Source: Terriglobia bacterium (GTDB taxonomy: Bacteria; Acidobacteriota; Terriglobia; Terriglobales; Acidobacteriaceae). From it: a DNA stretch of 64,000 nucleotides. The stretch covers positions 124,001-188,000 of the forward strand of contig JAIQFD010000003.1 in the NCBI GenBank assembly GCA_020073495.1, in the 5' to 3' direction. The position numbers and the translations under genes were made by a program. Positions 1-64,000 of this stretch are shown here, piece after piece (within the stretch, counting starts at the first letter, position 1; every line of letters starts with the position of its first letter). The notes below the pieces were generated by a model. It was not told the origin of the DNA. It ran no database searches and worked only from the letters and a program-made list of their open reading frames with translations.

Positions 1-80
1 TGCCACCGCTTGAACAGTGAGTCGATCTCCTCTATGCGCAGGAAGGCCTTGAGATTTTCACGTAGCTCAGGCTCGCTCAT
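1..80 (-). CDS. Partial hypothetical protein cut by the window edge
   Basis: The minus strand reads from an ATG at 80 to the window edge, giving 26 codons that begin MSEPELRENLKAFL. The composition is protein-like, acidic and helical. The same frame stays open upstream past 190, so the true start could lie higher, but no other ATG and no clear ribosome binding site is visible. The function is unknown and no domain can be recognised from so little sequence. It lies downstream, on the same strand, of the terminator of the SYLF gene, so it would need its own promoter. It could also be a chance open frame. Confidence 0.3.
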   Translation of the reverse strand, partial: MSEPELRENLKAFLRIEEIDSLFKRW

Positions 81-185
81 CGATTGCAGATTCTGCCACA
101 GACGGTAGGAAGCTGGGCAGGGATTCTGTCGGCGATGCAGGGCAATGTCAAGCCGGGAACCGGGATCAGCGACTGACGACGGGCA

Positions 186-224
186 GAAAAAAGCCCAGGT
201 ACCCCTTTCGGAAATGCCTGGGCT
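186..224 (-). terminator. Rho-independent terminator of the SYLF gene
   Basis: On the minus strand an 8-bp stem (AGCCCAGG at 217-224 with CCTGGGCT at 192-199) is followed by a run of six T. It begins 9 bases past the stop of the SYLF-domain gene, so it most likely ends that transcript. Confidence 0.75.
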
Positions 225-232
225 GCTTGTGG

Positions 233-967
233 TTACTTTTCGGCGCGCAGCGACTTGGGATCGGACAGGTTCTTCGGTGAATGCCGGTTGAGGGTGGAAA
301 CCAAGGCGCTGCCGCCGGCAGGTACGCCCGTGCCGCCACGCACGATCTCGCGCGCCGTCAGCTTGCGGCCGTAGATCTTCCGGTTCGCGCTGTTGTCCTG
401 GCGCAGAGTCGAGCCTTCCAGCGAGATTCCCGCGAAGAGTCCGCGCGAGCGCGAGTAAGAGAGGATCTCCGCGCGCATGAAAGCGTCGGTGGCGGCGGTG
501 GCGTCGCGGCCCTTGGGTCCAGCGGCAGCGGAAGCGTCCGCACCCAGCTTGACCTTGCTCTTCAGCAGCGACTCGACGCCGTGCGCATTCATTACGAGCA
601 GCACGAAGTCAGTCGCCTGGCCGCCGAGCTGGAGGCCGATATTGGCGCCCTCCAGGGCGTACATAGCCGGCGCACTCCAGGGACCGGTGAAGGCTGCGCC
701 GGTGCGGCAACTCATCGCGCCGCGCCCGTAGCTTCCGCCAACTCCGATCGCGAACTTCAGGGTGGAGGGGATCACCACCACGCACTCGGCCTTGTTCAGA
801 AGGTCGGGCGGAATGGCGTCGGGGATGTCCAGCACTTCCTGCAAAACCTCACCGGAGGCCTTCAGGCGCTCTTGTTCCTTCTCGCTCTTGTCCTTGGCGA
901 ACGCACTCGGAATGAGCAGGACAAGAACAGTGATCACAGTCAAAGTTTTCTTCATCATGATTGTCAT
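233..967 (-). CDS. SYLF-domain (Ysc84-like) lipid-binding secreted protein
   Basis: The 244-residue product starts MTIMMKKTLTVITVLVLL, a clear Sec signal peptide ending near AFA. The rest matches the SYLF/Ysc84 fold: a central segment AECVVVIPSTLKFAIGVGGS, then a Gly-rich stretch and VESLLKSKVKLGADASAAAG. SYLF proteins bind phospholipid membranes; the bacterial role is poorly defined and is here presumably periplasmic or at the envelope. The ATG at 967 is chosen because GGAG lies 7 nt upstream; ATGs at 958 and 955 are alternatives. The longer upstream frame (to 1087) has no signal-like character. It is a single gene with its own terminator; the tRNA-Arg gene lies divergently upstream. Confidence 0.85.
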   Translation of the reverse strand: MTIMMKKTLTVITVLVLLIPSAFAKDKSEKEQERLKASGEVLQEVLDIPDAIPPDLLNKAECVVVIPSTLKFAIGVGGSYGRGAMSCRTGAAFTGPWSAPAMYALEGANIGLQLGGQATDFVLLVMNAHGVESLLKSKVKLGADASAAAGPKGRDATAATDAFMRAEILSYSRSRGLFAGISLEGSTLRQDNSANRKIYGRKLTAREIVRGGTGVPAGGSALVSTLNRHSPKNLSDPKSLRAEK

Positions 968-1130
968 TAGACAGCTCCGGACTGGATATGGTTGTGTGAT
1001 TCGGTTCACTGGGCAAGTGCCTGTGGGACACAGGGGGAACGCGAAATCGGCCGTAACCCTGTTGGCCCATGGACAACTTTTGGGCATGGGCCGAAATAAG
1101 CAGTTTAGAATGTAAGGAATAGATGGAAAC

Positions 1131-1207
1131 GGGCGCGTAGCTCAATCGGATAGAGCACCGGCCTTCTAAGCCGGGGGTTGCTGGTTCAAGTCCAGCCGCG
1201 CCTACCA
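1131..1207 (+). tRNA. tRNA-Arg (anticodon UCU)
   Basis: A full cloverleaf of 77 nt including an encoded CCA. The acceptor GGGCGCG pairs with CGCGCCT (first pair G-U). The anticodon stem CCGGC/GCCGG holds the loop CTTCTAA, giving anticodon TCT. The T arm is GCTGG-TTCAAGT-CCAGC. No integrase or attachment-site duplication is seen beside it. Confidence 0.97.
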
Positions 1208-1213
1208 GAAAAA

Positions 1214-1244
1214 CAGTACTCAGTACTCAGTACCCAGTACTCAG
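1214..1244. repeat. Short tandem AGTACTC repeat after tRNA-Arg
   Basis: About four imperfect copies of CAGTACTC follow the tRNA 3' end directly. A similar run lies at 4122-4150, about 90 bases before tRNA-Thr. The role is unknown. Confidence 0.6.
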
Positions 1245-1344
1245 TGAACTCCCGCCGCTGCACGCCTCACGATTAAGTCGGTCGCACCTGTTGTGGCGCT
1301 ACCCGCTTCAGCCTTGCAGGGCTTTGGCGACTGTCTGGCTCTGT

Positions 1345-1629
1345 TCAGCGGATCTCGCCGCCGATGAATTCGACGCCAATGGTACGTTCGCGACGGGAGC
1401 GGATGATGACCTCCAGCGTGTGGGTCACGTCGCTCTTGGGCTCGATGATCTCGATGCGCAGGCGGCGCCCCGCCGGCATCTGCTCCGCGACCAGGTTCGA
1501 GGCGGCCGCGATCTGCATGCCTCCGCCCCCCACGCTGCGGACCTTGCCCAGCGTCTGCCCGGATTCGTCCACGGCGTAGGCGTCGTCGGAGAGGTCAAGG
1601 CGCGGGAATTTGCGGCGTTCTTTGGACAT
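1345..1629 (-). CDS. Stand-alone PilZ-domain protein
   Basis: The 94-residue protein is one short PilZ-type domain. The N-terminus MSKERRKFPRLDL contains the RxxxR arm (R6, R10) that binds c-di-GMP in this family. The second PilZ motif (D/N-x-S-x-x-G) is only partly kept, in the stretch VRSVGGGGMQIAA, so ligand binding is likely but not certain. The C-terminus RTIGVEFIGG is a typical last strand of the fold. Such proteins act as cytoplasmic c-di-GMP effectors, often for motility or pili; pilT lies 16 kb away. It appears monocistronic. Confidence 0.75.
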   Translation of the reverse strand: MSKERRKFPRLDLSDDAYAVDESGQTLGKVRSVGGGGMQIAAASNLVAEQMPAGRRLRIEIIEPKSDVTHTLEVIIRSRRERTIGVEFIGGEIR

Positions 1630-1794
1630 GAGAGTTCACTCGCAGCGTAATGCAGACGAGCACACTAAAGAAACAGTTTCCGGCGCTGGTGTGCGACTGT
1701 GTGCGGCTTCAGATCCTTCGCGGCTGCGCCGCTCAGGATGACCGCGGCGGGCTCCCGCTCGTTTTTGGGACGCGCTCACGCCCGCCAACCGCGG

Positions 1795-2973
1795 TCACTT
1801 GCCCAGGACCAGCTTGGCGATAGTCTGGAGCTGCATGTTGCTGGTGCCCTCGTAGATCTTGCCGATCTTCGAGTCGCGGAAGTACTTCTCGACCGGGTAG
1901 TCCTTGGTGAAGCCGTATCCGCCGTAGATCTCGACGGCGAGTGAAGTGACCCGTTCGGCGACCTGCGAGGAGTACAGCTTGGTCATGGCCGCTTCCTTCA
2001 CGAAATTCATGCCGGTGTCTTTCATGCGGGCGGAGTTATACACCATCATGCGGGCGGCCTCGATCTCGGTGGCGGCCTGGGCAAGCTGGAACTGCACACC
2101 CTGGAATTCGGCAATCGCTTTGCCGAACTGCTTGCGCTCCTGGGCGTACTTGGCGGCAGCTTCCCAGGCGCCGCGGGCCACGCCCAGCATCTGGGCGCCG
2201 ATGCCGATGCGGCCTTCGTTCAGGGTCTCGATGGCGATCTTGTAGCCCTTGCCCACCTCGCCCAGCACGTTGTTCTTCGGCACCTTGCAGTCTTCGAGGA
2301 TCAGCTCGCAGGTGGAGGAAGCGCGGATGCCCAACTTGTCTTCCTTCTTGCCGACGGTGAAGCCGGAGAAGTCCTTGTCGACCAGGAAGGCGGTGATGCC
2401 CTTGTAGCCGGCGGCGGGATCGACAGTGGCGAAGATGATGAACAGGCCGGCTTCCTTGGCGTTGGTGATCCACAGCTTGCGGCCGTTGAGGACGTAGTCG
2501 CTTCCCTTGAGCTCCGCCTTGGTGGTGAGAGCGAAGGCGTCCGAGCCGGAACCGGCCTCACTCAGCGCGTAAGCGCCGACGGTTTCGGCGGACAACTTAG
2601 GCAGGTAGCGCTTCTTCTGCTCGTCTGTGGCCCAACGCAGGATGGCGTTGTTGACCAGGGTGTTCTGCACGTCCACCACCACCCCGGCGGACGCGTCCAC
2701 ACGGGAGAGCTCTTCGACGGCGAGGATGGCTTCGAAGAACTTGCCGCCGCCCCCGCCGAACTGTTCGGGGATCTCGATGCCCATCAGGCCGAGCTGGAAG
2801 AACTGCTCGATGAGGCCGTGGTCGAAGACGCCCTTCTCGTCCATCTCGCGGGAAAGGGGGCGGATCTTCTCGTCGGCGAATTGCCGCACGTTGTCACGGA
2901 ACAGAACCTCGTCTTCGGTGAGCGCGACCAGGGGAGCAGGGCCGAGTTCCTTTTGAACGCTGACATCAGGCAT
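1795..2973 (-). CDS. Acyl-CoA dehydrogenase
   Basis: The 392-residue protein has the full flavoprotein dehydrogenase layout: an N-terminal helical domain (to about 125), a beta domain with YALSEAGSGSDAFAL, and a C-terminal helical domain with YGGYGF. The catalytic base is Glu375 in IYEGTSNMQ. It oxidises an acyl-CoA to the 2-enoyl-CoA using FAD and passes electrons to ETF. The start at 2973 has GAGGG upstream, although the frame stays open to 3591 across the intergenic region. The substrate is probably short or branched chain and cannot be fixed from sequence. It may feed the acyl-CoA catabolic genes at 44-54 kb. Confidence 0.92.
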   Translation of the reverse strand: MPDVSVQKELGPAPLVALTEDEVLFRDNVRQFADEKIRPLSREMDEKGVFDHGLIEQFFQLGLMGIEIPEQFGGGGGKFFEAILAVEELSRVDASAGVVVDVQNTLVNNAILRWATDEQKKRYLPKLSAETVGAYALSEAGSGSDAFALTTKAELKGSDYVLNGRKLWITNAKEAGLFIIFATVDPAAGYKGITAFLVDKDFSGFTVGKKEDKLGIRASSTCELILEDCKVPKNNVLGEVGKGYKIAIETLNEGRIGIGAQMLGVARGAWEAAAKYAQERKQFGKAIAEFQGVQFQLAQAATEIEAARMMVYNSARMKDTGMNFVKEAAMTKLYSSQVAERVTSLAVEIYGGYGFTKDYPVEKYFRDSKIGKIYEGTSNMQLQTIAKLVLGK

Positions 2974-3107
2974 ATGAATCCCTCGGTATGAAGTGCGAAA
3001 CAGAGGATTGTAGCACCGGTAATTTGCGATTTCCGACCGTGCAGAGAAAAGACTCACACAAAGGAGACGAAGGAAAACAAAGCAAGACACGAAGTGAAGA
3101 ACAAAAA

Positions 3108-4010
3108 CTACTTGCGGCGGTAAACGACGCGCAGGTTGTCGTCTTCGAGGATGCGGTGGATCTGATTGCGCGCGTGCACGGCCCAGGGGCCGGAGGTGTC
3201 CAGCTTCACGTAGCTGCGCCAATGGGGCAGGGCGCGGCGCGGCTGCTTCAGCTTCTCGTAAGCGAGGGCCAGGTTGTAGTGCGCGTCGGCGTAGGTGGGG
3301 GCGAGCACCAGCGCCTGCTTGTAGGAGCGGATGGCTTCCTGGAGGCGCCCGGTCTCGTCGAGCACGTTGCCCAGATCGAAGTAGGCCAGGGCGTACTTGG
3401 AGTCCGCCTCGACGGCGTTGCGGTAGTGCGCCTCGGCCTGGGCGTAGTTCTGACGGTTGTAGTAGAGCGTACCCAGGTTGATGTGGGCGGCGGCGTGCCC
3501 AGGATCGAGTTCGATGGCCTGCTGGTAGGCTTCGATGGCCTCGAGCTGTGCCCCGGGGTCCTCCTCGAGCGCGATACCCTTGGCGAACCATTCGACCGCG
3601 GTCTCGGCCGTGCGCATGGCCCTGACCTTGGTGGGCACGACGGCGCGGCGGTTGAAATCCATGACGAACTGGCCGGACATGGGCTCGACCGCGGTACCCT
3701 CATGGCGGAAGGCCACGCGCCCCCGGGTGGAGAAGGTGCCAGCCTCCAGCAGGGGGTTTTCCATGCCGCTGACTGCCTTCTGCATAGCCTCAAGGGACTC
3801 GCGAATCACCCCCGGGCGCACGCGCTTGGCGCTCAGGTCTCGGAGTTTCTTCAGTTGGAGGAGCTCGAAAAACGAATAGTCTTCGCCGGGCGCGATCAGA
3901 CCGGCTTTTTCCCATCCGGCCAGTTGGCGCGCCGACATGCGCAGGATCCGCAGTACGTCCGCTCTTGCGTATCGGGTCACTGTATGCGGTTGTGTTCCAA
4001 CAAGATGCAT
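3108..4010 (-). CDS. MerR-like HTH fused to TPR repeats
   Basis: The 300-residue protein begins with a MerR-type winged helix (residues about 12-75: TRYARADVLRILRMSARQLA, then GWEKAGLIAP). A linker of about 60 residues follows, then at least three tetratricopeptide repeats (about 140-270), such as AAAHINLGTLYYNRQNYAQA. It is presumably a DNA-binding regulator whose TPR part senses or docks a partner protein; the target is unknown. It is transcribed toward the acyl-CoA dehydrogenase gene with a 134-base gap, so co-transcription is possible. No effector-binding domain typical of MerR proteins is present. Confidence 0.75.
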   Translation of the reverse strand: MHLVGTQPHTVTRYARADVLRILRMSARQLAGWEKAGLIAPGEDYSFFELLQLKKLRDLSAKRVRPGVIRESLEAMQKAVSGMENPLLEAGTFSTRGRVAFRHEGTAVEPMSGQFVMDFNRRAVVPTKVRAMRTAETAVEWFAKGIALEEDPGAQLEAIEAYQQAIELDPGHAAAHINLGTLYYNRQNYAQAEAHYRNAVEADSKYALAYFDLGNVLDETGRLQEAIRSYKQALVLAPTYADAHYNLALAYEKLKQPRRALPHWRSYVKLDTSGPWAVHARNQIHRILEDDNLRVVYRRK

Positions 4011-4121
4011 TATGCGAAGGGTGCCTGAGGATTAGCAAGTGGAAAAATTGTGGATAAGTAACCAGTAACCAGAGCCGAATTACAAGCCTGGGTACGTAGC
4101 GAGGCGGATGCGTTCAAAAGA

Positions 4122-4150
4122 AGTACTCAGTACTCGGTACGCAGCACTCT
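4122..4150. repeat. AGTACTC tandem repeat near tRNA-Thr
   Basis: Imperfect copies of AGTACTC/GGTACGC sit in the 231-base gap (4011-4241) before tRNA-Thr and resemble the run at 1214-1244. No gene is seen in that gap. Confidence 0.5.
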
Positions 4151-4241
4151 GTGACGCCGCAGAGGGGCCGACTTTACGGTAATTGGACGAGGAATTAGAA
4201 TCATCGAAGTAGAGGCGCAGCTGGTCTCCTCCTTCCGCCGG

Positions 4242-4317
4242 GCCGACGTAGCTCAGTTGGTAGAGCAGTCGATTCGTAATCGACAGGTCATCGGTTCAAG
4301 TCCGATCGTCGGCTCCA
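4242..4317 (+). tRNA. tRNA-Thr (anticodon CGU)
   Basis: A 76-nt cloverleaf with encoded CCA. The acceptor GCCGACG pairs with CGTCGGC. The anticodon stem GTCGA/TCGAC encloses TTCGTAA, giving anticodon CGT. The T arm is ATCGG-TTCAAGT-CCGAT. Confidence 0.97.
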
Positions 4318-4444
4318 GTCCTTTCGCCGGAACCCCTCGAGCCGCTTGTTCCGGGTGTGGTTTTCTTGCACACTAGGCGCGCTCTCGGGTCCGCCGTGTG
4401 AGGAGCAGGTCGGAGGATCTCCGGGCCCGGATGCGGCAAGAGAC

Positions 4445-5083
4445 ATGACCCAGGTAGGCACCGAAGCGGAAAACCCGACGCCTGTAGCTGCGCCCCAGCC
4501 GCCGGCCGGAACAAAGCGGTTCCTGAGCGTTCTGCGCGGACTTTCCTGGAAGGCTAAAATCGCACTCCCGCTGGTGCTGGTGGGCATCGGATTCGTGGTG
4601 TACATCACGGGCAGGTCGGCCACCTTGCGCGTGACCTGCCAGCACAACCTGCGCTCCGGAGAACTCAGGGCCTGGGCGGATGACCAACTGGTGTATTCCG
4701 GTAAATTGAGCGGCGCGGCGAAGAAAAAGTTTGGACTGTTCCCCAGCAAGAACCCGGGAAGCTTCTCGCAGACGTTGAAGGTGCCGGACGGGCATCACAA
4801 TCTCCGCATCCAGGTAGTGGGCGACAGTTATGACCAATCGCGCACCATCCCCGTGGACTTCAGCCCCGACACGCAGTCTACGGTCGCCGTCAGCGCGCTC
4901 AGCCGGAATCTGCAAGTGAATTGGAAGGACACGCACTTCGCGCCTTTGAGCGCGGACACGCCCTGGTACGTGCGATACGCCAAGGCGCTATTCATCACCA
5001 TCTTCGGTTCGATCATCTCGGCGGTGATGGGAATGGTGGTGCAGGAGATCCTGACGAAGCTGCGCCAGCCGGCACGAAGCTAA
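4445..5083 (+). CDS. Membrane-anchored hypothetical protein with two terminal TM segments
   Basis: The 212-residue product has a short Pro-rich cytoplasmic N-terminus and a TM helix at about 39-55 (KIALPLVLVGIGFVVYI). A soluble, beta-rich extracytoplasmic domain follows, then a second TM helix near the C-terminus (ALFITIFGSIISAVMGMVV). The soluble part (TLRVTCQHNLRSGELRAWAD) recalls small PEGA-like or carbohydrate-module folds, but no family is certain. The ATG at 4445 fits the start of credible protein; the upstream open frame from 4346 overlaps only intergenic sequence after the tRNA. It is followed directly by a terminator, so it forms its own transcript. Confidence 0.7.
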   Translation: MTQVGTEAENPTPVAAPQPPAGTKRFLSVLRGLSWKAKIALPLVLVGIGFVVYITGRSATLRVTCQHNLRSGELRAWADDQLVYSGKLSGAAKKKFGLFPSKNPGSFSQTLKVPDGHHNLRIQVVGDSYDQSRTIPVDFSPDTQSTVAVSALSRNLQVNWKDTHFAPLSADTPWYVRYAKALFITIFGSIISAVMGMVVQEILTKLRQPARS

Positions 5084-5104
5084 GCGAAGAATCCAGCGAA
5101 AACG

Positions 5105-5136
5105 AAAAGACCGCCCTGGCAATGGGCGGCCTTTTC
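5105..5136 (+). terminator. Rho-independent terminator
   Basis: CCGCCC (5111-5116) pairs with GGGCGG (5124-5129), followed by CCTTTTCTC on the plus strand, 20-odd bases after the stop at 5083. The A-rich left flank could let it work on both strands, although the nearest minus-strand gene ends farther away at 5353. Confidence 0.7.
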
Positions 5137-5352
5137 TCTTAGGGAGAATAGTTCCAACGAAAGCATTACGTCAGAACTCGATGGCGAAATCTTATGAGCC
5201 GGATAAATGGGGTGTCAAGGAATTTTTCGAGAATAAGCACTATTGTTTTCAACAACTTGCAAAATCAGCAAACTCTTGGAAAAAGTGACAAAAAGTGGCC
5301 AAAACGCATCTGCGGCATGATAAAAGCTTCGGAATCAAAGACTTGTGGGTCT

Positions 5353-6435
5353 CTACTGGCGCAGGTTCAGGCGGATGATCTCGACATCCTCGGGGCGATC
5401 GAACACGCGACCGGGGAATAGCCGCTTGAGAATGACGCGCACCCCTCCGAACATCACACCGAGCACGAGCGCGAAGAGCAGCAGGATCCCGATGAGCACG
5501 AAGATGTTCACGATGAGGTTGCCGATGTTGTCCCGCTTGCTGAGCGAGGTGGCTTCGTTCCAGGTGACGTCGGCTTCGTAGTTGACGGCGGCGAGAAGAG
5601 ACTTCGCTTCCTTGGGAGAAATGTCACCGCTCACCAGCGCGAGCAGTGGCCCGGTGCGCTTGAGATTGAGATCCGGCGATGGCGATGCGCCGGAGGGATG
5701 AGTGAGAGCGCCTTTCGCCGCCTCCATGGCGCGCAGGCGCTCGCCGGCGATGGCAGGTGTGGGATACGAGATGATGGTCAGCGTAGCAACGCCCTGCGAG
5801 GTGGAATACTTCCCGAGCACGACCTCGGCGCCGCGTGCGAACTCCACCAGTTGAGCCGGCAGCGGCGCGCCGACCGCATCCAGGCCTACCGGTCCGAGCA
5901 CATACTTCGCGGAATGGCGGATGAAGGACTGCCTCGGCAGATAGAGCGGCAAGGTCGGCGGCTTGGTGGACTCACCGGGAGGCAGGGGCAGCCCCTTGGC
6001 TAGCTCGCGCAGTTCGGCAGCCGACATCGCGGTCACGCGGTCGAAGACAGCATCCACCAGGATGTTGCCACGGTAGAACAGCACGTGGGTGTTCTCCGAG
6101 GCGCCCTGGTCACCGATGGTCTCGGTCTGCATGTCACCGCGCTTGTAAAACGTGAACGCGCCATAGGCGCCGGAGGCGTCGTTGAAGCGGGCGGCCTTGA
6201 CCCTAAGCTTGCGGCCGGGGGAGGTGTAGGTGGCGGCTTCGAAGTCGGTGAAGCCGTATTCCTTCATCAGGGCGCCGTTCGCCGGGTCGGCCTGCGCGGG
6301 ATCGGTGCCGGCGTGCGGAATGGTTTTTTGCCAACCGGCAAAGATATCGGGGAGGATCGGTGCAGGCTTGTCGGCAGCCAGGGCGGAAAGAGCCAGCGCT
6401 ATTACAAGGGCGACGGTGGCAAGCAGGCGGTTCAT
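5353..6435 (-). CDS. Exported membrane-anchored hypothetical protein (DUF6599-like)
   Basis: The 360-residue protein starts MNRLLATVALVIALALSALA, a signal peptide. A globular extracytoplasmic part of about 290 residues is rich in short beta segments, and a TM helix near 307-330 (NLIVNIFVLIGILLLFALVL) is followed by a basic tail. The stretch YGFTDFEAATYTSPGRKLRV resembles proteins seen widely in Acidobacteria and catalogued as DUF6599; that assignment is from memory. The function is unknown. It is a single gene, with a repeat-rich gap upstream separating it from the amidase gene. Confidence 0.7.
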   Translation of the reverse strand: MNRLLATVALVIALALSALAADKPAPILPDIFAGWQKTIPHAGTDPAQADPANGALMKEYGFTDFEAATYTSPGRKLRVKAARFNDASGAYGAFTFYKRGDMQTETIGDQGASENTHVLFYRGNILVDAVFDRVTAMSAAELRELAKGLPLPPGESTKPPTLPLYLPRQSFIRHSAKYVLGPVGLDAVGAPLPAQLVEFARGAEVVLGKYSTSQGVATLTIISYPTPAIAGERLRAMEAAKGALTHPSGASPSPDLNLKRTGPLLALVSGDISPKEAKSLLAAVNYEADVTWNEATSLSKRDNIGNLIVNIFVLIGILLLFALVLGVMFGGVRVILKRLFPGRVFDRPEDVEIIRLNLRQ

Positions 6436-6499
6436 CGAGACAACAGAGCTCCTGTCTATTAGACAGCGGAGCCTTACCGATAGATTCTACGCTGTCCTT

Positions 6500-6586
6500 T
6501 GAGGGTAGGGGTCCCTTCGGCTTCGCTCAGGGCAGGCTCTTCGACTCGGCGCGCTGACGCCGGGCGCGCCTCGCTCAGGATGACAG
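6500..6586. repeat. CCTGAGC-type dispersed repeat
   Basis: This stretch carries GGGTAGGGGTCCCTTCGGCT and CGCTCAGGATGACAG, shared in part with copies at 1706-1745, 20478-20521, 22182-22226 and 50913-50988. It fills most of the gap between two minus-strand genes. Confidence 0.6.
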
Positions 6587-6617
6587 GTGCAAATGGTCGG
6601 TCAGGAACACAAAACGC

Positions 6618-8804
6618 TTACTGACCGGAGTCTTTGCCCAGCTTGGCGGCAACCTTGACGCCGCTGAGGCCGCTGACGTACTTGGCCATGCCGCGGTAGA
6701 GCGACTCGGCGATCTTCTGCCGCCAATCCGGGGTCATGAGCTTCTTCTCGTCGTTGGGATTGCTGACGAAGGAGATCTCGGCCAGGATGGAGGGCATGTT
6801 GGCGCCGATCAGCACGATAAAAGGTGCCTTCTTCACGCCCCGATTGCGCATGTTCGAGTTCTTGGAGGAAAGGCCGGTCGCCAAGGATTTCTGCACGTCG
6901 GAGGCGAACTCACGCGATTCCTCGATCTTCTCTTTCAGCGCGATCTTCTTCACCAGGTCCTGAAGTTCGTGGATGGATTTTTCGGAGACTGCGTTCTCGC
7001 GCGCCGCTACCTCCAGCGCATCGGCTGAAGAGGTGAAATTCAGGTAGTAGGTCTCGACGCCGCGCGCCGAGGCGTCGCGGCTCGAATTGGCGTGGATGGA
7101 GATAAACAGGTCCGCCTCTTCCTTGTTGGCGATGGCGGTGCGGGTCTCCAGCGGCACGAAGGTGTCATCGTCGCGGGTGTAAACCACGTCGGCCCCCATG
7201 CGGTTCTCCAGCAACTTGCCCAGGCGTAGGGCGACGTCGAGCACCAGGTCCTTCTCCTCGAGTCCCTTCGGGCCGATGGTGCCGGTATCGTGGCCGCCGT
7301 GGCCGGCATCGACCACGATGCGGCCGATCTTCAGTCCCAGGGCGCGGATGAGCGAGCGTTCCCCGTTGGCCGTGGGCTGGGCCTCGCGCGCATTGGGGTC
7401 CTTGGCGACTTCGCTCTTCTTGAGGCGCTTGCCTTGGGAGCGCGGCGCCACGGCCTCAAACGTGGGCGCCGAGGTGGGTTTCGCCGTGTCTTTGACCGTG
7501 GGCTCCGCTTTGGCGATATCGGTAGCGCCCGCATCCTTCTCGGGATTGATCGCTGGTTCTTTGGGCTTTTCTTTGACCTGGACTTGGGGAGCGGGTTCCA
7601 CGGGCTTCGGCTTTCCCGTGGCGGTGGACGGGGCTGGAGCCGGTGCAGGCAATGGAGCAGGCAGTTCCACTTTCCTGGCTTCAGTCTTCGCAGCGGGCAG
7701 TTCCGACTTCTTGGCCTCCGACTTGGCTTCGACCGGCGCGGATTTCGCCGCTTCTTTCACCGCCGGCTTCGCCTCGGTCTTCGCTTCCGACTTTGGCGCT
7801 TCCGCCTTGGCCATTGCTTTTGGCGGCTGCTTGCCGTGGATGTCGATGACCAGGCGGTAGGGATTGGGCAGCAGGAAGGCGGAATACTCGGCGAGCTCAT
7901 CCACCTCCAGCACCACGCGAGTAATGCCGCGCTGGTAGGGCGCGACGCGGATCTTCTTGAGGAAGCCGTCCTCGACATCGAAGGTCTTGCCGATCAGCTC
8001 GGAGGACAGCTTGGTGTCGTGCAGGTCGAAGAAGATGCGGTCGGGATTGGCTACCCGCCCGGCTTCGTACTTGACCTCCTGTTCGAGGTCGATGGCGACG
8101 CGGGTGTAGTCGGGCGTGGACCAGTGACGCACGCCGGTGACGAGAGGCAAGCCTCCGCGGGTCTTCGCTGAGGCGGGCTTGTCTTCGTCGCTGGCCGAGG
8201 CCTGCTCGACGCTCTCCTCGGGCACGGGCTGCGCTGGTTTCTTCTTGGGCGGCGCGGGCAGCTGTTTCTTCGCGTTCTTGGCCGACGAATCGATCTCCTG
8301 GATCTCGGCGCGCGCCTGATCCGCCAGGCGGCTGCCCGGATAGTGCTTCAGGAATTCCTGGAAGCTCGCCTTGGCCTGGGCGGCGTCATCGAGGTCCTGG
8401 TGATAGATCTGGCCGATGGTGAACAGGGCCTGGACGCGGTACTTGCTGCCGGGATACTCGCGGCGCAAAAACTCGTACTGGGCGATGGCAGACTTGAAGG
8501 ATTTCTGGTCGTCGAAGGCGCGGCCGGATTCCGCCAGGAGCTCGGCCACGGCAACCACGCTGGCGTCGGCCTTATTGGAGTTCGGAGCTACGTAATAGAC
8601 CTTGCGGTAGGCGTCGGTGACGCGCTGGTAGTCGCGGCGGGTGCGCAGCGCGCTGGGCTTGCCGTTGAGGGCCTCGCGCAGGCGCTCGGCGGTCTCGAAC
8701 TGGGTGCGCGCGAGCTGCTTCTTCTGCTTGACACTCATCGCCCAGCCGGGCAGGGCAAGCGCGAGCAGCAGCAGGACGGCCAGCCCGCGCGAGACCAGTC
8801 GCAT
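6618..8804 (-). CDS. N-acetylmuramoyl-L-alanine amidase with TPR and AMIN domains
   Basis: The 728-residue exported enzyme should cleave the amide bond between MurNAc and the stem peptide of peptidoglycan. After a signal peptide come TPR-like helices (about 30-175), an AMIN targeting domain (about 220-325), a long Lys/Ala/Pro linker (about 330-480) and a zinc-dependent Amidase_3 domain (about 490-710). The amidase domain starts at IGRIVVDAGHGGHDTG and later has LFISIHANSS; these carry the metal His residues. The ATG at 8804 is preferred over an in-frame GTG at 8819. It likely acts in daughter-cell separation. The TPR fused to an AmiC-type enzyme is larger than the usual form of about 420 residues. 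Confidence 0.93.
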   Translation of the reverse strand: MRLVSRGLAVLLLLALALPGWAMSVKQKKQLARTQFETAERLREALNGKPSALRTRRDYQRVTDAYRKVYYVAPNSNKADASVVAVAELLAESGRAFDDQKSFKSAIAQYEFLRREYPGSKYRVQALFTIGQIYHQDLDDAAQAKASFQEFLKHYPGSRLADQARAEIQEIDSSAKNAKKQLPAPPKKKPAQPVPEESVEQASASDEDKPASAKTRGGLPLVTGVRHWSTPDYTRVAIDLEQEVKYEAGRVANPDRIFFDLHDTKLSSELIGKTFDVEDGFLKKIRVAPYQRGITRVVLEVDELAEYSAFLLPNPYRLVIDIHGKQPPKAMAKAEAPKSEAKTEAKPAVKEAAKSAPVEAKSEAKKSELPAAKTEARKVELPAPLPAPAPAPSTATGKPKPVEPAPQVQVKEKPKEPAINPEKDAGATDIAKAEPTVKDTAKPTSAPTFEAVAPRSQGKRLKKSEVAKDPNAREAQPTANGERSLIRALGLKIGRIVVDAGHGGHDTGTIGPKGLEEKDLVLDVALRLGKLLENRMGADVVYTRDDDTFVPLETRTAIANKEEADLFISIHANSSRDASARGVETYYLNFTSSADALEVAARENAVSEKSIHELQDLVKKIALKEKIEESREFASDVQKSLATGLSSKNSNMRNRGVKKAPFIVLIGANMPSILAEISFVSNPNDEKKLMTPDWRQKIAESLYRGMAKYVSGLSGVKVAAKLGKDSGQ

Positions 8805-8894
8805 TGGACCTACTGTCACAGTTCAGCGCTTCGAATCGCCAATAACCGAGCCAAACTCTCTTGCGGACAACCGAGCGCGGCTGTCCTGCAGCCC

Positions 8895-9767
8895 CTACTC
8901 GTTCGTGATCACCAGCACGCCGTCGGCCCCCCGGTACATCCGGATGGGCGCCGAGGCGGGGCCGGTCAGAAACTGGCCGTCCCCCGCTCCGTACAGGGTC
9001 TTGATCCTGCGGACGTAGTTCCTGGTCTCGGCGTACGGAGGCACGCCGTTGCTGCGGTCCACCGCCCCGGCGCCGGCGTTATAGGCTGCCAGCGAACGAG
9101 TGAGGTCGCCGTTGTAGATGTCCAGGAGCTGCCGCAGATGGCGGACGCCGCCGTCCACGTTCTGTTGCGGGTCGTACGGATTGTTCACGTTGAGCTTGCG
9201 GGCAGTACCCGGCATGAGCTGCATGAGTCCCATCGCTCCCTTGCGCGATCGCGCGCTGGGATTGAAGTTCGACTCCACTTTGATGACGGCGCGGACCAGA
9301 TTGACGTCCACGTTGTTGCGTGCGGCCGCGTCGGCGATGATCCGGTCCAGTTCCGCGGAGCTGATGGCGCGCGTGCCGATCAGTTCGCGATTGTCGGGGC
9401 TGATGTCCTGGTCGGTGAAAGGTTGCTGGGAGTCGCGGCTGGGCGCGGAGCCGAGGAACTTTTGCACCTCGGCGGCGGCGGAGCGGGCGGCGCGCATGGC
9501 CGATGGCGTAGGCGGCGGAACCCGCTTCCAGCGCTTCTCCGAGCGACTCCAGTACACCAGCACGCTGGCGCGGCGCGGTTGCGGGGAGGGCGTCGCCGTC
9601 GGCGCATCCACGTAGATGACGTGGCCATTCTCGGTGACGGCGACAATGCCGTCGGAGGCCCCAGCCGGGTACGATGCAGCCAGAATGAGTGCAACCATCA
9701 CCGCAGAGACCGGGACGCCGCCCAGCTTGCGGGCGCCTGACGCGGGCTGTGACAAGTGTTTGCTCAT
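8895..9767 (-). CDS. Lytic transglycosylase (SLT domain)
   Basis: The 290-residue exported protein has a signal/anchor segment ([20 protein letters not shown]), a Pro-rich linker and a C-terminal SLT domain. The catalytic Glu is in [15 protein letters not shown], followed by [13 protein letters not shown] and YNAGAGAV, the standard family-1 signatures. It cuts the MurNAc-GlcNAc bond to give a 1,6-anhydro product. The start at 9767 gives an intact signal sequence; the frame is open further up to 9971 but the extra residues look non-coding. It lies 90 bases upstream of the amidase on the same strand, so the two wall hydrolases may be co-transcribed. Confidence 0.92.
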
Positions 9768-9986
9768 CAAGCAGTCTCGTGCGGCGGCACAAAACACCCG
9801 CGCCGCCAGACCCGATCCTGACGGAAAAGTCCTGAGTGGCTGGATTATATGACGGACAGACATAGGGAGCAATCGGATAGTTATAGGGAATCGTGGGAGT
9901 GACCCGCGGTGATCTCCGGTCAAAAACCAAGAAAACAGGCAAGTTTCCGTAGGTCGGTTACGGAAGGCCACGGCAGTTCGCCGGAC

Positions 9987-10454
9987 TCACTGATTCTGCA
10001 GCGCTTTCTTCAGAATCGCCATCTGGCCGGCGTGGTAGAGGTCGTGCTGGATCACACCCTGGAGCATGAACTCGATGGTGTACTTGGCGCCGGGGACGAT
10101 CTCGGTGAGACGCGACTCGGGCAGCCGGTCCACGGCAGCATTGAGTTCGGCGTGAACGTGGCGCAGGGTCGCGAGGTCGTGCTCCCACGCAGCCGCGCTC
10201 TTGTCGCTGATCGGTGGGTAGTCCTGGGCTGGGCTGGGATCGTAGGCTTCTCCCTTCAGCCGGCGCACGACCACCGACTGCCATGTGGTCACGTGCAGCA
10301 CCAGCTCCCAGATGCTGTGGGCGTTGGGAATAGGCCTGGCCGCAGCCTGTTTGGCGCTGACGCCTTTGAGGATCTCCATCATTGCAGGGCCATGCCAGGC
10401 GTCGCCTTCGAAGCTACGGCGCAGGTTGTCCTGGATGGTCGGCAGTGCGGGCAC
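9987..10454 (-). CDS. DinB-family four-helix protein
   Basis: The 155-residue protein has the DinB/YfiT-like pattern: a first metal His in HSIWELVLHVTTWQ and the pair near the end in QGVIQHDLYHAGQMAILKKA. These proteins form four-helix bundles that bind a divalent metal; some are thiol transferases, but most have no known substrate. The GTG at 10454 is chosen because a strong GGAGG lies 6 nt upstream. It is divergent from the Rieske oxygenase, with 42 bases between starts. A second DinB protein lies at 18547. Confidence 0.85.
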   Translation of the reverse strand: MPALPTIQDNLRRSFEGDAWHGPAMMEILKGVSAKQAAARPIPNAHSIWELVLHVTTWQSVVVRRLKGEAYDPSPAQDYPPISDKSAAAWEHDLATLRHVHAELNAAVDRLPESRLTEIVPGAKYTIEFMLQGVIQHDLYHAGQMAILKKALQNQ

Positions 10455-10479
10455 TTCGTCCTCCTGACGGCTGCCAGAA

Positions 10480-10485
10480 TATACT
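10480..10485 (+). promoter_or_regulatory. Possible -10 element of a leaderless transcript
   Basis: TATACT ends 11 nt before the ATG of the Rieske gene. No Shine-Dalgarno sequence is seen, so transcription could start at or near the ATG. No convincing -35 is visible. Confidence 0.3.
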
Positions 10486-10496
10486 AGCCAGACTGC

Positions 10497-11597
10497 ATGC
10501 CTGAAACCCCCGACCAACTGATGCCCGACGCGGTGATGCTACGCGGGTTCTGGTATCCGGCGCTGCGCAGCGAGCAGGTGTACGGAAGCCGCATGCGCAC
10601 GGCCATGCTGCTGGGGATCCCGCTGGTGCTGGGGCGCGACGACCGGGCCCGGCCGTTCGCCCTGCGTGACGCCTGCCCGCACCGCGCCATGCCGCTCTCC
10701 CGCGGCTGGTTCGACGGCAAGCGCGTGCAGTGCTCGTATCACGGCTGGAAGTTCGAGCCCACCAGCGGCCAGTGCACCGAGATCCCGTCCCTGGTGCCGG
10801 GCCAGGACCTCGACGTCTCCAAGATCTACGCCAACGCCTTCCCCTGCCGCGAGCAGGACGGCTTCTTCTGGGTGTACCTGCCGGAGAAAGGCGAAAAGTT
10901 CCGCGGAAACCAGGAACCGGAGGGCGATCCGCCCAAACTTCCGACATTCAGCCAGAAGTTCACTCTTACTTTCCTGTCGGCAGACCTGCCGGTAAACGTG
11001 GATCACGGGATCATCGGACTGATGGACCCGGCGCACGGGCCCTTCGTGCACCAGGCGTGGTGGTGGCGGACGCGGCGCAGCATCCACGAGAAAGCCAAGC
11101 AGTTCGAGCCCATTCCCAACGGCTTCCGCATGAGCGCGCACACGCCGTCGTCGAACAGTGCGCCCTACAAGCTGCTGCGCGCCTACGCCAAGGCGGAAGG
11201 GATCACCACCACCATCGATTTCGTCCTGCCGAATTGCCGCTACGAGACCATCCACGCAGGGAAGTACTGGTTCTCCAGCCTGACCACGGTGACGCCCATC
11301 ACCGCAAATGCCTGCCGCATCGACGTGCGCGCGGCGTGGAATATCTTCTGCCTCGTGCCGGGAGTGCTGCCCATCTTCCGCTTCTTCGGCAAGAAGTTCA
11401 TGGAGCAGGACCGGCAGACCATGGAGATCCAGGCGGAAGGGCTGAAGCACGATCCCGCGATGATGCTGATCGACGACGCCGACCGCCCGGCCAAGTGGTA
11501 CTTCGCGCTGAAGCAGGCGCTGCTGGAATCGCGCGCCAGCGGCACGGCGATGAAGCACCCCATGAGCGGGCCGGTGACGTTGAAGTGGCGGAGCTAG
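10497..11597 (+). CDS. Rieske non-heme iron oxygenase
   Basis: The 366-residue protein has an N-terminal Rieske [2Fe-2S] domain with Cys60-x-His62 and Cys79-x2-His82. A catalytic domain follows, with the mononuclear-iron motif D177-x2-H180-x4-H185. It belongs to the vanillate demethylase / pheophorbide-oxygenase-like branch of aromatic-ring oxygenases, in which the oxygenase hydroxylates or demethylates an aromatic or cyclic substrate with electrons from a separate reductase. No reductase gene is nearby and the substrate is unknown. The ATG at 10497 has no clear ribosome binding site; ATG 10521 is an alternative. Confidence 0.85.
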   Translation: MPETPDQLMPDAVMLRGFWYPALRSEQVYGSRMRTAMLLGIPLVLGRDDRARPFALRDACPHRAMPLSRGWFDGKRVQCSYHGWKFEPTSGQCTEIPSLVPGQDLDVSKIYANAFPCREQDGFFWVYLPEKGEKFRGNQEPEGDPPKLPTFSQKFTLTFLSADLPVNVDHGIIGLMDPAHGPFVHQAWWWRTRRSIHEKAKQFEPIPNGFRMSAHTPSSNSAPYKLLRAYAKAEGITTTIDFVLPNCRYETIHAGKYWFSSLTTVTPITANACRIDVRAAWNIFCLVPGVLPIFRFFGKKFMEQDRQTMEIQAEGLKHDPAMMLIDDADRPAKWYFALKQALLESRASGTAMKHPMSGPVTLKWRS

Positions 11598-11602
11598 GGC
11601 GG

Positions 11603-11719
11603 CTATTAGCGATTGGCGACTAGCGTTTAGCCAATCCAGCTTCCTGTCTGTCCGGAACAGATTCCGACGCACCAGGCGGGACCGGTGCTGGCTAAACGCC
11701 AATTGCCAATCGCTAATAG
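11603..11719. repeat. Long inverted repeat between convergent genes
   Basis: The arms 11603-11633 and 11689-11719 are imperfect inverse copies (CTATTAGCGATTGGC against GCCAATCGCTAATAG). A related pair lies at 15816-15902. It may act as a bidirectional terminator between the Rieske gene and the next minus-strand gene. Confidence 0.7.
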
Positions 11720-11726
11720 CTAGCCA

Positions 11727-12113
11727 TCAGTCCTGGACCAGCCAGTCGAGCGCTTCCTCGCGCGTCTTGAAGGCGGGGAATTCGCGGACCGAGAAGGACA
11801 TCAGCGAGCGGTAATAGGTGTCGGGAAGGCTGTCCACACCGGTGATGGCAGCGCGCTTGACGTGCGGCCGGTCGAGCACCGCAACCTCCTTCATGCGGGT
11901 AAGGGCGGTGCGGTCGACCTCCGCGTCCGTGAAGTCACTGAGCGTGAGCACCGAGTTCATTGGTTCCGCGGTCACGATGCGCTGGCACTCGGTGTAGTTC
12001 TCGATGATCTCGCGCGAGGAGCAGCTGGTGTTGTCGATCAGCAGGATCTGCTTGCCCTCGTGCGTGATGAAGCGGACGCGATCCATCTCCTGCCTGAATG
12101 CCAGATTCGCCAT
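11727..12113 (-). CDS. SpoIIAA/STAS-like small cytoplasmic protein
   Basis: The 128-residue protein begins MANLAFRQEMDRVRFITHEG, with AAGGGGG about 7 nt before the ATG at 12113. Its alternating strands and helices (KQILLIDNTSCSSREIIENY, then MNSVLTLSDFTDAEVDRTAL) resemble the SpoIIAA-like/STAS fold found in small proteins of soil bacteria; this is an inference from pattern only. No signal peptide or TM segment is present. No partner kinase or sigma factor is adjacent, so the role is open. Confidence 0.6.
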   Translation of the reverse strand: MANLAFRQEMDRVRFITHEGKQILLIDNTSCSSREIIENYTECQRIVTAEPMNSVLTLSDFTDAEVDRTALTRMKEVAVLDRPHVKRAAITGVDSLPDTYYRSLMSFSVREFPAFKTREEALDWLVQD

Positions 12114-12257
12114 GGCGTACCCCCTTGGATGCAGCGGGGCGGGCTCAGAATCGGGAGTATCGCGGCGCCCCACTAGCTTGCACGTCCCCCGGCGAAGATG
12201 TGGGGCAGGATATACACCCGTATGCGGTGCGCTGTCCAGAGCAACCCGGCCAGGGCG

Positions 12258-12746
12258 CTAGCGGTGCTTGCCGGCGACCACCATGTCCAGGGTCCTGGCC
12301 AGGCGGCTCTGGCGCGTCTCCGGCTGCTTGGCCTCTGTGATCCACTTCACGAACTCTTTGCGATGGGTGTAGGAGAGCTTGTCGAACGCCGCTTGGGCCG
12401 CCATGTTCCCGGCGAGCGCCTTCTTGAGGTCGGCGGGGACGGCGACCGTGCGCGGCGCGTCGTCCAGTTCCATGACCACCTTGGCGGTGTCGCCGGCCTT
12501 CACCTTCGCGCCCTCGCGCATCTCGCGGTTGACGACCATCATGTGGCACTTACCGCCCATGGGGAAGATGGAGCTGCGAAAGGGGAAGCGGTTGATGGTG
12601 CCACGCACCGGAACGCGCGCGCGCGTCCCGAAGACTTCCTGGGTGTTGAAGGGAACATCGAACTTCAGCACGCTGCTGCCGGCGCTGTCGGGATAAAGTT
12701 CGGCCTCAAACCGCTGCTTCTTGGTGGCGGCCTTGGCTCTGGGCAT
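12258..12746 (-). CDS. DUF1905 / YdeI-OmpD-associated domain protein
   Basis: The 162-residue protein has an N-terminal DUF1905 beta-barrel-like domain (to about 95: FPFRSSIFPMGGKCHMMVV) and a C-terminal YdeI/OmpD-associated helix segment (FDKLSYTHRKEFVKWITEAK followed by ETRQSRLARTLDMV). The family is sometimes called bacteriocin-protection; its biochemical role is not settled. The ATG at 12746 has GGAGG 8 nt upstream. It lies just downstream of alaS on the same strand, with 105 bases between. Confidence 0.85.
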   Translation of the reverse strand: MPRAKAATKKQRFEAELYPDSAGSSVLKFDVPFNTQEVFGTRARVPVRGTINRFPFRSSIFPMGGKCHMMVVNREMREGAKVKAGDTAKVVMELDDAPRTVAVPADLKKALAGNMAAQAAFDKLSYTHRKEFVKWITEAKQPETRQSRLARTLDMVVAGKHR

Positions 12747-12851
12747 GGCGGTGTCCTCCGTCGCGGGCGAGAGATTATAGGCCAGAATCGAGGCCGCGCC
12801 AGGTCCCGTGGCGAGAGGATACAACGAAGGCAGGAAGGCCTACCCCAGCCG

Positions 12852-15776
<2,925 letters not shown>

Positions 15777-15815
15777 ACGTGGGTGAAGCCGTAATTCTAA
15801 CAGGCGGGATTGAGC

Positions 15816-15902
15816 GGTTAGCGATTGGCGATTCGCGCTTAGCCAATGAGGACTCCGGGCCGGTCGTGGCTGGCTAAACGCTAATAGCTGATCGCCAACA
15901 GC
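15816..15902. repeat. Inverted repeat upstream of alaS
   Basis: The arms at 15816-15845 and 15871-15902 are imperfect inverse copies containing TTAGCGATTGGCGA and TGGCTAAACGCTAATAG. They belong to the same family as 11603-11719. It lies between recX and alaS. Confidence 0.65.
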
Positions 15903-15926
15903 TTAGACGAACGCACTGGACAGCCA

Positions 15927-16454
15927 TCATTGTTCTTCCGATTCGAGCGCCGTCAGGACCTCGTCATCCACATTCCAGTTCTTGAGGATCTTGATGATGG
16001 TGCGGCTGGTGAAGCCGGCGCGGGTCAAGGCGCGGAAGATGCGGGCGGCCTGCTTCTGATCGGAGGGCTTCTTCAGGTTCTTGCGGCGCAGGTAGGCGCG
16101 CGCAAGCTGCTCTTCGTTGCTGTCCGCGTAGGCGGCCGAGACCGCCTTCCCGATCACCTCGCCATGCACGCCCTTCGCCTTGAGGTCGGAGATCACGCGC
16201 ATGCGGCCGAACTTCTCGTTGTCCCTGCGATAGCTGGAATAGGCCGTGGCGTAGTCGGTGTCGTTCAGGTACTTCTGCTCTTTGAGCTTGATGACGACCG
16301 CTTCGACGAGCGCCTCGCCGTTCTCGCCCGCAATCACGCGCTGGCGGAGCAGGCGCTTGAGTTCGGCGACGGAGCGCATCTTCCGCCCTAGCGCTCCGAC
16401 GGCGTACTCGTAGAGCGCCGCCGCATCGGAGGTCTTCTTGGTCCGGAAGGGCAC
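15927..16454 (-). CDS. recX: Regulatory protein RecX
   Basis: The 175-residue helical protein matches RecX, which binds RecA filaments and limits recombinase activity. Recognisable segments are RSVAELKRLLRQR, YLNDTDYATAYSSYR and KGVHGEVIGKAVSAAY, corresponding to tandem three-helix RecX repeats. The length is normal. recA is not in the window. It is transcribed toward alaS, with a long inverted repeat between them that may separate the transcripts. Confidence 0.88.
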   Translation of the reverse strand: MPFRTKKTSDAAALYEYAVGALGRKMRSVAELKRLLRQRVIAGENGEALVEAVVIKLKEQKYLNDTDYATAYSSYRRDNEKFGRMRVISDLKAKGVHGEVIGKAVSAAYADSNEEQLARAYLRRKNLKKPSDQKQAARIFRALTRAGFTSRTIIKILKNWNVDDEVLTALESEEQ

Positions 16455-16593
16455 GGGCAGAACATATCACGGCTGCACCCAATCGGAGGTTTTGCTCACC
16501 GACAGCCCAGTGGGCAATGTGGTAAGCAGGTGCGTAGTGCAAGTTCTCAAGCCCGCGAACGGGTGGAAGGGCCACTAGGCCCTCAAGCGGAAG

Positions 16594-17179
16594 GGGTGGA
16601 GCAGGCCTTTAGGCCTGCACATTGCCGGTGTTCTTATGAGGCCCGGCTTTAGCCGCTGAGGTACTTATGACTATTCCTTACCGGGGTGAAACGGGCCACG
16701 GTACTTACTTCATCACCGCCTCGGCTTACATGAAGAAGAACCTGCTGCAATCCGAGCGAATGGCCGATCTTTTCATTGAACTGCTGTACTCATATCGGGA
16801 GCAACAGAAATACCTCTTGCACGAGTTCGTGGTAATGCCGAACCACTTCCATCTGCTCATGAGTCCGATCGTGACTCTCGAGCGTGCGATGCAGTTCATT
16901 AAGGGTGGATTTTCTTTTCAAGCGAAGAAGAGATTCGGTGTCACCTACGAAATCTGGCAGACAAGCTTTTACGACCATCGAGTTCGCGATGCAGAGGAAT
17001 ACGAGCAGTTCCGAAGGTACATCCATGAAAACCCCGTCCGGCGCGGCTTGGTCGAAAGAGCAGAGGATTGGCCATTTGGTTCGGCCAATCCCAAATTCCA
17101 GAAAGATGAAGTCCCTCAGCGGCTAAAGCCGGTCGATGTCTTGGCCGCTAGGATGCAGGCCTGAAGGCCTGCTCCACCC
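16594..17179 (+). mobile_element. RAYT transposase gene within nested REP inverted repeats
   Basis: Two pairs of inverted repeats bracket the transposase gene. The outer pair is 16594-16619 and 17154-17179 (GGGTGGAGCAGGCC against GGCCTGCTCCACCC, each itself a hairpin). The inner pair is 16643-16666 and 17109-17132 (CCGGCTTTAGCCGCTGAGG against CCTCAGCGGCTAAAGCCGG). The coding sequence runs through the right inner repeat and ends inside the right outer repeat. No target-site duplication was identified by eye. Confidence 0.8.
16667..17164 (+). CDS. REP-associated tyrosine transposase (RAYT, Y1_Tnp/IS200-like)
   Basis: The 165-residue HUH-type single-strand transposase has the metal-binding pair His60-x-His62 in MPNHFHLL and the nucleophile Tyr118 in RRYIHENPVRRGLV. 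RAYTs are domesticated IS200/IS605 relatives thought to mobilise or maintain REP palindromes. The ATG at 16667 lies directly against the left inner repeat, so no ribosome binding site is evident; expression may be weak or depend on the repeat. The last 18 codons are encoded by REP sequence. The protein seems intact. It lies between recX and pilT, which it does not disrupt. Confidence 0.92.
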   Translation: MTIPYRGETGHGTYFITASAYMKKNLLQSERMADLFIELLYSYREQQKYLLHEFVVMPNHFHLLMSPIVTLERAMQFIKGGFSFQAKKRFGVTYEIWQTSFYDHRVRDAEEYEQFRRYIHENPVRRGLVERAEDWPFGSANPKFQKDEVPQRLKPVDVLAARMQA

Positions 17180-17239
17180 GGGTTGCGGCGACCGGCTGTC
17201 CTAACGAATTACGCTTGTCCCAAGCAGGCTGCGGTAGCG

Positions 17240-17266
17240 AAAAAAAACGCGCGCCGAAGCGCGCGT
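17240..17266 (-). terminator. Rho-independent terminator of pilT
   Basis: A perfect 8-bp stem (ACGCGCGC/GCGCGCGT, 17247-17266) with loop CGAA is followed on the minus strand by a run of T, about 20 bases after the pilT stop. Confidence 0.85.
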
Positions 17267-17287
17267 CCAAGCGATTGCCTCTGAGGT

Positions 17288-18409
17288 CTAGTGTCCGAAG
17301 CCGGCCTGCTGCATCTCGTCGCGGGCGGCATCGCCGGTGGAGCTGATGCCCTGGACGCGCAGCTTGAAGTCGTCCGGGTTCGACGCGTTCTCCAGCGCCG
17401 TCTCGTAGGAGATCAGGCCCTTGGAGTAGAGATCGTACAGCGATTGGTCGAAGGTCTGCATACCGTACTGCGAGACGCCGGCGGAGAGAGCTTCCTTGAT
17501 CATGCGCGTCTTCTCCGGGGTGATGATGCACTCGCGGATGTACGCGGTGGTGACCAGCACCTCGACCGCGGGCACGCGGCCCGGACCGTCGGCGCGCTTG
17601 ACCAGGCGCTGACTGACGACCGCCTTGAGCACCGCGGCCAGTTGCAGGCGGATCTGCTTCTGCTCCGGCGGCGGGAAGACGGAGATGATGCGGTTGATGG
17701 TCTCGACCGCGTCCAGGGTGTGCAGGGTGGAGAAGACCAGGTGGCCGGTCTCGGCGGCGTGCAGCGCGGTCTGGATGGTCTCCAGGTCGCGCATCTCGCC
17801 CACCAGGATGGTGTCGGGGTCCTGGCGGAGGCTGGCGCGCAGGGCGCTGCCGAACGAGGGCGTGTCCACCTCGACCTCGCGCTGGTTGACGAATCCCTTC
17901 TTGTCGCGGTGCAGGAACTCGATGGGGTCCTCGATGGTCATGATGTGTTCCGGCCGCGACGAGTTGATGCGGTCGATCATGGCCGCCAGCGTCGTGGACT
18001 TGCCGGAACCGGTGACCCCGGTCACCAGCACCAGGCCGCGCTGCTCCTCGCAGATCTGGTCGAGGATCCTCGGCAGGAAGAGCTCGTCGAGCGGCTTGAT
18101 CTTGGTGGGAATGACGCGGAGCACCAGCCCGACGTTGCCGCGCTGCTGGAAGACGTTGACGCGGAAGCGTCCCAGGCCGGCCACGCCGTACGCCATATCG
18201 AGCTCGGTGTTCTCTTTGAACTTCTGCTTCTGGCGGTTGGACATCATGCTGAAGGCCATGTTCAGCATGTCCTCGGCCGAGATGCGTGGCTGGTCGGTGA
18301 GAGGCACCAGTTCGCCATCCACCCGCACATGGGGGAAGTTGCCCACCTTCAGGTGCAAGTCGGAGGCCTTACGCTCCATTGCGATCTTCAGCAAATCATC
18401 AATATGCAT
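17288..18409 (-). CDS. pilT: Type IV pilus retraction ATPase PilT
   Basis: The 373-residue cytoplasmic hexameric ATPase powers pilus retraction and twitching. Seen in order are an N-terminal PAS-like domain (MHIDDLLKIAMERKASDLHL), Walker A GVTGSGKST (131-139), the Asp box IMTIEDPIEFLH, Walker B ILVGEMRDLETI, and the His box TGHLVFSTLHT. The usual C-terminal AIRNLIRE motif is not seen in that form; near 310-320 there is TRMIKEALSAG instead. Length is normal for PilT. No other pilus gene is adjacent. PilZ at 1345 may belong to the same motility system. Confidence 0.95.
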   Translation of the reverse strand: MHIDDLLKIAMERKASDLHLKVGNFPHVRVDGELVPLTDQPRISAEDMLNMAFSMMSNRQKQKFKENTELDMAYGVAGLGRFRVNVFQQRGNVGLVLRVIPTKIKPLDELFLPRILDQICEEQRGLVLVTGVTGSGKSTTLAAMIDRINSSRPEHIMTIEDPIEFLHRDKKGFVNQREVEVDTPSFGSALRASLRQDPDTILVGEMRDLETIQTALHAAETGHLVFSTLHTLDAVETINRIISVFPPPEQKQIRLQLAAVLKAVVSQRLVKRADGPGRVPAVEVLVTTAYIRECIITPEKTRMIKEALSAGVSQYGMQTFDQSLYDLYSKGLISYETALENASNPDDFKLRVQGISSTGDAARDEMQQAGFGH

Positions 18410-18490
18410 AGCTGTTCTCGTCTAGGGGAGCTATTCCGGTGGGGTGAAAAGTATCACGTTCCGGGTGCAGAGTACAGAGTGCAGCGAAGG

Positions 18491-18515
18491 AAAAAGGGCG
18501 GCTCGGCAGCCGCCC
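18491..18515 (-). terminator. Rho-independent terminator of the second DinB gene
   Basis: GGGCGGCT (18496-18503) pairs with AGCCGCCC (18508-18515) around loop CGGC. The T run lies on the minus strand, 30-odd bases past the stop at 18547. Confidence 0.8.
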
Positions 18516-18546
18516 CGCTCGGTACTTGGACCTCTGGACTCGGGAC

Positions 18547-19071
18547 TTATTTCGGCGGCTCCCAAGGCTCGTCGGCGCTGCCCCCGTAGATGCTGGGGAC
18601 CTTCGATCCGAGCGGACGGAGGTAGGCCGCAAGCTGGCCGCGGTGGTGCAGGCTGTGCTTCTCCACAAAACTGAGGAAGAAGTAGGCCGGGAATTTGAAG
18701 GCGCCGTAGAAGTCCAGCACCTTATTGAGCTGTTCGGGGCTCATCTTCTTGACCCGCTCGATGGCAGTCGGCAGCTCCTTCGAGTACCACTTCACCATCT
18801 CCGCGATGGTGCCTGGATGCTTGTAGCGCTCTTCCATGGAAAAAGCGCCATCGGCGATCTCATGCAGGAACTGGACCTCGACCTGGACGATATGCCAGGC
18901 CAATTCCCCGGCGGTGCGGGACTTGGGATCCGGCCGGTAGTCCTTCTTGTTCTCCAGGACGGCGGCGAGGACTTTCTTCGTGGTCGCCATCTCCTGGGTG
19001 ATGCTCTCCACCATGAAATCGCGGTACGCGACCGCGAAATCAGTGCTGACTGCAGGGGTTGCGGTGCTCAT
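18547..19071 (-). CDS. DinB-family protein
   Basis: The 174-residue four-helix-bundle protein has the metal His residues in AGELAWHIVQVEVQFLHEIA and the terminal motif KHSLHHRGQLAAYLRPLG. The C-terminus VPSIYGGSADEPWEPPK is typical of a DinB branch common in Acidobacteria and Bacteroidetes. It may act as a metal-dependent hydrolase or thiol transferase, but the substrate is unknown. The ATG at 19071 follows the GGAGG in CAGGAGGATCT. It is monocistronic with its own terminator. Confidence 0.87.
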   Translation of the reverse strand: MSTATPAVSTDFAVAYRDFMVESITQEMATTKKVLAAVLENKKDYRPDPKSRTAGELAWHIVQVEVQFLHEIADGAFSMEERYKHPGTIAEMVKWYSKELPTAIERVKKMSPEQLNKVLDFYGAFKFPAYFFLSFVEKHSLHHRGQLAAYLRPLGSKVPSIYGGSADEPWEPPK

Positions 19072-19151
19072 AGATCCTCCTGGCTGGTTGTTCGGACAGT
19101 GCGTCCTCTCAAGAGACGATTTCCTTGCGAATGGGTTTCAAATCTTATACG

Positions 19152-19183
19152 AAAAAGAATCGGGGCGCAGTGCATGCGCCCCG
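19152..19183 (-). terminator. Rho-independent terminator of ilvE
   Basis: A 9-bp stem CGGGGCGCA (19161-19169) / TGCGCCCCG (19175-19183) with a 5-nt loop is followed on the minus strand by TTCTTTTTC. Confidence 0.85.
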
Positions 19184-19205
19184 CTGGGTGGAGATGCTGA
19201 GCTCG

Positions 19206-20156
19206 TCAGGCCGTCACGGGCTGGCGCGACGTGACCGGCAGAGGCGTGAACCAGTTGTAGCGGTCCGGCGCCTTGCCCTGCAGGATGGCAAAGAACTCCT
19301 TCTGCAATGCCTGCGTGACCGGTCCCGTCTTGCCGTTCGCGACGGTGATCTTGTCGATGGAGCGGATGGGTGTGATCTCGGCGGCGGTGCCGGTGAAGAA
19401 CACCTCGTCGGCGATGTAGAGCATCTCGCGCGGGATCACCTGCTCGACCACCGGGATGCCGAGGTCCTTGGCCAGGCGGATGACGCTATCGCGGGTGATG
19501 CCGGGCAGCACCGAGTTGCCCAGCGGCGCGGTCAGCAGCGTGCCGTTGCGGACCAGGAAGACGTTTTCGCCCGAACCCTCGCTGACGTAGCCGTTGGCGT
19601 CCAGCGCGATGCCCTCGACGTAGCCGTTCACGATGGCTTCCATCTTGATGAGCTGCGAGTTCATGTAGTTCGCCCCCGATTTCGCCATCGCCGGCATAGT
19701 GTTGGGGGCCAGGCGGGTCCACGACGAGACGCAGACGTCCACGCCCTCGTCGGCCTTGCCGGTACCGAGATACTTCCCCCACTCGTAGTTGATGATGTAC
19801 ACCTCGATGGGAGAATTGAACGGGTTCACGCCCATCTGGCCGTAGCCGCGCAGCACGACGGGCCGCACATAGCAGGGAACGACCTTGTTGGCGGCCAGCA
19901 CCTCCACCATGCCGCGCACCAGTTCATCGCGGGTGAAGGGAACATCCATGCGGTAGATCTTGGCCGAATCCAGCAGGCGCTGCATGTGCTCCGGTGCGCG
20001 GAAGATGCCGGCGCCGTCCTTGCGGGCGTAGCAGCGGATGCCTTCGAACACCGCCGAGCCGTAGTTCACCACGTGGGACATGACGTGCAGGGTGGCGTCG
20101 TCCCAGTTGATCAGCTTCCCGTTGTGCCAGATCTTCTCGGTCTTGTTCATCGCCAT
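19206..20156 (-). CDS. ilvE: Branched-chain amino acid aminotransferase
   Basis: The 316-residue class IV PLP enzyme interconverts Leu, Ile and Val with their 2-oxo acids. The cofactor Lys159 lies in AMAKSGANYMNSQ, and the substrate-loop arrangement GIRCYARKDGAG is typical of IlvE. The phosphate-binding segments SEGSGENVFLV and FFTGTAAEITPI are present. AAGGAG lies 9 nt before the ATG at 20156. It is a single gene with a terminator. It links to the branched-chain catabolic genes at 44-54 kb and to the LeuA-like gene at 61657. Confidence 0.95.
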   Translation of the reverse strand: MAMNKTEKIWHNGKLINWDDATLHVMSHVVNYGSAVFEGIRCYARKDGAGIFRAPEHMQRLLDSAKIYRMDVPFTRDELVRGMVEVLAANKVVPCYVRPVVLRGYGQMGVNPFNSPIEVYIINYEWGKYLGTGKADEGVDVCVSSWTRLAPNTMPAMAKSGANYMNSQLIKMEAIVNGYVEGIALDANGYVSEGSGENVFLVRNGTLLTAPLGNSVLPGITRDSVIRLAKDLGIPVVEQVIPREMLYIADEVFFTGTAAEITPIRSIDKITVANGKTGPVTQALQKEFFAILQGKAPDRYNWFTPLPVTSRQPVTA

Positions 20157-20738
20157 GCTAGGCGCTCCTTGGGGGATGGTGGTCGCAGCTTTGGAGGACT
20201 ACTGGATTAGACGGGGATAAGGGCCGCCGGAGACAAGAAAAATTTCCCCCGTACGGTGCCGGCACAGCCAACCCGGGGATGAAAATCTTCCGCACTGCAG
20301 TCGGAGGAATCACCCGCCATTATACGGGCGTATCGAGATACGTCACAACGGAAAGTCGAGGCGCTTGGCGGGCGTGAGCGGAGCGGGAGCCCGCCGCCGA
20401 GACCCTGAGGCCCTGCGAAGGGTCTTCTGATCCCCACCATATAGGCTTCTCGCCCACTCTTGTCGCGCTCCATGTTTGTCATCCTGAGCGAGGGCTTCAG
20501 CCCGAGTCGAAGGACCCCTACCTGCACTGAAAATCACAGACAAATGCCGGGTGCCCCACCCAAGCCCGCTTTTGGCGAACGGTGGGGCACAGCTGCTAAG
20601 CATCCAGACGTTTATCAGCGCGTCTCCTTCAGAAGACCCTAATTACAGTGACGATAGACTCAATGGGAAGTGGGATTACAATCGTGAAAACATTCTCAAC
20701 AATATCTGCGGGCCTGGTCCGGGAGGCTTCTGTCGGCC
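20157..20738. other. Repeat-rich intergenic region upstream of ilvE
   Basis: No gene is seen. It holds a GGCGGGCGTGAGCGGAGCGGG unit split around 20367 (related to 21787), a CCTGAGCGA-type repeat at 20478-20521, and a GTGCCCCACCC/GGTGGGGCAC hairpin near 20551-20590 that recurs in part near 21440-21480. The promoter of ilvE should lie near 20160-20220. Confidence 0.6.
20478..20521. repeat. CCTGAGCGA-type dispersed repeat
   Basis: This copy reads GTCATCCTGAGCGAGGGCTT, continuing to AGTCGAAGGACCCCTA. An almost exact inverse copy lies at 22182-22226, so the two bracket the orphan gene at 20739. Confidence 0.75.
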
Positions 20739-21431
20739 ATGACTTCCAAGCGCAGACTGCTGCAAATTACATTCGTCGTTTTCGTCGTCCTGCTCCTCGG
20801 TGCGGCATCGATGAGAGCCTACGGGATTAGTGCGACCTGGGTGTCGAAGGCGTTCTGCAATCAGCAGGAGTGCTTTGTCTTTGTCGATCAAGAGTACGAC
20901 GGCTGGAGCAAAACCTATCTCGGCAATATTGGGATGATATTCCGTTCATTGATGGGCGGTGCCACCGCCCCGACACAGATGACGCATGCGGTCCTTGTTT
21001 TCCGGATCACGCCAACAAAGATCGAGACTTACCCAGTCCATGAAGGACCGTTCCCAGTCCTGTTCTGGAATTCGACAATATATTCAATGAGCAACAAGGG
21101 GGATCTCAAGTGGGCGGGCACCCATTTTGAAAGATTGACTCCTGAGGAGATGGTGCCCTACCACGACGCTATCCGGACCAACCATGCGTTGGCCGGAGAA
21201 TTTTCCAATCAGGATGGGTGGTCGGCAAAGTATCTCAATGTCAACCACGACTGGCGGGTCAATCTCGGGGGGCAGGAAATAACGATTTCAATGAGTCTCA
21301 CAGGGACTGATGGAGTTTCGATTGATGTAGCCGGGGTAAAAGACCGGCCTCGTGGTTCCATATGGACACTGGATATGGCCTTCAGGAAGGTGACGGAATC
21401 TAAGTACCGCGAGATCTTTGGACCGTCTTGA
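20739..21431 (+). CDS. Orphan exported or membrane-anchored protein
   Basis: The 230-residue product starts MTSKRRLLQITFVVFVVLLL, a signal anchor. A soluble part with no recognised domain follows; it includes CNQQECFVFVDQEYDGW and ends with a beta-rich stretch. Two Cys lie close together near residue 40. Base composition is AT-richer than the neighbours, and both flanks are dispersed repeats, which suggests a later acquisition. GGGAGG lies about 12 nt upstream of the ATG. The function is unknown. Confidence 0.6.
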   Translation: MTSKRRLLQITFVVFVVLLLGAASMRAYGISATWVSKAFCNQQECFVFVDQEYDGWSKTYLGNIGMIFRSLMGGATAPTQMTHAVLVFRITPTKIETYPVHEGPFPVLFWNSTIYSMSNKGDLKWAGTHFERLTPEEMVPYHDAIRTNHALAGEFSNQDGWSAKYLNVNHDWRVNLGGQEITISMSLTGTDGVSIDVAGVKDRPRGSIWTLDMAFRKVTESKYREIFGPS

Positions 21432-21998
21432 AATCAAGACGCCGGGTGCCCCTCGATAACAGCCGGGTGCCCACCCAACCCCGCTCCTTGGCATGGATGG
21501 GACGACGATCGAAAATAATTTCAGGTCGGGTGGCCCAGATGAAAGGCGCCCACAGGAGCCAGTTTTGCTCGACTGGGACGCGCCCCAAAATAAATTTCAC
21601 TCTCGTCCTTTCATGTGCAATCCACTAAGCCGCTCAGTTTCAGCCGCTTAGGAAGCCGTCTGTATAGCTTTAAGCAATGTCAAGCGCGGTGTTTGCGCCC
21701 GTCGTAAGCTGTTGATTCCGCTGCCCTTCGCGTTCCGCACCTCCAGCTCCACAACTCTTCGATTTGCTACTCTGGATGTTGAGCCGCTTTGCGGGTGTGA
21801 GCGCAGCGGGAGCCCGCAGGCGAAATCCTGAGCCTTTGGCGAAGGATCTTTGGTAGCGCGCCGCGCGCGCGCCGCTGCCCCGTGCAGCCGATCTTTGAAA
21901 TTGTGTGTGTTGATCGTTTGGCCGGCCTTTCCGCCCGGCTCCTACTAACGACTAACTACCAGCTACTAGCTACCACATACCCCACATATCTCCGCCCT

Positions 21999-22188
21999 TA
22001 ACCCCTTTAGACCGACATATCGAGGGGGAGGGGGAGGGGGGCTGGATCTGTCGCGGGGTTTCCTTCGCGCACCTTTGTGCGACCTTCGTGTTCTTTGTGG
22101 TGAGGTCTTTCTTGCAGACGGCTCCTGATCCCCTTGATATCAGTAGCTAAGTCCTTTATCTGAACTGATGACCGGGAGGGGGTAGGGG
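21999..22188 (+). repeat. G-rich composite repeat, copy 1
   Basis: The order is a TTAACCCCTTT-N4-CGACATATCGA unit, then a GGGGGA run (22024-22041), then GGCTCCTGAT, TTGATATCA, CTAAGTCCTTT and CTGATGACCGGGAGGGGG. The same order occurs inverted at 51286-51476. The G run could form a quadruplex. The function is unknown. Confidence 0.65.
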
Positions 22189-22226
22189 TCCCTCGACTCG
22201 GGCTGAAGCCCTCGCTCGGGATGACA
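22182..22226. repeat. CCTGAGCGA-type dispersed repeat, inverse copy
   Basis: It reads TAGGGGTCCCTCGACTCGGG and ends CGCTCGGGATGACAG, the inverse of 20478-20521. Confidence 0.75.
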
Positions 22227-22235
22227 GATGGAAAG

Positions 22236-23759
22236 CTACTGCCCAGCGGTGCTCCTGGCTTGGGCCGCGGGGGCGTCCACGTGGAAGAAGCGCGCCGGCT
22301 TGGAGCGCATCTCGGGCATGGCGGCGAAGGGCTTGGCGTAATCGTTGCGCGCGTTCCAGAACAAGAAGCCTATGCCTCCCCTGTCCTTGGCCACGCTGAC
22401 CTGGGTCTCGATGTAGGCGGGCGAGTAGGTTTTCGTCTTCCAGCCGAAGGCCTGCAACCACGGCCGCAGCACGACCGCGCTGCCCTCGGTCACCTTCTGG
22501 AAGCGCTCCATGGACTCGGAGATGAAGTGCTCGGGAGCGTCGCCGGGCAGAGCGTATCCGTCCATGCCGAAGAAGTGCGAGGGATAGATCATGGGCGAGA
22601 GCACATCGCAGTGCTTGGCCATTTCCACGATGTCCTGTCCGGTGTGCGAGAGGTCTACCGGGCGTTGCCAGGCCATGACGCCAAAGACGTCCAGCGAGAC
22701 CAACACGCCCTTGGCGTGCAGCTCCTTGTAGGCGCGGGCCAGAAAGTCGCTGATCACTTCGAAACGTTTCCACGCGGGATGTGTCTTCTCGAAGGCGAAC
22801 TGCGCGTCTTTCTGGTCGCCCTCGGCGGGGAAGCGCACGTAGTCGAACTGGATCTCGTCGGCGCCGGCGGAGGCCACGTACTTGGCCAGCCCGATGTTGT
22901 AAGCCTGGACCTCCGGCTGCGATGGGTCGCTCCACACCAGCTTGCCGTTTTCGCGCCAGGGCTCGCCGCCGCGGCGCGAGCGCACCGCGAACTCGGAATG
23001 GTGTTGCGCGATGTTGTCGTCGCGGAACAACGCGATGCGAGCGATCGCGTGCATGCCGTTCTGGTGCAGGAAGTGGATGAACTTCGGCAGGTTGCGGATG
23101 GGCGGGCGGTGGCCCTTGGGCACAAACGCGTGCTCGAAGGGCACGTTCACCGAGCCGTCGCTATCTTTGACGTCGAAGACGATGGCATTGCCGCTGACGT
23201 CGTGCCAGTGGCGGATCAGGCGGATGCCGTTATCGCTGCCCGCCATGCCGCCGGTCAGGTAGATGGCGTGGACCTCGAAATCGCGGGCGCGCGCGATGGG
23301 GTGCTCCACGACCGGCTCGGCTTGAAAGCCGGGGATGACCAGCACCTCGCCGGGCTTGGGCGCGCCGCTCTTCAGGCCGCTGGCTTCGCGGATCGCTGCC
23401 TCGAGTTCGAGAGCGGTCATGTACGAAGTTCGCGACAGCCACGCGCGCGCGACGGTGGTGACGCTCTCGCCGCGCTTGACCACATGTGCGTCGGGACGTC
23501 CGGCATCGGCCGCCGGTTCGACCGCGGCGGGCTGGGAAAGGCTTGGCGTCTGATGGGGCGCGGGCGGGCTCTCACTCGCCATCTCCGGGATCTCGGCGGC
23601 CACATCGGAGGCTTGTGCTGTGCCTGCAGCGGGCGGTGTCGGCCGCCGCGACAACGCCATCGGCTGCGGGATCAGCGTGTCTACCCAGAGCAACAAGCAG
23701 GCGAAACAGATCAGTGCAGTGAACGCCGCGAGAAACCGAAGAGTGGGGTGCTGGACCAT
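22236..23759 (-). CDS. DUF4015-like glycoside hydrolase with LysM-like segment
   Basis: The 507-residue exported protein has an N-terminal signal/anchor (MVQHPTLRFLAAFTALICFA), a Pro/Ala linker and a LysM-like stretch (about 90-150: HVVKRGESVTTVARAWLSRT and PGEVLVIPGF). A TIM-barrel domain of the DUF4015 'putative glycosyl hydrolase' type follows, with AIYLTGGMAG, VFDVKDSDGSVN, EIQFDYVRFPAEGD and LSPMIYPSHFFG. Conserved acidic residues in those strands are the likely catalytic ones. The LysM-like part suggests binding to peptidoglycan or a related glycan. The start at 23759 is the first giving a clean signal anchor; no strong ribosome binding site is seen. Confidence 0.82.
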   Translation of the reverse strand: MVQHPTLRFLAAFTALICFACLLLWVDTLIPQPMALSRRPTPPAAGTAQASDVAAEIPEMASESPPAPHQTPSLSQPAAVEPAADAGRPDAHVVKRGESVTTVARAWLSRTSYMTALELEAAIREASGLKSGAPKPGEVLVIPGFQAEPVVEHPIARARDFEVHAIYLTGGMAGSDNGIRLIRHWHDVSGNAIVFDVKDSDGSVNVPFEHAFVPKGHRPPIRNLPKFIHFLHQNGMHAIARIALFRDDNIAQHHSEFAVRSRRGGEPWRENGKLVWSDPSQPEVQAYNIGLAKYVASAGADEIQFDYVRFPAEGDQKDAQFAFEKTHPAWKRFEVISDFLARAYKELHAKGVLVSLDVFGVMAWQRPVDLSHTGQDIVEMAKHCDVLSPMIYPSHFFGMDGYALPGDAPEHFISESMERFQKVTEGSAVVLRPWLQAFGWKTKTYSPAYIETQVSVAKDRGGIGFLFWNARNDYAKPFAAMPEMRSKPARFFHVDAPAAQARSTAGQ

Positions 23760-23970
23760 GGATGCGCTGTTGAGTCGGGGGATTGCGCCGATACTAGCAC
23801 GCCCAGCAACGACTCGGATGGTTACCTTAGACGCAGACCTTGACCACCGGGATGCGACATCCGGCCCGCCGTACCGGCTCCGTGGAGCTCCCGAATCGGT
23901 ACCTGCCGGGCAGCGTAACCAGCTTCCGCTATGTAAAATCGCTTGGTAGCGGTGCTGTGCTGGAGGGGTT

Positions 23971-25455
23971 ATGAACACGCGATCTGTTCTCGTACGCGCC
24001 TTGGCCATCGTACTGACTTTGTCGTTTGTGGTGACGGAGTCGCTTGCCCAAGCGGAACCGGTGCTGCCCGATCCCGGCAACGCCGGCATGAGCCGGGACC
24101 AGCAGATCCAGCTCGGGCAGAAGGCGGTGGGCGAGGTCTATCAGCAGATGCCGGTGCTGCCCGACTCCAGTCCGGTCACGCAGTACGTACAGCAACTGGG
24201 GAAGAAGCTGGAGCGCGTCATCCCGCAGCAGAACTCCTGGCCGTACCAGTTCCATGTCATCCAGCAGAAGGAGATCAACGCCTTTGCCGTTCCGGGGGGC
24301 CCGATCTTCATCAACGTCGGCACCATCACGGCGGCGGATAACGAGGCCGAACTGGCGGGCGTCATGGCCCACGAGATGTCTCACGTCTATATGCAGCACT
24401 CGGCCAAGCAAATGCAGAAGAACACTTTGCCCAGCATCCTCGCCGCTGGGGGTGAGATCCTGGGGCAGATCTTCGGGGGAGTGACCGGAGCGATTGCGAG
24501 TATTGGAGGTCAGGTAGGTGGCGGTCTGCTCAGCATGAAGTATTCGCGCGCAGATGAGGCTCAGGCCGACGCCGTGGGCGCCATCATCGCGTACAAGGCC
24601 GGCTACAACCCCAAGTCGTTGGCCGAGTTCTTCCAGAAGCTGGAAAGTCAGGGCGGCGCGCCGCCGCAGTTCCTGAGCGATCACCCGAGTCCCGGCAACC
24701 GCATCACCGCAGTGGACAAGGAGATCGCGAACTGGCCGCCGGAGAACTACCAGGCCAGCAGCCAGTCCTTCACCCAGGCCCACCAGCAGGCGCAGGGCGT
24801 GACGGCCTACACCGGGCAGCAGATCACGGACGGCGCCAAATCCGGCCAGTGGGCAAGCCAAAACAAGAATGGCGGCGCAGCGCCGGCCGCTGTCGCCACA
24901 GGCTCCGCTCCGGCCGCACCGGCTCCTGCCAGCGCCAATCTCGGCGCGGTGACCCTGCAGCAGGTCAGGCCGAGCAAGACCCTCATCCCCATTGCCAGCA
25001 ACAGCGTCTTCACGATCAAGCATCCGGACAACTGGCAGACCACCACGGACCAGCAGAGTGGCTCGATCACGATCGGCCCGCCGTCAGGGGTCTCGCAGGG
25101 CACGGTCGCATACGGAGTCATGATGGGCGGGTACTCGCCGCAAGGCGGAGCCAGCCTGAGCGCGGCCACGCAGCAGCTGGTGCAGGGCATCACGCAGGGC
25201 AATCCCGGCATGAGGCAGACCTCGGGGGCGGACAGCATTCGCGTGAACCGCGTGCCCGGCATGTCTGTGGACCTGAGCGGCCAATCCCCGGTGCTGGATT
25301 CGAGGGGCGCGCCGCTGCCGGAGCATGACTGGCTGGTCACGTTGCAGCGTGCCGACGGGAGCGTGCTTTACGCGGTGTTCGTCGCGCCCGAGCGCGACTT
25401 CGAACAGTTGCGGCCCACCTTCGAGAACATGCTGCGCACCCTGCGCCTGAAGTAG
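23971..25455 (+). CDS. M48-family metalloprotease, BepA/YfgC-like
   Basis: The 494-residue periplasmic zinc protease has a signal peptide ending at LAQ and an M48 domain (about 40-260) with His134-Glu-x-x-His138 in VMAHEMSHVYMQH. The third ligand Glu is in YSRADEAQADAVG. Instead of the TPR region of BepA, the C-terminus (about 340-494) is a beta-rich domain (VFTIKHPDNWQTTTDQQ) resembling PsbP-like modules. It probably takes part in outer-membrane protein or lipoprotein quality control. GGAGGGGTT precedes the ATG, and TAAAAT at 23934-23939 could be its -10. Confidence 0.88.
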   Translation: MNTRSVLVRALAIVLTLSFVVTESLAQAEPVLPDPGNAGMSRDQQIQLGQKAVGEVYQQMPVLPDSSPVTQYVQQLGKKLERVIPQQNSWPYQFHVIQQKEINAFAVPGGPIFINVGTITAADNEAELAGVMAHEMSHVYMQHSAKQMQKNTLPSILAAGGEILGQIFGGVTGAIASIGGQVGGGLLSMKYSRADEAQADAVGAIIAYKAGYNPKSLAEFFQKLESQGGAPPQFLSDHPSPGNRITAVDKEIANWPPENYQASSQSFTQAHQQAQGVTAYTGQQITDGAKSGQWASQNKNGGAAPAAVATGSAPAAPAPASANLGAVTLQQVRPSKTLIPIASNSVFTIKHPDNWQTTTDQQSGSITIGPPSGVSQGTVAYGVMMGGYSPQGGASLSAATQQLVQGITQGNPGMRQTSGADSIRVNRVPGMSVDLSGQSPVLDSRGAPLPEHDWLVTLQRADGSVLYAVFVAPERDFEQLRPTFENMLRTLRLK

Positions 25456-25648
25456 TGACGAACTGGATTCCCCGGGCCGCTGCCTGCGCCCGTAGCCACC
25501 GCCTTTTCCATGCCTTTCCGCCCTGCGCCAAGAATCCGTGAACTTTTTCCGGGCTGGAACGTACTTCTAAGCAGGCAGCAAGAAAGTGCAGCGCGGCCGA
25601 CTAACCAATTCGCGCGGCGTCCGTCAAAGAGATTGTAAGGAGGTTGCG

Positions 25649-25759
25649 ATGAGCGGGAAGTACAACAAGATCGTGGACAACATCGGTATTCGCGTGGCGC
25701 TGAACACCGCTGGTTTCGTGCTATGGCTGGTGGCGTCGTATGCGCTGTTGCGTGCGTAA
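25649..25759 (+). CDS. 36-residue single-TM membrane peptide
   Basis: ATG at 25649 opens MSGKYNKIVDNIGIRVALNT and continues AGFVLWLVASYALLRA before TAA. A very strong ribosome binding site, AAGGAGG, lies 7 nt upstream. The second half is a clear membrane helix; the first half is polar. The gene lies 193 bases after the M48 protease on the same strand and converges on ispG. No family is recognised. The ribosome binding site, the start context and the amphipathic-then-hydrophobic design together argue for a real small protein. Confidence 0.65.
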   Translation: MSGKYNKIVDNIGIRVALNTAGFVLWLVASYALLRA

Positions 25760-25792
25760 CGGCAGGGGCTTGGCCGCCGCCCTGCTTTCGCC

Positions 25793-27037
25793 CTACTTCT
25801 CCATCGACGCTGTTTCCGCCCGGGCGGAGTAGCGCGATTCGACGTAACCATTCAGGATCTGGATGAATTCAGCAACGATATTGTCGCCCTTCAGAGTGGT
25901 CATCAACCGGCCATCCACGAAGACCGGCGCCTTGGGCTCCTCGAACGTGCCCGGCAGCGAGATGCCGATGTTGGCATGCTTGGATTCTCCGGGGCCGTTC
26001 ACCACGCATCCCATCACTGCGACCTTCATCTCTTCGATCCCCGCGTAACGCTCCTTCCACAGCGGCATCTGCTCCCGCAAGTACGTCTGGATCTGCTCTG
26101 CCATCGCCTGGAAGAAGGTGGATGTCGTGCGCCCGCATCCCGGGCACGCGGTGACCTGCGGGGTAAAGCTGCGGATGCCGAGCGATTGCAGGATCTGCTG
26201 CGCGACCAGGACTTCTTCGGTGCGGTCTCCGTTGGGCGCAGGCGTGAGCGAGACGCGGATGGTGTCGCCGATGCCTTCTTGCAACAGCACCGCGAGCGCT
26301 GCGCTCGAGCCCACGATTCCCTTTGCGCCCATGCCCGCCTCGGTCAGACCGAGGTGCAGGGCATAGCCGCAGCGCGCCGCCAGCGAGCGGTACACGTCGA
26401 TCAGGTCCTGCACGCCGCTCACCTTGGCGCTGAGGATGATCTGGTCCGGCCGCAGGCCGTATTTCTCGGCGAGCTTGGCCGAATTGAGCGCGCTGAGCAC
26501 CATGGCTTCCATCGTGACCTCGCGCGCGTCTTTGGGCTCGGCCAGGCGCGAATTGTCGTCCATGAGCTTGGTCAGTAACTGCTGGTCGAGCGAGCCCCAG
26601 TTCACCCCGATGCGCACCGGCTTCTGGTTCTCGACCGCGACCGCGACCATGGTGCGGAAATTGTCGTCGTCCTTCTTGCCGATGCTGACGTTGCCGGGAT
26701 TGATGCGGTACTTGGCTAGCGCTGTGGCGCACGCGGGATATTTCTTCAGCAGAATGTGTCCGTTGTAGTGGAAATCGCCGATGATGGGCACGCGCATGCC
26801 CTGCTTCTCGAGCCCTTCGACGATGGCGGGCAAGGCGGCCGCGGCGGCGTCGTTGTTGACCGTGACCCGCACCAACTCCGAGCCGGCGCGCGCCAGGGCC
26901 GCCACCTGCCGGATGGTGCCGGGGATGTCGGCGGTATCGGTGTTGGTCATGGATTGCACCACTACTGGTGCATCGCTGCCCACGCGCACTCCGCCGATCA
27001 CAACGGTTGCCGTCTTCCTGCGCTTGATTTCAGCCAT
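25793..27037 (-). CDS. ispG: 4-hydroxy-3-methylbut-2-enyl diphosphate synthase
   Basis: The 414-residue [4Fe-4S] enzyme of the MEP pathway converts MEcPP to HMBPP. The N-terminal TIM barrel is seen in [33 protein letters not shown] and [14 protein letters not shown]. The C-terminal cluster domain has [12 protein letters not shown] and [20 protein letters not shown], which supply the iron-sulfur Cys residues and the conserved Glu. rseP and dxr lie upstream on the same strand, separated by the defence-like island. In many bacteria these genes are neighbours, so the island probably splits an older cluster. Confidence 0.96.
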
Positions 27038-27150
27038 CAGAGTCCTAGTTTACCAGCCCGGAGTGACGCCGGTCACACCCTCCCTGGGGTAGTACCCTTC
27101 GGGAAAAATTCGGCTACACCCTCCTGGGGGCTGTGTGGGGCGCGTGTGTT

Positions 27151-27180
27151 TTTACCGCTAGAGTCCCCGCACAGTACAAT
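27151..27180 (+). promoter_or_regulatory. Sigma70-like promoter of a small membrane gene
   Basis: TTTACC (27151-27156), an 18-base spacer and TACAAT (27175-27180) lie 10 nt before the ATG at 27191, where no Shine-Dalgarno is seen. Upstream, two near-identical copies of ACACCCTCCTGGGG (27075-27089 and 27116-27129) could be operator half-sites. Confidence 0.45.
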
Positions 27181-27190
27181 TCTGTGTTGA

Positions 27191-27445
27191 ATGGTGGAAT
27201 GGCTTAAGACTCACGTGTTCATCGCCGCGTGGGCTTCCCCGATACTCGCTCTCGTTGGATTGATTCTTCGGAAGTCCTCTGGCGATTCGACGCTAAACTG
27301 GTCGCGCGTAATTCTGTACGTGGGATTTCTCAGTGGTTTGGCCATACTTGTCACACCAGGGGTGGAGCCACTCGTACGCGGTGCCGCTTTCAGTCTCGTG
27401 GCAATGGGGTTCGGGTTCTTGATGCAAGACAGCTATCGACGATAG
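27191..27445 (+). CDS. Small integral membrane protein
   Basis: The 84-residue protein is almost wholly hydrophobic, with about three TM helices: VFIAAWASPILALVGLIL, VILYVGFLSGLAILVT and GAAFSLVAMGFGFLM. The basic tail QDSYRR would face the cytoplasm. It is convergent with the methyltransferase gene (36 bases between stops) and divergent from ispG. It may belong to the acquired island or be part of its boundary. The function is unknown. Confidence 0.6.
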   Translation: MVEWLKTHVFIAAWASPILALVGLILRKSSGDSTLNWSRVILYVGFLSGLAILVTPGVEPLVRGAAFSLVAMGFGFLMQDSYRR

Positions 27446-27481
27446 TTCTTTCACCGCCAAGGAAATCATCGATCCCCAGAG

Positions 27482-28438
27482 CTACCTTCTGACGGGGTTC
27501 ACCTTGTAATTCTTGTTTTCCTTCTTGGTCAGGTCGATGGGCACACGACTCGTCGTCATAGCCTCTACGAAGAACCGGTTCATCCACAGAACTTCTGTTC
27601 GAGTAAGATCCTTGCCCTTAGTATCACGGGTATGTGTCTTAATCGTCTTCCTTTTCCAACCTTCGCCCTTAGTCAGCGCTGAGTTGTAGAGCGGGTTGTC
27701 ATACCCGCTCACGAGGACCATGCATTTGGCTCGGCAGCACAGTTCGAGCAACTCCTCGTGAAACTCCTTGTCGTTTGCATCTATCTTGTATTTCGTATCT
27801 CTGTTCATGAGGTACGGCGGGTCCAAGTAGAAAAGAGTAGCCGGACGCTTATGGAACATTCTCAAGAGGTCTCGCGCGTCTTTGTGTTCAATGCGAACGT
27901 GTTTCAGCCGTTGCACGACCTTGCTCAGGCGCTCCGGTAGCGAATTCCACCGACTAACGCGAGCTTCTTGTCCGTTCCGGGTATAGGACTGAGAATATGA
28001 AAAACCACTATGCCTGACCCCCTGGCCATTGCTTCCCATCGCACCATTTACAGTCATCATGCAGGCCACGAGAAATCTTCGCGCACGCTCCAAGTCGCTG
28101 ACAGCGGCAGTTCGCCTGTATGCTCGTTCAAACTCTTCGCGTGCATAAGGCGTCAGTTCGATCTGCCGGATGAGTTTAGTGGGGTGGTCTCGAAGCTGGC
28201 GGAAGACATTAACTATCTGCAGATCAGCATCGTTTATGACCTCAATCGGGGCTGCTTTCTTCGCCATTGTTACTGCTGCTGAACCGCAGAAAGCCTCAAC
28301 CCAAGCGTTGTGAGGCGGAAGCATTTTCGCTATGTGCAGCGCCAAACGTTGCTTTGACCCAAAATAGCCAAAAGGGCTTTTGACGAATCCCTCAGATGAT
28401 TGACGAGCACCCTGCGCTACTGAAGCCTTATTTGGCAT
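27482..28438 (-). CDS. D12-class adenine-N6 DNA methyltransferase (Dam-like)
   Basis: The 318-residue enzyme is of the alpha (D12/Dam) class. The SAM-binding motif SPFGYFGSK (21-29) and VEAFCGSAA (47-55) come first, and the catalytic DPPY (206-209) follows within TLFYLDPPYL. The target-recognition region lies between. It should methylate adenine N6 in an unknown site. It is the last gene of a five-gene operon, 7 bases after the DUF3883-like gene, and would protect host DNA if the operon is a restriction system. The Lys/Arg-rich tail is unusual. Base composition is AT-richer than flanking core genes. Confidence 0.93.
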   Translation of the reverse strand: MPNKASVAQGARQSSEGFVKSPFGYFGSKQRLALHIAKMLPPHNAWVEAFCGSAAVTMAKKAAPIEVINDADLQIVNVFRQLRDHPTKLIRQIELTPYAREEFERAYRRTAAVSDLERARRFLVACMMTVNGAMGSNGQGVRHSGFSYSQSYTRNGQEARVSRWNSLPERLSKVVQRLKHVRIEHKDARDLLRMFHKRPATLFYLDPPYLMNRDTKYKIDANDKEFHEELLELCCRAKCMVLVSGYDNPLYNSALTKGEGWKRKTIKTHTRDTKGKDLTRTEVLWMNRFFVEAMTTSRVPIDLTKKENKNYKVNPVRR

Positions 28439-28445
28439 GTTGATT

Positions 28446-29453
28446 TTACAACTGCTGTTCTATCGGATTCCCTTTCAAATCAGACTCTACAATGAGCCCC
28501 TGTGGAACAGTTTTGAAGCGGCTATTTCCCAGAATGAAACTCCACGGGTCCTGGATCATGACGGGTTCGTCACGCGCAATTCCCTTTGCTACATCGATTG
28601 ATCCCTGAAAATAGATCCAGTAGTTCTTGCCTAATTTCTTTGCAACATTCATTTCGTTATCGCTCCAAAAGAACCGTATCTTGCGAGCTCGTGCGCCTTT
28701 GACTTCTATAAATCGGTCGTAGACAACCGCTGGAGATGGCCCGTCGAATGAGTCAATGTCATACCCCGCATTGACCCGTACGTTGCTAATGCGGCGAACG
28801 CAGCGAGCCTCGACAGCGTGCCCCAAGCTCAAAAGTCTGCGCGTTTCATAACCTCTCACCAGACTTTCGCCGAGGTTCCCGACCTCCTCTTTTTCCTTTA
28901 GATACTCTCTAAACTTCTCCTCGGACCAGCCGTCACCTTCCTCAAGGAAAATGGCTACTGTCTTCGCGTAAACTGCGCGCACTTCCCAGCCGTCGTCCGT
29001 CCGCTCTAAAAGTCCCAGCTGATTCAAATGCTCGGCGGCCCATTCGTTCTGGAGCGGAGAACTGTCGAACGAGGACCAGCGCAAGGACTCACCTTCGAGA
29101 GCTGGCGAGAACTCTTTCAGAATGCTTCGTGCTTCTTGTCGCAACGGGCCATGCAAATAGCACGTTCGCAACAGAACTTTCTTCTGTTCGTCTGACAAAT
29201 CGTACTGACTTGTCGGATTAAGCTTTATGAAACTGTCTCCGTCGTCCGTTAACTGAATCTCTGTACCCTCAGCTTGCAACAATCCGACTTGCTGAGCAAA
29301 CGAGATGCTGACTTCATGTTTAGGAATGCGCGCTTCGATGACGGTGCTTTTGCAGCGATCAATGACGGCGTCAATCTGTGCCGTTCTGTTGACATCACAT
29401 AACTCGTCAACAGCTAGAAGAACTCTATTTAGTTCCGCGAGCTTCTCAATCAT
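28446..29453 (-). CDS. DUF3883-like, PD-(D/E)XK-type putative nuclease
   Basis: The 335-residue protein has a helical, winged-helix-like N-terminal part (about 1-170) and a C-terminal domain resembling DUF3883 (about 190-300). That domain has GESLVRGYETRR, then NAGYDIDSFDG (228-238), RFIEVKGARA (247-256) and FFWSDNEMNVAKKLGKNYWI. The order Glu196, Asp232, Glu250-x-Lys252 fits a restriction-endonuclease-like active site, although this is by pattern only. Its start overlaps the helicase stop by 4 bases (ATGA), so the two are translationally coupled. It is the likely cutting or DNA-sensing subunit. Confidence 0.75.
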   Translation of the reverse strand: MIEKLAELNRVLLAVDELCDVNRTAQIDAVIDRCKSTVIEARIPKHEVSISFAQQVGLLQAEGTEIQLTDDGDSFIKLNPTSQYDLSDEQKKVLLRTCYLHGPLRQEARSILKEFSPALEGESLRWSSFDSSPLQNEWAAEHLNQLGLLERTDDGWEVRAVYAKTVAIFLEEGDGWSEEKFREYLKEKEEVGNLGESLVRGYETRRLLSLGHAVEARCVRRISNVRVNAGYDIDSFDGPSPAVVYDRFIEVKGARARKIRFFWSDNEMNVAKKLGKNYWIYFQGSIDVAKGIARDEPVMIQDPWSFILGNSRFKTVPQGLIVESDLKGNPIEQQL

Positions 29454-31351
29454 GCTGACTGGGATACTTGGCTCTGTCGCAGTTGTTCGACAAGAGCGGC
29501 AAAATCTCGATCTTCTTCTGTTTCCTCGCTGAACTCTGCAGCCCCATATTCGAGGCTCATTACCGCTATATCGTCGTCGAGTAGCGCTTTCATCCGGGCT
29601 TCTTTGTCAATCAATCGTTCATCGATTACCTCATCAATTGTGTCCTCGGCTTGCAGGAGGTAGTACTGCACTTTCGTGTTCGGATTCATCCCCACTCGGT
29701 GTATGCGATCCAGGGATTGCATGTAATGAGCTGCATTAAATGTGCGATCCAGATATATGGCATGGTTACATACCTTGTGTAGTGACACCGATTCTGCGCA
29801 TGCGCTTGGGTTCGCTATGAGGACGGGATAATCGGCAGAGCTTCGGAAGTCCTGAATCATTTGTTCCCGATTGAATTCGACATCTTCGTTCTCGTCCTTT
29901 GGAACGTCGCCGTAGACAATGCGAGGATGGAATTCCCTCAAGCTTTGTTCGAGAGTTCGTATGTTGTGAATAAAAGCAGTCCAGATCAGCACCTTCTGTT
30001 TTTTCCCTATCAGCTCCTTTGCAAGTTCGATCGCGAACTCCACCTTCACCGGAATCTCATATTTGTGATAGTCGCGAATAAGCTCATCGACCGGAAGTCC
30101 AGCTGCACTAAGAGGCGGAACTTGAAATTCGGTGGAGTGCTGAGTGAGCAGCGCGGGGTTCGAGGCTGCCTGCAGTAAGCGTACCATGCGCGCGGTGCGC
30201 CACAGCCGCAATCGTACTCTTTCAGTTGGTGCCTTTACGACATCCGACAAGACCTTGGCCGCAAGAGCTCTGTAAATTGCCTGCTGATAGGGACGAAGCG
30301 TGAGCGGGATACGCCGAAAGCGCGGATTTGGCAAACGAAGGTCCCTCTTTCGGGTCCGCCAATAAAAAGGAAACAATTGCTCCCTAAGCTGGTCTAGAGA
30401 GCCTGACTCCTCTTTCGTCACTTGACTTTTGAAATCCTCTCGCGTGCCGAGGATTGGGGGATTTGGCCACAGGAATGTCATTTGTGACCATAGATCCGCA
30501 GCTGAATTTGGGGCGGGTGTGCCCGTTAATATCATCCGCTTGGTTGCAAATGTGCCAATTTCGATTAGAGCGGGTGCCCAGATCCCGCCCTCAAGGCGCT
30601 TAATGTTGTGTGACTCATCCAATACCAAGAATGATTTGTTTGCCTGAAGAAAAGTCTCTAGCCTGTTCTGGTCTTTCGTCGCCATCTGGTACGTCATCAG
30701 TATCAATTCAGCTTTCTCGGCCTGGCGATAAAGCTTCATGCGTTGAGCTCGCGTACCAGAAATCCGAACAGTTCGCGGCTTGCGGCGAAGAGTCGCTTGA
30801 AACTCCTCTTCCCATGGAACGAACGAGGATCGCGGACCGACGACAATGATTTTGCGCACCTCATTGTTGGATCTGAGAATAGAAAAGACAGACAATGCAA
30901 CTGCGGTCTTACCGCTGCCGGGTACGGAGAAATTCGCGGCATTTCCCACAGCAATCGCATGTGCGATGGCTGGAATTTGATAGGGCTTAAGATCACGCTT
31001 CAGCTGGGGTACTTCAATTCTGCGTGGTGGCGAAGACTTGATAACAGCACCAGCGCTCTTAGCAGTCCCAAAGTCCTCGGCGGCAGCTTCAAAGCGGTTG
31101 ATTGCAGCCTCAGCACTAGCGTTTAACTCTGCGTGGACGTCCTGCTGCTGAAGATAATCAACAATGTCGAGCAGTAATGCGGGAGAGGCTGCCGAACTTC
31201 GGAAGTATCCAACAGGTTCGGTGCTTGGCTCGAATCCAAGAACATTAACGAAATAAACACGGTGCATTCCCGATAGGAGCGGCGAGCCTTTTGCAACTAC
31301 GATTGTCAAAGACTCTGGCTCAAGTCGAACCCGGACCGTGTCTCGGCTCAT
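29450..31351 (-). CDS. SNF2-type helicase/translocase of the defence-like operon
   Basis: The 633-residue superfamily 2 ATPase has an N-terminal unknown domain of about 115 residues, then LKPYQIPAIAHAI, Walker A VPGSGKT (143-149), DESH (245-248) and LTGTPAPNS (275-283). A C-terminal helicase lobe follows, with VLIWTAFIHNIRTLEQ and SLDRIHRVG. Usual SNF2 proteins have an MGLGKT Walker A; the 'NFSVPGSGKT' form here marks a separate branch. It would track along duplex DNA and drive the partner nuclease. Its start directly abuts the stop of the ParB-like gene and its stop overlaps the next start. Confidence 0.9.
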   Translation of the reverse strand: MSRDTVRVRLEPESLTIVVAKGSPLLSGMHRVYFVNVLGFEPSTEPVGYFRSSAASPALLLDIVDYLQQQDVHAELNASAEAAINRFEAAAEDFGTAKSAGAVIKSSPPRRIEVPQLKRDLKPYQIPAIAHAIAVGNAANFSVPGSGKTAVALSVFSILRSNNEVRKIIVVGPRSSFVPWEEEFQATLRRKPRTVRISGTRAQRMKLYRQAEKAELILMTYQMATKDQNRLETFLQANKSFLVLDESHNIKRLEGGIWAPALIEIGTFATKRMILTGTPAPNSAADLWSQMTFLWPNPPILGTREDFKSQVTKEESGSLDQLREQLFPFYWRTRKRDLRLPNPRFRRIPLTLRPYQQAIYRALAAKVLSDVVKAPTERVRLRLWRTARMVRLLQAASNPALLTQHSTEFQVPPLSAAGLPVDELIRDYHKYEIPVKVEFAIELAKELIGKKQKVLIWTAFIHNIRTLEQSLREFHPRIVYGDVPKDENEDVEFNREQMIQDFRSSADYPVLIANPSACAESVSLHKVCNHAIYLDRTFNAAHYMQSLDRIHRVGMNPNTKVQYYLLQAEDTIDEVIDERLIDKEARMKALLDDDIAVMSLEYGAAEFSEETEEDRDFAALVEQLRQSQVSQSA

Positions 31352-32518
31352 CTACTGCTCCTTCGTGGCACTCATGAGCCGATCTACTTCCTTTTTCAAT
31401 TGCGCCAGGAGATTTCTGGAAGCAGTCTCGCTGAGCTTCTTATGGTCAGACCCGATCCCTTGTAATGCCGAAAGTGCCTTTCTAAGGAGCCGCTCTGGTC
31501 GGTTATGACTTTCCTGTGCTTCTACGATTTCCTTCGCTGTGGCAAAACTCTCTTCGAGGCTATCTTTGGATTGCGCAGCAGGTTTCTTAGGGTCGTGATG
31601 TCTGAGCAATTCCACGTATGCACTCGGTTCAAGAGCGATCTTATTCAGCAGGCGAATGTCCCAGTGGCTTAGGTCAGTCTTCGAGATTAGCAAAAAGGCA
31701 AACATCAAGAGCTTTGCGATTTCAGAATCCTTGACGCCTTTCCTTTTCAAAGGGGCGCAAACATTAGCCTGCAAGCTATTGAATTTTTCGACGCTCCTTT
31801 CGTCTTGCACGATGTGATACTGCTCGGGCTTCCCGATGAAGTCGAGGTAGCTCTCAATAAGTTTGAGGATTGCAAGTTTCTCTTCAACCCTGACGGACGT
31901 GAAACGCCCGAGCAGGATACGTGATATTTCAGCTGTGGTGAGGCCGTTCTCTCGTCCCTCTTTGAGCTTTAACAGTTCGTTAATTGGGCTGTAATCGAGT
32001 CGAAATTCTTTCGCAAATTGAAGTCCAGCTTCAATTCTCCAAATATCCTTCTCGTCGACGTCTTTTGGCAGTCGCGCGACACGCAGGTATTCGAACGCTG
32101 GATCTTGTTCTTCTTCATAAAGAGCCATGAGAATAGCCATACGCCGATTAGCGTTGATGACTGCTCCATCACGCGTTATTACTCCAGGGTCTAGCTGGCC
32201 GTTGCGCTTTAGATCGGCCATTAGAGCCTCTGTCTCGTTCGGGCTTATCTCAAGTAGGATGTTCTGGATTACCTTCGCATCTTGTGGATTTGCTGCATCA
32301 AGCTTGCGATTGAGTTGATCTTCCTTCGCGAGAAGCTCCGCCGCAAACCGACCATTCCTGATGTTGAAGATCAGGTACTTGATTGGTATTCGGTATACCT
32401 GCAGATGCTTCGGCTTGCCCTTTAGAACGAGTCTAAGTTTCTGATCGTCCAGAGCGTCATTGTTGTTGGCGACGTAAGCATCTATCTGCTTCTCGCGGAC
32501 GGTTTCCAATTTCATCAA
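31352..32518 (-). CDS. ParB/sulfiredoxin-fold protein
   Basis: The 388-residue protein has an N-terminal ParB/Srx-like domain at about 38-150. It contains YRIPIKYLIFNIRNGRF and, after GQLDPGVITRDGAVI, the phosphate-binding type motif NANRRMAIL (122-130). A long helical C-terminus follows, including an HTH-like segment (GLTTAEISRILLGRF). ParB-fold proteins of this kind bind or hydrolyse NTPs and appear in partition, in DNA sulfur modification (DndB-like) and in other defence loci. No ParA or parS site is nearby. The ATG at 32518 is used; it abuts the helicase gene, pointing to one mRNA. Confidence 0.8.
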   Translation of the reverse strand: MMKLETVREKQIDAYVANNNDALDDQKLRLVLKGKPKHLQVYRIPIKYLIFNIRNGRFAAELLAKEDQLNRKLDAANPQDAKVIQNILLEISPNETEALMADLKRNGQLDPGVITRDGAVINANRRMAILMALYEEEQDPAFEYLRVARLPKDVDEKDIWRIEAGLQFAKEFRLDYSPINELLKLKEGRENGLTTAEISRILLGRFTSVRVEEKLAILKLIESYLDFIGKPEQYHIVQDERSVEKFNSLQANVCAPLKRKGVKDSEIAKLLMFAFLLISKTDLSHWDIRLLNKIALEPSAYVELLRHHDPKKPAAQSKDSLEESFATAKEIVEAQESHNRPERLLRKALSALQGIGSDHKKLSETASRNLLAQLKKEVDRLMSATKEQ

Positions 32519-32579
32519 AGCGCCTTTCTCCAGCTACGCGCGCGACGCAGTGAGACGGGTCATTGACGGTTCAACTCGG

Positions 32580-32837
32580 TCAAATACTGGTCACGGTCAG
32601 GTGGTAAGTGCCATCCGTTTTGCGTTTGTCGAATCTATACCCGGTCAGTTCAATCTCTGCCCAATCCTGAGTAACGGCGAGCAATGCTCGCGCGAGATCG
32701 ATTGCCTGGTCTCGCGTGAGCTTTATGCCGATGGTCTTGAGATCTTGAACGTTTTTCTTCGTGTTCTCGACAGGGTAGATGCGCGCGCAGCGTAGATTTG
32801 GGTTGATGCTTATCGCACGAGGCGATTTCCTCGACAT
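32580..32837 (-). CDS. Small protein heading the defence-like operon
   Basis: The 85-residue product begins MSRKSPRAISINPNLRCARI and contains LTRDQAIDLARALLAV and TGYRFDKRKTDGTYHLTVTS. This looks like a small helix-plus-strand domain and is credible as protein. It precedes the ParB-like gene by 61 bases on the same strand. It could be an operon regulator, an inhibitor or a structural partner. No family is recognised and no strong ribosome binding site is seen, so it is less certain than the genes that follow. Confidence 0.55.
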   Translation of the reverse strand: MSRKSPRAISINPNLRCARIYPVENTKKNVQDLKTIGIKLTRDQAIDLARALLAVTQDWAEIELTGYRFDKRKTDGTYHLTVTSI

Positions 32838-32911
32838 AGCGGTGCTTCCAGGCGAGCAATAGGAATCGGCTGCCCAGAGTACAGCAACTCAACCGAGCCG
32901 TCCAACGATTC

Positions 32912-33073
32912 TCACTGCTCACAACCAGCCAGTTGGGCGAGCGCCTGCCAGTGCCGTGGATGTGGCCGCCTCCCGGCGCGGATCGCGGATGCGTACGGCT
33001 TGGATACACCGAGTAGCGTCGCGATCTTGGAGTTACTGAATCCCCGCAGCAGGGGGCGAACCCTGTCCGCGTA
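32912..33073 (-). pseudogene. Truncated helix-turn-helix remnant
   Basis: A minus-strand frame ending at TGA 32912-32914 encodes RGFSNSKIATLLGVSKPYAS and then AIRAGRRPHPRHWQALAQL. This is the recognition-helix part of a small HTH protein seen widely in bacteria. No start codon precedes it, because the frame runs into the 3' end of rseP. It is best read as the surviving C-terminus of a gene destroyed at the edge of the island. Confidence 0.55.
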
Positions 33074-33075
33074 GC

Positions 33076-34416
33076 TTACGGCAGGTAGCGGGAGAGCAGC
33101 GGCAGCTTGCCCAGGTCGTTGTAGATGACCATGGCGGCGAACAGGAGGAGGAAGACGAAGGCCGCCTGGTAGATGCGCTCCTTGATCTTGATCGAGATGT
33201 CGCGCCGCATCAGGCCCTCGATGAACAGCAGCAGGATCACGCCGCCGTCCATGATGGGGATGGGGAACAGGTTGAAGATGCCGAGATTGAGGCTGATCAT
33301 CGCGGTCAGCTCCAGCAGCGGCGCCCAGCCCTGGGCCTGCGCCGCCTGGCCAGCCGCTCCGGCGATGCCGATGGGCCCGTCGATCTGCTTCATCGAGACC
33401 TTGCGCTGCACCAGCCTGCCCACCAGGTCGATGATCAGCACCGAGAAACGCTTGTTCTGCTCGATGGATTTGGCGAAGGCCTGAGGGAAGGAAAGCTTCA
33501 GCGCGCGCACCGGCTCCTTATGGCCGATGCCGATGCGATACATCTTCTGTCCGTCCACCTGGGTCTCGACCGGGCTCATGGTCAGGTTCAACGTCTGGCC
33601 GTTGCGCAGGACCGTGACTTCCACTGGTACGCTCTTGTTCTGTTGCAGAAAGTATTTGATGGCCGACATGTTGCGCGTCGGCTTGCCGTTCAGCGCAACG
33701 ATCTCGTCGCCCAATTGAATGCCTGCCTTGGCAGCCGGCAGGCCAGCGTCCAAGCTGTGGACCGTCGCGCGCTCCACTGGCGCCCAGCCCGGGTCGGCTC
33801 CAACTTCGTTGGGGCCGGTTTTCTCCGGCGTAATGGTCTTGTCCAGGATCTCGTTGCCGCGCTGCACGGCTAGGGGCAGAGGCTGCCCGGGATTCAGCAG
33901 GACTTCGGTCTCGAGGTCTTCCCAGGTCGGATTCTGCTTGGTCTCCACGCGGAGGATGCGGTCGCCGGCCTGGATGCCTGCCTTGTCCGCCACCGAGCCC
34001 TCCAGCACCCAGCCGATGACGGCAGGCTCGTCGAGATACACGGGCTTCTCGTAGCGCACCATGTACACGCCGGTGAGCACGCCGATGGCCAGCACGATGT
34101 TCATGAACGGCCCGGCGAAGGCGATGATGAAGCGCTGCCAGCGCGGATGCGACATGAATTCCGCCGGATCGCCGCTGCGCTGCTCCATCGGGTTCTCGCC
34201 CGACATCTTCACGTAGCCGCCCAGGGGAATGGCGCTGATGCGGTAGTCGGTGTCGCCCCGGCGGAAGCCGATCAAACGCTTGCCAAAGCCGATGGAGAAC
34301 ACCTCCACGCGGACGCCCAACAGCTTGGCCATGGCGTAGTGGCCGAGCTCGTGGATTACGACCAGTACGCCAAGCACGCCGGCGACGGAGACGACTGCGA
34401 TGAAAAACGAATGCAT
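33076..34416 (-). CDS. rseP: RIP metalloprotease RseP (site-2 protease)
   Basis: The 446-residue inner-membrane zinc protease performs regulated intramembrane cleavage, classically of anti-sigma factors. HELGH (22-26) lies in the first TM helix, two PDZ domains (about 115-290) include DKAGIQAGDRILRVE and AKAGIQLGDEIVALNGKPT, and NLGIFNLFPIPIMDGG lies near the C-terminus with the third ligand Asp. The ATG at 34416 gives the standard N-terminus. It lies 20 bases after dxr in the uppS-cdsA-dxr-rseP operon. Confidence 0.95.
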   Translation of the reverse strand: MHSFFIAVVSVAGVLGVLVVIHELGHYAMAKLLGVRVEVFSIGFGKRLIGFRRGDTDYRISAIPLGGYVKMSGENPMEQRSGDPAEFMSHPRWQRFIIAFAGPFMNIVLAIGVLTGVYMVRYEKPVYLDEPAVIGWVLEGSVADKAGIQAGDRILRVETKQNPTWEDLETEVLLNPGQPLPLAVQRGNEILDKTITPEKTGPNEVGADPGWAPVERATVHSLDAGLPAAKAGIQLGDEIVALNGKPTRNMSAIKYFLQQNKSVPVEVTVLRNGQTLNLTMSPVETQVDGQKMYRIGIGHKEPVRALKLSFPQAFAKSIEQNKRFSVLIIDLVGRLVQRKVSMKQIDGPIGIAGAAGQAAQAQGWAPLLELTAMISLNLGIFNLFPIPIMDGGVILLLFIEGLMRRDISIKIKERIYQAAFVFLLLFAAMVIYNDLGKLPLLSRYLP

Positions 34417-34435
34417 GAGCCTGGGTTGATTTCCT

Positions 34436-35638
34436 TTACTTGACCAAGATCGATCGGGGGAGCGCCACTTTCCGGCCACTCAAATGCGCGACTCGCTCGC
34501 CGGCCTTGCGGCGGGCTTCGGAGTCCATCGCCAGCACCTCATTGATAGATGTCGGATGCCGGCCTTCGGTTTCGCTGAGTACCCCCTCTATTGTACGGCT
34601 GATCTCCGCAAAGCGGATTTGACCCTCGAGGAAAGCGGCCACGGCCACCTCGTCGGCAGCGTTCAGGGCAATGGTCTTCGCCCCACCCGCTTCCGCGGCC
34701 TCATAGGCCAGCCGCAGACAGGGAAATTTTTCCATGTCGGGCGGGCAAAAGTCGAGGTTCCGAAGGTCACTCACCGGGAACCTCAGGTCACTCTCCACGC
34801 GCTCCGGCCAGGTGAGCGCGTACAGGATGGGCAAGCGCATGTCGGTGACCGAGAGCTGCGCCAGGATGCTGCCGTCGCGAAACTCGACCATGGAGTGGAT
34901 GGTGGACTGCGGATGGATGATGACCTTCACCTGTGTGGGCGGGAGGTTGAATAGGCGGCACGCTTCGATCACCTCGAAGCCTTTGTTCATCAACGTGGCG
35001 GAATCGATGGTGATCCGCCGGCCCATCTTCCACGTGGGATGGTTCAGCGCTTGCTCCACGGTGATGTTGGCGAAATCTTCTTTCGGTGTGTTGAGGAACG
35101 GCCCGCCTGAGGCTGTCAGCCACACGGTCTGGACTTCTTCCAGGCGGCCGCCGCGCATGCACTGGTGCACCGCGTTGTGCTCGCTGTCGATGGGCAGCAG
35201 CGGCTTGCCATGCTTGCGCGCCTCCGCGGTGATCAGCTCTCCCGCCGCGACCAGCGACTCTTTATTCGCGAGTCCGACCGTCTTTCCCGCCTTCACCGCT
35301 TCGTAGGTGGCTTCGAGTCCGGCGACGCCGACGATGGCGCTGACTACAAAGTCCACTTCCGGGTGTGTCGAGACCTTCACCGCTCCCTTCGCGCTTTCGA
35401 CGACATCAATGTGGGCGAGAGCGGCGGCCTTGAGTCGTTTGCGCAACTCGTCTGCTCCCTGGGCGGTGCTCATGGAGATCAGGCGAGGATGCCAGCGCTG
35501 GGCCTGCTCGAACACGCGCTCGACATTGTTTCCGGCGGCGAGGGCGACGATCTGGAAGCGGTCGGGATGCGACGCAACCACACTCTCGGTGCTGCGCCCG
35601 ATCGATCCCGTCGAGCCCAGGATGGCGATGCGTTTCAT
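34436..35638 (-). CDS. dxr: 1-deoxy-D-xylulose 5-phosphate reductoisomerase
   Basis: The 400-residue NADPH-dependent enzyme makes MEP from DXP. The Rossmann motif AILGSTGSIGRSTESVVASH, the LANKESLVAAGELI segment, PIDSEHNAVHQC with its metal-binding acids, and TIDSATLMNKGFEVIEACRL are all present. Length is normal. It lies 27 bases downstream of cdsA and 20 upstream of rseP, as in many bacteria. Confidence 0.97.
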   Translation of the reverse strand: MKRIAILGSTGSIGRSTESVVASHPDRFQIVALAAGNNVERVFEQAQRWHPRLISMSTAQGADELRKRLKAAALAHIDVVESAKGAVKVSTHPEVDFVVSAIVGVAGLEATYEAVKAGKTVGLANKESLVAAGELITAEARKHGKPLLPIDSEHNAVHQCMRGGRLEEVQTVWLTASGGPFLNTPKEDFANITVEQALNHPTWKMGRRITIDSATLMNKGFEVIEACRLFNLPPTQVKVIIHPQSTIHSMVEFRDGSILAQLSVTDMRLPILYALTWPERVESDLRFPVSDLRNLDFCPPDMEKFPCLRLAYEAAEAGGAKTIALNAADEVAVAAFLEGQIRFAEISRTIEGVLSETEGRHPTSINEVLAMDSEARRKAGERVAHLSGRKVALPRSILVK

Positions 35639-35665
35639 GCAGGGGAACCTTGATTATCCCACATC

Positions 35666-36538
35666 TTAGAAGAACCGCTTGTACGTGATAGTGAACAGGA
35701 TTGTCGCGACTGGCGCAGCAAAGAGCAGGGCATCGATGCGGTCGAGGATGCCGCCATGACCGGGCAGTAGCCTTCCGGAATCCTTAATATCGGCCCCGCG
35801 CTTTATTAGCGACTCAACCAAGTCACCGATCTGGGCAGCCACATTCACGATCGCTGCAATTACGCCGGCTTGCACCATGTGCGGCTGGATTGAGCGCAGG
35901 TCGGCATCTGCCAAGAGCGATGCCCTGCGCAAGAAGTCCGTAATCTCTGGCGCATACTGGATGACGAGCACACCAGCGACAACACTTCCGATCACTGATG
36001 CGACGGCTCCCTCCCACGTCTTCTTGGGACTGATACGCGGGGCCATCAGATGCTTGCCCATACTGCGACCGACGTAATACGCGCACGTATCGCCGATCCA
36101 GACCACTACAAGAACGAAAAAGACGAAGATTCGCCGCGATCCAGCCAATTCAATCAACGACCACAGTGATAACGCGATATACGGCAAGGCAAGATAAGAA
36201 ACCGCGGCCGACAAGAATCCTTCTCTCAGGTCCTGCCGAGACATACCGAGCGCAAGAAAGATAAAAGGGGCGATCGCGACTAACAGGGTTGGGTGGGGCC
36301 AGGGGATTCCTGGGTACCAGTACAAGTCCGGCACCAAGGTGTACGCAAAAAGGACGATAGTGAACGCGAGTGTCGTTAGTCGAAAGGGCTTGGCAAATGA
36401 CTCCGCGATGTCGAGGTATTCCAACTGGGCCAACAGTGCGACTAGTCCAAGAACCGCCCCAAGTAGCCATCCCGGCCCGCGGAACACGATCAGCAGGACG
36501 ATCGGAATGAGTACCACCGCGGTCAGGACGCGCTTCAT
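35666..36538 (-). CDS. cdsA: Phosphatidate cytidylyltransferase
   Basis: The 290-residue integral membrane enzyme makes CDP-diacylglycerol from phosphatidate and CTP. About eight TM helices are visible, and the C-terminal CdsA signature is intact: SLIKRGADIKDSGRLLPGHG followed by GILDRIDAL. The gene is AT-richer than its operon neighbours (29 G+C of 60 at 36121-36180). It lies between uppS and dxr. Confidence 0.95.
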   Translation of the reverse strand: MKRVLTAVVLIPIVLLIVFRGPGWLLGAVLGLVALLAQLEYLDIAESFAKPFRLTTLAFTIVLFAYTLVPDLYWYPGIPWPHPTLLVAIAPFIFLALGMSRQDLREGFLSAAVSYLALPYIALSLWSLIELAGSRRIFVFFVLVVVWIGDTCAYYVGRSMGKHLMAPRISPKKTWEGAVASVIGSVVAGVLVIQYAPEITDFLRRASLLADADLRSIQPHMVQAGVIAAIVNVAAQIGDLVESLIKRGADIKDSGRLLPGHGGILDRIDALLFAAPVATILFTITYKRFF

Positions 36539-36600
36539 CGTGCGGCGATTTTCGCCTTCCGGAGCTGTATGCGTCTATGAAAAAAGCTTTTTTCGAAGAG

Positions 36601-37425
<825 letters not shown>

Positions 37426-37546
37426 GCAAAGCGGCTTCTTGCAAAGAAGGCCGCCCGGCTGGGTTCGAGAATCTGGAGCCGTGATTTACAATGCTCCCCC
37501 AACGAAACTAGACGTTCCGCAGCTTCGCTGCATCTAAGGGTTTTCA

Positions 37547-37882
37547 GTGGTCTTCCCACTCCAATTCGGATGGCTTCGCCGGCTCCGCGCCGGGACCGCC
37601 GTGTTCTGCCTGTTCCTGGTCCTGGCTGTGACCGGTGTGCAGGTGATGCACCACTGCACCGACATGGAGCTCGGCGCAGCTCAGCACAGCGGCGGTACTT
37701 CGCTTCCCGGATCGGCAGTATGCGTCATCTGCATGACGGTTCAGGTGGCGATACTCGCGGTGGCGTCGGCGGCGATTGCAGTCAGCCGGCTGATTTCGAT
37801 CGAAGTACCGGCACGCGCCGGAGTTCCGCCCCAATCAGACGCGTGCTTCGCGCTATACGTCCGGCCCCCTCCAGCGTTCTAA
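37547..37882 (+). CDS. Small membrane protein with Cys/His pairs, head of metal-uptake operon
   Basis: The 111-residue product has a TM helix (GTAVFCLFLVLAVTGVQV), then HHC, then SAVCVICMTVQVAILAVAS as a second TM with paired Cys, and a polar tail. The GTG at 37547 has AAGGG 6 nt upstream. The Cys/His residues could bind Zn or Cu, in line with the metal-transport genes that follow, but this is inference. It resembles small metal-related membrane proteins in the DUF2946 style without a firm match. It is 73 bases ahead of the barrel gene. Confidence 0.6.
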   Translation: MVFPLQFGWLRRLRAGTAVFCLFLVLAVTGVQVMHHCTDMELGAAQHSGGTSLPGSAVCVICMTVQVAILAVASAAIAVSRLISIEVPARAGVPPQSDACFALYVRPPPAF

Positions 37883-37955
37883 CCTCCTGTCATTGGTCGC
37901 ACGAATACGGGTAGGCCGAGATCCCGGCCGAGACTCATTCTCCAGGAGAGTTCAG

Positions 37956-39242
37956 ATGAGGACGATATCGATTGTTGCAATGCTTGTGCTGCTCACCGCC
38001 GGCGCCTGGGCGCAGGCCACGGCCAACGCTGCCGACACCAGCGCGTTGGAGCAGAAGGTCCGCGACCTCGAGGACCGCCTTATCTCGCTCGAGGGACAAC
38101 TGCGCACCATGAAGGACCAGCAGGCCGCGCAGGCGCAGCAGAGTGCCACAGCGACGGCAGGCGAGGCGTCGAGCCCGGGGCAGGCCGCGGTCACGCCGCA
38201 GATCGCCCCGGCGGTGCCCACCATCGGCGGCGCCCAAGCCAACGCCAAGGCTCTGAACCCGGATATCAGCGCGATCGGCGACTTCATCGGCTCGGCGGGC
38301 AGGAATTCGGCCTCGCCGTTCGCCGGGCTTCAGCCGTTCCCTGGACTCTCCATGCACGAGAGCGAACTCGGCGTCCAGGCCATCGTGGATCCCTACGCGC
38401 GCGCCGACTTCTTCCTGTCGTTCGGTGAGGAAGGCGTGGATCTCGAGGAGGGGTACATCACCTTCACCTCGCTGCCTGCGGGCTTGGTGGCCAAGGTGGG
38501 AAAGATGCGCGCTGCCTTCGGTAAGGTGAACTCGATGCACAACCACGTCCTGCCGTGGATCGACCGCCCGCTGGTGACCTTCAACCTGGTCGGCGGCGAG
38601 GACGGCATCGACGATGCCGGCATCTCCATCCAGCGCATCCTGCCCGCTCCCAAAGGCATCTTCCTCGAGGCCACCGGACAGGTGTTCCGGGGCGATTCCG
38701 GCACCAACTTCAGCCCGCTGTTCACCTCGTCGCGGCATAGCGACGTGAGCACGGTGGCGCACCTGCGCGGCTACGGCGACCTGACCGAGTCCACCAACCT
38801 GGACCTTGGCCTCTCCTACTCCCGCGGCCACAACGATCTGGGCACGGACTTCCTGACCAACCTTTACGGGTTCGACGCCACGCTGCGCTGGAAGCCTCTG
38901 CGCCGCGCCATCTATCACTCGTTTATCGCGCGCACCGAGGCCATCTGGAGCCAGCGCCAGCAGTTGCCGTTCACGCAGCGGTCGTTCGGCATGTACGCCT
39001 CGGCGGACTACCAGCTCGGGCGGCGCTGGTTTGTCGGAGGACGATATGATTACTCGCAGCGTTCGACCAACCAGAACCTGCTCGACCGCGGCTTCTCCTC
39101 GGTGCTCACCTACTGGCCCAGCGAGTTCGCGCAGATCCGCGGGCAGTTCCGCCGCACCCAGTATGGCGAGGGCAACGACGCCAACGAATTGTTGATGCAA
39201 GTGCAGTTCTCGATCGGGGCGCACGGCGCGCACCCGTTCTAG
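37956..39242 (+). CDS. Outer-membrane beta-barrel protein of the metal-uptake operon
   Basis: The 428-residue exported protein has a signal peptide (MRTISIVAMLVLLTAGAWAQ), a short coiled coil (DTSALEQKVRDLEDRLISLE), an Ala/Gln/Thr-rich linker and then about 330 residues of alternating amphipathic strands ending in Phe, as in porin-like barrels. GGAGA lies 7 nt before the ATG at 37956. Standing directly upstream of a ZnuA-like gene (7 bases), it probably passes metal or a metal chelate across the outer membrane. No TonB box is evident. Confidence 0.75.
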   Translation: MRTISIVAMLVLLTAGAWAQATANAADTSALEQKVRDLEDRLISLEGQLRTMKDQQAAQAQQSATATAGEASSPGQAAVTPQIAPAVPTIGGAQANAKALNPDISAIGDFIGSAGRNSASPFAGLQPFPGLSMHESELGVQAIVDPYARADFFLSFGEEGVDLEEGYITFTSLPAGLVAKVGKMRAAFGKVNSMHNHVLPWIDRPLVTFNLVGGEDGIDDAGISIQRILPAPKGIFLEATGQVFRGDSGTNFSPLFTSSRHSDVSTVAHLRGYGDLTESTNLDLGLSYSRGHNDLGTDFLTNLYGFDATLRWKPLRRAIYHSFIARTEAIWSQRQQLPFTQRSFGMYASADYQLGRRWFVGGRYDYSQRSTNQNLLDRGFSSVLTYWPSEFAQIRGQFRRTQYGEGNDANELLMQVQFSIGAHGAHPF

Positions 39243-39249
39243 GAGAAAT

Positions 39250-40191
39250 ATGAAGATCCGTTCTCAAAGCTTTCTTCCGAGCGCATGCGCGCTGCTGCTC
39301 ACGGGGCTGCTCCTGCTGCCCGCGGCGGCGTACGCGAAGAAACTGTACGTGGTCACTTCGACCACCGACATGGCGGCGCTGGCCCAGGAGGTCGGCGGCG
39401 ACAAGATCAGCGTCGAGTCCATCGCCAAGGGCTACCAGGACCCGCACTTCGTCGAAGCTAAGCCCAGCTTCCTGCTCAAGCTGCGCAACGCCGACCTGCT
39501 GATCTCGGTCGGGCTGCAACTGGAGATCGGCTGGCTGCCTCCGCTGATCACCCAGTGCGGCAACCCGAGAATTCAGCCGGGCGCCAGCGGCTTCCTGGAC
39601 GCTTCTCAATTCGCTCAGATCCTCGACATCCCCACCGGCCCGGTTTCGCGCGCCATGGGCGACGTCCACCCATTGGGGAACCCCCACTACTGGCTCGATC
39701 CGGACAACGGACGCCGCATCGCCAAAGGCATCGCCAACAAGTTGGCGGAGATGGATCCCGGCGATCAGGTCTATTTCCAGCAGCGCTATCAGGATTTCGA
39801 GAAGCGCTTGGGTGAGGCGGTGAAACGCTGGGAGTCGGCGATGTCGCCTATCCGCGGCCGCAAGATCGTCACCTACCACAACTCCTGGCCGAATTTCGCC
39901 AGACATTTCGGCCTCGACGTCGCCGGATACGTGGAACCGCGGCCCGGCATCCCGCCCAGCCCCGGACATACCGTCGAACTTATCCAGATGATGAGGCGCG
40001 AGAACGTCAAAGTGCTGATCATGGAGCCTTACTTCGACTCCAAGACACCGAACAGCATCGGCGCGGCTACGGGGGCGAAGGTGCTGGTCCTTACTCCTTC
40101 TGTCGGCGGGGAGAAGGAGATAACGGACTATTTCAAGCTCTTCGATTACGATATCGGGCTGCTCACGCAGGCGTTCAACGCGACCAAGTAG
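39250..40191 (+). CDS. Metal ABC transporter substrate-binding protein (ZnuA/cluster A-I)
   Basis: The 313-residue periplasmic protein has a signal peptide ending AYA and the cluster A-I fold. Candidate metal ligands are His in GYQDPHFVEAKPS, the His residues in MGDVHPLGNPHYWLDPDNG, and the Glu/Asp in MEPYFDSKTP. The His-rich loop of typical ZnuA is absent, so Zn or Mn is not decided. It is followed by a permease 16 bases later, but no ATP-binding protein gene is present in the cluster. Confidence 0.9.
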   Translation: MKIRSQSFLPSACALLLTGLLLLPAAAYAKKLYVVTSTTDMAALAQEVGGDKISVESIAKGYQDPHFVEAKPSFLLKLRNADLLISVGLQLEIGWLPPLITQCGNPRIQPGASGFLDASQFAQILDIPTGPVSRAMGDVHPLGNPHYWLDPDNGRRIAKGIANKLAEMDPGDQVYFQQRYQDFEKRLGEAVKRWESAMSPIRGRKIVTYHNSWPNFARHFGLDVAGYVEPRPGIPPSPGHTVELIQMMRRENVKVLIMEPYFDSKTPNSIGAATGAKVLVLTPSVGGEKEITDYFKLFDYDIGLLTQAFNATK

Positions 40192-40207
40192 GTAAGGCGA
40201 CGAAAGA

Positions 40208-41044
40208 ATGGAAATCCTACAATTCCTGATCCTGCCGTTCCTGGCGAGCCTCATCCTGACCGGCATCCATGCCTACCTCGGCGTGCACGTGGTGGAACGG
40301 GGCGTCATCTTCGTGGACCTGGCGCTGGCGCAGATCGCGGCGCTGGGCACGACCATCGGCGTGCTCATCGGCGTCGATCCTCACGGTGGCGAGGCTTACT
40401 GGATCAGCCTGGCTTTCACCTTCCTTGGAGCGGGCATCTTCGCCCTGGTGCGGACACGCAAGGCCCACATCCCGCTGGAAGCGTTCATCGGCATCACCTA
40501 CGCGGTGGCTTCGGCCGGCGCCATCCTGGCCATGAGCAAGGCCACGGGTGAGACCGAGCACCTCAAGGACATGCTGGTGGGCAACATCCTCGCCGTCTCC
40601 CGGCATGACGTGATCAAAACCGCGATCCTGTACGGGGTCATCGGCCTGTTCCACTACATCTTCCGGCGCAAGTTCCTGCTCATCTCGATGGACGCCGAGC
40701 AGGCCCGCGCCGAAGGTATTTCGGTCCGCCTGTGGGATTTCCTGTTCTACGCCAGTTTCGGCTTCGTGGTGACGTCGTCCGTCGCTATCGCCGGCGTCCT
40801 GCTGGTCTTCTGCTACCTGATCGTGCCCTCGGTCGGCGCCATGCTGTTCGCGGAGAAGATCGGCCGCAGGCTGGCCATCGGCTGGACCATGGGCACGCTG
40901 GTCTCCGCCATGGGCTGTTACTTGTCGGTGTATCTTGATCTTCCGACGGGCGCTACCATCGTCTGCACCTTCGGCGGCGTGCTCCTGCTCATGTACGTCG
41001 TCCACCTGATGCTGCATCATGGGAACAACGCCGCGGCGGCCTGA
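40208..41044 (+). CDS. Metal ABC transporter permease (ZnuB/MntB type)
   Basis: The 278-residue inner-membrane permease of the ABC-3 family has about eight to nine TM helices. Recognised segments are YLGVHVVERGVIFVDLALAQ, SMDAEQARAEGISVRLWDF and VLLVFCYLIVPSVGAMLF. It would work with the binding protein upstream. A matching ATPase is not encoded between 37.5 and 42 kb, so it must come from elsewhere in the genome. The C-terminus HLMLHHGNNAAAA carries three His that might touch metal. Confidence 0.92.
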   Translation: MEILQFLILPFLASLILTGIHAYLGVHVVERGVIFVDLALAQIAALGTTIGVLIGVDPHGGEAYWISLAFTFLGAGIFALVRTRKAHIPLEAFIGITYAVASAGAILAMSKATGETEHLKDMLVGNILAVSRHDVIKTAILYGVIGLFHYIFRRKFLLISMDAEQARAEGISVRLWDFLFYASFGFVVTSSVAIAGVLLVFCYLIVPSVGAMLFAEKIGRRLAIGWTMGTLVSAMGCYLSVYLDLPTGATIVCTFGGVLLLMYVVHLMLHHGNNAAAA

Positions 41045-41058
41045 GGGCGATTGGATTG

Positions 41059-41087
41059 AAAAAAGCCGAGGCGATTGGCCTCGGCTT
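41059..41087 (-). terminator. Rho-independent terminator, likely bidirectional
   Basis: A 9-bp stem AAGCCGAGG (41063-41071) / CCTCGGCTT (41079-41087) has its T run on the minus strand. It serves the regulator gene at 41120 and may also stop the permease transcript coming from the other side. Confidence 0.8.
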
Positions 41088-41119
41088 CAGTGTCAGTGGT
41101 CAGCCCGGATCAGGAGGTT

Positions 41120-41659
41120 CTAAGCGTTTCGTCTTGGGTGAGTGGTCAGGTCCCGTATCTGCGCCATGACGCTGGCCCGCTGCATGCCGTCGAGTTTGGC
41201 GATGTAGGGAGCCAGTTGCGCGATAAAATCGTCGCCCAGCAGCCCGCGGATCTCCTCCTGGCGTCCGCTCTCGGCGCCCATGAGCAGGTCGGGTACGGTG
41301 ACCTCCAGGGCGCGCGCCAGCCGTTCCAGCGACGAGAGCGTGGGGGTAGCCTTCTCGTTCTCGATCTTGGAGACGTAGGTGCGCGGGACGTTCATGCGCA
41401 GGGCGAGCTGGCGTTGGCTCAGACCTCCGCGTTGCCGCAGGGAACGGATCGCCTGCGCCACCTGTAAATGCGAGTGTCCGTTGCCGTTCGACGGTGCCGG
41501 CGCGGGAACTGGCTGCGCTACCACCGGCTCTGGCTCTGGTTCGTCCAAACAGGTGTGGCAGCGTCGGCACAGGTTGTTATTCGTCCGGAATTGGACGAGG
41601 TGGCATCGGTCACAACGGATCACTTCGCGAGAATCTACGGGCGCGAGTGTCGTGGCCAT
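41120..41659 (-). CDS. Zinc-ribbon plus XRE-type HTH regulator
   Basis: The 179-residue protein has an N-terminal zinc ribbon (Cys16-x2-Cys19, Cys31-x2-Cys34: IRCDRCHLVQFRTN and NLCRRCHTC). A Pro/Glu/Asn linker follows, then a Cro/CI HTH (about 75-130: RQRGGLSQRQLALRMNVPR followed by TYVSKIENEKATPTLSSLER) and a helical C-terminus. It is probably a DNA-binding repressor, and the ribbon may sense metal or redox state. Its position beside the metal-uptake operon, convergent with it, is suggestive only. The ATG at 41659 has no obvious Shine-Dalgarno. Confidence 0.82.
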   Translation of the reverse strand: MATTLAPVDSREVIRCDRCHLVQFRTNNNLCRRCHTCLDEPEPEPVVAQPVPAPAPSNGNGHSHLQVAQAIRSLRQRGGLSQRQLALRMNVPRTYVSKIENEKATPTLSSLERLARALEVTVPDLLMGAESGRQEEIRGLLGDDFIAQLAPYIAKLDGMQRASVMAQIRDLTTHPRRNA

Positions 41660-41833
41660 CTGGGTTGTGCGAGACGCCAGAGCGGGCGTCGGGCCCAACT
41701 ACTGTTGCGTAATCTGAGGTATGTTCCTCAGGCTGTCAACAAGTATTTCGTATGGAAACGCGAAATTATCCGCGCAAAGTCCGAAACAGAAGGAAATAAA
41801 CCGGAGAAAATCAGGAGAAAACAGGAACAAAAC

Positions 41834-42418
41834 ATGACTGACCGCGGCGCAGCATGGGGTTTACTCTGTGAGTACACCCAGTCGGAATCCTTGCGAAAGC
41901 ATGCTTTGGCGGTGGAAGCGTGCATGCGCGCCTACGCCCGTAGATTCGGCGAGGACGAAAACCTGTGGGGCAACGTCGGCCTGCTGCACGACTTCGACTA
42001 CGAGAAGTGGCCCAGCGCCCAGGACCATCCCTTCCGCGGCAGCGAGATCCTGAAGGAGCGCGGCTACGACGACGCCTTCCGCCGCGCCATCCTCTCCCAC
42101 GCCGACTACTCCGGCGTCTCCCGCGAGTCGAAGCTGGAGAAGACCCTTTTCGCCTGCGACGAGCTTGCGGGTTTCATCACCGCCACCGCGCTGGTCAAGC
42201 CCAACAAGTCGCTGGCCGAGGTGGAGGCCAAGTCGGTGCGCAAGAAAATGAAAGACAAGGCCTTCGCCCGCTCCGTCAACCGCGACGACATCACCAAAGG
42301 GGCCGTTGAAGTGGGTGCCGACCTGGAAGAGCACATCGCCTTCTGCATCGGAGCCATGAAGGCTGTCGCGGACCAATTAGGACTGGCGGGAACGAACAGC
42401 GCACCTACTGCGTCGTAG
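41834..42418 (+). CDS. HD-domain phosphohydrolase
   Basis: The 194-residue protein has the HD metal set: His23 (SLRKHALAVEACMRAYA), His52-Asp53 in GLLHDFDYEKWP, and HADYSG further on. It belongs to the HDIG-type 'predicted hydrolase' group that acts on nucleotides or phosphoesters; the substrate is unknown. The ATG at 41834 has AGGA 8 nt upstream; the open frame reaching back to 41468 overlaps the regulator on the other strand and is not credible. Its 3' end overlaps the convergent membrane gene by 14 bases. Confidence 0.85.
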   Translation: MTDRGAAWGLLCEYTQSESLRKHALAVEACMRAYARRFGEDENLWGNVGLLHDFDYEKWPSAQDHPFRGSEILKERGYDDAFRRAILSHADYSGVSRESKLEKTLFACDELAGFITATALVKPNKSLAEVEAKSVRKKMKDKAFARSVNRDDITKGAVEVGADLEEHIAFCIGAMKAVADQLGLAGTNSAPTAS

Positions 42419-42917
42419 GCTGCAGTTCTGCGATCCGGTCCAGCAACGGTTCCAGCGACAGCATCAGTGCCAGGACGACCGCGCCCAGAGCCTTCGTTTC
42501 CCAGCGGCCGGCAGGAATGATCCCGTAGAGCACTCCGGCGATGGCCACGAACGGCCGCAGCGCCATAATGCGCCCGACGATCATGACGCTGGTCGCGCTG
42601 CGGATGTCGGTCGAGGGCAGCGCGCGCACGGCGAACGAGACAAAGATCGCCACGGCGTAAGGAACGAACACCCACAGCATCCGTCGCGCGGCGTGCTCCA
42701 TGTCGGAGATCAGCGCAGCTCGATCAGGCGCCAGCTTCCACGCCGCCACCAGCGCCCCCGCCGCGATGACTGCGGCGATCTGCGCCCAGAGCGTGCCCCG
42801 CGTCACCGCCCGGTAGCAGGCGTGCTTGTCGACGAGGAGGCCGCGACGGCCGGCGACGCGATACCCGCAGATCGCTCCGTCCGCCGTGGCCAGCAGATAG
42901 AGTGCGAGTAGCGTCAT
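42405..42917 (-). CDS. Integral membrane protein of unknown function
   Basis: The 170-residue protein has about four TM helices (MTLLALYLLATADGAICGY, TLWAQIAAVIAAGALVAAW, MLWVFVPYAVAIFVSFAV, then ALGAVVLALMLSLEPLL). No family is recognised. It lies 42 bases downstream of hutH on the same strand, so it may be the last gene of that transcript. It overlaps the HD-domain gene tail to tail. Confidence 0.65.
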   Translation of the reverse strand: MTLLALYLLATADGAICGYRVAGRRGLLVDKHACYRAVTRGTLWAQIAAVIAAGALVAAWKLAPDRAALISDMEHAARRMLWVFVPYAVAIFVSFAVRALPSTDIRSATSVMIVGRIMALRPFVAIAGVLYGIIPAGRWETKALGAVVLALMLSLEPLLDRIAELQPTTQ

Positions 42918-42959
42918 GGCAGCTCTCCCCCGTTCAGAGGCAGGGTGCAGGCAGCCGGG

Positions 42960-44510
42960 CTAACGCAGCACCTCTGCCAGTTTGCCAGCGGCGATGACTT
43001 CGGCGATGCGCCCAAAGTCCCCCGCCATGACCCGGTCTTTCTGCATCGTGGGGCAGACGGCGCGAATGGCGTCATAGGCCCGCTGCGCTTTCTTGGAGCT
43101 CTTGAGCGGCAACTTGAAGTCGAGCGCCTGCGCCGCCGCCATGGCTTCGATCGCCAGCACGTTGGTGGAGTTCTGGAGGATGCGCTTCAGTTTCAGCGCC
43201 GCCGTCATGCCCATCGAGACGTAGTCTTCCTTGTTGCCCGACGTCGTGATGGAGTCCACAGATGCCGGGTGCGCCAGCACTTTGTTCTCGCTGGCCAGCG
43301 CCGCCGCCGTCACCTGCGCCATCATGAAGCCCGAGTTCAACCCCGCGTCGGCGGCCAGGAACGGCGGCAGGCCCTCGCTGAGGAACGGGTTCACCAGCCG
43401 GTCGATGCGCCGCTCGCTGATCCCCGCCAGCGACGCCAGTGCGATCCCCAGGAAGTCCAGCGCGAACGCCACCGGCTCGCCGTGAAAGTTCCCGCCGGAG
43501 ATCACCTCGCCGCTGCCATCCTTGGCAGCGAAGACCAGCGGGTTATCCACCGCGGAGTTCATCTCGATCTCGAACACGCGGCGGCAGTAGTCGATCGTGT
43601 CGCGGACCGCGCCGTGCACCTGAGGCATGCAGCGCAGCGAATAGGCGTCCTGCACCCGGCCGCAGTTCTTGTGCGACTCCAGGATCTGACTTCCCGAGAT
43701 CATCCGCGTGAGGTTCTCTGCAGTCGTGATCTGGCCGGAATGCGGGCGCGCCTTGTGGATGCGCGGGTCGAAGGCACGGATGCTGCCGCAGAGCGAATCC
43801 AGGGTCAGAGCGCCGATGACGTCGGAGGAGTCCACCAGCGTTTCCGCTGCCAGCACCGCCAGCGCGCCCACGGCCAGCATGGCTTGCGTGCCGTTGATGA
43901 GCGAGATCGCCTCTTTGGCCTCCAGCACGATCGGCTTGACGTCAGCCAATTTGAGCGCCTGCGCGCCGGAGACGCGCCGGTACGCCGGATCCGCAGCCCG
44001 CCGCGGCTTACGCGCGACGAACGCCTCGCCTTCGCCGATCAGCACCAGCGCCAGGTGCGCCAGCGGCGCCAGGTCTCCGCTCGCTCCCACCGACCCCTGC
44101 GACGGGATCACCGGGTGCACGCCGCGGTTCAGTAGTTCGCATAGCTTGTCGATGACGTCGGCGCGCACGCCGGAGAAGCCCTTGGCCAGCGAGTTGGCGC
44201 GCAGCAGCATCATGCCGCGGACATCGGCCTCGGGCAACGGCTCGCCGACGCCGGCCGCGTGCGATCGCAACAGGTTCACCTGCAGCTCGCGGTTCTGCTC
44301 CGGCGCGATGTGCACGTCGCTCAGCTTGCCCACGCCGGTGGTGATGGCGTATGCCACCCGGTTGTTCTCGATCAGATCATCCACCACGCCACGGGCGCGC
44401 TCCACCGCCCCCCGCGCGTCCGCCGCCAGCAGCACGGGGCGCCGCTCGTACACCACTTCCTGCAGATCCTCCAGCGTGAGGTCGTTTCCGGTGAGATGAA
44501 GTGCTTTCAT
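42960..44510 (-). CDS. hutH: Histidine ammonia-lyase
   Basis: The 516-residue enzyme deaminates histidine to urocanate. The MIO prosthetic group forms from Ala143-Ser144-Gly145 in GSVGASGDLAPLAHLAL. The conserved TGVGKLSD, the SLRCMPQVHGAVRDT segment and GNFHGEPVAFALDFLGIA are present. Length is normal. No hutU, hutI or hutG is seen in the window. It is transcribed in the same direction as the acyl-CoA genes upstream, 55 bases after the 139-residue unknown. Confidence 0.95.
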   Translation of the reverse strand: MKALHLTGNDLTLEDLQEVVYERRPVLLAADARGAVERARGVVDDLIENNRVAYAITTGVGKLSDVHIAPEQNRELQVNLLRSHAAGVGEPLPEADVRGMMLLRANSLAKGFSGVRADVIDKLCELLNRGVHPVIPSQGSVGASGDLAPLAHLALVLIGEGEAFVARKPRRAADPAYRRVSGAQALKLADVKPIVLEAKEAISLINGTQAMLAVGALAVLAAETLVDSSDVIGALTLDSLCGSIRAFDPRIHKARPHSGQITTAENLTRMISGSQILESHKNCGRVQDAYSLRCMPQVHGAVRDTIDYCRRVFEIEMNSAVDNPLVFAAKDGSGEVISGGNFHGEPVAFALDFLGIALASLAGISERRIDRLVNPFLSEGLPPFLAADAGLNSGFMMAQVTAAALASENKVLAHPASVDSITTSGNKEDYVSMGMTAALKLKRILQNSTNVLAIEAMAAAQALDFKLPLKSSKKAQRAYDAIRAVCPTMQKDRVMAGDFGRIAEVIAAGKLAEVLR

Positions 44511-44565
44511 GATGAGGACGCTTGCCTTAGAGACGCCCGTCAGGGTGCCTCTCCGGAAGAAATGT

Positions 44566-44985
44566 TCAGGTACGCTTCAATCCCAGCGCCTTGAACCCGC
44601 TGACCGTTGTTTCCACCGACTGGAAGCCGAATTCCAGCAGCGCACCGTTCAGGTCCGGATAGACCCCCATGCCGATGACTTCAAGATCGCGCATCGGTGG
44701 TTGCAAGTGCTTGGTGCGCTGTGCGTCGATGCTGGCGACGATGCCGATGAACTCCTGCGTGTCCACGGGGAAGTCGGGGACGTCGAACAGTGTGATGCGC
44801 CGGTGTGTCTCCGGGTCCTTCTCCCAGATCCACTCGGTGGCGGCGCGATTGGTGGTTGAGTTCAGCGCCCAGATCGGCATGCGCTCCACCAGCCCTTGCA
44901 GGCGCTCCCCGTACTCGGGATCGACCACCAGCGCGACCGAGGGCTCGATCGCCTGCGCTGACGGGCGTGGAGCGGGTTTCTTCAT
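44566..44985 (-). CDS. Hypothetical protein coupled to a thioesterase
   Basis: The 139-residue soluble protein contains MPIWALNSTTNRAATEWIWE and RRITLFDVPDFPVDTQEF, then VDTQEFIGIVASIDAQRTKH. No domain is recognised and no signal peptide is seen. Its ATG overlaps the TGA of the thioesterase (ATGA), so it is translated from the same mRNA. The link to acyl-CoA metabolism is by position only. Confidence 0.7.
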   Translation of the reverse strand: MKKPAPRPSAQAIEPSVALVVDPEYGERLQGLVERMPIWALNSTTNRAATEWIWEKDPETHRRITLFDVPDFPVDTQEFIGIVASIDAQRTKHLQPPMRDLEVIGMGVYPDLNGALLEFGFQSVETTVSGFKALGLKRT

Positions 44986-45404
44986 TCGTGGCCCACACAG
45001 GCGGCGAACGCCTTCTGGTATTTCCCCGGCATCTCGCGCTTCTGCATCTTCTCGTCGGTGACGATGTGCGTGGTCTCACCCTCGGCCAGCGGCGTGCCGT
45101 CCCCGGCGCGCACGATCTCATAACCGAAGTGGATCAGCGATCCGCGCACGTTCTTGATCCTGGTGCGGACCAGGATCTCATCATCATAGAACGCCGGCGA
45201 CTTGTAACGGCAGCGGGCATCCACAACGGCAATGTAGCATCCGTCCTTGCGTTCCATCTCCTTGTAGTTGAATCCCAGCTCCCGCAGCGCCTCCACCCGT
45301 CCCACCTCGAACCAGATCAGGAAGTTCGAGTGGTACACCACGCCCATCTTGTCGGTCTCGACGTAACGGACGCGCAGCCGGGTCTCAAAGGCGCGTCCGC
45401 TCAC
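44982..45404 (-). CDS. Acyl-CoA thioesterase, hotdog fold (YbgC/4HBT type)
   Basis: The 140-residue enzyme should hydrolyse an acyl-CoA. The 4-hydroxybenzoyl-CoA thioesterase signature is YVETDKMGVVYHSNFLIWFE with the catalytic Asp, followed by FEVGRVEALRELGF. The start is GTG at 45404, which overlaps the TGA of the enoyl-CoA hydratase (GTGA) and has GGAG 6 nt upstream. The substrate is not defined. Confidence 0.88.
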   Translation of the reverse strand: MSGRAFETRLRVRYVETDKMGVVYHSNFLIWFEVGRVEALRELGFNYKEMERKDGCYIAVVDARCRYKSPAFYDDEILVRTRIKNVRGSLIHFGYEIVRAGDGTPLAEGETTHIVTDEKMQKREMPGKYQKAFAACVGHE

Positions 45405-46183
45405 TTGCCGCTCCACTTCGGCTTGCGCTTCTCCAGGAAGGCCGAGATGCCCTCGCGGAAATCTGCCGTGGTGCGGATGCGCGCGTTGTCCTCGACAGCC
45501 TGGGCGATCTGCTCGTCCAGCGCGCGCGCGATGAAACCGTTGATCAGCTTCTTGGTCAGCCGCACCGAGGAGGGCGAGTTCTCCATCAACTGCGCCGCGA
45601 GTTCGTGGGCCCGCGGCATCAGCCGCTCGGGCTCCAGGATCTCGTTGACCAGCCCGTAGCGGTGCGCCTCGGCGGCGTCGAACAGCCGCCCGGTCATCAG
45701 CAAATCGCGCGCGATCTTGTGCCCCACCTGCCACACCAGGATCGACGACACGATCGCCGGCACGAACCCGATCTTCACTTCGGTATAGCCGAACTTGGCC
45801 TCGGCCACCGACAGCGTGAAGTCGCACATGGTCGCGATGCCCGTTCCACCTGCGATGGCGTGCCCGTTCACCGCCGCGATGGTCGGCTTGGGGAACTCGT
45901 AGATGCGGCGGAACAGCCTGGCCATGGTCGCGGAATCCTGAACGTTCTGCTCGTGCGTCCGCCCGACGAGCTGCTTCAGGCTTTCGAGGTCCAGCCCCGC
46001 GCAAAACGCCTTGCCCGCGCCCGTGATGATGACCACCTGCGCGCTCGACCGCTCCGCCTCACCCAGCGCGCTCATCAGGTCTTCCACCAGCTCGAAGCTG
46101 ACTGCATTCCGCTTTTCAGGGCGGTTGAGTGTGATGGTCGCGACGCCCGCGTCTTCTTTGTACAGAATCGTTGTCAATTCCAT
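45401..46183 (-). CDS. Enoyl-CoA hydratase
   Basis: The 260-residue crotonase-fold enzyme adds water to 2-enoyl-CoA. The oxyanion-hole segments are GKAFCAGLDLESLKQL and AAVNGHAIAGGTGIATMCD; the second catalytic region is TEVKIGFVPAIVSSIL. The acid pair Glu/Glu of hydratases is only partly kept (Asp or Glu at the first site is less clear), so isomerase or methylglutaconyl-type activity is possible. Placed with an HMG-CoA-lyase-like gene and an acyl-CoA carboxylase, a 3-methylglutaconyl-CoA hydratase role in leucine breakdown fits. Confidence 0.9.
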   Translation of the reverse strand: MELTTILYKEDAGVATITLNRPEKRNAVSFELVEDLMSALGEAERSSAQVVIITGAGKAFCAGLDLESLKQLVGRTHEQNVQDSATMARLFRRIYEFPKPTIAAVNGHAIAGGTGIATMCDFTLSVAEAKFGYTEVKIGFVPAIVSSILVWQVGHKIARDLLMTGRLFDAAEAHRYGLVNEILEPERLMPRAHELAAQLMENSPSSVRLTKKLINGFIARALDEQIAQAVEDNARIRTTADFREGISAFLEKRKPKWSGK

Positions 46184-46221
46184 TTGCTTATCTTTCAGTC
46201 CCAGCTACTAGCTCCCAGCTA

Positions 46222-47094
46222 CTAATGGGGTGTTCCCGCGAACTTTGCCCCGATGTCCGCCGACATGCGGATCAACGCATCCATCGGCTTCACCATCGGC
46301 CTGCCCGGTTCGCGCTGGCTCACCGCCTCGATCACTTTTTCCGTCGGGATGTTGCCCACCATCAGGTCCTGGGCGAACGGGCATCCGCCCAGCCCGCCGA
46401 TGGCCGAGTCGAACCGCCGGACGCCGCTGTCGTACGCCGCCAGCACCTTGGCGACCGCCTGCGCCGGACGGCTGTGCAGGTGTACGCCGATCTCCATATG
46501 GTCGAACTGCCGCAGCACCGGCTCCACCAACTCGTGGATCTGCTCCGGGGTGGACAGGCCCACCGTGTCGGCCAGCGAGATCATGGTCACGTCCATGTCC
46601 GCGATCAGCCCCACCGCCTCGATCACCTCGTCCACATTCCACAGGTCGCCGTACGGATTGCCGAACGCCATCGAGATGTACACCACCGTTTCCAACTCCA
46701 CCTGGCCGGCCATCTGCTGGATCTTCTCCAGTTCCTCGAGCGCGCTCTCCGGCGTCTGACTTTGGTTGCGTTGCAGGAACGTAGGAGAGACCGAGTAGGG
46801 GAACCCCACGGTCCGCACCGCCTCCGTGCCAATGGCCCGCTCCACACCCTTCTGGTTCACCACGATGCCGATGATCTCCACGTCGTCCGGCGGATCGAGC
46901 TGCTCCAGCACCAGCTCCGAGTCGGCCATCTGCGGCACCGCCTTGGGCGACACGAACGACACTGCGTCGATGTGCTTGAACCCAGCCCCGATCAGCGCGC
47001 GCAGGTACTGGACCTTCACCTCGGTCGGGATCTGGCCCTTCAGCCCCTGCCACGCGTCGCGCGGGCACTCGATCAGTTTGATTCCTTCTGCCAT
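46222..47094 (-). CDS. mvaB: Hydroxymethylglutaryl-CoA lyase
   Basis: The 290-residue TIM-barrel enzyme splits HMG-CoA into acetoacetate and acetyl-CoA. The active-site loop GGLGGCPFA with the catalytic Cys is present, as are the metal His pair in MEIGVHLHSRP and a start segment LIECPRDAWQGLKGQIP in place of the usual EVGPRDGLQ. That N-terminal change (PRDAWQ for PRDGLQ) keeps the Arg-Asp pair. It lies with carboxylase and hydratase genes of leucine catabolism. Confidence 0.9.
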   Translation of the reverse strand: MAEGIKLIECPRDAWQGLKGQIPTEVKVQYLRALIGAGFKHIDAVSFVSPKAVPQMADSELVLEQLDPPDDVEIIGIVVNQKGVERAIGTEAVRTVGFPYSVSPTFLQRNQSQTPESALEELEKIQQMAGQVELETVVYISMAFGNPYGDLWNVDEVIEAVGLIADMDVTMISLADTVGLSTPEQIHELVEPVLRQFDHMEIGVHLHSRPAQAVAKVLAAYDSGVRRFDSAIGGLGGCPFAQDLMVGNIPTEKVIEAVSQREPGRPMVKPMDALIRMSADIGAKFAGTPH

Positions 47095-47129
47095 TTGCGT
47101 TCATCCGCGTCGATCCGCGGAAAGAAAGC

Positions 47130-47378
47130 TCACCGCCGATGCGCATGGCGGTTGTCCGCCGCTTTCGATATCGCAGTCCCGATCGCCAGCAGCAACCCGG
47201 GCACAAAAAACACCACCGCGGGACCGATCCCGGTGCCGTGGAGCAGGTCGTCAGGGTCGAACGGGATGTCGAAGTAGTCGCGCAGGATCCGCTGGCCGCC
47301 TTCGGTCTCCAGCGCCGCGAATAGCACGAAGCAAATCGCCGCTAATAAACCGAGCAGCTTGGTCCGGCGCGAGGTCAC
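47130..47378 (-). CDS. 82-residue two-TM membrane protein inside the acyl-CoA operon
   Basis: The GTG at 47378 overlaps the carboxylase TGA. The product has TM1 (LLGLLAAICFVLFAALET), an acidic loop (DYFDIPFDPDDLLHGTGIG) and TM2 (PAVVFFVPGLLLAIGTAI). It has no recognised family. Translational coupling to the carboxylase suggests shared expression; its role is unknown. Confidence 0.65.
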   Translation of the reverse strand: MTSRRTKLLGLLAAICFVLFAALETEGGQRILRDYFDIPFDPDDLLHGTGIGPAVVFFVPGLLLAIGTAISKAADNRHAHRR

Positions 47379-49069
47379 GTTTGCAGCACCCCGACCTTGA
47401 ATTCCCGCACCTCGGGATTCAGGTTCGCCGCCTCCAGCGCCTGGATGATGGCCTCCCGCGTCTCCATCGGATCGATGATCCTGTCGATCCACAGCCTCGC
47501 CGCCCCGTAGCGCGGATCGGTTTGCTCCCCGTAAGTCGCCACCACGGATTCGTACAGCGCCTTTTTCTCTTCGTCGCTCAGCTTCTTGCCGCCGTGCTCC
47601 AGCTGCTTGACCTTGATCTCGACCAGCGTCCCGGCGGCCGACGCACCTGCCATCACAGCGTACTTCGCGCTCGGCCACGCGAACAGGAATCGCGGATCGT
47701 ATGCCTTTCCGCACATCGCGTAGTGTCCCGCGCCGAACGACCCCCCGATGATGATGGCGATCTTCGGCACCACCGAGTTGGACACGGCGTTCACCATCTT
47801 GGCGCCCGCCTTGATGATCCCGCTCCACTCCGCGTGCTTTCCCACCATGAACCCGTTGACATCGTGGAAGAAGATGAGCGGCACCAGGTTCTGATTGCAG
47901 TCCATGATGAAGCGCGCCGCCTTCTCCGCCGACTCGGTGTAGATCACGCCGCCGAACTCGATGCGCTTGTGGCCTTCCTTGTCCAGCATATGGACGTGCG
48001 TCTTCTGGTTGGCGACGATGCCCACCGCGAACCCGCCGATGCGCGCGAACCCGCACAGCACCGTCTCGCCGTACTCCGGCTTGTATTCGTCGAAGCGGCT
48101 GCCGTCCACGATGCGCGCCAGGATCTCCTTGGTGTCATACTGCCGCGCGGGATCGGACTCAAAGATCCCGTACAACTCCTCGTCCGGATAGAGCGGCGCC
48201 TCCGGTGCGATGCGGCTGAACGGACCGTGCGGGCGGTCGCCCATCTTCTCCACCAGCGACCGGATGCGCGTGATGCACGCTTCGTCGTTGGGCTCGCGGT
48301 AGTCGATCGTTCCCGAGATCTGCGAGTGCATGGCCGCTCCGCCCAGTTCCTCCGGGTCGCTCTTCTGTCCGATGGCGGCTTGCACCAGCGCCGGTCCCGC
48401 GAGGAACAGCCCGCTGCCGTCGGTCATCAGGATGTGGTCGCACATCACCGGCAGATATCCGCCGCCGGCAACGCACATGCCCATGATGGCCGCGATCTGC
48501 GGGATCCCCATCGCACTCATCACCGCGTTGTTGCGGAAGACGCGCCCAAAGTCGTCGGTGTCGGGGAAGACGTCTTCTTGCAGCGGCAGGAACACGCCCG
48601 CCGAATCCACCAGATAGATCGTGGGAATGTGGTTCTCGATGGCGATGTTCTGCGCCCGGATGACCTTCTTTGCGGTCATGGGGAAGAACGCGCCTGCTTT
48701 TACTGTCGCGTCATTCACGATGACCATGAACTGCCGCCCGTGGATGCGCCCGATGCCGGTGACCACGCCCGCCGCCGGCGCTCCGCCCCAGTCTTCGTAC
48801 ATGCCGTGGGCCGCGTAGATGCCCAGCTCGAACAGCTCGCAGCCGGGATCGAGCAGCAGCGCCAGGCGCTCGCGCGCGGTCAGGCGTCCCTTCTTGTGCT
48901 GTGCCTCGATGGCCTTTGCCCCGCCGCCCTCGCAAATCTTTTGTTCCTCGTTGCGCACCTGCGCCACCAGTTCGGCCATCGCGCGCATGTTCTTCTCGAA
49001 ACGCGGGGAGGTGGCGTCGACCTTGGTTTGCAGCACGTTGTTCACGGATTCCTGGGTCCGGTCGGCCAT
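47375..49069 (-). CDS. Acyl-CoA carboxylase beta subunit (methylcrotonyl-CoA type)
   Basis: The 564-residue carboxyltransferase transfers CO2 from biotin to an acyl-CoA. Both crotonase-like halves are visible: RLTARERLALLLDPGCEL at the start, GMCVAGGGYLPVMCDHILM in the N-terminal half, and GGSFGAGHYAMCGKAYDPRF with FAWPSAKYAVMAG in the second. Context (HMG-CoA lyase, hydratase) points to 3-methylcrotonyl-CoA, with propionyl-CoA as the alternative because a methylmalonyl-CoA mutase is near. The biotin carboxylase/carrier subunit is not in the window. Confidence 0.92.
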   Translation of the reverse strand: MADRTQESVNNVLQTKVDATSPRFEKNMRAMAELVAQVRNEEQKICEGGGAKAIEAQHKKGRLTARERLALLLDPGCELFELGIYAAHGMYEDWGGAPAAGVVTGIGRIHGRQFMVIVNDATVKAGAFFPMTAKKVIRAQNIAIENHIPTIYLVDSAGVFLPLQEDVFPDTDDFGRVFRNNAVMSAMGIPQIAAIMGMCVAGGGYLPVMCDHILMTDGSGLFLAGPALVQAAIGQKSDPEELGGAAMHSQISGTIDYREPNDEACITRIRSLVEKMGDRPHGPFSRIAPEAPLYPDEELYGIFESDPARQYDTKEILARIVDGSRFDEYKPEYGETVLCGFARIGGFAVGIVANQKTHVHMLDKEGHKRIEFGGVIYTESAEKAARFIMDCNQNLVPLIFFHDVNGFMVGKHAEWSGIIKAGAKMVNAVSNSVVPKIAIIIGGSFGAGHYAMCGKAYDPRFLFAWPSAKYAVMAGASAAGTLVEIKVKQLEHGGKKLSDEEKKALYESVVATYGEQTDPRYGAARLWIDRIIDPMETREAIIQALEAANLNPEVREFKVGVLQT

Positions 49070-49126
49070 GAGCTCTGGTTGCGAAACGGATAACCGTACA
49101 TCACGGGCGGGAGAGGGTGCAATCGC

Positions 49127-49699
49127 CTACGAAAGCCTGCGCAGGGCTTCTGCGATGGGATTGTCGGCGATGGCGTCCACCAGCCCAAACGCGAGCGCCT
49201 GCCTGGCGTGCAGCTTTTCCGCCGCGATGAACATCTCCAGCGCGCGCGCTTTTCCGACCAGACGGGAAAGGCGCTGCGTCCCGCCCCATCCGGTCATCAG
49301 CCCCAGCGCTGCCCCGCGATGTCCGAAGACCGCGTGCGGCGCAGCGATGCGGAAGTCGCAGGCCAGCGCAAGGTCAAGCCCGCCTCCCATACAGTAGCCG
49401 TGCACTGCCGCAAACACCTGTGCAGGGAAGCGGTCCACCTCGTCCATCAGTGCCTGGCCCATCTTGGCGAATGCGAAGGCGGAGGGGCCGTCGAGCGCTA
49501 CGATCTCGTTCAGGTCCGCGCCCGCGGAGAAGAACTTCTCATTGCCGGTGATGAGCAGCGGCTTCGCCCCGCGCGCCAGTTCCCGCACAGCCTCGGTCAG
49601 CGCCAGCACGCACGCGCGGGTCAGGCGGTTGGTGCCGTCCTCGGACTGCAGGCGAATGATGGTGGCTGAAGAAGCGGGTTCGGCCGCGAATCCGCTCAT
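49127..49699 (-). CDS. Short enoyl-CoA hydratase/isomerase
   Basis: The 190-residue crotonase-fold protein has [14 protein letters not shown] and [20 protein letters not shown] for the oxyanion hole, and [20 protein letters not shown]. It ends near residue 190, about 65 residues short of the normal length, so the C-terminal helices that complete trimer contacts are missing. The stop is clean and the start overlaps the B12 subunit stop by 4 bases (ATGA), so it seems a genuine short version rather than a broken gene. Confidence 0.8.
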
Positions 49700-50118
49700 C
49701 CTGCGGCGGGGACGCTGCGCGGTTTCACGTTCTTGCGGATGAACTCGATGATCTCGTCCATCGGCGTTCCCGGCTGGAAGATGCCGGCCGCGCCGTTCTT
49801 TTTCAGGTTCTCCATGTCCTGATCGGGGATGATGCCGCCGACCAGCAGGAGCACGTCGTCCATCTTGTTCTGCTGCAGCAGGTCGTGCACGCGGGGCACG
49901 ATGGCGTTGTGCGCGCCCGACAGGATCGACAGCCCGATCACGTCCACGTCTTCTTGCAACGCCGCACTGACCACCATCTCCGGGGTCTGGCGCAGGCCCG
50001 TGTAGATGACCTCCATGCCGGCATCGCGCAGGGCGCGCGCAATCACCTTTGCCCCGCGGTCGTGCCCGTCGAGGCCGGGTTTGGCCACCAGCACGCGGAT
50101 CTTCTTTTCTTGAGCCAT
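49696..50118 (-). CDS. Methylmalonyl-CoA mutase small (B12-binding) subunit
   Basis: The 140-residue cobalamin-binding domain has DxHxxG (Asp17-Gly-His19-Asp-Arg-Gly22, with His19 the lower cobalt ligand). It later has [12 protein letters not shown] and [20 protein letters not shown]. It pairs with the large subunit at 52310, giving a split mutase as in archaea and some bacteria. The ATG at 50118 gives the standard N-terminus. It is first in the acyl-CoA operon reading leftward. Confidence 0.93.
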
Positions 50119-50170
50119 GGGTTTCTCAAGCCGCAAACAGCTCGGATCTCCAACCACTAAGAATACAACA

Positions 50171-50270
50171 GGCGATTGGGCAATTGGGTGATTGAGTGAT
50201 CGGGTAATTGGCTCGGGGGTTTTTCAATTGCTCAATATCCCCGATTACCTAATCACTCAATTCGCCAATC
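50171..50270. repeat. AT-rich long inverted repeat
   Basis: The arms 50171-50210 and 50225-50267 are imperfect inverse copies built of short units such as GCGATTGGG, CAATTG and GAGTGAT. It lies between the glycosylase stop and the B12-subunit start; it may terminate the glycosylase transcript. Confidence 0.6.
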
Positions 50271-50870
50271 TCAGTCTTTCTTCCCGTCCAAGCTCCTCCA
50301 CAGGTAGTAGGCGGCGAGCGAGCGGTACGGCGCCCATGGCCGCGACAGCTTGTGTATGAAGTCGGGCTTGGGGAGCTTGCGCTTGCGCCAGTGCTTCTGG
50401 ATGGCCATCCGCACGCCGAAGTCGGTCGCGGGCATCACGTCGGGACGGCGCAGGGCGAACATCAGGAACATCTGCGCCGACCACAGGCCGATGCCTTTCA
50501 CGCGCGTCAGGTGCTCGATGACGTCGTCGTCCGACATCTCCGGCAGGCGCTCGAACTCGATCTCGCGGGCCTGGGTGCGCGCGGCCAGATCGCGGATGTA
50601 GCTGAGCTTTTGCCGCGAGAGCCCGCAGGCGCGCAGTTGCTCGTCGCTGAGCGCCAGGATCGTTTCCGGCGTGATCGCGCCTCCGGCTGCGGCGTTGACG
50701 CGGTCGAAGATCGTCTTTGCCGCTTTGCCATTGAGCTGCTGGTAGGCGATGGAGCGCACGAGGTTTTCGAAGGTGGGAGGCGCGTACTGCGGCTTGAGCG
50801 GTCCGACGCGCGCGATGATCCCTGCGAGAACGGGGTCGGCTTGCTTCAGATGGGCGACTGCTCGCTTCAT
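50271..50870 (-). CDS. DNA-3-methyladenine glycosylase II (AlkA-type HhH-GPD)
   Basis: The 199-residue base-excision enzyme has the helix-hairpin-helix and Gly/Pro-Asp loop LTRVKGIGLWSAQMFLMFAL followed by DVMPATDFGVRMAI, where Asp is the catalytic residue. The N-terminal half starts ADPVLAGIIARVGP. It lacks the N-terminal beta domain of E. coli AlkA, as in the shorter Mag1-like branch. It has no FeS Cys motif, so it is not an Nth/MutY protein. It lies alone on the minus strand. Confidence 0.9.
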   Translation of the reverse strand: MKRAVAHLKQADPVLAGIIARVGPLKPQYAPPTFENLVRSIAYQQLNGKAAKTIFDRVNAAAGGAITPETILALSDEQLRACGLSRQKLSYIRDLAARTQAREIEFERLPEMSDDDVIEHLTRVKGIGLWSAQMFLMFALRRPDVMPATDFGVRMAIQKHWRKRKLPKPDFIHKLSRPWAPYRSLAAYYLWRSLDGKKD

Positions 50871-50912
50871 AGGAAAGATGATTCACCACGGAGACACGGA
50901 GTTTCTGAATAA

Positions 50913-50988
50913 CATCCCGAGCGAAGCGAGGGAGCCCTATCGCCAAACGAATGCCTGAGGGTAGGGATCCCTCACTTCGTTCGGGATG
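50913..50988. repeat. CCTGAGCGA-type repeat arranged as an inverted pair
   Basis: CATCCCGAGCGAAGCGAGGG (from 50913) faces TAGGGATCCCTCACTTCGTT (from 50962). The right arm runs into the 3' end of the 83-residue gene, so its last residues are repeat-encoded. Confidence 0.7.
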
Positions 50989-51223
50989 AAGGAAAACGCC
51001 GCTCCTGCATGTATCGGTCGAAGTCGTCCCAATCGAGCGAGATCTTGTTGTGCTTCTTGCGCGAGCGCCACTCGATGGCGCCGTGGGAAACCAGCAGGGT
51101 ACCGATGATGTGATCGAGGCGCGTACGCCTCCCTCGCTTCACCGCGGCGTAGATCTTGAACTCGATGTCCGAGCGTCCCAGATCACGAAAGGGGACGGTG
51201 AACTTCACGCGATGATCTGCCAT
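50972..51223 (-). CDS. 83-residue hypothetical protein
   Basis: The product MADHRVKFTVPFRDLGRSDI continues as a basic, strand-rich domain (LDHIIGTLLVSHGAIEWRSR) with KISLDWDDFDRYMQERRF. GAGGAG lies 8 nt before the ATG, which supports it. The final residues (FPSSRTK) come from an intergenic repeat, so the natural C-terminus may have been changed. No family is recognised; a small nucleic-acid-binding role is conceivable but unsupported. Confidence 0.65.
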   Translation of the reverse strand: MADHRVKFTVPFRDLGRSDIEFKIYAAVKRGRRTRLDHIIGTLLVSHGAIEWRSRKKHNKISLDWDDFDRYMQERRFPSSRTK

Positions 51224-51285
51224 CGGCGCTCCTCTGGCTGGCTTGTCCGGATGGGCGGATTGTATCAGGAGCGCTCGCTCCGGCT

Positions 51286-51476
51286 TACCCCCTCCCCCCT
51301 CCCGGCATCAGTCGAAACAAAGGAGTTAGCGCTTGATATCAATGGCATCAGGAGCGGAACAGATTCGAGGCCCCTCCCCCTCCCCCTCCCCCTCCCCCTC
51401 CCCCTCCCCTTTGATATGTCGAAATGAAGGACTTAGGCGCGGAGATCTGTCGATATGTCGTTTCAAAGGACTTACG
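51286..51476 (-). repeat. G-rich composite repeat, copy 2 (inverted)
   Basis: On the minus strand the order is GTAAGTCCTTT-N4-CGACATATCG, CTAAGTCCTTC-N4-CGACATATC, a GGGGGA microsatellite (51371-51410), GGCTCCTGATGCC-like sequence, TTGATATCA, CTAACTCCTTT and CTGATGCCGGGAGGGGG. It matches 21999-22188 in order and orientation, with one extra unit. Confidence 0.65.
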
Positions 51477-51667
51477 AGATGGGCGGCATCTCGGCGGGCC
51501 TGGGCCCGCTACATCCAGCATAGCAAATCGAGTTGCGCGATCTTCGAATCTGGAGCAGGGAAGGCGAGTGGGATCAGAGGGTTAGGTTGTGGAAAAGAAA
51601 GTGCTTGCCAATAGCTAGAAGCTATAAATTGAGGATGGGCGGGTGAAGAAGGTCGTCGTTTGCGCCT

Positions 51668-51895
51668 GTGTGCCGCCCCTGAAGGGGCTCGGGGATGTTC
51701 TTGGCCGACGCTATAAACCCCCGCCTGAAGGCGGGGGCTTCCACGGTAATGCGAGAAATGTCTGTTTGTTTCGTGTGCCGCCCCTGAAGGGGCTCGGGAA
51801 TCTTTGGGGCCGCCAACCCCGGGCTTGCGCCCGGGGCTAAATTCTTGCGCCCGCTGAAGCGGGCTGCGCGGCCGGGGGCGGCCGCGCTACAAGTG
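51668..51895. repeat. Cluster of REP-like palindromes with TGAA loops
   Basis: Two direct copies of a GTGTGCCG-CCCCTGAAGGGG-CTCGGG unit (51668-51693 and 51773-51798) flank a perfect hairpin CCCCCGCC-TGAA-GGCGGGGG (51718-51737). They are followed by CCCCGGGCTTGCGCCCGGGG and CGCCCGCTGAAGCGGGC hairpins. The TGAA loop is shared with the REPs of the RAYT element. Confidence 0.75.
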
Positions 51896-51920
51896 ATGTC
51901 GGTCGGGAAATAGCTCCGAT

Positions 51921-52309
51921 CTATTTGTCTTTGTCTTCGAGACGGTGCCAGGTGCCGTCCGTCCTCTTCTCGAACATGAAATTGTACGAATTGGAATGCT
52001 GAATTACGTAACCCGTAGGTTTTTCCGTCGCACTTATGATTCCCGCTTTGTCACGTGCTTTCTCGACATCGGATCTAAAAACCTCCCAAATCTCGTCCAC
52101 CTCTTTGTGTAGCGCAGTTTTGTCTGAGAGCTTCAGTTCTGTCTCGTATTGAAGCATCAGCCCAAGTCTCTTGCCAGAGGTGTTGATTACCGGACCGACC
52201 TTAAGGACCTTTACTTCTTTGCCTGACTTGAGTTTGAGCTTTGACTGCGCAATAAGAGCGCAGCTCACCAGCATGGTCACGAGCACAAGGATAAATTGTG
52301 AGCGGGTCT

Positions 52310-52313
<4 letters not shown>
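51921..52313 (-). CDS. Exported hypothetical protein coupled to methylmalonyl-CoA mutase
   Basis: The 130-residue product starts with a signal peptide ([22 protein letters not shown]); a Cys inside the signal could suggest a lipoprotein but the context is not ideal. The rest ([20 protein letters not shown], later [20 protein letters not shown]) has no known family. The GTG at 52313 overlaps the mutase TGA (GTGA). The coding DNA is clearly AT-richer than the mutase gene, so this gene may have been placed there recently. Confidence 0.65.
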
Positions 52314-54112
<1,799 letters not shown>

Positions 54113-54233
54113 AAGGACGGGAATTAACCCTCAAGGATATAGAGATGCCTCGGGGCAGGCAATAGAAGGTAGTCACGAGGGGATGTGACGGCTGGACTAC
54201 CCCCAGGTGCAGGCGGCGCGGTAAGAAGGCCCC

Positions 54234-54404
54234 ATGATCCTTAAGATCCTTGCCGTCTGCGGCATCGTCCTGTTCTTCGTTTGAGTGGGCGCTGTGCTCC
54301 AGGGTTGGAGCAAGAGCACGATGTCCGGCCGTGCGATTGGCCTCGTGTTCCTGGTCGGGTTTGGATTCGCGGCGTGGTGGGGTGTGCGGACCTTATTCGG
54401 ATGA
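54234..54404 (+). pseudogene. Small two-TM membrane protein with in-frame TGA
   Basis: From ATG 54234 the frame reads MILKILAVCGIVLFFV, then TGA at 54282-54284, then VGAVLQGWSKSTMSGRAIG and LVFLVGFGFAAWWGVRTLFG before a second TGA. Both halves are good TM helices, so the whole looks like one 56-residue protein broken by a single stop, perhaps from a TGG (Trp) codon. GTAAGAAGG lies just upstream as a possible ribosome binding site. A sequencing error or a restart at the GTG following the TGA cannot be excluded. Confidence 0.5.
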
Positions 54405-54510
54405 AAAGCCGCCGTCGCTGACGCGACTCAGGCCTCGTGCCGTTCCAGTCCCGGGACTCGCGTCCCGGGCTGCAAGACCGTTGTCGCTGGCGCGACGGAG
54501 TCCCGAAGCT

Positions 54511-54575
54511 ACCTCAGCGGCTAAAGCCGATCTAAGAGTTGGATCATGATGCAGGCCTAAAGGCCTGCTCCACCC
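54511..54575. repeat. Orphan pair of RAYT-type REP palindromes
   Basis: CCTCAGCGGCTAAAGCCG (from 54512) and GCAGGCCTAAAGGCCTGC (from 54551) repeat, in the same order and spacing, the right-hand inner and outer repeats of the RAYT element 37 kb away. No transposase gene is present here. Confidence 0.8.
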
Positions 54576-54610
54576 GTTTCTCGCATTGCAGGGGTGAGAA
54601 AACAAATCAC

Positions 54611-55663
54611 CTACCTCTGATCAGCCCCAGTTTCGACGCCCACTGCCTTCAGCAGTTCCGCGCTCCAGAGTGGCAGTTTCTCTTCTTTGCCGATCGCGTT
54701 CTGCTCCGCCGCGGCTTGGTTGTACTTGGCCAGGAGCCCGCGTGGGTCGGACATGCACTCGATCAGCACGGCGCGGCCGAAGCGCTTCTCGATCATGGAT
54801 CCCATCTTGTAGCCGACCGTGTACCACGGCCCACGATAGCCGAAGAAAGTGAAAGCGACGTGGTCGGCGACCTCGGGCTTGGCAAAACCGCCGCTGATGA
54901 CGTCGAGAAAGAACTGGTTGACCTGGATGAGTTCCTGATCGACGAACTTCATGTCCTGGTCCCAGCGGGTGCGTTGGTCGGGCTTGAAATCGCGCATGGG
55001 ATGGACATCAGCGGAGCCGGCGGCGGCGAGTACGGCCAGGCCTTCGCCGAAGGCGCCCATCCAATCGGCCGCGTGGCGAGTGTTCTCCGGCAGCGACTTG
55101 ATGCGTTCGTCGTATTTCTTGCTGGCGTCGGAATAGCCGATGTGATGGCTCTCATGGGCGACGATGTTCTCGAACTCCGATTGGCTCTCCTCCGGGTCGA
55201 GGTAGAGGAAGATGGCCGGATCGGTCGTGACTTCGAATACAAAGCTGTTCGTCTTCGGCTTGATGACGGGATAGACCTTGGCCTTCACCCGCGCGTCCGG
55301 CGGCAGGTAGGGAATGATGCGCAGCGCGATCGCGCGCAGGTCAGCCTTTTTCCACGCCTCGAGCGTGTGCCAAAGCTCGGGCGCGCGCTTGGAGACATCC
55401 TCGGAAAGAACGAAGTTCTTGAAGTCGTCGTCGGTGAAGTCGCGGTGCAGGGAGGCTTCGCGCTTCTTCAGGCGCACGTATGGCTCGGCGATGAAGAGGC
55501 GCTGCCAATCGGCGTCGGGGACCGGCTTGCCAGCGGCACGCATCTCCACGATGGCCAGGACGGCCTCGGCTTCGGAGGTGTCGAGGGTGAATTGGACGCG
55601 AGTGTCGTCGGCGGCAACGGCCGTCGCGGCAAGCAGGAGGCAAGCCATCAGGAGGCGTTTCAT
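54611..55663 (-). CDS. Exported putative zinc peptidase (DUF5700-like)
   Basis: The 350-residue protein has a signal peptide (MKRLLMACLLLAATAVAADD) and a mainly helical body. A HExxH motif lies in ENIVAHESHHIGYSD; a Glu some 40 residues later in GAFGEGLAVLAAAGS could be the third ligand, as in gluzincins. This pattern fits the DUF5700 'putative zinc-dependent peptidase' group. No substrate is known. The ATG at 55663 gives the signal peptide; the frame is open upstream to 55825 but overlaps the glycosyltransferase gene. Confidence 0.75.
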   Translation of the reverse strand: MKRLLMACLLLAATAVAADDTRVQFTLDTSEAEAVLAIVEMRAAGKPVPDADWQRLFIAEPYVRLKKREASLHRDFTDDDFKNFVLSEDVSKRAPELWHTLEAWKKADLRAIALRIIPYLPPDARVKAKVYPVIKPKTNSFVFEVTTDPAIFLYLDPEESQSEFENIVAHESHHIGYSDASKKYDERIKSLPENTRHAADWMGAFGEGLAVLAAAGSADVHPMRDFKPDQRTRWDQDMKFVDQELIQVNQFFLDVISGGFAKPEVADHVAFTFFGYRGPWYTVGYKMGSMIEKRFGRAVLIECMSDPRGLLAKYNQAAAEQNAIGKEEKLPLWSAELLKAVGVETGADQR

Positions 55664-55692
55664 ACCTGTTGGACTGGTACGGACGGGATTGG

Positions 55693-56457
55693 TTAGGAGT
55701 TCCGCGAGTTGCGGGTGAGTTCCCAGGCCTTGGCGTACTTCCAGCTCACGTACAGCGCGTGGTAGAGGTGAAAGAGAAATCCCTCGCGGCCGTCCAGAAA
55801 ACCCAGGCGGAAGAAGTAATCCCACTTGAAGGCGATCACCGGGCGCAGCCAGACATCGAACCAGAACCAGGTCTGCTTGCGCTCGCGGACGATGACTTCG
55901 GCGGAGAGGGTCGAGTAGCGCTCCATGTGGGCGGTGAAGCTGGCGATGGTGGGATAGGCATGGTGGATGAGCGCGCCACGCAGGCGGCCGACCGGGCCGT
56001 CGACGTGCACGGTCTCGTGCACAGCGCGGTCCATCACGCGACCTTGGCCGCGGCGGAAGAGGCGCAGGCCGTAATCGGGCCAGTTGCCGCCCCAGCGCAG
56101 CCAGCGTCCGAAGATGATGTTCTTGCGCGGGACTTCGTAGCCGAGGTTGCCGTCTTGCGGCGCCGACTTCAGGAACGAGCGCAGCTCGCCGGCCAGCTCC
56201 GGGCTGACCTCCTCGTCGGCGCCCAGGCTCAGGATCCAGTCACTCGTCGCCTTATCGTGGGCGGAGTTCCTTTGTCCCGCGTAGCCCTTCCACGGTTCGG
56301 TGAAGACCTTGGCGCCGAAGCTGCGGGCGATCTCCAGGGTGCGGTCGGTGGAACCGTTGTCCACGATGATGATCTCGTCGGCCCAGCGGACGCTCTCCAG
56401 GGTGCGCGGCAGGTTCGCCTCTTCGTTCAACGTGATGTAGCAGACGGAGAGCGTCAT
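55693..56457 (-). CDS. Family 2 glycosyltransferase, WaaE/KdtX-like
   Basis: The 254-residue GT-A enzyme starts MTLSVCYITLNEEANLPRTL and has ADEIIIVDNGSTDRTLEIA for nucleotide-sugar binding. Later come DYGLRLFRRGQGRV and DRAVHETVHVDGPVGRL, as in the lipopolysaccharide core glucosyltransferase WaaE. The region normally read as SLDADE is here ILSLGADEEVSPEL, so the first Asp of the DxD-like motif is Gly; metal binding may rely on the remaining acids. A hydrophobic C-terminus suggests membrane association. It lies 29 bases upstream of the peptidase start on the same strand. Confidence 0.88.
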   Translation of the reverse strand: MTLSVCYITLNEEANLPRTLESVRWADEIIIVDNGSTDRTLEIARSFGAKVFTEPWKGYAGQRNSAHDKATSDWILSLGADEEVSPELAGELRSFLKSAPQDGNLGYEVPRKNIIFGRWLRWGGNWPDYGLRLFRRGQGRVMDRAVHETVHVDGPVGRLRGALIHHAYPTIASFTAHMERYSTLSAEVIVRERKQTWFWFDVWLRPVIAFKWDYFFRLGFLDGREGFLFHLYHALYVSWKYAKAWELTRNSRNS

Positions 56458-56536
56458 GGGCGGAGGATAGCAGCCGGTAGGAGCTGGTAGCTAGTAGCTG
56501 GTAGCCAGGAAGGTCGTGCGTCGTACGTCGCGGGCA

Positions 56537-56563
56537 AAAGAAAGGCCCGCGGTTACGCGGGCC
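56537..56563 (-). terminator. Rho-independent terminator of the TolC-family gene
   Basis: A 7-bp GC stem GGCCCGC (56544-56550) / GCGGGCC (56557-56563) is followed on the minus strand by TTTCTTTT, about 25 bases after the stop. Confidence 0.8.
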
Positions 56564-56588
56564 GAAGCTCACTACCGACCGCTGCCGG

Positions 56589-58592
56589 CTACTTCGGCGG
56601 TTCCGTCCCGGTCTGCGGATTCGGCTGCGGGGCGGGCTGGACAGAGATGTCGGAGCGCGGGGTCACACCCTGCACCACCGGCGGCTTGGTCACGGTGCCG
56701 CTCTCGGCGTCGTCCATGGAGATGCCGGTGCTCAACAGCGTGCGTCCGGTAGCGCGGTCCAGTTCGACGCGCGCTTTTTCGTAGGCCGACATGGCCTGCA
56801 CCAGATTCGATTCCGCGGTGGCCAGGTCACGCTGCGCCTGCAGGACCAGGGTGTTGGTCGAAGCGCCGAGGGCGTATTTCTTCTGCTCGGCCCCGAGGCT
56901 CTCCTGGGCGAGGCGGCGCGCCTCTTGCGCCGCGGCCGCGCGCGCCCGGTTCTGCTGCACCGAGAACTGCGCGTTGCGCACCTCGATGACGATCTGGTTC
57001 TGGAGCTGCTGCAAGCGCATCTGCGCCTGGCGGTATTCCAGCTCCGAGCGCACCTGGTCGGCCTGCGCGGAGCGGTTGCGGATGGGGATGGTCACGTTAA
57101 AGCCGACAGAGTAGTCGGGGAAGGTGTGATGCAAGGTCTGGTGAAAGGCGTCGTAGAAGCCCGTGGTCGCGATCGACCCCGGGGGCACGCAGCCGGGTGT
57201 AACCGGCGCCGGCGGACAGGTGTCGAAGTAATTGACGTTCTGTGCGCCGGCCAGGCCCGAGTTGCCGTAGAAAGCGACCAGGTCCAGGGTCGGCAGCAGG
57301 GCGTTGGCGGCAGACTTCTTGTTGATGTCGCGGTTGGTCAAGTCGATGCGGGACTGGGCCAGCTCCGCGCGATGACTCACAGCGTCCGCCACTAAGTCCT
57401 GGACAGGCACCACCGGCTCCTGCGCCGGCAACGTCATGATGTCGGTGGGGATCACGGGCGCGGCGGCCAGCGTGGGGTCGCTCAGATTGCGCGAGATCGC
57501 GTTCTTCATCAGCAACTGCTGGAGTTGCAGGGTGGTCTGGGCCACGATGAGATCGCCTTCGCGGGTCGAAACCTCGGATTCGGCGCGCGTGATCTCGATG
57601 GGCGCCAGCGTCCCGATCTCCACCTGTTTCTTGTTGTCGCCCAGCGTCTTCTGCGCCAGCGCCAGAGAGCGTTCCTTGGCTTTCATATCTTCGTAGGCGT
57701 TCACCAGGTCCCAGTAAATGTTCTGGATCTGGGTGACGGTGGTGATGACCTGGAGGCGGAAGGAAACGTCGGAGATCTCGCGGTTGTTCTTGGCGATGCG
57801 GATGAAGCGCAAGTTGGGCAGGAACCCGAAGCCTGAGAGCAAGTGCTGCTGCACGGTCAGGCGAAATCCGCTGCTGACACTGGGATCGACCAGGGAGCGG
57901 CTGTTGTTCGTCGCAATGCGCTGGTTGTTGAAGGCCACATTCATGCTCGTGCCGCTGCCGAACGCCTGGAAGTAGTTGAAATTGGCGTTGCCGAGATTCT
58001 GTTGCAGGCTGCTGGTGCCGGTGACGAAGGAGCTGCTCAAGGGGATGGACTGATGCTCGATATTCAGGTTGGCGCTCAGGATGGGGTCGTAGGAGGACAC
58101 CGGAGCTCCGACGCCGGTGGTGGTCAGCACCTGGCCCGCTGCGCCGGTCCCGGCCCCTCCCGCCGCCGTGGTCGTGCCTCCCGCTCCAGCGCCCGGAGCG
58201 CCGCTGCCAAACCCCTGGACACCTCCGCCCGGGGTACCCTGGACCACGCCGGTGGCGACACCGCGGATGCTCCCGCCGGACTTGGCGCGCAGAATATCGG
58301 TGTCTGCGATGGACAGGTTATAGCGGGCGATGGCCAGGTCGAGGTTGTTCTCCAGCGCGAGCGCGATGGCATCGTTCAGGGAGAGCATCAACTGGCCGTT
58401 CCTGGTCAACTGGTCGATGCGCGGCGTATTGCTGAACACCGGCTGCTGGACCTTGCGCGGGATGTAGGGTCCCAGCACGTTGGGGAACTGTGAGACCGAC
58501 TTGGAAAAATCCACGGTTTGCGCCCCGGCCAGGCCGGTAGCCAACAGCAGCAGGGCCAGCAGACGCACACAGGAAAATCGCGACGGACGCAT
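56589..58592 (-). CDS. TolC-family outer-membrane efflux protein
   Basis: The 667-residue exported protein has a signal peptide (RLLALLLLATGLAGAQ) and two outer membrane efflux repeats of long coiled helices, such as LSLNDAIALALENNLDLAIA and RNAQFSVQQNRARAAAAQEA. It should form a trimeric channel-tunnel for drug or protein export with inner-membrane partners, which are not adjacent. It is longer than TolC (about 490) because of a Gly/Ala-rich insertion at about 120-165 and a Pro-rich tail. GGAG lies 6 nt before the ATG at 58592. Confidence 0.92.
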   Translation of the reverse strand: MRPSRFSCVRLLALLLLATGLAGAQTVDFSKSVSQFPNVLGPYIPRKVQQPVFSNTPRIDQLTRNGQLMLSLNDAIALALENNLDLAIARYNLSIADTDILRAKSGGSIRGVATGVVQGTPGGGVQGFGSGAPGAGAGGTTTAAGGAGTGAAGQVLTTTGVGAPVSSYDPILSANLNIEHQSIPLSSSFVTGTSSLQQNLGNANFNYFQAFGSGTSMNVAFNNQRIATNNSRSLVDPSVSSGFRLTVQQHLLSGFGFLPNLRFIRIAKNNREISDVSFRLQVITTVTQIQNIYWDLVNAYEDMKAKERSLALAQKTLGDNKKQVEIGTLAPIEITRAESEVSTREGDLIVAQTTLQLQQLLMKNAISRNLSDPTLAAAPVIPTDIMTLPAQEPVVPVQDLVADAVSHRAELAQSRIDLTNRDINKKSAANALLPTLDLVAFYGNSGLAGAQNVNYFDTCPPAPVTPGCVPPGSIATTGFYDAFHQTLHHTFPDYSVGFNVTIPIRNRSAQADQVRSELEYRQAQMRLQQLQNQIVIEVRNAQFSVQQNRARAAAAQEARRLAQESLGAEQKKYALGASTNTLVLQAQRDLATAESNLVQAMSAYEKARVELDRATGRTLLSTGISMDDAESGTVTKPPVVQGVTPRSDISVQPAPQPNPQTGTEPPK

Positions 58593-58781
58593 GCTTCTCT
58601 CCACAAAATCAGGGCTGACTTGCAGTAAGACTGATCTGGGACCGATTCGTCACCCCGTAAATACGCAAACCGCATCCCGGATGTTTCATCTATTTGCGCG
58701 CCCCGACCGCAGACGCGCCCGATACGACGCTAGACGGAAGTGGGATAGTATAAACGAGCGGCAGCTTCGAAAGTTGCGCGA

Positions 58782-59558
58782 ATGCTGCGCGGCCACCCCG
58801 TGACCCGAAACCTGAAGATCACTCTCGCCTACGACGGCGCCGATTTCTTCGGCTGGCAGGTGCAGCCGGACAAGCCTACGGTGCAGGGCGCGCTGTCGGA
58901 TGCCATCGCGCGGGTCACCGGCACGCAGGTGCTGGCGCAGGGCTCGGGGCGCACCGACGCCGGCGTGCATGCGCTGGCCCAGGTGGCCAGTTGCGCCATC
59001 GACTCGCCGATCCCGGCCGCCAACCTGGTGACCGCGCTTAACGACGTCTTGCCGCCCGGCATCCGCGTGCGCACAGTGGAAGATGCGCCCGAGGATTTCC
59101 ATGCGCGTAAGTCGGCGAAGGCCAAGACTTATCGCTACCGCATCTATCGCGGCGACATCTGCCCACCCTTCCTGGCGCGCTACGTCTACCATCACCCCTA
59201 CCCGCTCGACGAGCCGGCGATGATGGCCGCCGCCAATCTGGTGACCGGCGAACACGATTTCACTTCCTTCGCCGCCGTCGACCCGGAGAAGTGCTGTGAA
59301 GACGAAGAGAAGTCCAAGGTGCGAAACGTCTCGTTCTCGCGCTGGGAGCGGCGCCACGGGGACGAGCTCGTGTACCTAGTGCGCGGCAACGGGTTCCTGC
59401 ACCACATGGTGCGCAACCTGGTGGGGACATTCCTGCTGGTGGGCAAGAACTCGCTGGACACCGCGGCATTCCGCACGATCCTGGAAGCCAAAGACCGCTC
59501 CGCCGCGGGGCCGACGGCTCCGGCGAACGGGCTCTATCTGGTTTCGGTGGAGTATTGA
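58782..59558 (+). CDS. truA: tRNA pseudouridine(38-40) synthase
   Basis: The 258-residue enzyme modifies uridines 38-40 of the tRNA anticodon stem. The catalytic Asp59 lies in GSGRTDAGVHALAQV; KITLAYDGADFFGWQVQP, RTYRYRIYRG-like sequence (here KTYRYRIYRG) and NGFLHHMVRNLVGTFLLVG follow. A GTG at 58800 is an alternative start giving an N-terminus closer to the usual one. Its stop overlaps the next ATG (TGATG), coupling it to the aldehyde dehydrogenase. Confidence 0.95.
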   Translation: MLRGHPVTRNLKITLAYDGADFFGWQVQPDKPTVQGALSDAIARVTGTQVLAQGSGRTDAGVHALAQVASCAIDSPIPAANLVTALNDVLPPGIRVRTVEDAPEDFHARKSAKAKTYRYRIYRGDICPPFLARYVYHHPYPLDEPAMMAAANLVTGEHDFTSFAAVDPEKCCEDEEKSKVRNVSFSRWERRHGDELVYLVRGNGFLHHMVRNLVGTFLLVGKNSLDTAAFRTILEAKDRSAAGPTAPANGLYLVSVEY

Positions 59559-61129
59559 TGGCGACGGAAGTCCAGGTCACCGCTCCGCGCATCGCGGTCC
59601 ACGACCCCGCGAGCGGCGCATTGCTGAGCGAACTCGACTGCGCAACACCGGACGATGTCCGCACTGCGGTGGAGCGGGCGGCCGCGGCGCAGCCGGCGTG
59701 GGCGGAACTGGATGTGCGGCGGCGCGTCGAGATCCTGAAGAGCTTCCAGCGCCGGCTCTACGAGACAAAAGACGCGGTCGCCGAGCTGATCACGCGCGAA
59801 GCCGGCAAGCCGGTCACCGAGGCGCTGCTCACGGAAGTGCTGGTGGTGCTCGACGCGGCCCGGTTCTTCATCGAGAACGCCCACGCACTGCTGCACGACC
59901 AGCCGGTCCCGCACGCCAACCCGATCATGAAGGCCAAGCGCGGATGGCTGCGGCGCGAGCCGCACGGGGTGGTCGGCATCATCTCGCCGTGGAATTATCC
60001 GTTCTCGATCCCTGCGACCGAGTCGCTGGCCGCGCTGGTGGCAGGAAACGCCGTCGTCCTGAAACCCTCGGAGTTCACTCCGCTCAGCGCGCTCGAGCTG
60101 GGCAAGCTGCTGGCAGCCGCAGGCGTGCCCCAGGATGTATTTCAGGTCGTGGTCGGCGAAGGACCGGCGGGCGCGGCGCTGACCGGGTCGGCGATCGACA
60201 AGCTGGTGTTCACGGGCAGCGTCCCGACCGGAAAGCGAGTGGCCCAGGCGGCGGCAGCGCGGCTGCTGCCCGTGGTGCTTGAACTCGGCGGCAAAGACCC
60301 CATGATCGTGCTCGACGATGCCGATCTCGACGTAGCCTCCAGCGCCGCCGTCTGGGGCGCCTTTGTGAACTGCGGGCAGGCATGCCTTTCGGTCGAGCGC
60401 TGCTACGTGCACCGCAGCCTTTACGACAAGTTCCTGGAAGCCTGCGTCGCCAAGACGCAACGGCTTCGCGTGGGCAAGGGTCTGGACCCGCAGACCGACG
60501 TCGGCCCGCTCATCCATCAGCGGCAGCTGGAGATGGTCGAATCGCACGTCGAGGAGGCTCGGTCGCGCGGCGCGCGCGTGCTGGCCGGCGGACAGCGCCG
60601 AATCGATCTCGGTCCAAATTTTTATGCGCCCACCGTGCTGGCCGATGTGGACCACACGATGCGCATCATGCGCGAAGAGACCTTCGGCCCGGTGCTGCCG
60701 GTGATGTCCTTCGACACGGAGGAGGAAGCGGTCCACCTGGCCAACGACTCCGAGTTCGGACTGTCGGCGAGCATATGGACCTCGCACCGCGGCCGCGGGG
60801 AGGCGCTCGCCCGACGGCTACAGGCGGGCACGGTCATGGTGAACGACGTCCTGACCTGCTTCGGCATCAGCGAGGCGCCGCACGGAGGGGTGAAGGCCAG
60901 CGGCATCGGCCGCAGCCACGGGCGCTTCGGCCTGGAGGAGATGGTGCGGCTGAAATACGTGGATTCCGACCTCGTTCCCGGCATGCGCAAGGTCTGGTGG
61001 TTCGGCTACGGTGCGGAGTTTGCGCGCCAGATGCAGGGCTTCGTGGACTTCCTGTTCGCCCGCGGCCCGCGGCGGCTCACCGGCGGCCTGCGCTCGATGG
61101 GCGCATTCTTCCGCAAAGGGCGACTGTAG
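59558..61129 (+). CDS. NAD(P)-dependent aldehyde dehydrogenase
   Basis: The 523-residue enzyme oxidises an aldehyde to the acid. The cofactor segment IISPWNYPFSIPATES and FTGSVPTGKRVA are present, with Glu242 in LELGGKDPMIV and the nucleophile Cys276 in NCGQACLSVER. It has a C-terminal extension of about 40 residues (VWWFGYGAEFARQMQGFVDF), hydrophobic and basic, that might attach it to the membrane. It resembles succinate-semialdehyde or long-chain aldehyde dehydrogenases; the substrate is not decided. The start overlaps truA. Confidence 0.92.
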   Translation: MATEVQVTAPRIAVHDPASGALLSELDCATPDDVRTAVERAAAAQPAWAELDVRRRVEILKSFQRRLYETKDAVAELITREAGKPVTEALLTEVLVVLDAARFFIENAHALLHDQPVPHANPIMKAKRGWLRREPHGVVGIISPWNYPFSIPATESLAALVAGNAVVLKPSEFTPLSALELGKLLAAAGVPQDVFQVVVGEGPAGAALTGSAIDKLVFTGSVPTGKRVAQAAAARLLPVVLELGGKDPMIVLDDADLDVASSAAVWGAFVNCGQACLSVERCYVHRSLYDKFLEACVAKTQRLRVGKGLDPQTDVGPLIHQRQLEMVESHVEEARSRGARVLAGGQRRIDLGPNFYAPTVLADVDHTMRIMREETFGPVLPVMSFDTEEEAVHLANDSEFGLSASIWTSHRGRGEALARRLQAGTVMVNDVLTCFGISEAPHGGVKASGIGRSHGRFGLEEMVRLKYVDSDLVPGMRKVWWFGYGAEFARQMQGFVDFLFARGPRRLTGGLRSMGAFFRKGRL

Positions 61130-61135
61130 CGGTTC

Positions 61136-61165
61136 TTGTCGCTCGCTCTTGCGCCCTACTATAAA
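61136..61165 (+). promoter_or_regulatory. Candidate sigma70 promoter
   Basis: TTGTCG (61136-61141), an 18-base spacer and TATAAA (61160-61165) lie about 40 bases before the next gene at 61205. Confidence 0.4.
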
Positions 61166-61204
61166 ATGCAAGGTTAAGCCATCCCGTCAGCAGCGAGGAA
61201 CCGA

Positions 61205-61609
61205 GTGGGCGCCATCTCCATGAACCAAGCCGAGATCCAACAGCAACTTCCCAACCACAAGCTCAAGACCAAGAAGCCTGGGCAGCGCGCCTGCAACGAG
61301 AAGGACGAGAAGGGCAAGCTATGCGGGGGGCACCTGAAGCGCTGGTTCTACATGGCCGACGTCAAGGAGCAGCAGTGCGGCGATGTCGCCACGGCCCTCG
61401 GATCGAACGGAGAGATCTACCGCTGCGAGTTCTGCAAGACGCTTTACCTGCCGAATGCGGACGATCCGCGCGGGCTTAACGTCGCCGGCCAGGGGCAGGT
61501 CTCCGTCTTCGGGCTGACGCTGCCGCCCAAGGCGGAAGGCGAGAAGCCGGCGGCACCGGCTGCGGCGGCGAAAGACCAGGCAGCCAAGGACGCAGCGCCG
61601 AAGGGATAA
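61205..61609 (+). CDS. Small hypothetical protein with a possible four-Cys zinc site
   Basis: The 134-residue protein has Cys residues at RACNEKDEKGKLCGG and further on at QQCGDV and YRCEFCKTLYLP, spaced as in a zinc ribbon. The tail is Ala/Lys/Pro-rich and disordered. No catalytic motif is seen. The GTG at 61205 has AGGA 5 nt upstream; an ATG at 61220 (MNQAEIQQQL) is the alternative. It precedes the LeuA-like gene by 47 bases. Confidence 0.65.
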   Translation: MGAISMNQAEIQQQLPNHKLKTKKPGQRACNEKDEKGKLCGGHLKRWFYMADVKEQQCGDVATALGSNGEIYRCEFCKTLYLPNADDPRGLNVAGQGQVSVFGLTLPPKAEGEKPAAPAAAAKDQAAKDAAPKG

Positions 61610-61656
61610 GGGTGCCGAGCACTGCGGTTCGGCATCCGTTCTGACGTGGGGGATCT

Positions 61657-62913
61657 TTGGATCGCGAAAAGCTGATCTACGACTGGAACACGGTCCACGG
61701 CGGGTTGTTCTATCCCGCGGCCGGGCGGGTGTTGCTGAACGACGAGTCGCTGCGCGACGGCCTGCAATCGCCCTCGGTGCGCGATCCCTCGCTCCCGGAA
61801 AAGATCGAGATCCTCCACCTGATGGAGGGACTGGGCATCAATGCGCTCGACCTCGGGCTGCCGGGCGCGGGCCCGCGCGCGGTGGAGAGCGTCGAGGCGT
61901 TGGCGCGCGAGATCGTGAACAACAAAATGAAGATCCAGGGCAACTGCGCCGCGCGCACCCACGAGAACGACATCCGCCCCATCGCCGACATCGTGCAACG
62001 CACGGGGCTGGCCATCGAGGCCGCCACCTTCCTCGGTTCCAGTCCCATCCGCCGCTACACCGAGGGTTGGACCGACGACTTCCTGCTCCATACCACGGAA
62101 AAGGCGGTGAAGTACGCCCGCTCGCTCGGGCTCGAAGTGATGTACGTCACCGAGGACACGACGCGCTGCGATCCCGAGACCGTCAAGCGCCTGTACTCGG
62201 CCGCCATCAGCCACGGTGCGCGCGCCATCGTGATCTGCGACACCTGCGGGCACGCCACTCCGACGGGCGTCTTCGCGCTGGTGAAATTCGTGATCGACGA
62301 AGTGGTGAAGCCGTCGGGGGAGAAGATCCGGGTGGACTGGCACGGGCACTGCGACCGAGGGCTGGCCGTGGCCAACTCGATGGCGGCACTGGCGGCCGGG
62401 GCGGACTGCGTCCACGCCTGCGCCAACGGAATCGGCGAGCGCGTCGGCAACACCCAGATGGACCTGATGCTGGTGAACCTGAAGCTGATGGGCGTGGAGC
62501 CCTGGGTCCACCAGGACCTCACCCGGCTGAAGGACTATTGCGAGGCCGTGGCCCGCGCCACCCGCATCCCCATCCCCAAGAATTATCCGGTCGTGGGCGA
62601 AGATGCCTTCCGCACCGCCACCGGCGTGCACGCCGCCGCGGTCATCAAGGCGCTCAAGAAGAACGACCGCGAACTGGCCGACACGGTCTACTCCGGAGTC
62701 CCGGCGCACTTTTTCGGCATGGAGCAGGTGATCGACATCGGCCCGATGAGCGGCAAGTCGAACATCCTTTACTGGCTGGAGCGGCGCGGAATGCCCGCGA
62801 CCGACGAGGTGGTGGAGCGCATCTACCGCCGCGCCAAGGCTTCCGACCGGACCTTGACCGACACCGAAATTCTCGAGTGCTGTCAGAATTCTGCTGTCAG
62901 CAGCAGCGACTAG
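61657..62913 (+). CDS. LeuA/homocitrate-synthase-family acyltransferase lacking the regulatory domain
   Basis: The 418-residue TIM-barrel enzyme joins acetyl-CoA to a 2-oxo acid. The catalytic start is NDESLRDGLQSPSV (Arg-Asp pair). The metal His pair is in DWHGHCDRGLAVANS, with GIGERVGNTQMDLMLVNLK later. The subdomain after the barrel is present, but the LeuA allosteric dimer domain (about 120 residues) is absent, so leucine feedback is not expected. It could be an isopropylmalate, homocitrate or citramalate synthase. The start is a TTG with GGGGGA upstream. Confidence 0.85.
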   Translation: MDREKLIYDWNTVHGGLFYPAAGRVLLNDESLRDGLQSPSVRDPSLPEKIEILHLMEGLGINALDLGLPGAGPRAVESVEALAREIVNNKMKIQGNCAARTHENDIRPIADIVQRTGLAIEAATFLGSSPIRRYTEGWTDDFLLHTTEKAVKYARSLGLEVMYVTEDTTRCDPETVKRLYSAAISHGARAIVICDTCGHATPTGVFALVKFVIDEVVKPSGEKIRVDWHGHCDRGLAVANSMAALAAGADCVHACANGIGERVGNTQMDLMLVNLKLMGVEPWVHQDLTRLKDYCEAVARATRIPIPKNYPVVGEDAFRTATGVHAAAVIKALKKNDRELADTVYSGVPAHFFGMEQVIDIGPMSGKSNILYWLERRGMPATDEVVERIYRRAKASDRTLTDTEILECCQNSAVSSSD

Positions 62914-62931
62914 CGCACTACAATCTGCCGA

Positions 62932-63375
62932 ATGTCAGGTGACAGGAAATCAGGCCCCGCCCCCGAACAGGACTTCCGCATCTGCCTGGAAGAAACCATT
63001 CCCGGCGACGTGGAAGCCATCGCTCCGCTCGTGCAGCGGGTCACCGATATCCTGATCGAGCGCGGAGTCGTTCCCGGGCACGAGGCGGAGATCGCGCTCG
63101 CGCTCCAGGAGGCGCTGGCCAACGCCGTCCGTTACGGCGCGCGGAAGGATCCCGGCAAGAAAGTCCACCTCACGCTCTCCTGCGGCGAAAGGAGGGGCAT
63201 GAAGATCGTGGTGCGGGATCCCGGGACAGGGTTCGATCCGGCCTCCGTCCCCAATCCCGTGTCCGCCGACGGCCTCCTCTCGGACCATGGCCGCGGCCTG
63301 CACATGATCAGGGCCCTGCTCGACAAGGTGCACTGGGAGAAGAACGGCACCGAGATCCACATGACGAAATTCTAG
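62932..63375 (+). CDS. RsbW-like HATPase (anti-sigma factor type)
   Basis: The 147-residue single-domain GHKL ATPase has the N-box EIALALQEALANAVRYGA, G1 VRDPGTGFDP and G2 GRGLHMIRALLD. Such proteins bind a sigma factor or anti-anti-sigma partner, or act as serine kinases. No sigma factor or STAS partner is adjacent. TACAAT ends 7 nt before the ATG and no Shine-Dalgarno is seen. Confidence 0.88.
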   Translation: MSGDRKSGPAPEQDFRICLEETIPGDVEAIAPLVQRVTDILIERGVVPGHEAEIALALQEALANAVRYGARKDPGKKVHLTLSCGERRGMKIVVRDPGTGFDPASVPNPVSADGLLSDHGRGLHMIRALLDKVHWEKNGTEIHMTKF

Positions 63376-63459
63376 CCGCTAGCTTCTGGTCGCAAGTCGC
63401 TTGCCAGCGACTAACGACTAGCGACCGGCGACCGTCCCCACGTATCATTCTGTTTTGCC

Positions 63460-64000
63460 ATGCCTTCCATCCCCAACACCGAATCGGTGGTCGCTCCGAC
63501 GGTGCGCCAGCAGGTGCAGCGGGTTGCGGCGCTGCCCCCCGTCCACGCCGCCTTCGGCTGGTTCCGCACGCATGAGAACGAACTGCGCGACCGCCAGTTG
63601 GAACTGGTGCGCATCCCGGCGCCTCCCTTCGGCGAGGAGGCCCGGGGCGAGTGGCTGCGCGCGCGTTTTGCCGAGATCGGGCTCGACGACGTCCATGTGG
63701 ACGAGGTGGGCAATGTCTTCGGCCTGCTGCCGGGCAGCGACGCGGTGCGGCCGCTGGTGGCGGTCACGGCCCACATCGACACCGTCTTTCCCGCCACCAC
63801 GCTGCTGAACGTGCGGCGCGAGGGCGAGCGTCTCTTCGGCCCCGGCATCTCCGACAACGGCGCGGGCGTGACCGGCCTGATGGCGTTGGCTTCGGCGATG
63901 CAGGCCACCGGCGTGCCGCACGCGGCGGGCGTGCTCTTCATCGGCAACGTGGGCGAGGAGGGCGAGGGAGACCTGCGGGGGATGCGGCACATCTTCTCCC
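63460..64000 (+). CDS. M20-family metallopeptidase, 3' end beyond the window
   Basis: The first 180 residues are visible. AVTAHIDTVFP carries the first zinc His and the catalytic Asp, SDNGAGVTGLMALASAM holds the bridging Asp, and NVGEEGEGDLRGM the catalytic Glu pair. This is typical of PepT/ArgE/acetylornithine-deacetylase-like enzymes, acting as a peptidase or deacylase in the cytoplasm. TATCAT ends 11 nt before the ATG and no Shine-Dalgarno is present. The 84-base gap before it carries a GCGACTAACGACTAGCGACC palindromic tract. Confidence 0.88.
   Translation, partial: MPSIPNTESVVAPTVRQQVQRVAALPPVHAAFGWFRTHENELRDRQLELVRIPAPPFGEEARGEWLRARFAEIGLDDVHVDEVGNVFGLLPGSDAVRPLVAVTAHIDTVFPATTLLNVRREGERLFGPGISDNGAGVTGLMALASAMQATGVPHAAGVLFIGNVGEEGEGDLRGMRHIFS

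What the first reader, a model, noticed from the sequence alone, without database searches (positions are those of the whole stretch)
27482..32837. Candidate undescribed defence operon: small protein, ParB-like, SNF2 helicase, DUF3883-like nuclease, adenine methyltransferase
Seen: five minus-strand genes in one line. The helicase start abuts the ParB-like stop, the DUF3883-like start overlaps the helicase stop by 4 bases, and the methyltransferase follows 7 bases later. Their DNA is AT-rich (22 G+C of 60 at 28621-28680, 24 of 60 at 31981-32040, 29 of 60 at 30001-30060, against 40 of 60 at 26221-26280). Known: D12 methyltransferases, SNF2 translocases, PD-(D/E)XK nucleases and ParB/Srx folds each recur in restriction and DNA-modification systems. 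Inference: methylation marks self, the helicase scans, the nuclease cuts, and the ParB-like NTPase gates. The set lacks BREX, DISARM, Dnd/Ssp and type I hallmarks known to me.
Basis: partly seen in the sequence, partly recalled or inferred. Interest (0 to 1): 0.88.

Follow-up and report, generated by a model that had tools for sequence, protein, structure and literature searches.

The report
Uncatalogued ParB–helicase–nuclease restriction-type operon
A ParB-like clamp protein, a SNF2 motor and a DNA-cutting enzyme recur together, usually beside a DNA methylase, in bacteria and archaea, and look like a restriction-type defence that the defence catalogue searched here does not list.

Summary
Four minus-strand genes (27482-32518) form a tight operon: ParB-like, SNF2 ATPase, NOV_C/DUF3883 nuclease and D12 adenine methyltransferase, in an AT-richer stretch between rseP and ispG. 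The 85-aa fifth ORF has no relative in the loci searched and is probably not part of it. Around the best 80 of 310 SNF2 relatives in genome contigs, a ParB relative lies directly upstream in 79, NOV_C directly downstream in 76, and a methyltransferase within two genes in 61. Anchored on ParB instead (1,089 genomes of three phyla), 17 of 18 hits have the SNF2 gene, 12 NOV_C, 16 a methyltransferase. The methyltransferase belongs to four classes, with at least six changes on the SNF2 tree, so ParB-SNF2-NOV_C is the core. The window's four-gene order recurs in Elusimicrobiota and Bacteroidota. The ParB-like model (pLDDT 94) matches ParB/Noc/KorB; NOV_C models as winged-helix plus PD-(D/E)XK with conserved catalytic residues. 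PADLOC gave no system match. A 2013 paper already reports SNF2 fused to DUF3883 in RM operons; my searches showed no paper on the ParB-centred set. Defence itself is inferred.

The parts
31352..32515 (-). ParB-like protein (387 aa from ATG; TTG start at 32518 also possible)
   Evidence: No significant Pfam hit; AF2 pLDDT 94.2; VIA Z 8.1-10.9 to KorB, Noc and ParB chains, the top 12 rows; hhalign vs 10 chromosomal ParBs E 7.9e-6, prob 84%; directly upstream of SNF2 in 79 of 80 loci
29450..31351 (-). SNF2-family ATPase/translocase (633 aa) with GSGKT, DESH, TGTP and DRIHR motifs
   Evidence: PF00176 E 1.3e-25; motifs; 310 relatives in genome contigs, best 80 examined
28446..29453 (-). NOV_C/DUF3883 nuclease (335 aa): N-terminal winged-helix region about 1-174, PD-(D/E)XK domain about 183-335
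   Evidence: PF13020 E 8.3e-15; G230, D232, K252 invariant and E250, V251 at least 90% in 42 rows; AF2 pLDDT 90.1, pTM 0.58; VIA matches to Hjc and SPARDA nuclease domains and to FokI/N.BspD6I recognition regions
27482..28438 (-). D12-class N6-adenine DNA methyltransferase (318 aa), DPPY motif at residue 206
   Evidence: PF02086 E 2.4e-20; 60/59/52% identical D12 in the same position in L010/L011/L013; DPPY
27446..33075 (.). AT-richer stretch between ispG and rseP (50.9% GC vs 63.0%), probably an insert
   Evidence: rseP found 0.06-3.2 kb upstream of ispG in 21 of 29 family relatives, not found in 8 (6 of these with about 15 kb looked at); window gap about 6 kb

Best explanation
It is an ATP-dependent restriction-modification-type operon with an uncatalogued core. 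Proposed action: (1) the D12 enzyme methylates adenines at a host motif (inferred from family); (2) on DNA lacking the mark, the ParB-like protein binds through its helix-turn-helix and closes as a nucleotide-gated clamp (fold predicted, activity inferred); (3) it recruits or activates the SNF2 translocase, which hydrolyses ATP along DNA (inferred from motifs); (4) the NOV_C protein, winged-helix DNA binding plus PD-(D/E)XK, is brought to the DNA and cuts it (catalytic residues shown, cutting inferred). The trio ParB-SNF2-NOV_C is the restriction arm, coupled in evolution to methyltransferases of at least four classes. Shown by computation: gene content, co-occurrence, motifs, predicted folds. 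Inferred: defence, order of steps, and which subunit reads the sequence.
For: SNF2-anchored survey: ParB directly upstream 79 of 80 (the miss, L016, starts at a contig end), NOV_C directly downstream 76 of 80 (two of the four misses are cut by contig ends), MTase within two genes 61 of 80. MTase hits within two genes of the core: 70 of 309, against 8 of 730 at four genes or further, over 89 loci. Pairwise identities of ParB and SNF2 correlate at r 0.97 over 2701 pairs. At least 6 MTase-class changes on the SNF2 tree. 22 of the 80 loci have a C5 MTase and a DpnII/BanI-like REase gene, 4 more the REase-like gene alone. Conserved nuclease residues. Found on plasmids, in phage records, in archaea and bacteria.
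Against: No experiment. Many C5-type loci have a type II-like REase gene of their own, so the trio could be accessory or regulatory there. Partial correlations did not single out a subunit that shares specificity with the MTase. The glycine of the ParB GxRR motif is alanine in the window protein. Six of 18 ParB-anchored loci lack NOV_C, one of them cut by a contig end; of seven plasmid/phage records looked at, three have NOV_C and four an MTase within two genes. 19 of 80 loci have no MTase recognised within two genes, 8 of them with no gene held on one side. No promoter or terminator beyond chance.
Confidence: 0.62

Rival explanations
1. The trio is an accessory or regulatory module of ordinary RM systems: ParB-like and SNF2 proteins control expression, loading or turnover of the methyltransferase/REase, and NOV_C is a back-up nuclease or not the restriction enzyme.
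For: 22 of 80 loci pair it with a C5 methyltransferase and a DpnII/BanI-like gene; in those loci every part co-varies about equally with the MTase.
Against: In the D12, DUF1156 and N4/N6-only loci, the window's included, no DpnII/BanI-like gene is labelled beside the trio (not all unlabelled neighbours were examined); the MTase changes class while the trio stays.
Confidence: 0.2
2. Modification-dependent system: the complex attacks DNA carrying a mark, or the MTase makes a signal rather than protection (Type IV-like).
For: The winged helices of NOV_C could read modified DNA; its N-terminal region is among the most divergent parts.
Against: Stable linkage of a resident MTase to a nuclease would be self-toxic unless the mark protects (reasoning); the MTase classes make different marks (by family, recalled) with the same core.
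Confidence: 0.08
3. Mobile-element maintenance or partition module: ParB and SNF2 act on plasmid or prophage DNA for stability, and linkage to MTases is selfish addiction.
For: Matches to the ParB-like protein in 74 plasmid and 4 phage records; fold of partition proteins.
Against: The window's operon has no ParA gene among its five ORFs and lies between housekeeping genes; no ParA family was among the 25 commonest neighbour families listed, which is not a full search; NOV_C and MTase genes accompany most of the 80 loci examined.
Confidence: 0.08
4. Chance neighbourhood of unrelated genes.
For: None beyond the lack of Pfam matches of the ParB-like protein.
Against: 79 of 80 and 17 of 18 co-occurrence; none of the 78 viral-contig loci with less similar SNF2 proteins (L092-L169) has the ParB neighbour.
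Confidence: 0.01

Closest known systems
CglI / NgoAVII ATP-dependent RM systems (abstract of PMC4267653 read)
   Same: Methyltransferase plus separate restriction protein plus separate helicase-like ATPase; ATP hydrolysis needed for cleavage.
   Different: Three genes, DEAD-family ATPase and no ParB-like protein in the abstract; here SNF2, NOV_C and ParB-like. Homology of the proteins was not tested.
SNF2 helicase fused to DUF3883 in RM operons (PMC3710099, passages)
   Same: SNF2 and DUF3883, named there a novel REase domain, in RM context.
   Different: There fused and in operon with a HEPN-AAA+ protein; here separate genes with a ParB-like protein upstream.
BREX-related (BR) systems (PMC12839542, passages)
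   Same: SNF2 helicase, N6-MTase, nuclease; RM-like action proposed.
   Different: BR helicases carry TUDOR and inactive REase domains; no ParB-SNF2-NOV_C core in the passages seen.
Zorya ZorD, DISARM DrmD, Dpd DpdE
   Same: SNF2 ATPase domain.
   Different: Far below NCBIfam cut-offs: ZorD 50 of 1500 bits, DrmD 55 of 950; no partner proteins of those systems among the five.
ParB/Noc/KorB CTPase clamps
   Same: Predicted fold, N-domain and HTH.
   Different: In an MTase-SNF2-nuclease operon without a ParA gene in the window; CTP binding untested.
PD-T4-1, TmtA, PDC-S36 (PADLOC)
   Same: NOV_C region only.
   Different: The match covers about 100 residues of larger or different proteins.

Membership tests
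Restriction-modification (broad sense) | DNA methyltransferase gene linked to restriction gene(s) | tested here: met
   window D12; 61 of 80 loci with MTase within 2 genes; 70 of 309 near vs 8 of 730 far
Restriction-modification (broad sense) | Nuclease with intact catalytic residues | tested here: met
   GYD...EVK conserved in A8, NOV_C Pfam match in 79 of 85 downstream genes
Restriction-modification (broad sense) | Cleavage of unmodified, protection of modified DNA | not testable with these tools
   needs experiment
Type I RM | HsdS and HsdM subunits | tested here: not met
   no such match listed for the five proteins
DISARM | DrmA, DrmB, DrmC with DrmD/DrmM | tested here: not met
   no DrmB or DrmC match listed; SNF2 protein 55 bits vs DrmD cut-off 950; DrmA 13 bits
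BREX | BrxC and PglZ | tested here: not met
   none listed for the five proteins; only weak BrxH matches of the SNF2 protein
Zorya | ZorA/ZorB motor with ZorD | tested here: not met
   no ZorA/B listed; ZorD 50 bits vs cut-off 1500
Dnd/Ssp | DndCDE or Ssp modification genes | tested here: not met
   none listed; 17 bits to dnd_restrict_1 against a cut-off of 600
CglI/NgoAVII-type | homologous R- and N-proteins | not tested
   gene roles look alike; protein homology not tested
ParB family | ParB N-terminal and HTH domain fold | tested here: met
   KorB 8qa9 Z 10.9 over 181 residues (rmsd 4.9), Noc 7nfu Z 10.0 over 195 (3.7); top 12 rows are ParB/Noc/KorB, some with rmsd over 10; hhalign E 7.9e-6. 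Predicted model only.
ParB family | Pfam ParB_N (PF02195) match | tested here: not met
   not listed for any of 87 members at E <= 0.01; weak ddrB-ParB in 5, HTH_ParB in 1, PF08775 ParB in 1
ParB family | CTP binding and hydrolysis, clamp closure | not testable with these tools
   N124 R125 R126, E163 and Q167 invariant in 87 rows; activity unknown
PD-(D/E)XK nuclease | fold and D..ExK residues | tested here: met
   D232, E250-V-K252; VIA Hjc Z 8.4-9.1, SPARDA nuclease Z 9.7; Foldseek alone gave no E <= 0.001

The most novel reading that the evidence does not exclude
A new class of restriction system in which a ParB-type, nucleotide-gated DNA clamp loads at unmethylated sites, slides, and hands the DNA to a SNF2 motor and a FokI-like (winged-helix plus PD-(D/E)XK) nuclease, with interchangeable methyltransferases supplying self-marking. 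It would be the first use of a KorB/Noc-type ParB clamp in restriction known to me.
Probability: 0.33. Interest if true: 0.87.

Novelty: new variant of a known kind. Interest (0 to 1): 0.72.

Why it matters
A recurrent gene unit (310 SNF2 relatives in one species-level collection, 80 examined; ParB-like hits in about 0.5-2% of the sampled genomes of four phyla) that spans bacteria and archaea, plasmids and phage records has no system match in PADLOC 2.0.0. If it restricts phage or plasmid DNA, it adds an architecture to restriction and would make testable whether ParB-type clamps, known from chromosome segregation, can serve as sensors or processivity factors in immunity. The exchangeable methyltransferase offers a natural experiment on how specificity is shared between modification and restriction.

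Tried and rejected
The 85-aa ORF as a fifth component: rejected, no relative in the loci held (not repeated on loci fetched later).

Finding the specificity subunit: partial correlations of each part with C5-MTase identity, given SNF2 identity, were 0.19-0.34 for every part in C5+R loci; in C5 loci without R they were -0.08 to 0.11, but 0.32 for the NOV_C C-terminal part. No subunit stands out. The NOV_C N-terminal region is among the fastest-diverging parts (mean identity 0.22 where the SNF2 core is 0.55-0.70 alike, against 0.30 for the SNF2 N-terminus and the ParB C-terminus), which fits target recognition but proves nothing. FokI likeness: 2fok Z 8.5 over 155 residues (rmsd 3.7), N.BspD6I Z 8.5 over 152 (rmsd 4.0), tied with many single winged-helix rows; suggestive only.

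Known-system matches of the SNF2 protein are domain-level. Prophage phi1207.3/SpyI was checked as a possible published example and is a different set (passages of PMC4260502); passages of PMC3459991, PMC6098607 and PMC10853773 held no such set. Nine paper searches listed no paper whose title, abstract start or passages I saw describes a ParB-SNF2-DUF3883 set; I looked into seven papers only, by passages or abstract. By the tool's statement no bioRxiv library and few subscription journals are held; REBASE and newer DefenseFinder lists could not be searched.

Viral contigs with the ParB-like protein alone gave no relative; with the SNF2 alignment two of the 80 kept loci (L090, L091) carry the pair. 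Promoter/terminator scan at chance level; no repeat that looks like an insertion scar. Solved-structure sequence searches: nothing for the single ParB-like protein; with the profile, ParB rows at E 0.04-0.15 behind designed helical proteins.

Site of insertion: 30 loci were kept of 58 genomes with ispG, so 29 relatives were looked at; in 6 of the 10 fetched further out no rseP was found in about 15 kb, so the order is not conserved in all.

Labels: D12, C5, N4N6, DUF1156, DpnII/BanI-like and NOV_C per locus come from HMMs iterated here from seeds. The window's D12 and NOV_C seeds are Pfam-supported; the C5 seeds and the L005 N4/N6 seed carry record annotation. The L008 N4/N6 seed, the DUF1156 seed and the DpnII/BanI-like seeds were labelled by eye, with Pfam counts for the pooled neighbours only. 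Any placement of the window's organism is untested; no tool named it.

Dropped before counts: loci L001-L003 (short copies) were left out of the ORF survey, 74 of 89 loci entered (those with full ParB and NOV_C); structure alignments used 46 and 42 chosen rows.
Full report
Observation. Searches confirm five minus-strand ORFs at 27482-32837, the stated junctions and the base counts. The stretch 27446-33075 has 50.9% GC against 63.0% elsewhere in the window, and low GC3. It sits between rseP and ispG. Of the 29 best-matching family relatives held (58 of 60 genomes had ispG), 17 show rseP upstream of ispG within the 1.5 kb held. Ten of the twelve others were fetched further out: four show it at 1.5-3.2 kb, six show none in about 15 kb. 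The window's gap is about 6 kb. So the operon is probably an insert at a variable spot of an order kept in 21 of 29.

Components. Pfam gives a D12 adenine MTase, a NOV_C (DUF3883) protein and a SNF2 ATPase; the ParB-like and 85-aa proteins have no significant match. PADLOC lists single-protein or single-domain hits: for SNF2 ZorD, DpdE, DrmD, PbeA, HmaA, BrxH and others, for NOV_C PDC-S36, PD-T4-1 and TmtA, for D12 MTase models and PD-Lambda-5_B, and none for the ParB-like protein. Of 87 ParB-like members, 3 weakly match JetC, 1 a type IV REase model (E 5.6e-20) and 1 CasR. NCBIfam scores lie far under the cut-offs.

Recurrence, anchored on SNF2. A scan of genome contigs with the SNF2 alignment gave 310 relatives; the best 80 were kept and examined, 230 were not. 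With ORF calls and HMMs iterated here, 79 of 80 have the ParB-like gene directly upstream (L016 starts at the contig end), and 76 of 80 have a NOV_C gene directly downstream. Of the four without, L015 and L060 end there, L048 has a D12 MTase instead, and L084 has a gene without Pfam match. Pfam finds NOV_C in 79 of the 85 downstream genes scanned. As a control, the 78 viral-contig loci with less similar SNF2 proteins (L092-L169) have the ParB neighbour in 0 cases.

Recurrence, anchored on ParB. Profile searches of three phylum samples (398, 345 and 346 genomes, centres included) gave 18 hits besides the three centres at E <= 1e-20. In 17 of 18 the SNF2 gene follows (in L278 and L282 it looks broken up, in L279 it is cut by the contig end, in L280 the ParB gene is short and another ORF intervenes; L271 has none); 12 of 18 have NOV_C; 16 of 18 have an MTase within two genes of the core. 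In the window's own phylum 10 of 396 genomes match at E <= 0.001; 3 are full-length (the window's own included), each in such an operon, and 7 are weak partial matches. Seven plasmid or phage records were looked at (L004-L007, L244-L246): all have the ParB-SNF2 pair, three have NOV_C, four have an MTase within two genes.

Methyltransferases. Among the 80 loci, an MTase lies within two genes in 61: C5 in 44 (22 of them with a DpnII/BanI-like REase gene, one also with an N4/N6 gene), DUF1156-type in 8, D12 in 5, N4/N6 alone in 4. Eight of the 19 without one have no gene held on one side. Over all 89 loci, hits within two genes are 70 of 309 against 8 of 730 at four genes or further. On the SNF2 tree (quick method, some long branches) the four classes need at least 6 changes. 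The window groups (98% SH-aLRT) with two Elusimicrobiota loci and one Bacteroidota locus that have the same order ParB-SNF2-NOV_C-D12 (D12 60, 59 and 52% identical) and with a Micrarchaeota locus that has an N4/N6 MTase on the other strand. L017 has a 58% identical D12 upstream. ParB and SNF2 pairwise identities correlate at 0.97 over 2701 pairs of 74 loci, NOV_C N- and C-terminal parts at 0.82 and 0.86 with SNF2: the trio is inherited together, across domains of life.

Structure. The ParB-like model (46 rows, pLDDT 94.2) matches KorB 8qa9 (Z 10.9, 181 residues, rmsd 4.9), Noc 7nfu (Z 10.0, 195, 3.7), pNOB8 ParB-N (Z 9.7, 225, 4.5) and Caulobacter ParB 6t1f (Z 9.4, 179, 4.2); ParB, Noc and KorB chains fill the top 12 rows, some with rmsd over 10. 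The tool warns that helical models can reach such Z by chance; the consistency of the list is what persuades. In Foldseek the Noc row has E 4.1e-4 and the next eleven are ParB-family chains. hhalign against ten chromosomal ParB proteins of relatives gives probability 84%, E 7.9e-6, aligning the invariant N-R-R with G-E-R-R and running into the HTH. N124, R125, R126, E163 and Q167 are invariant in 87 rows; the preceding glycine is alanine in the window. The NOV_C model (pLDDT 90.1, pTM 0.58) has a winged-helix N-terminal half and a PD-(D/E)XK C-terminal half: Hjc Z 8.4-9.1, SPARDA nuclease Z 9.7, FokI and N.BspD6I recognition regions Z 8.5. Foldseek alone gave nothing at E <= 0.001, so this rests on the second aligner, the motif and Pfam.

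Mechanism. From these parts I propose an ATP-dependent restriction-modification system (see Best explanation), with confidence 0.62. It works most like CglI/NgoAVII, where a separate helicase-like ATPase is needed for cleavage by a separate restriction protein (abstract of PMC4267653). It is not shown to be a member of that kind. The place of the ParB-like protein (clamp, sensor or regulator) is open.

Novelty. PMC3710099 (passages) already notes SNF2 fused to DUF3883, as a REase domain, in RM operons. Nine paper searches turned up nothing that I could see on the ParB-centred set; their limits are stated in Tried and rejected. I therefore call it a new variant of a known kind.

Noticed in passing
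window 32912-33040 (minus strand): Open stretch running out of the rseP 3' end, ending in a helix-turn-helix-like sequence followed by PRHW; looks like a remnant C-terminal HTH of another protein at the edge of the insert (seen by eye in a translation).
   Followed up: no
L006 (Streptococcus prophage Javan191) and L044: The SNF2 protein of the prophage record is nearly identical to that of an uncultured Lachnospiraceae genome (end branches 0.004 and 0), pointing to recent transfer of the C5+R form or to a contaminating or misassigned contig.
   Followed up: no
L019, L020, L026: Three archaeal loci (two Nitrososphaerota, one Nanoarchaeota) carry two tandem ParB-like genes before SNF2.
   Followed up: no
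L004, L007, L270, L272: ParB paired with a longer SNF2 protein (851-867 aa) and no NOV_C gene; the extra N-terminal part looks PLD-like by eye, and L007 has an annotated MutH/Sau3AI-type endonuclease beside it.
   Followed up: partly
L005: Enterococcus plasmid in which ParB and SNF2 follow an annotated site-specific MTase and type III restriction endonuclease, without NOV_C.
   Followed up: no
alignment A8, one row not traced to a locus: One downstream protein matches a Thoeris ThsB TIR model (E 9.5e-46), so a TIR domain may replace or join part of the third gene in one locus.
   Followed up: no
L014 3379-4857, L016 2841-4322: Two archaeal loci have a 492-493 aa gene with an Rsm22 match (a methyltransferase-like family, recalled) downstream of NOV_C and no recognised DNA MTase.
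   Followed up: partly
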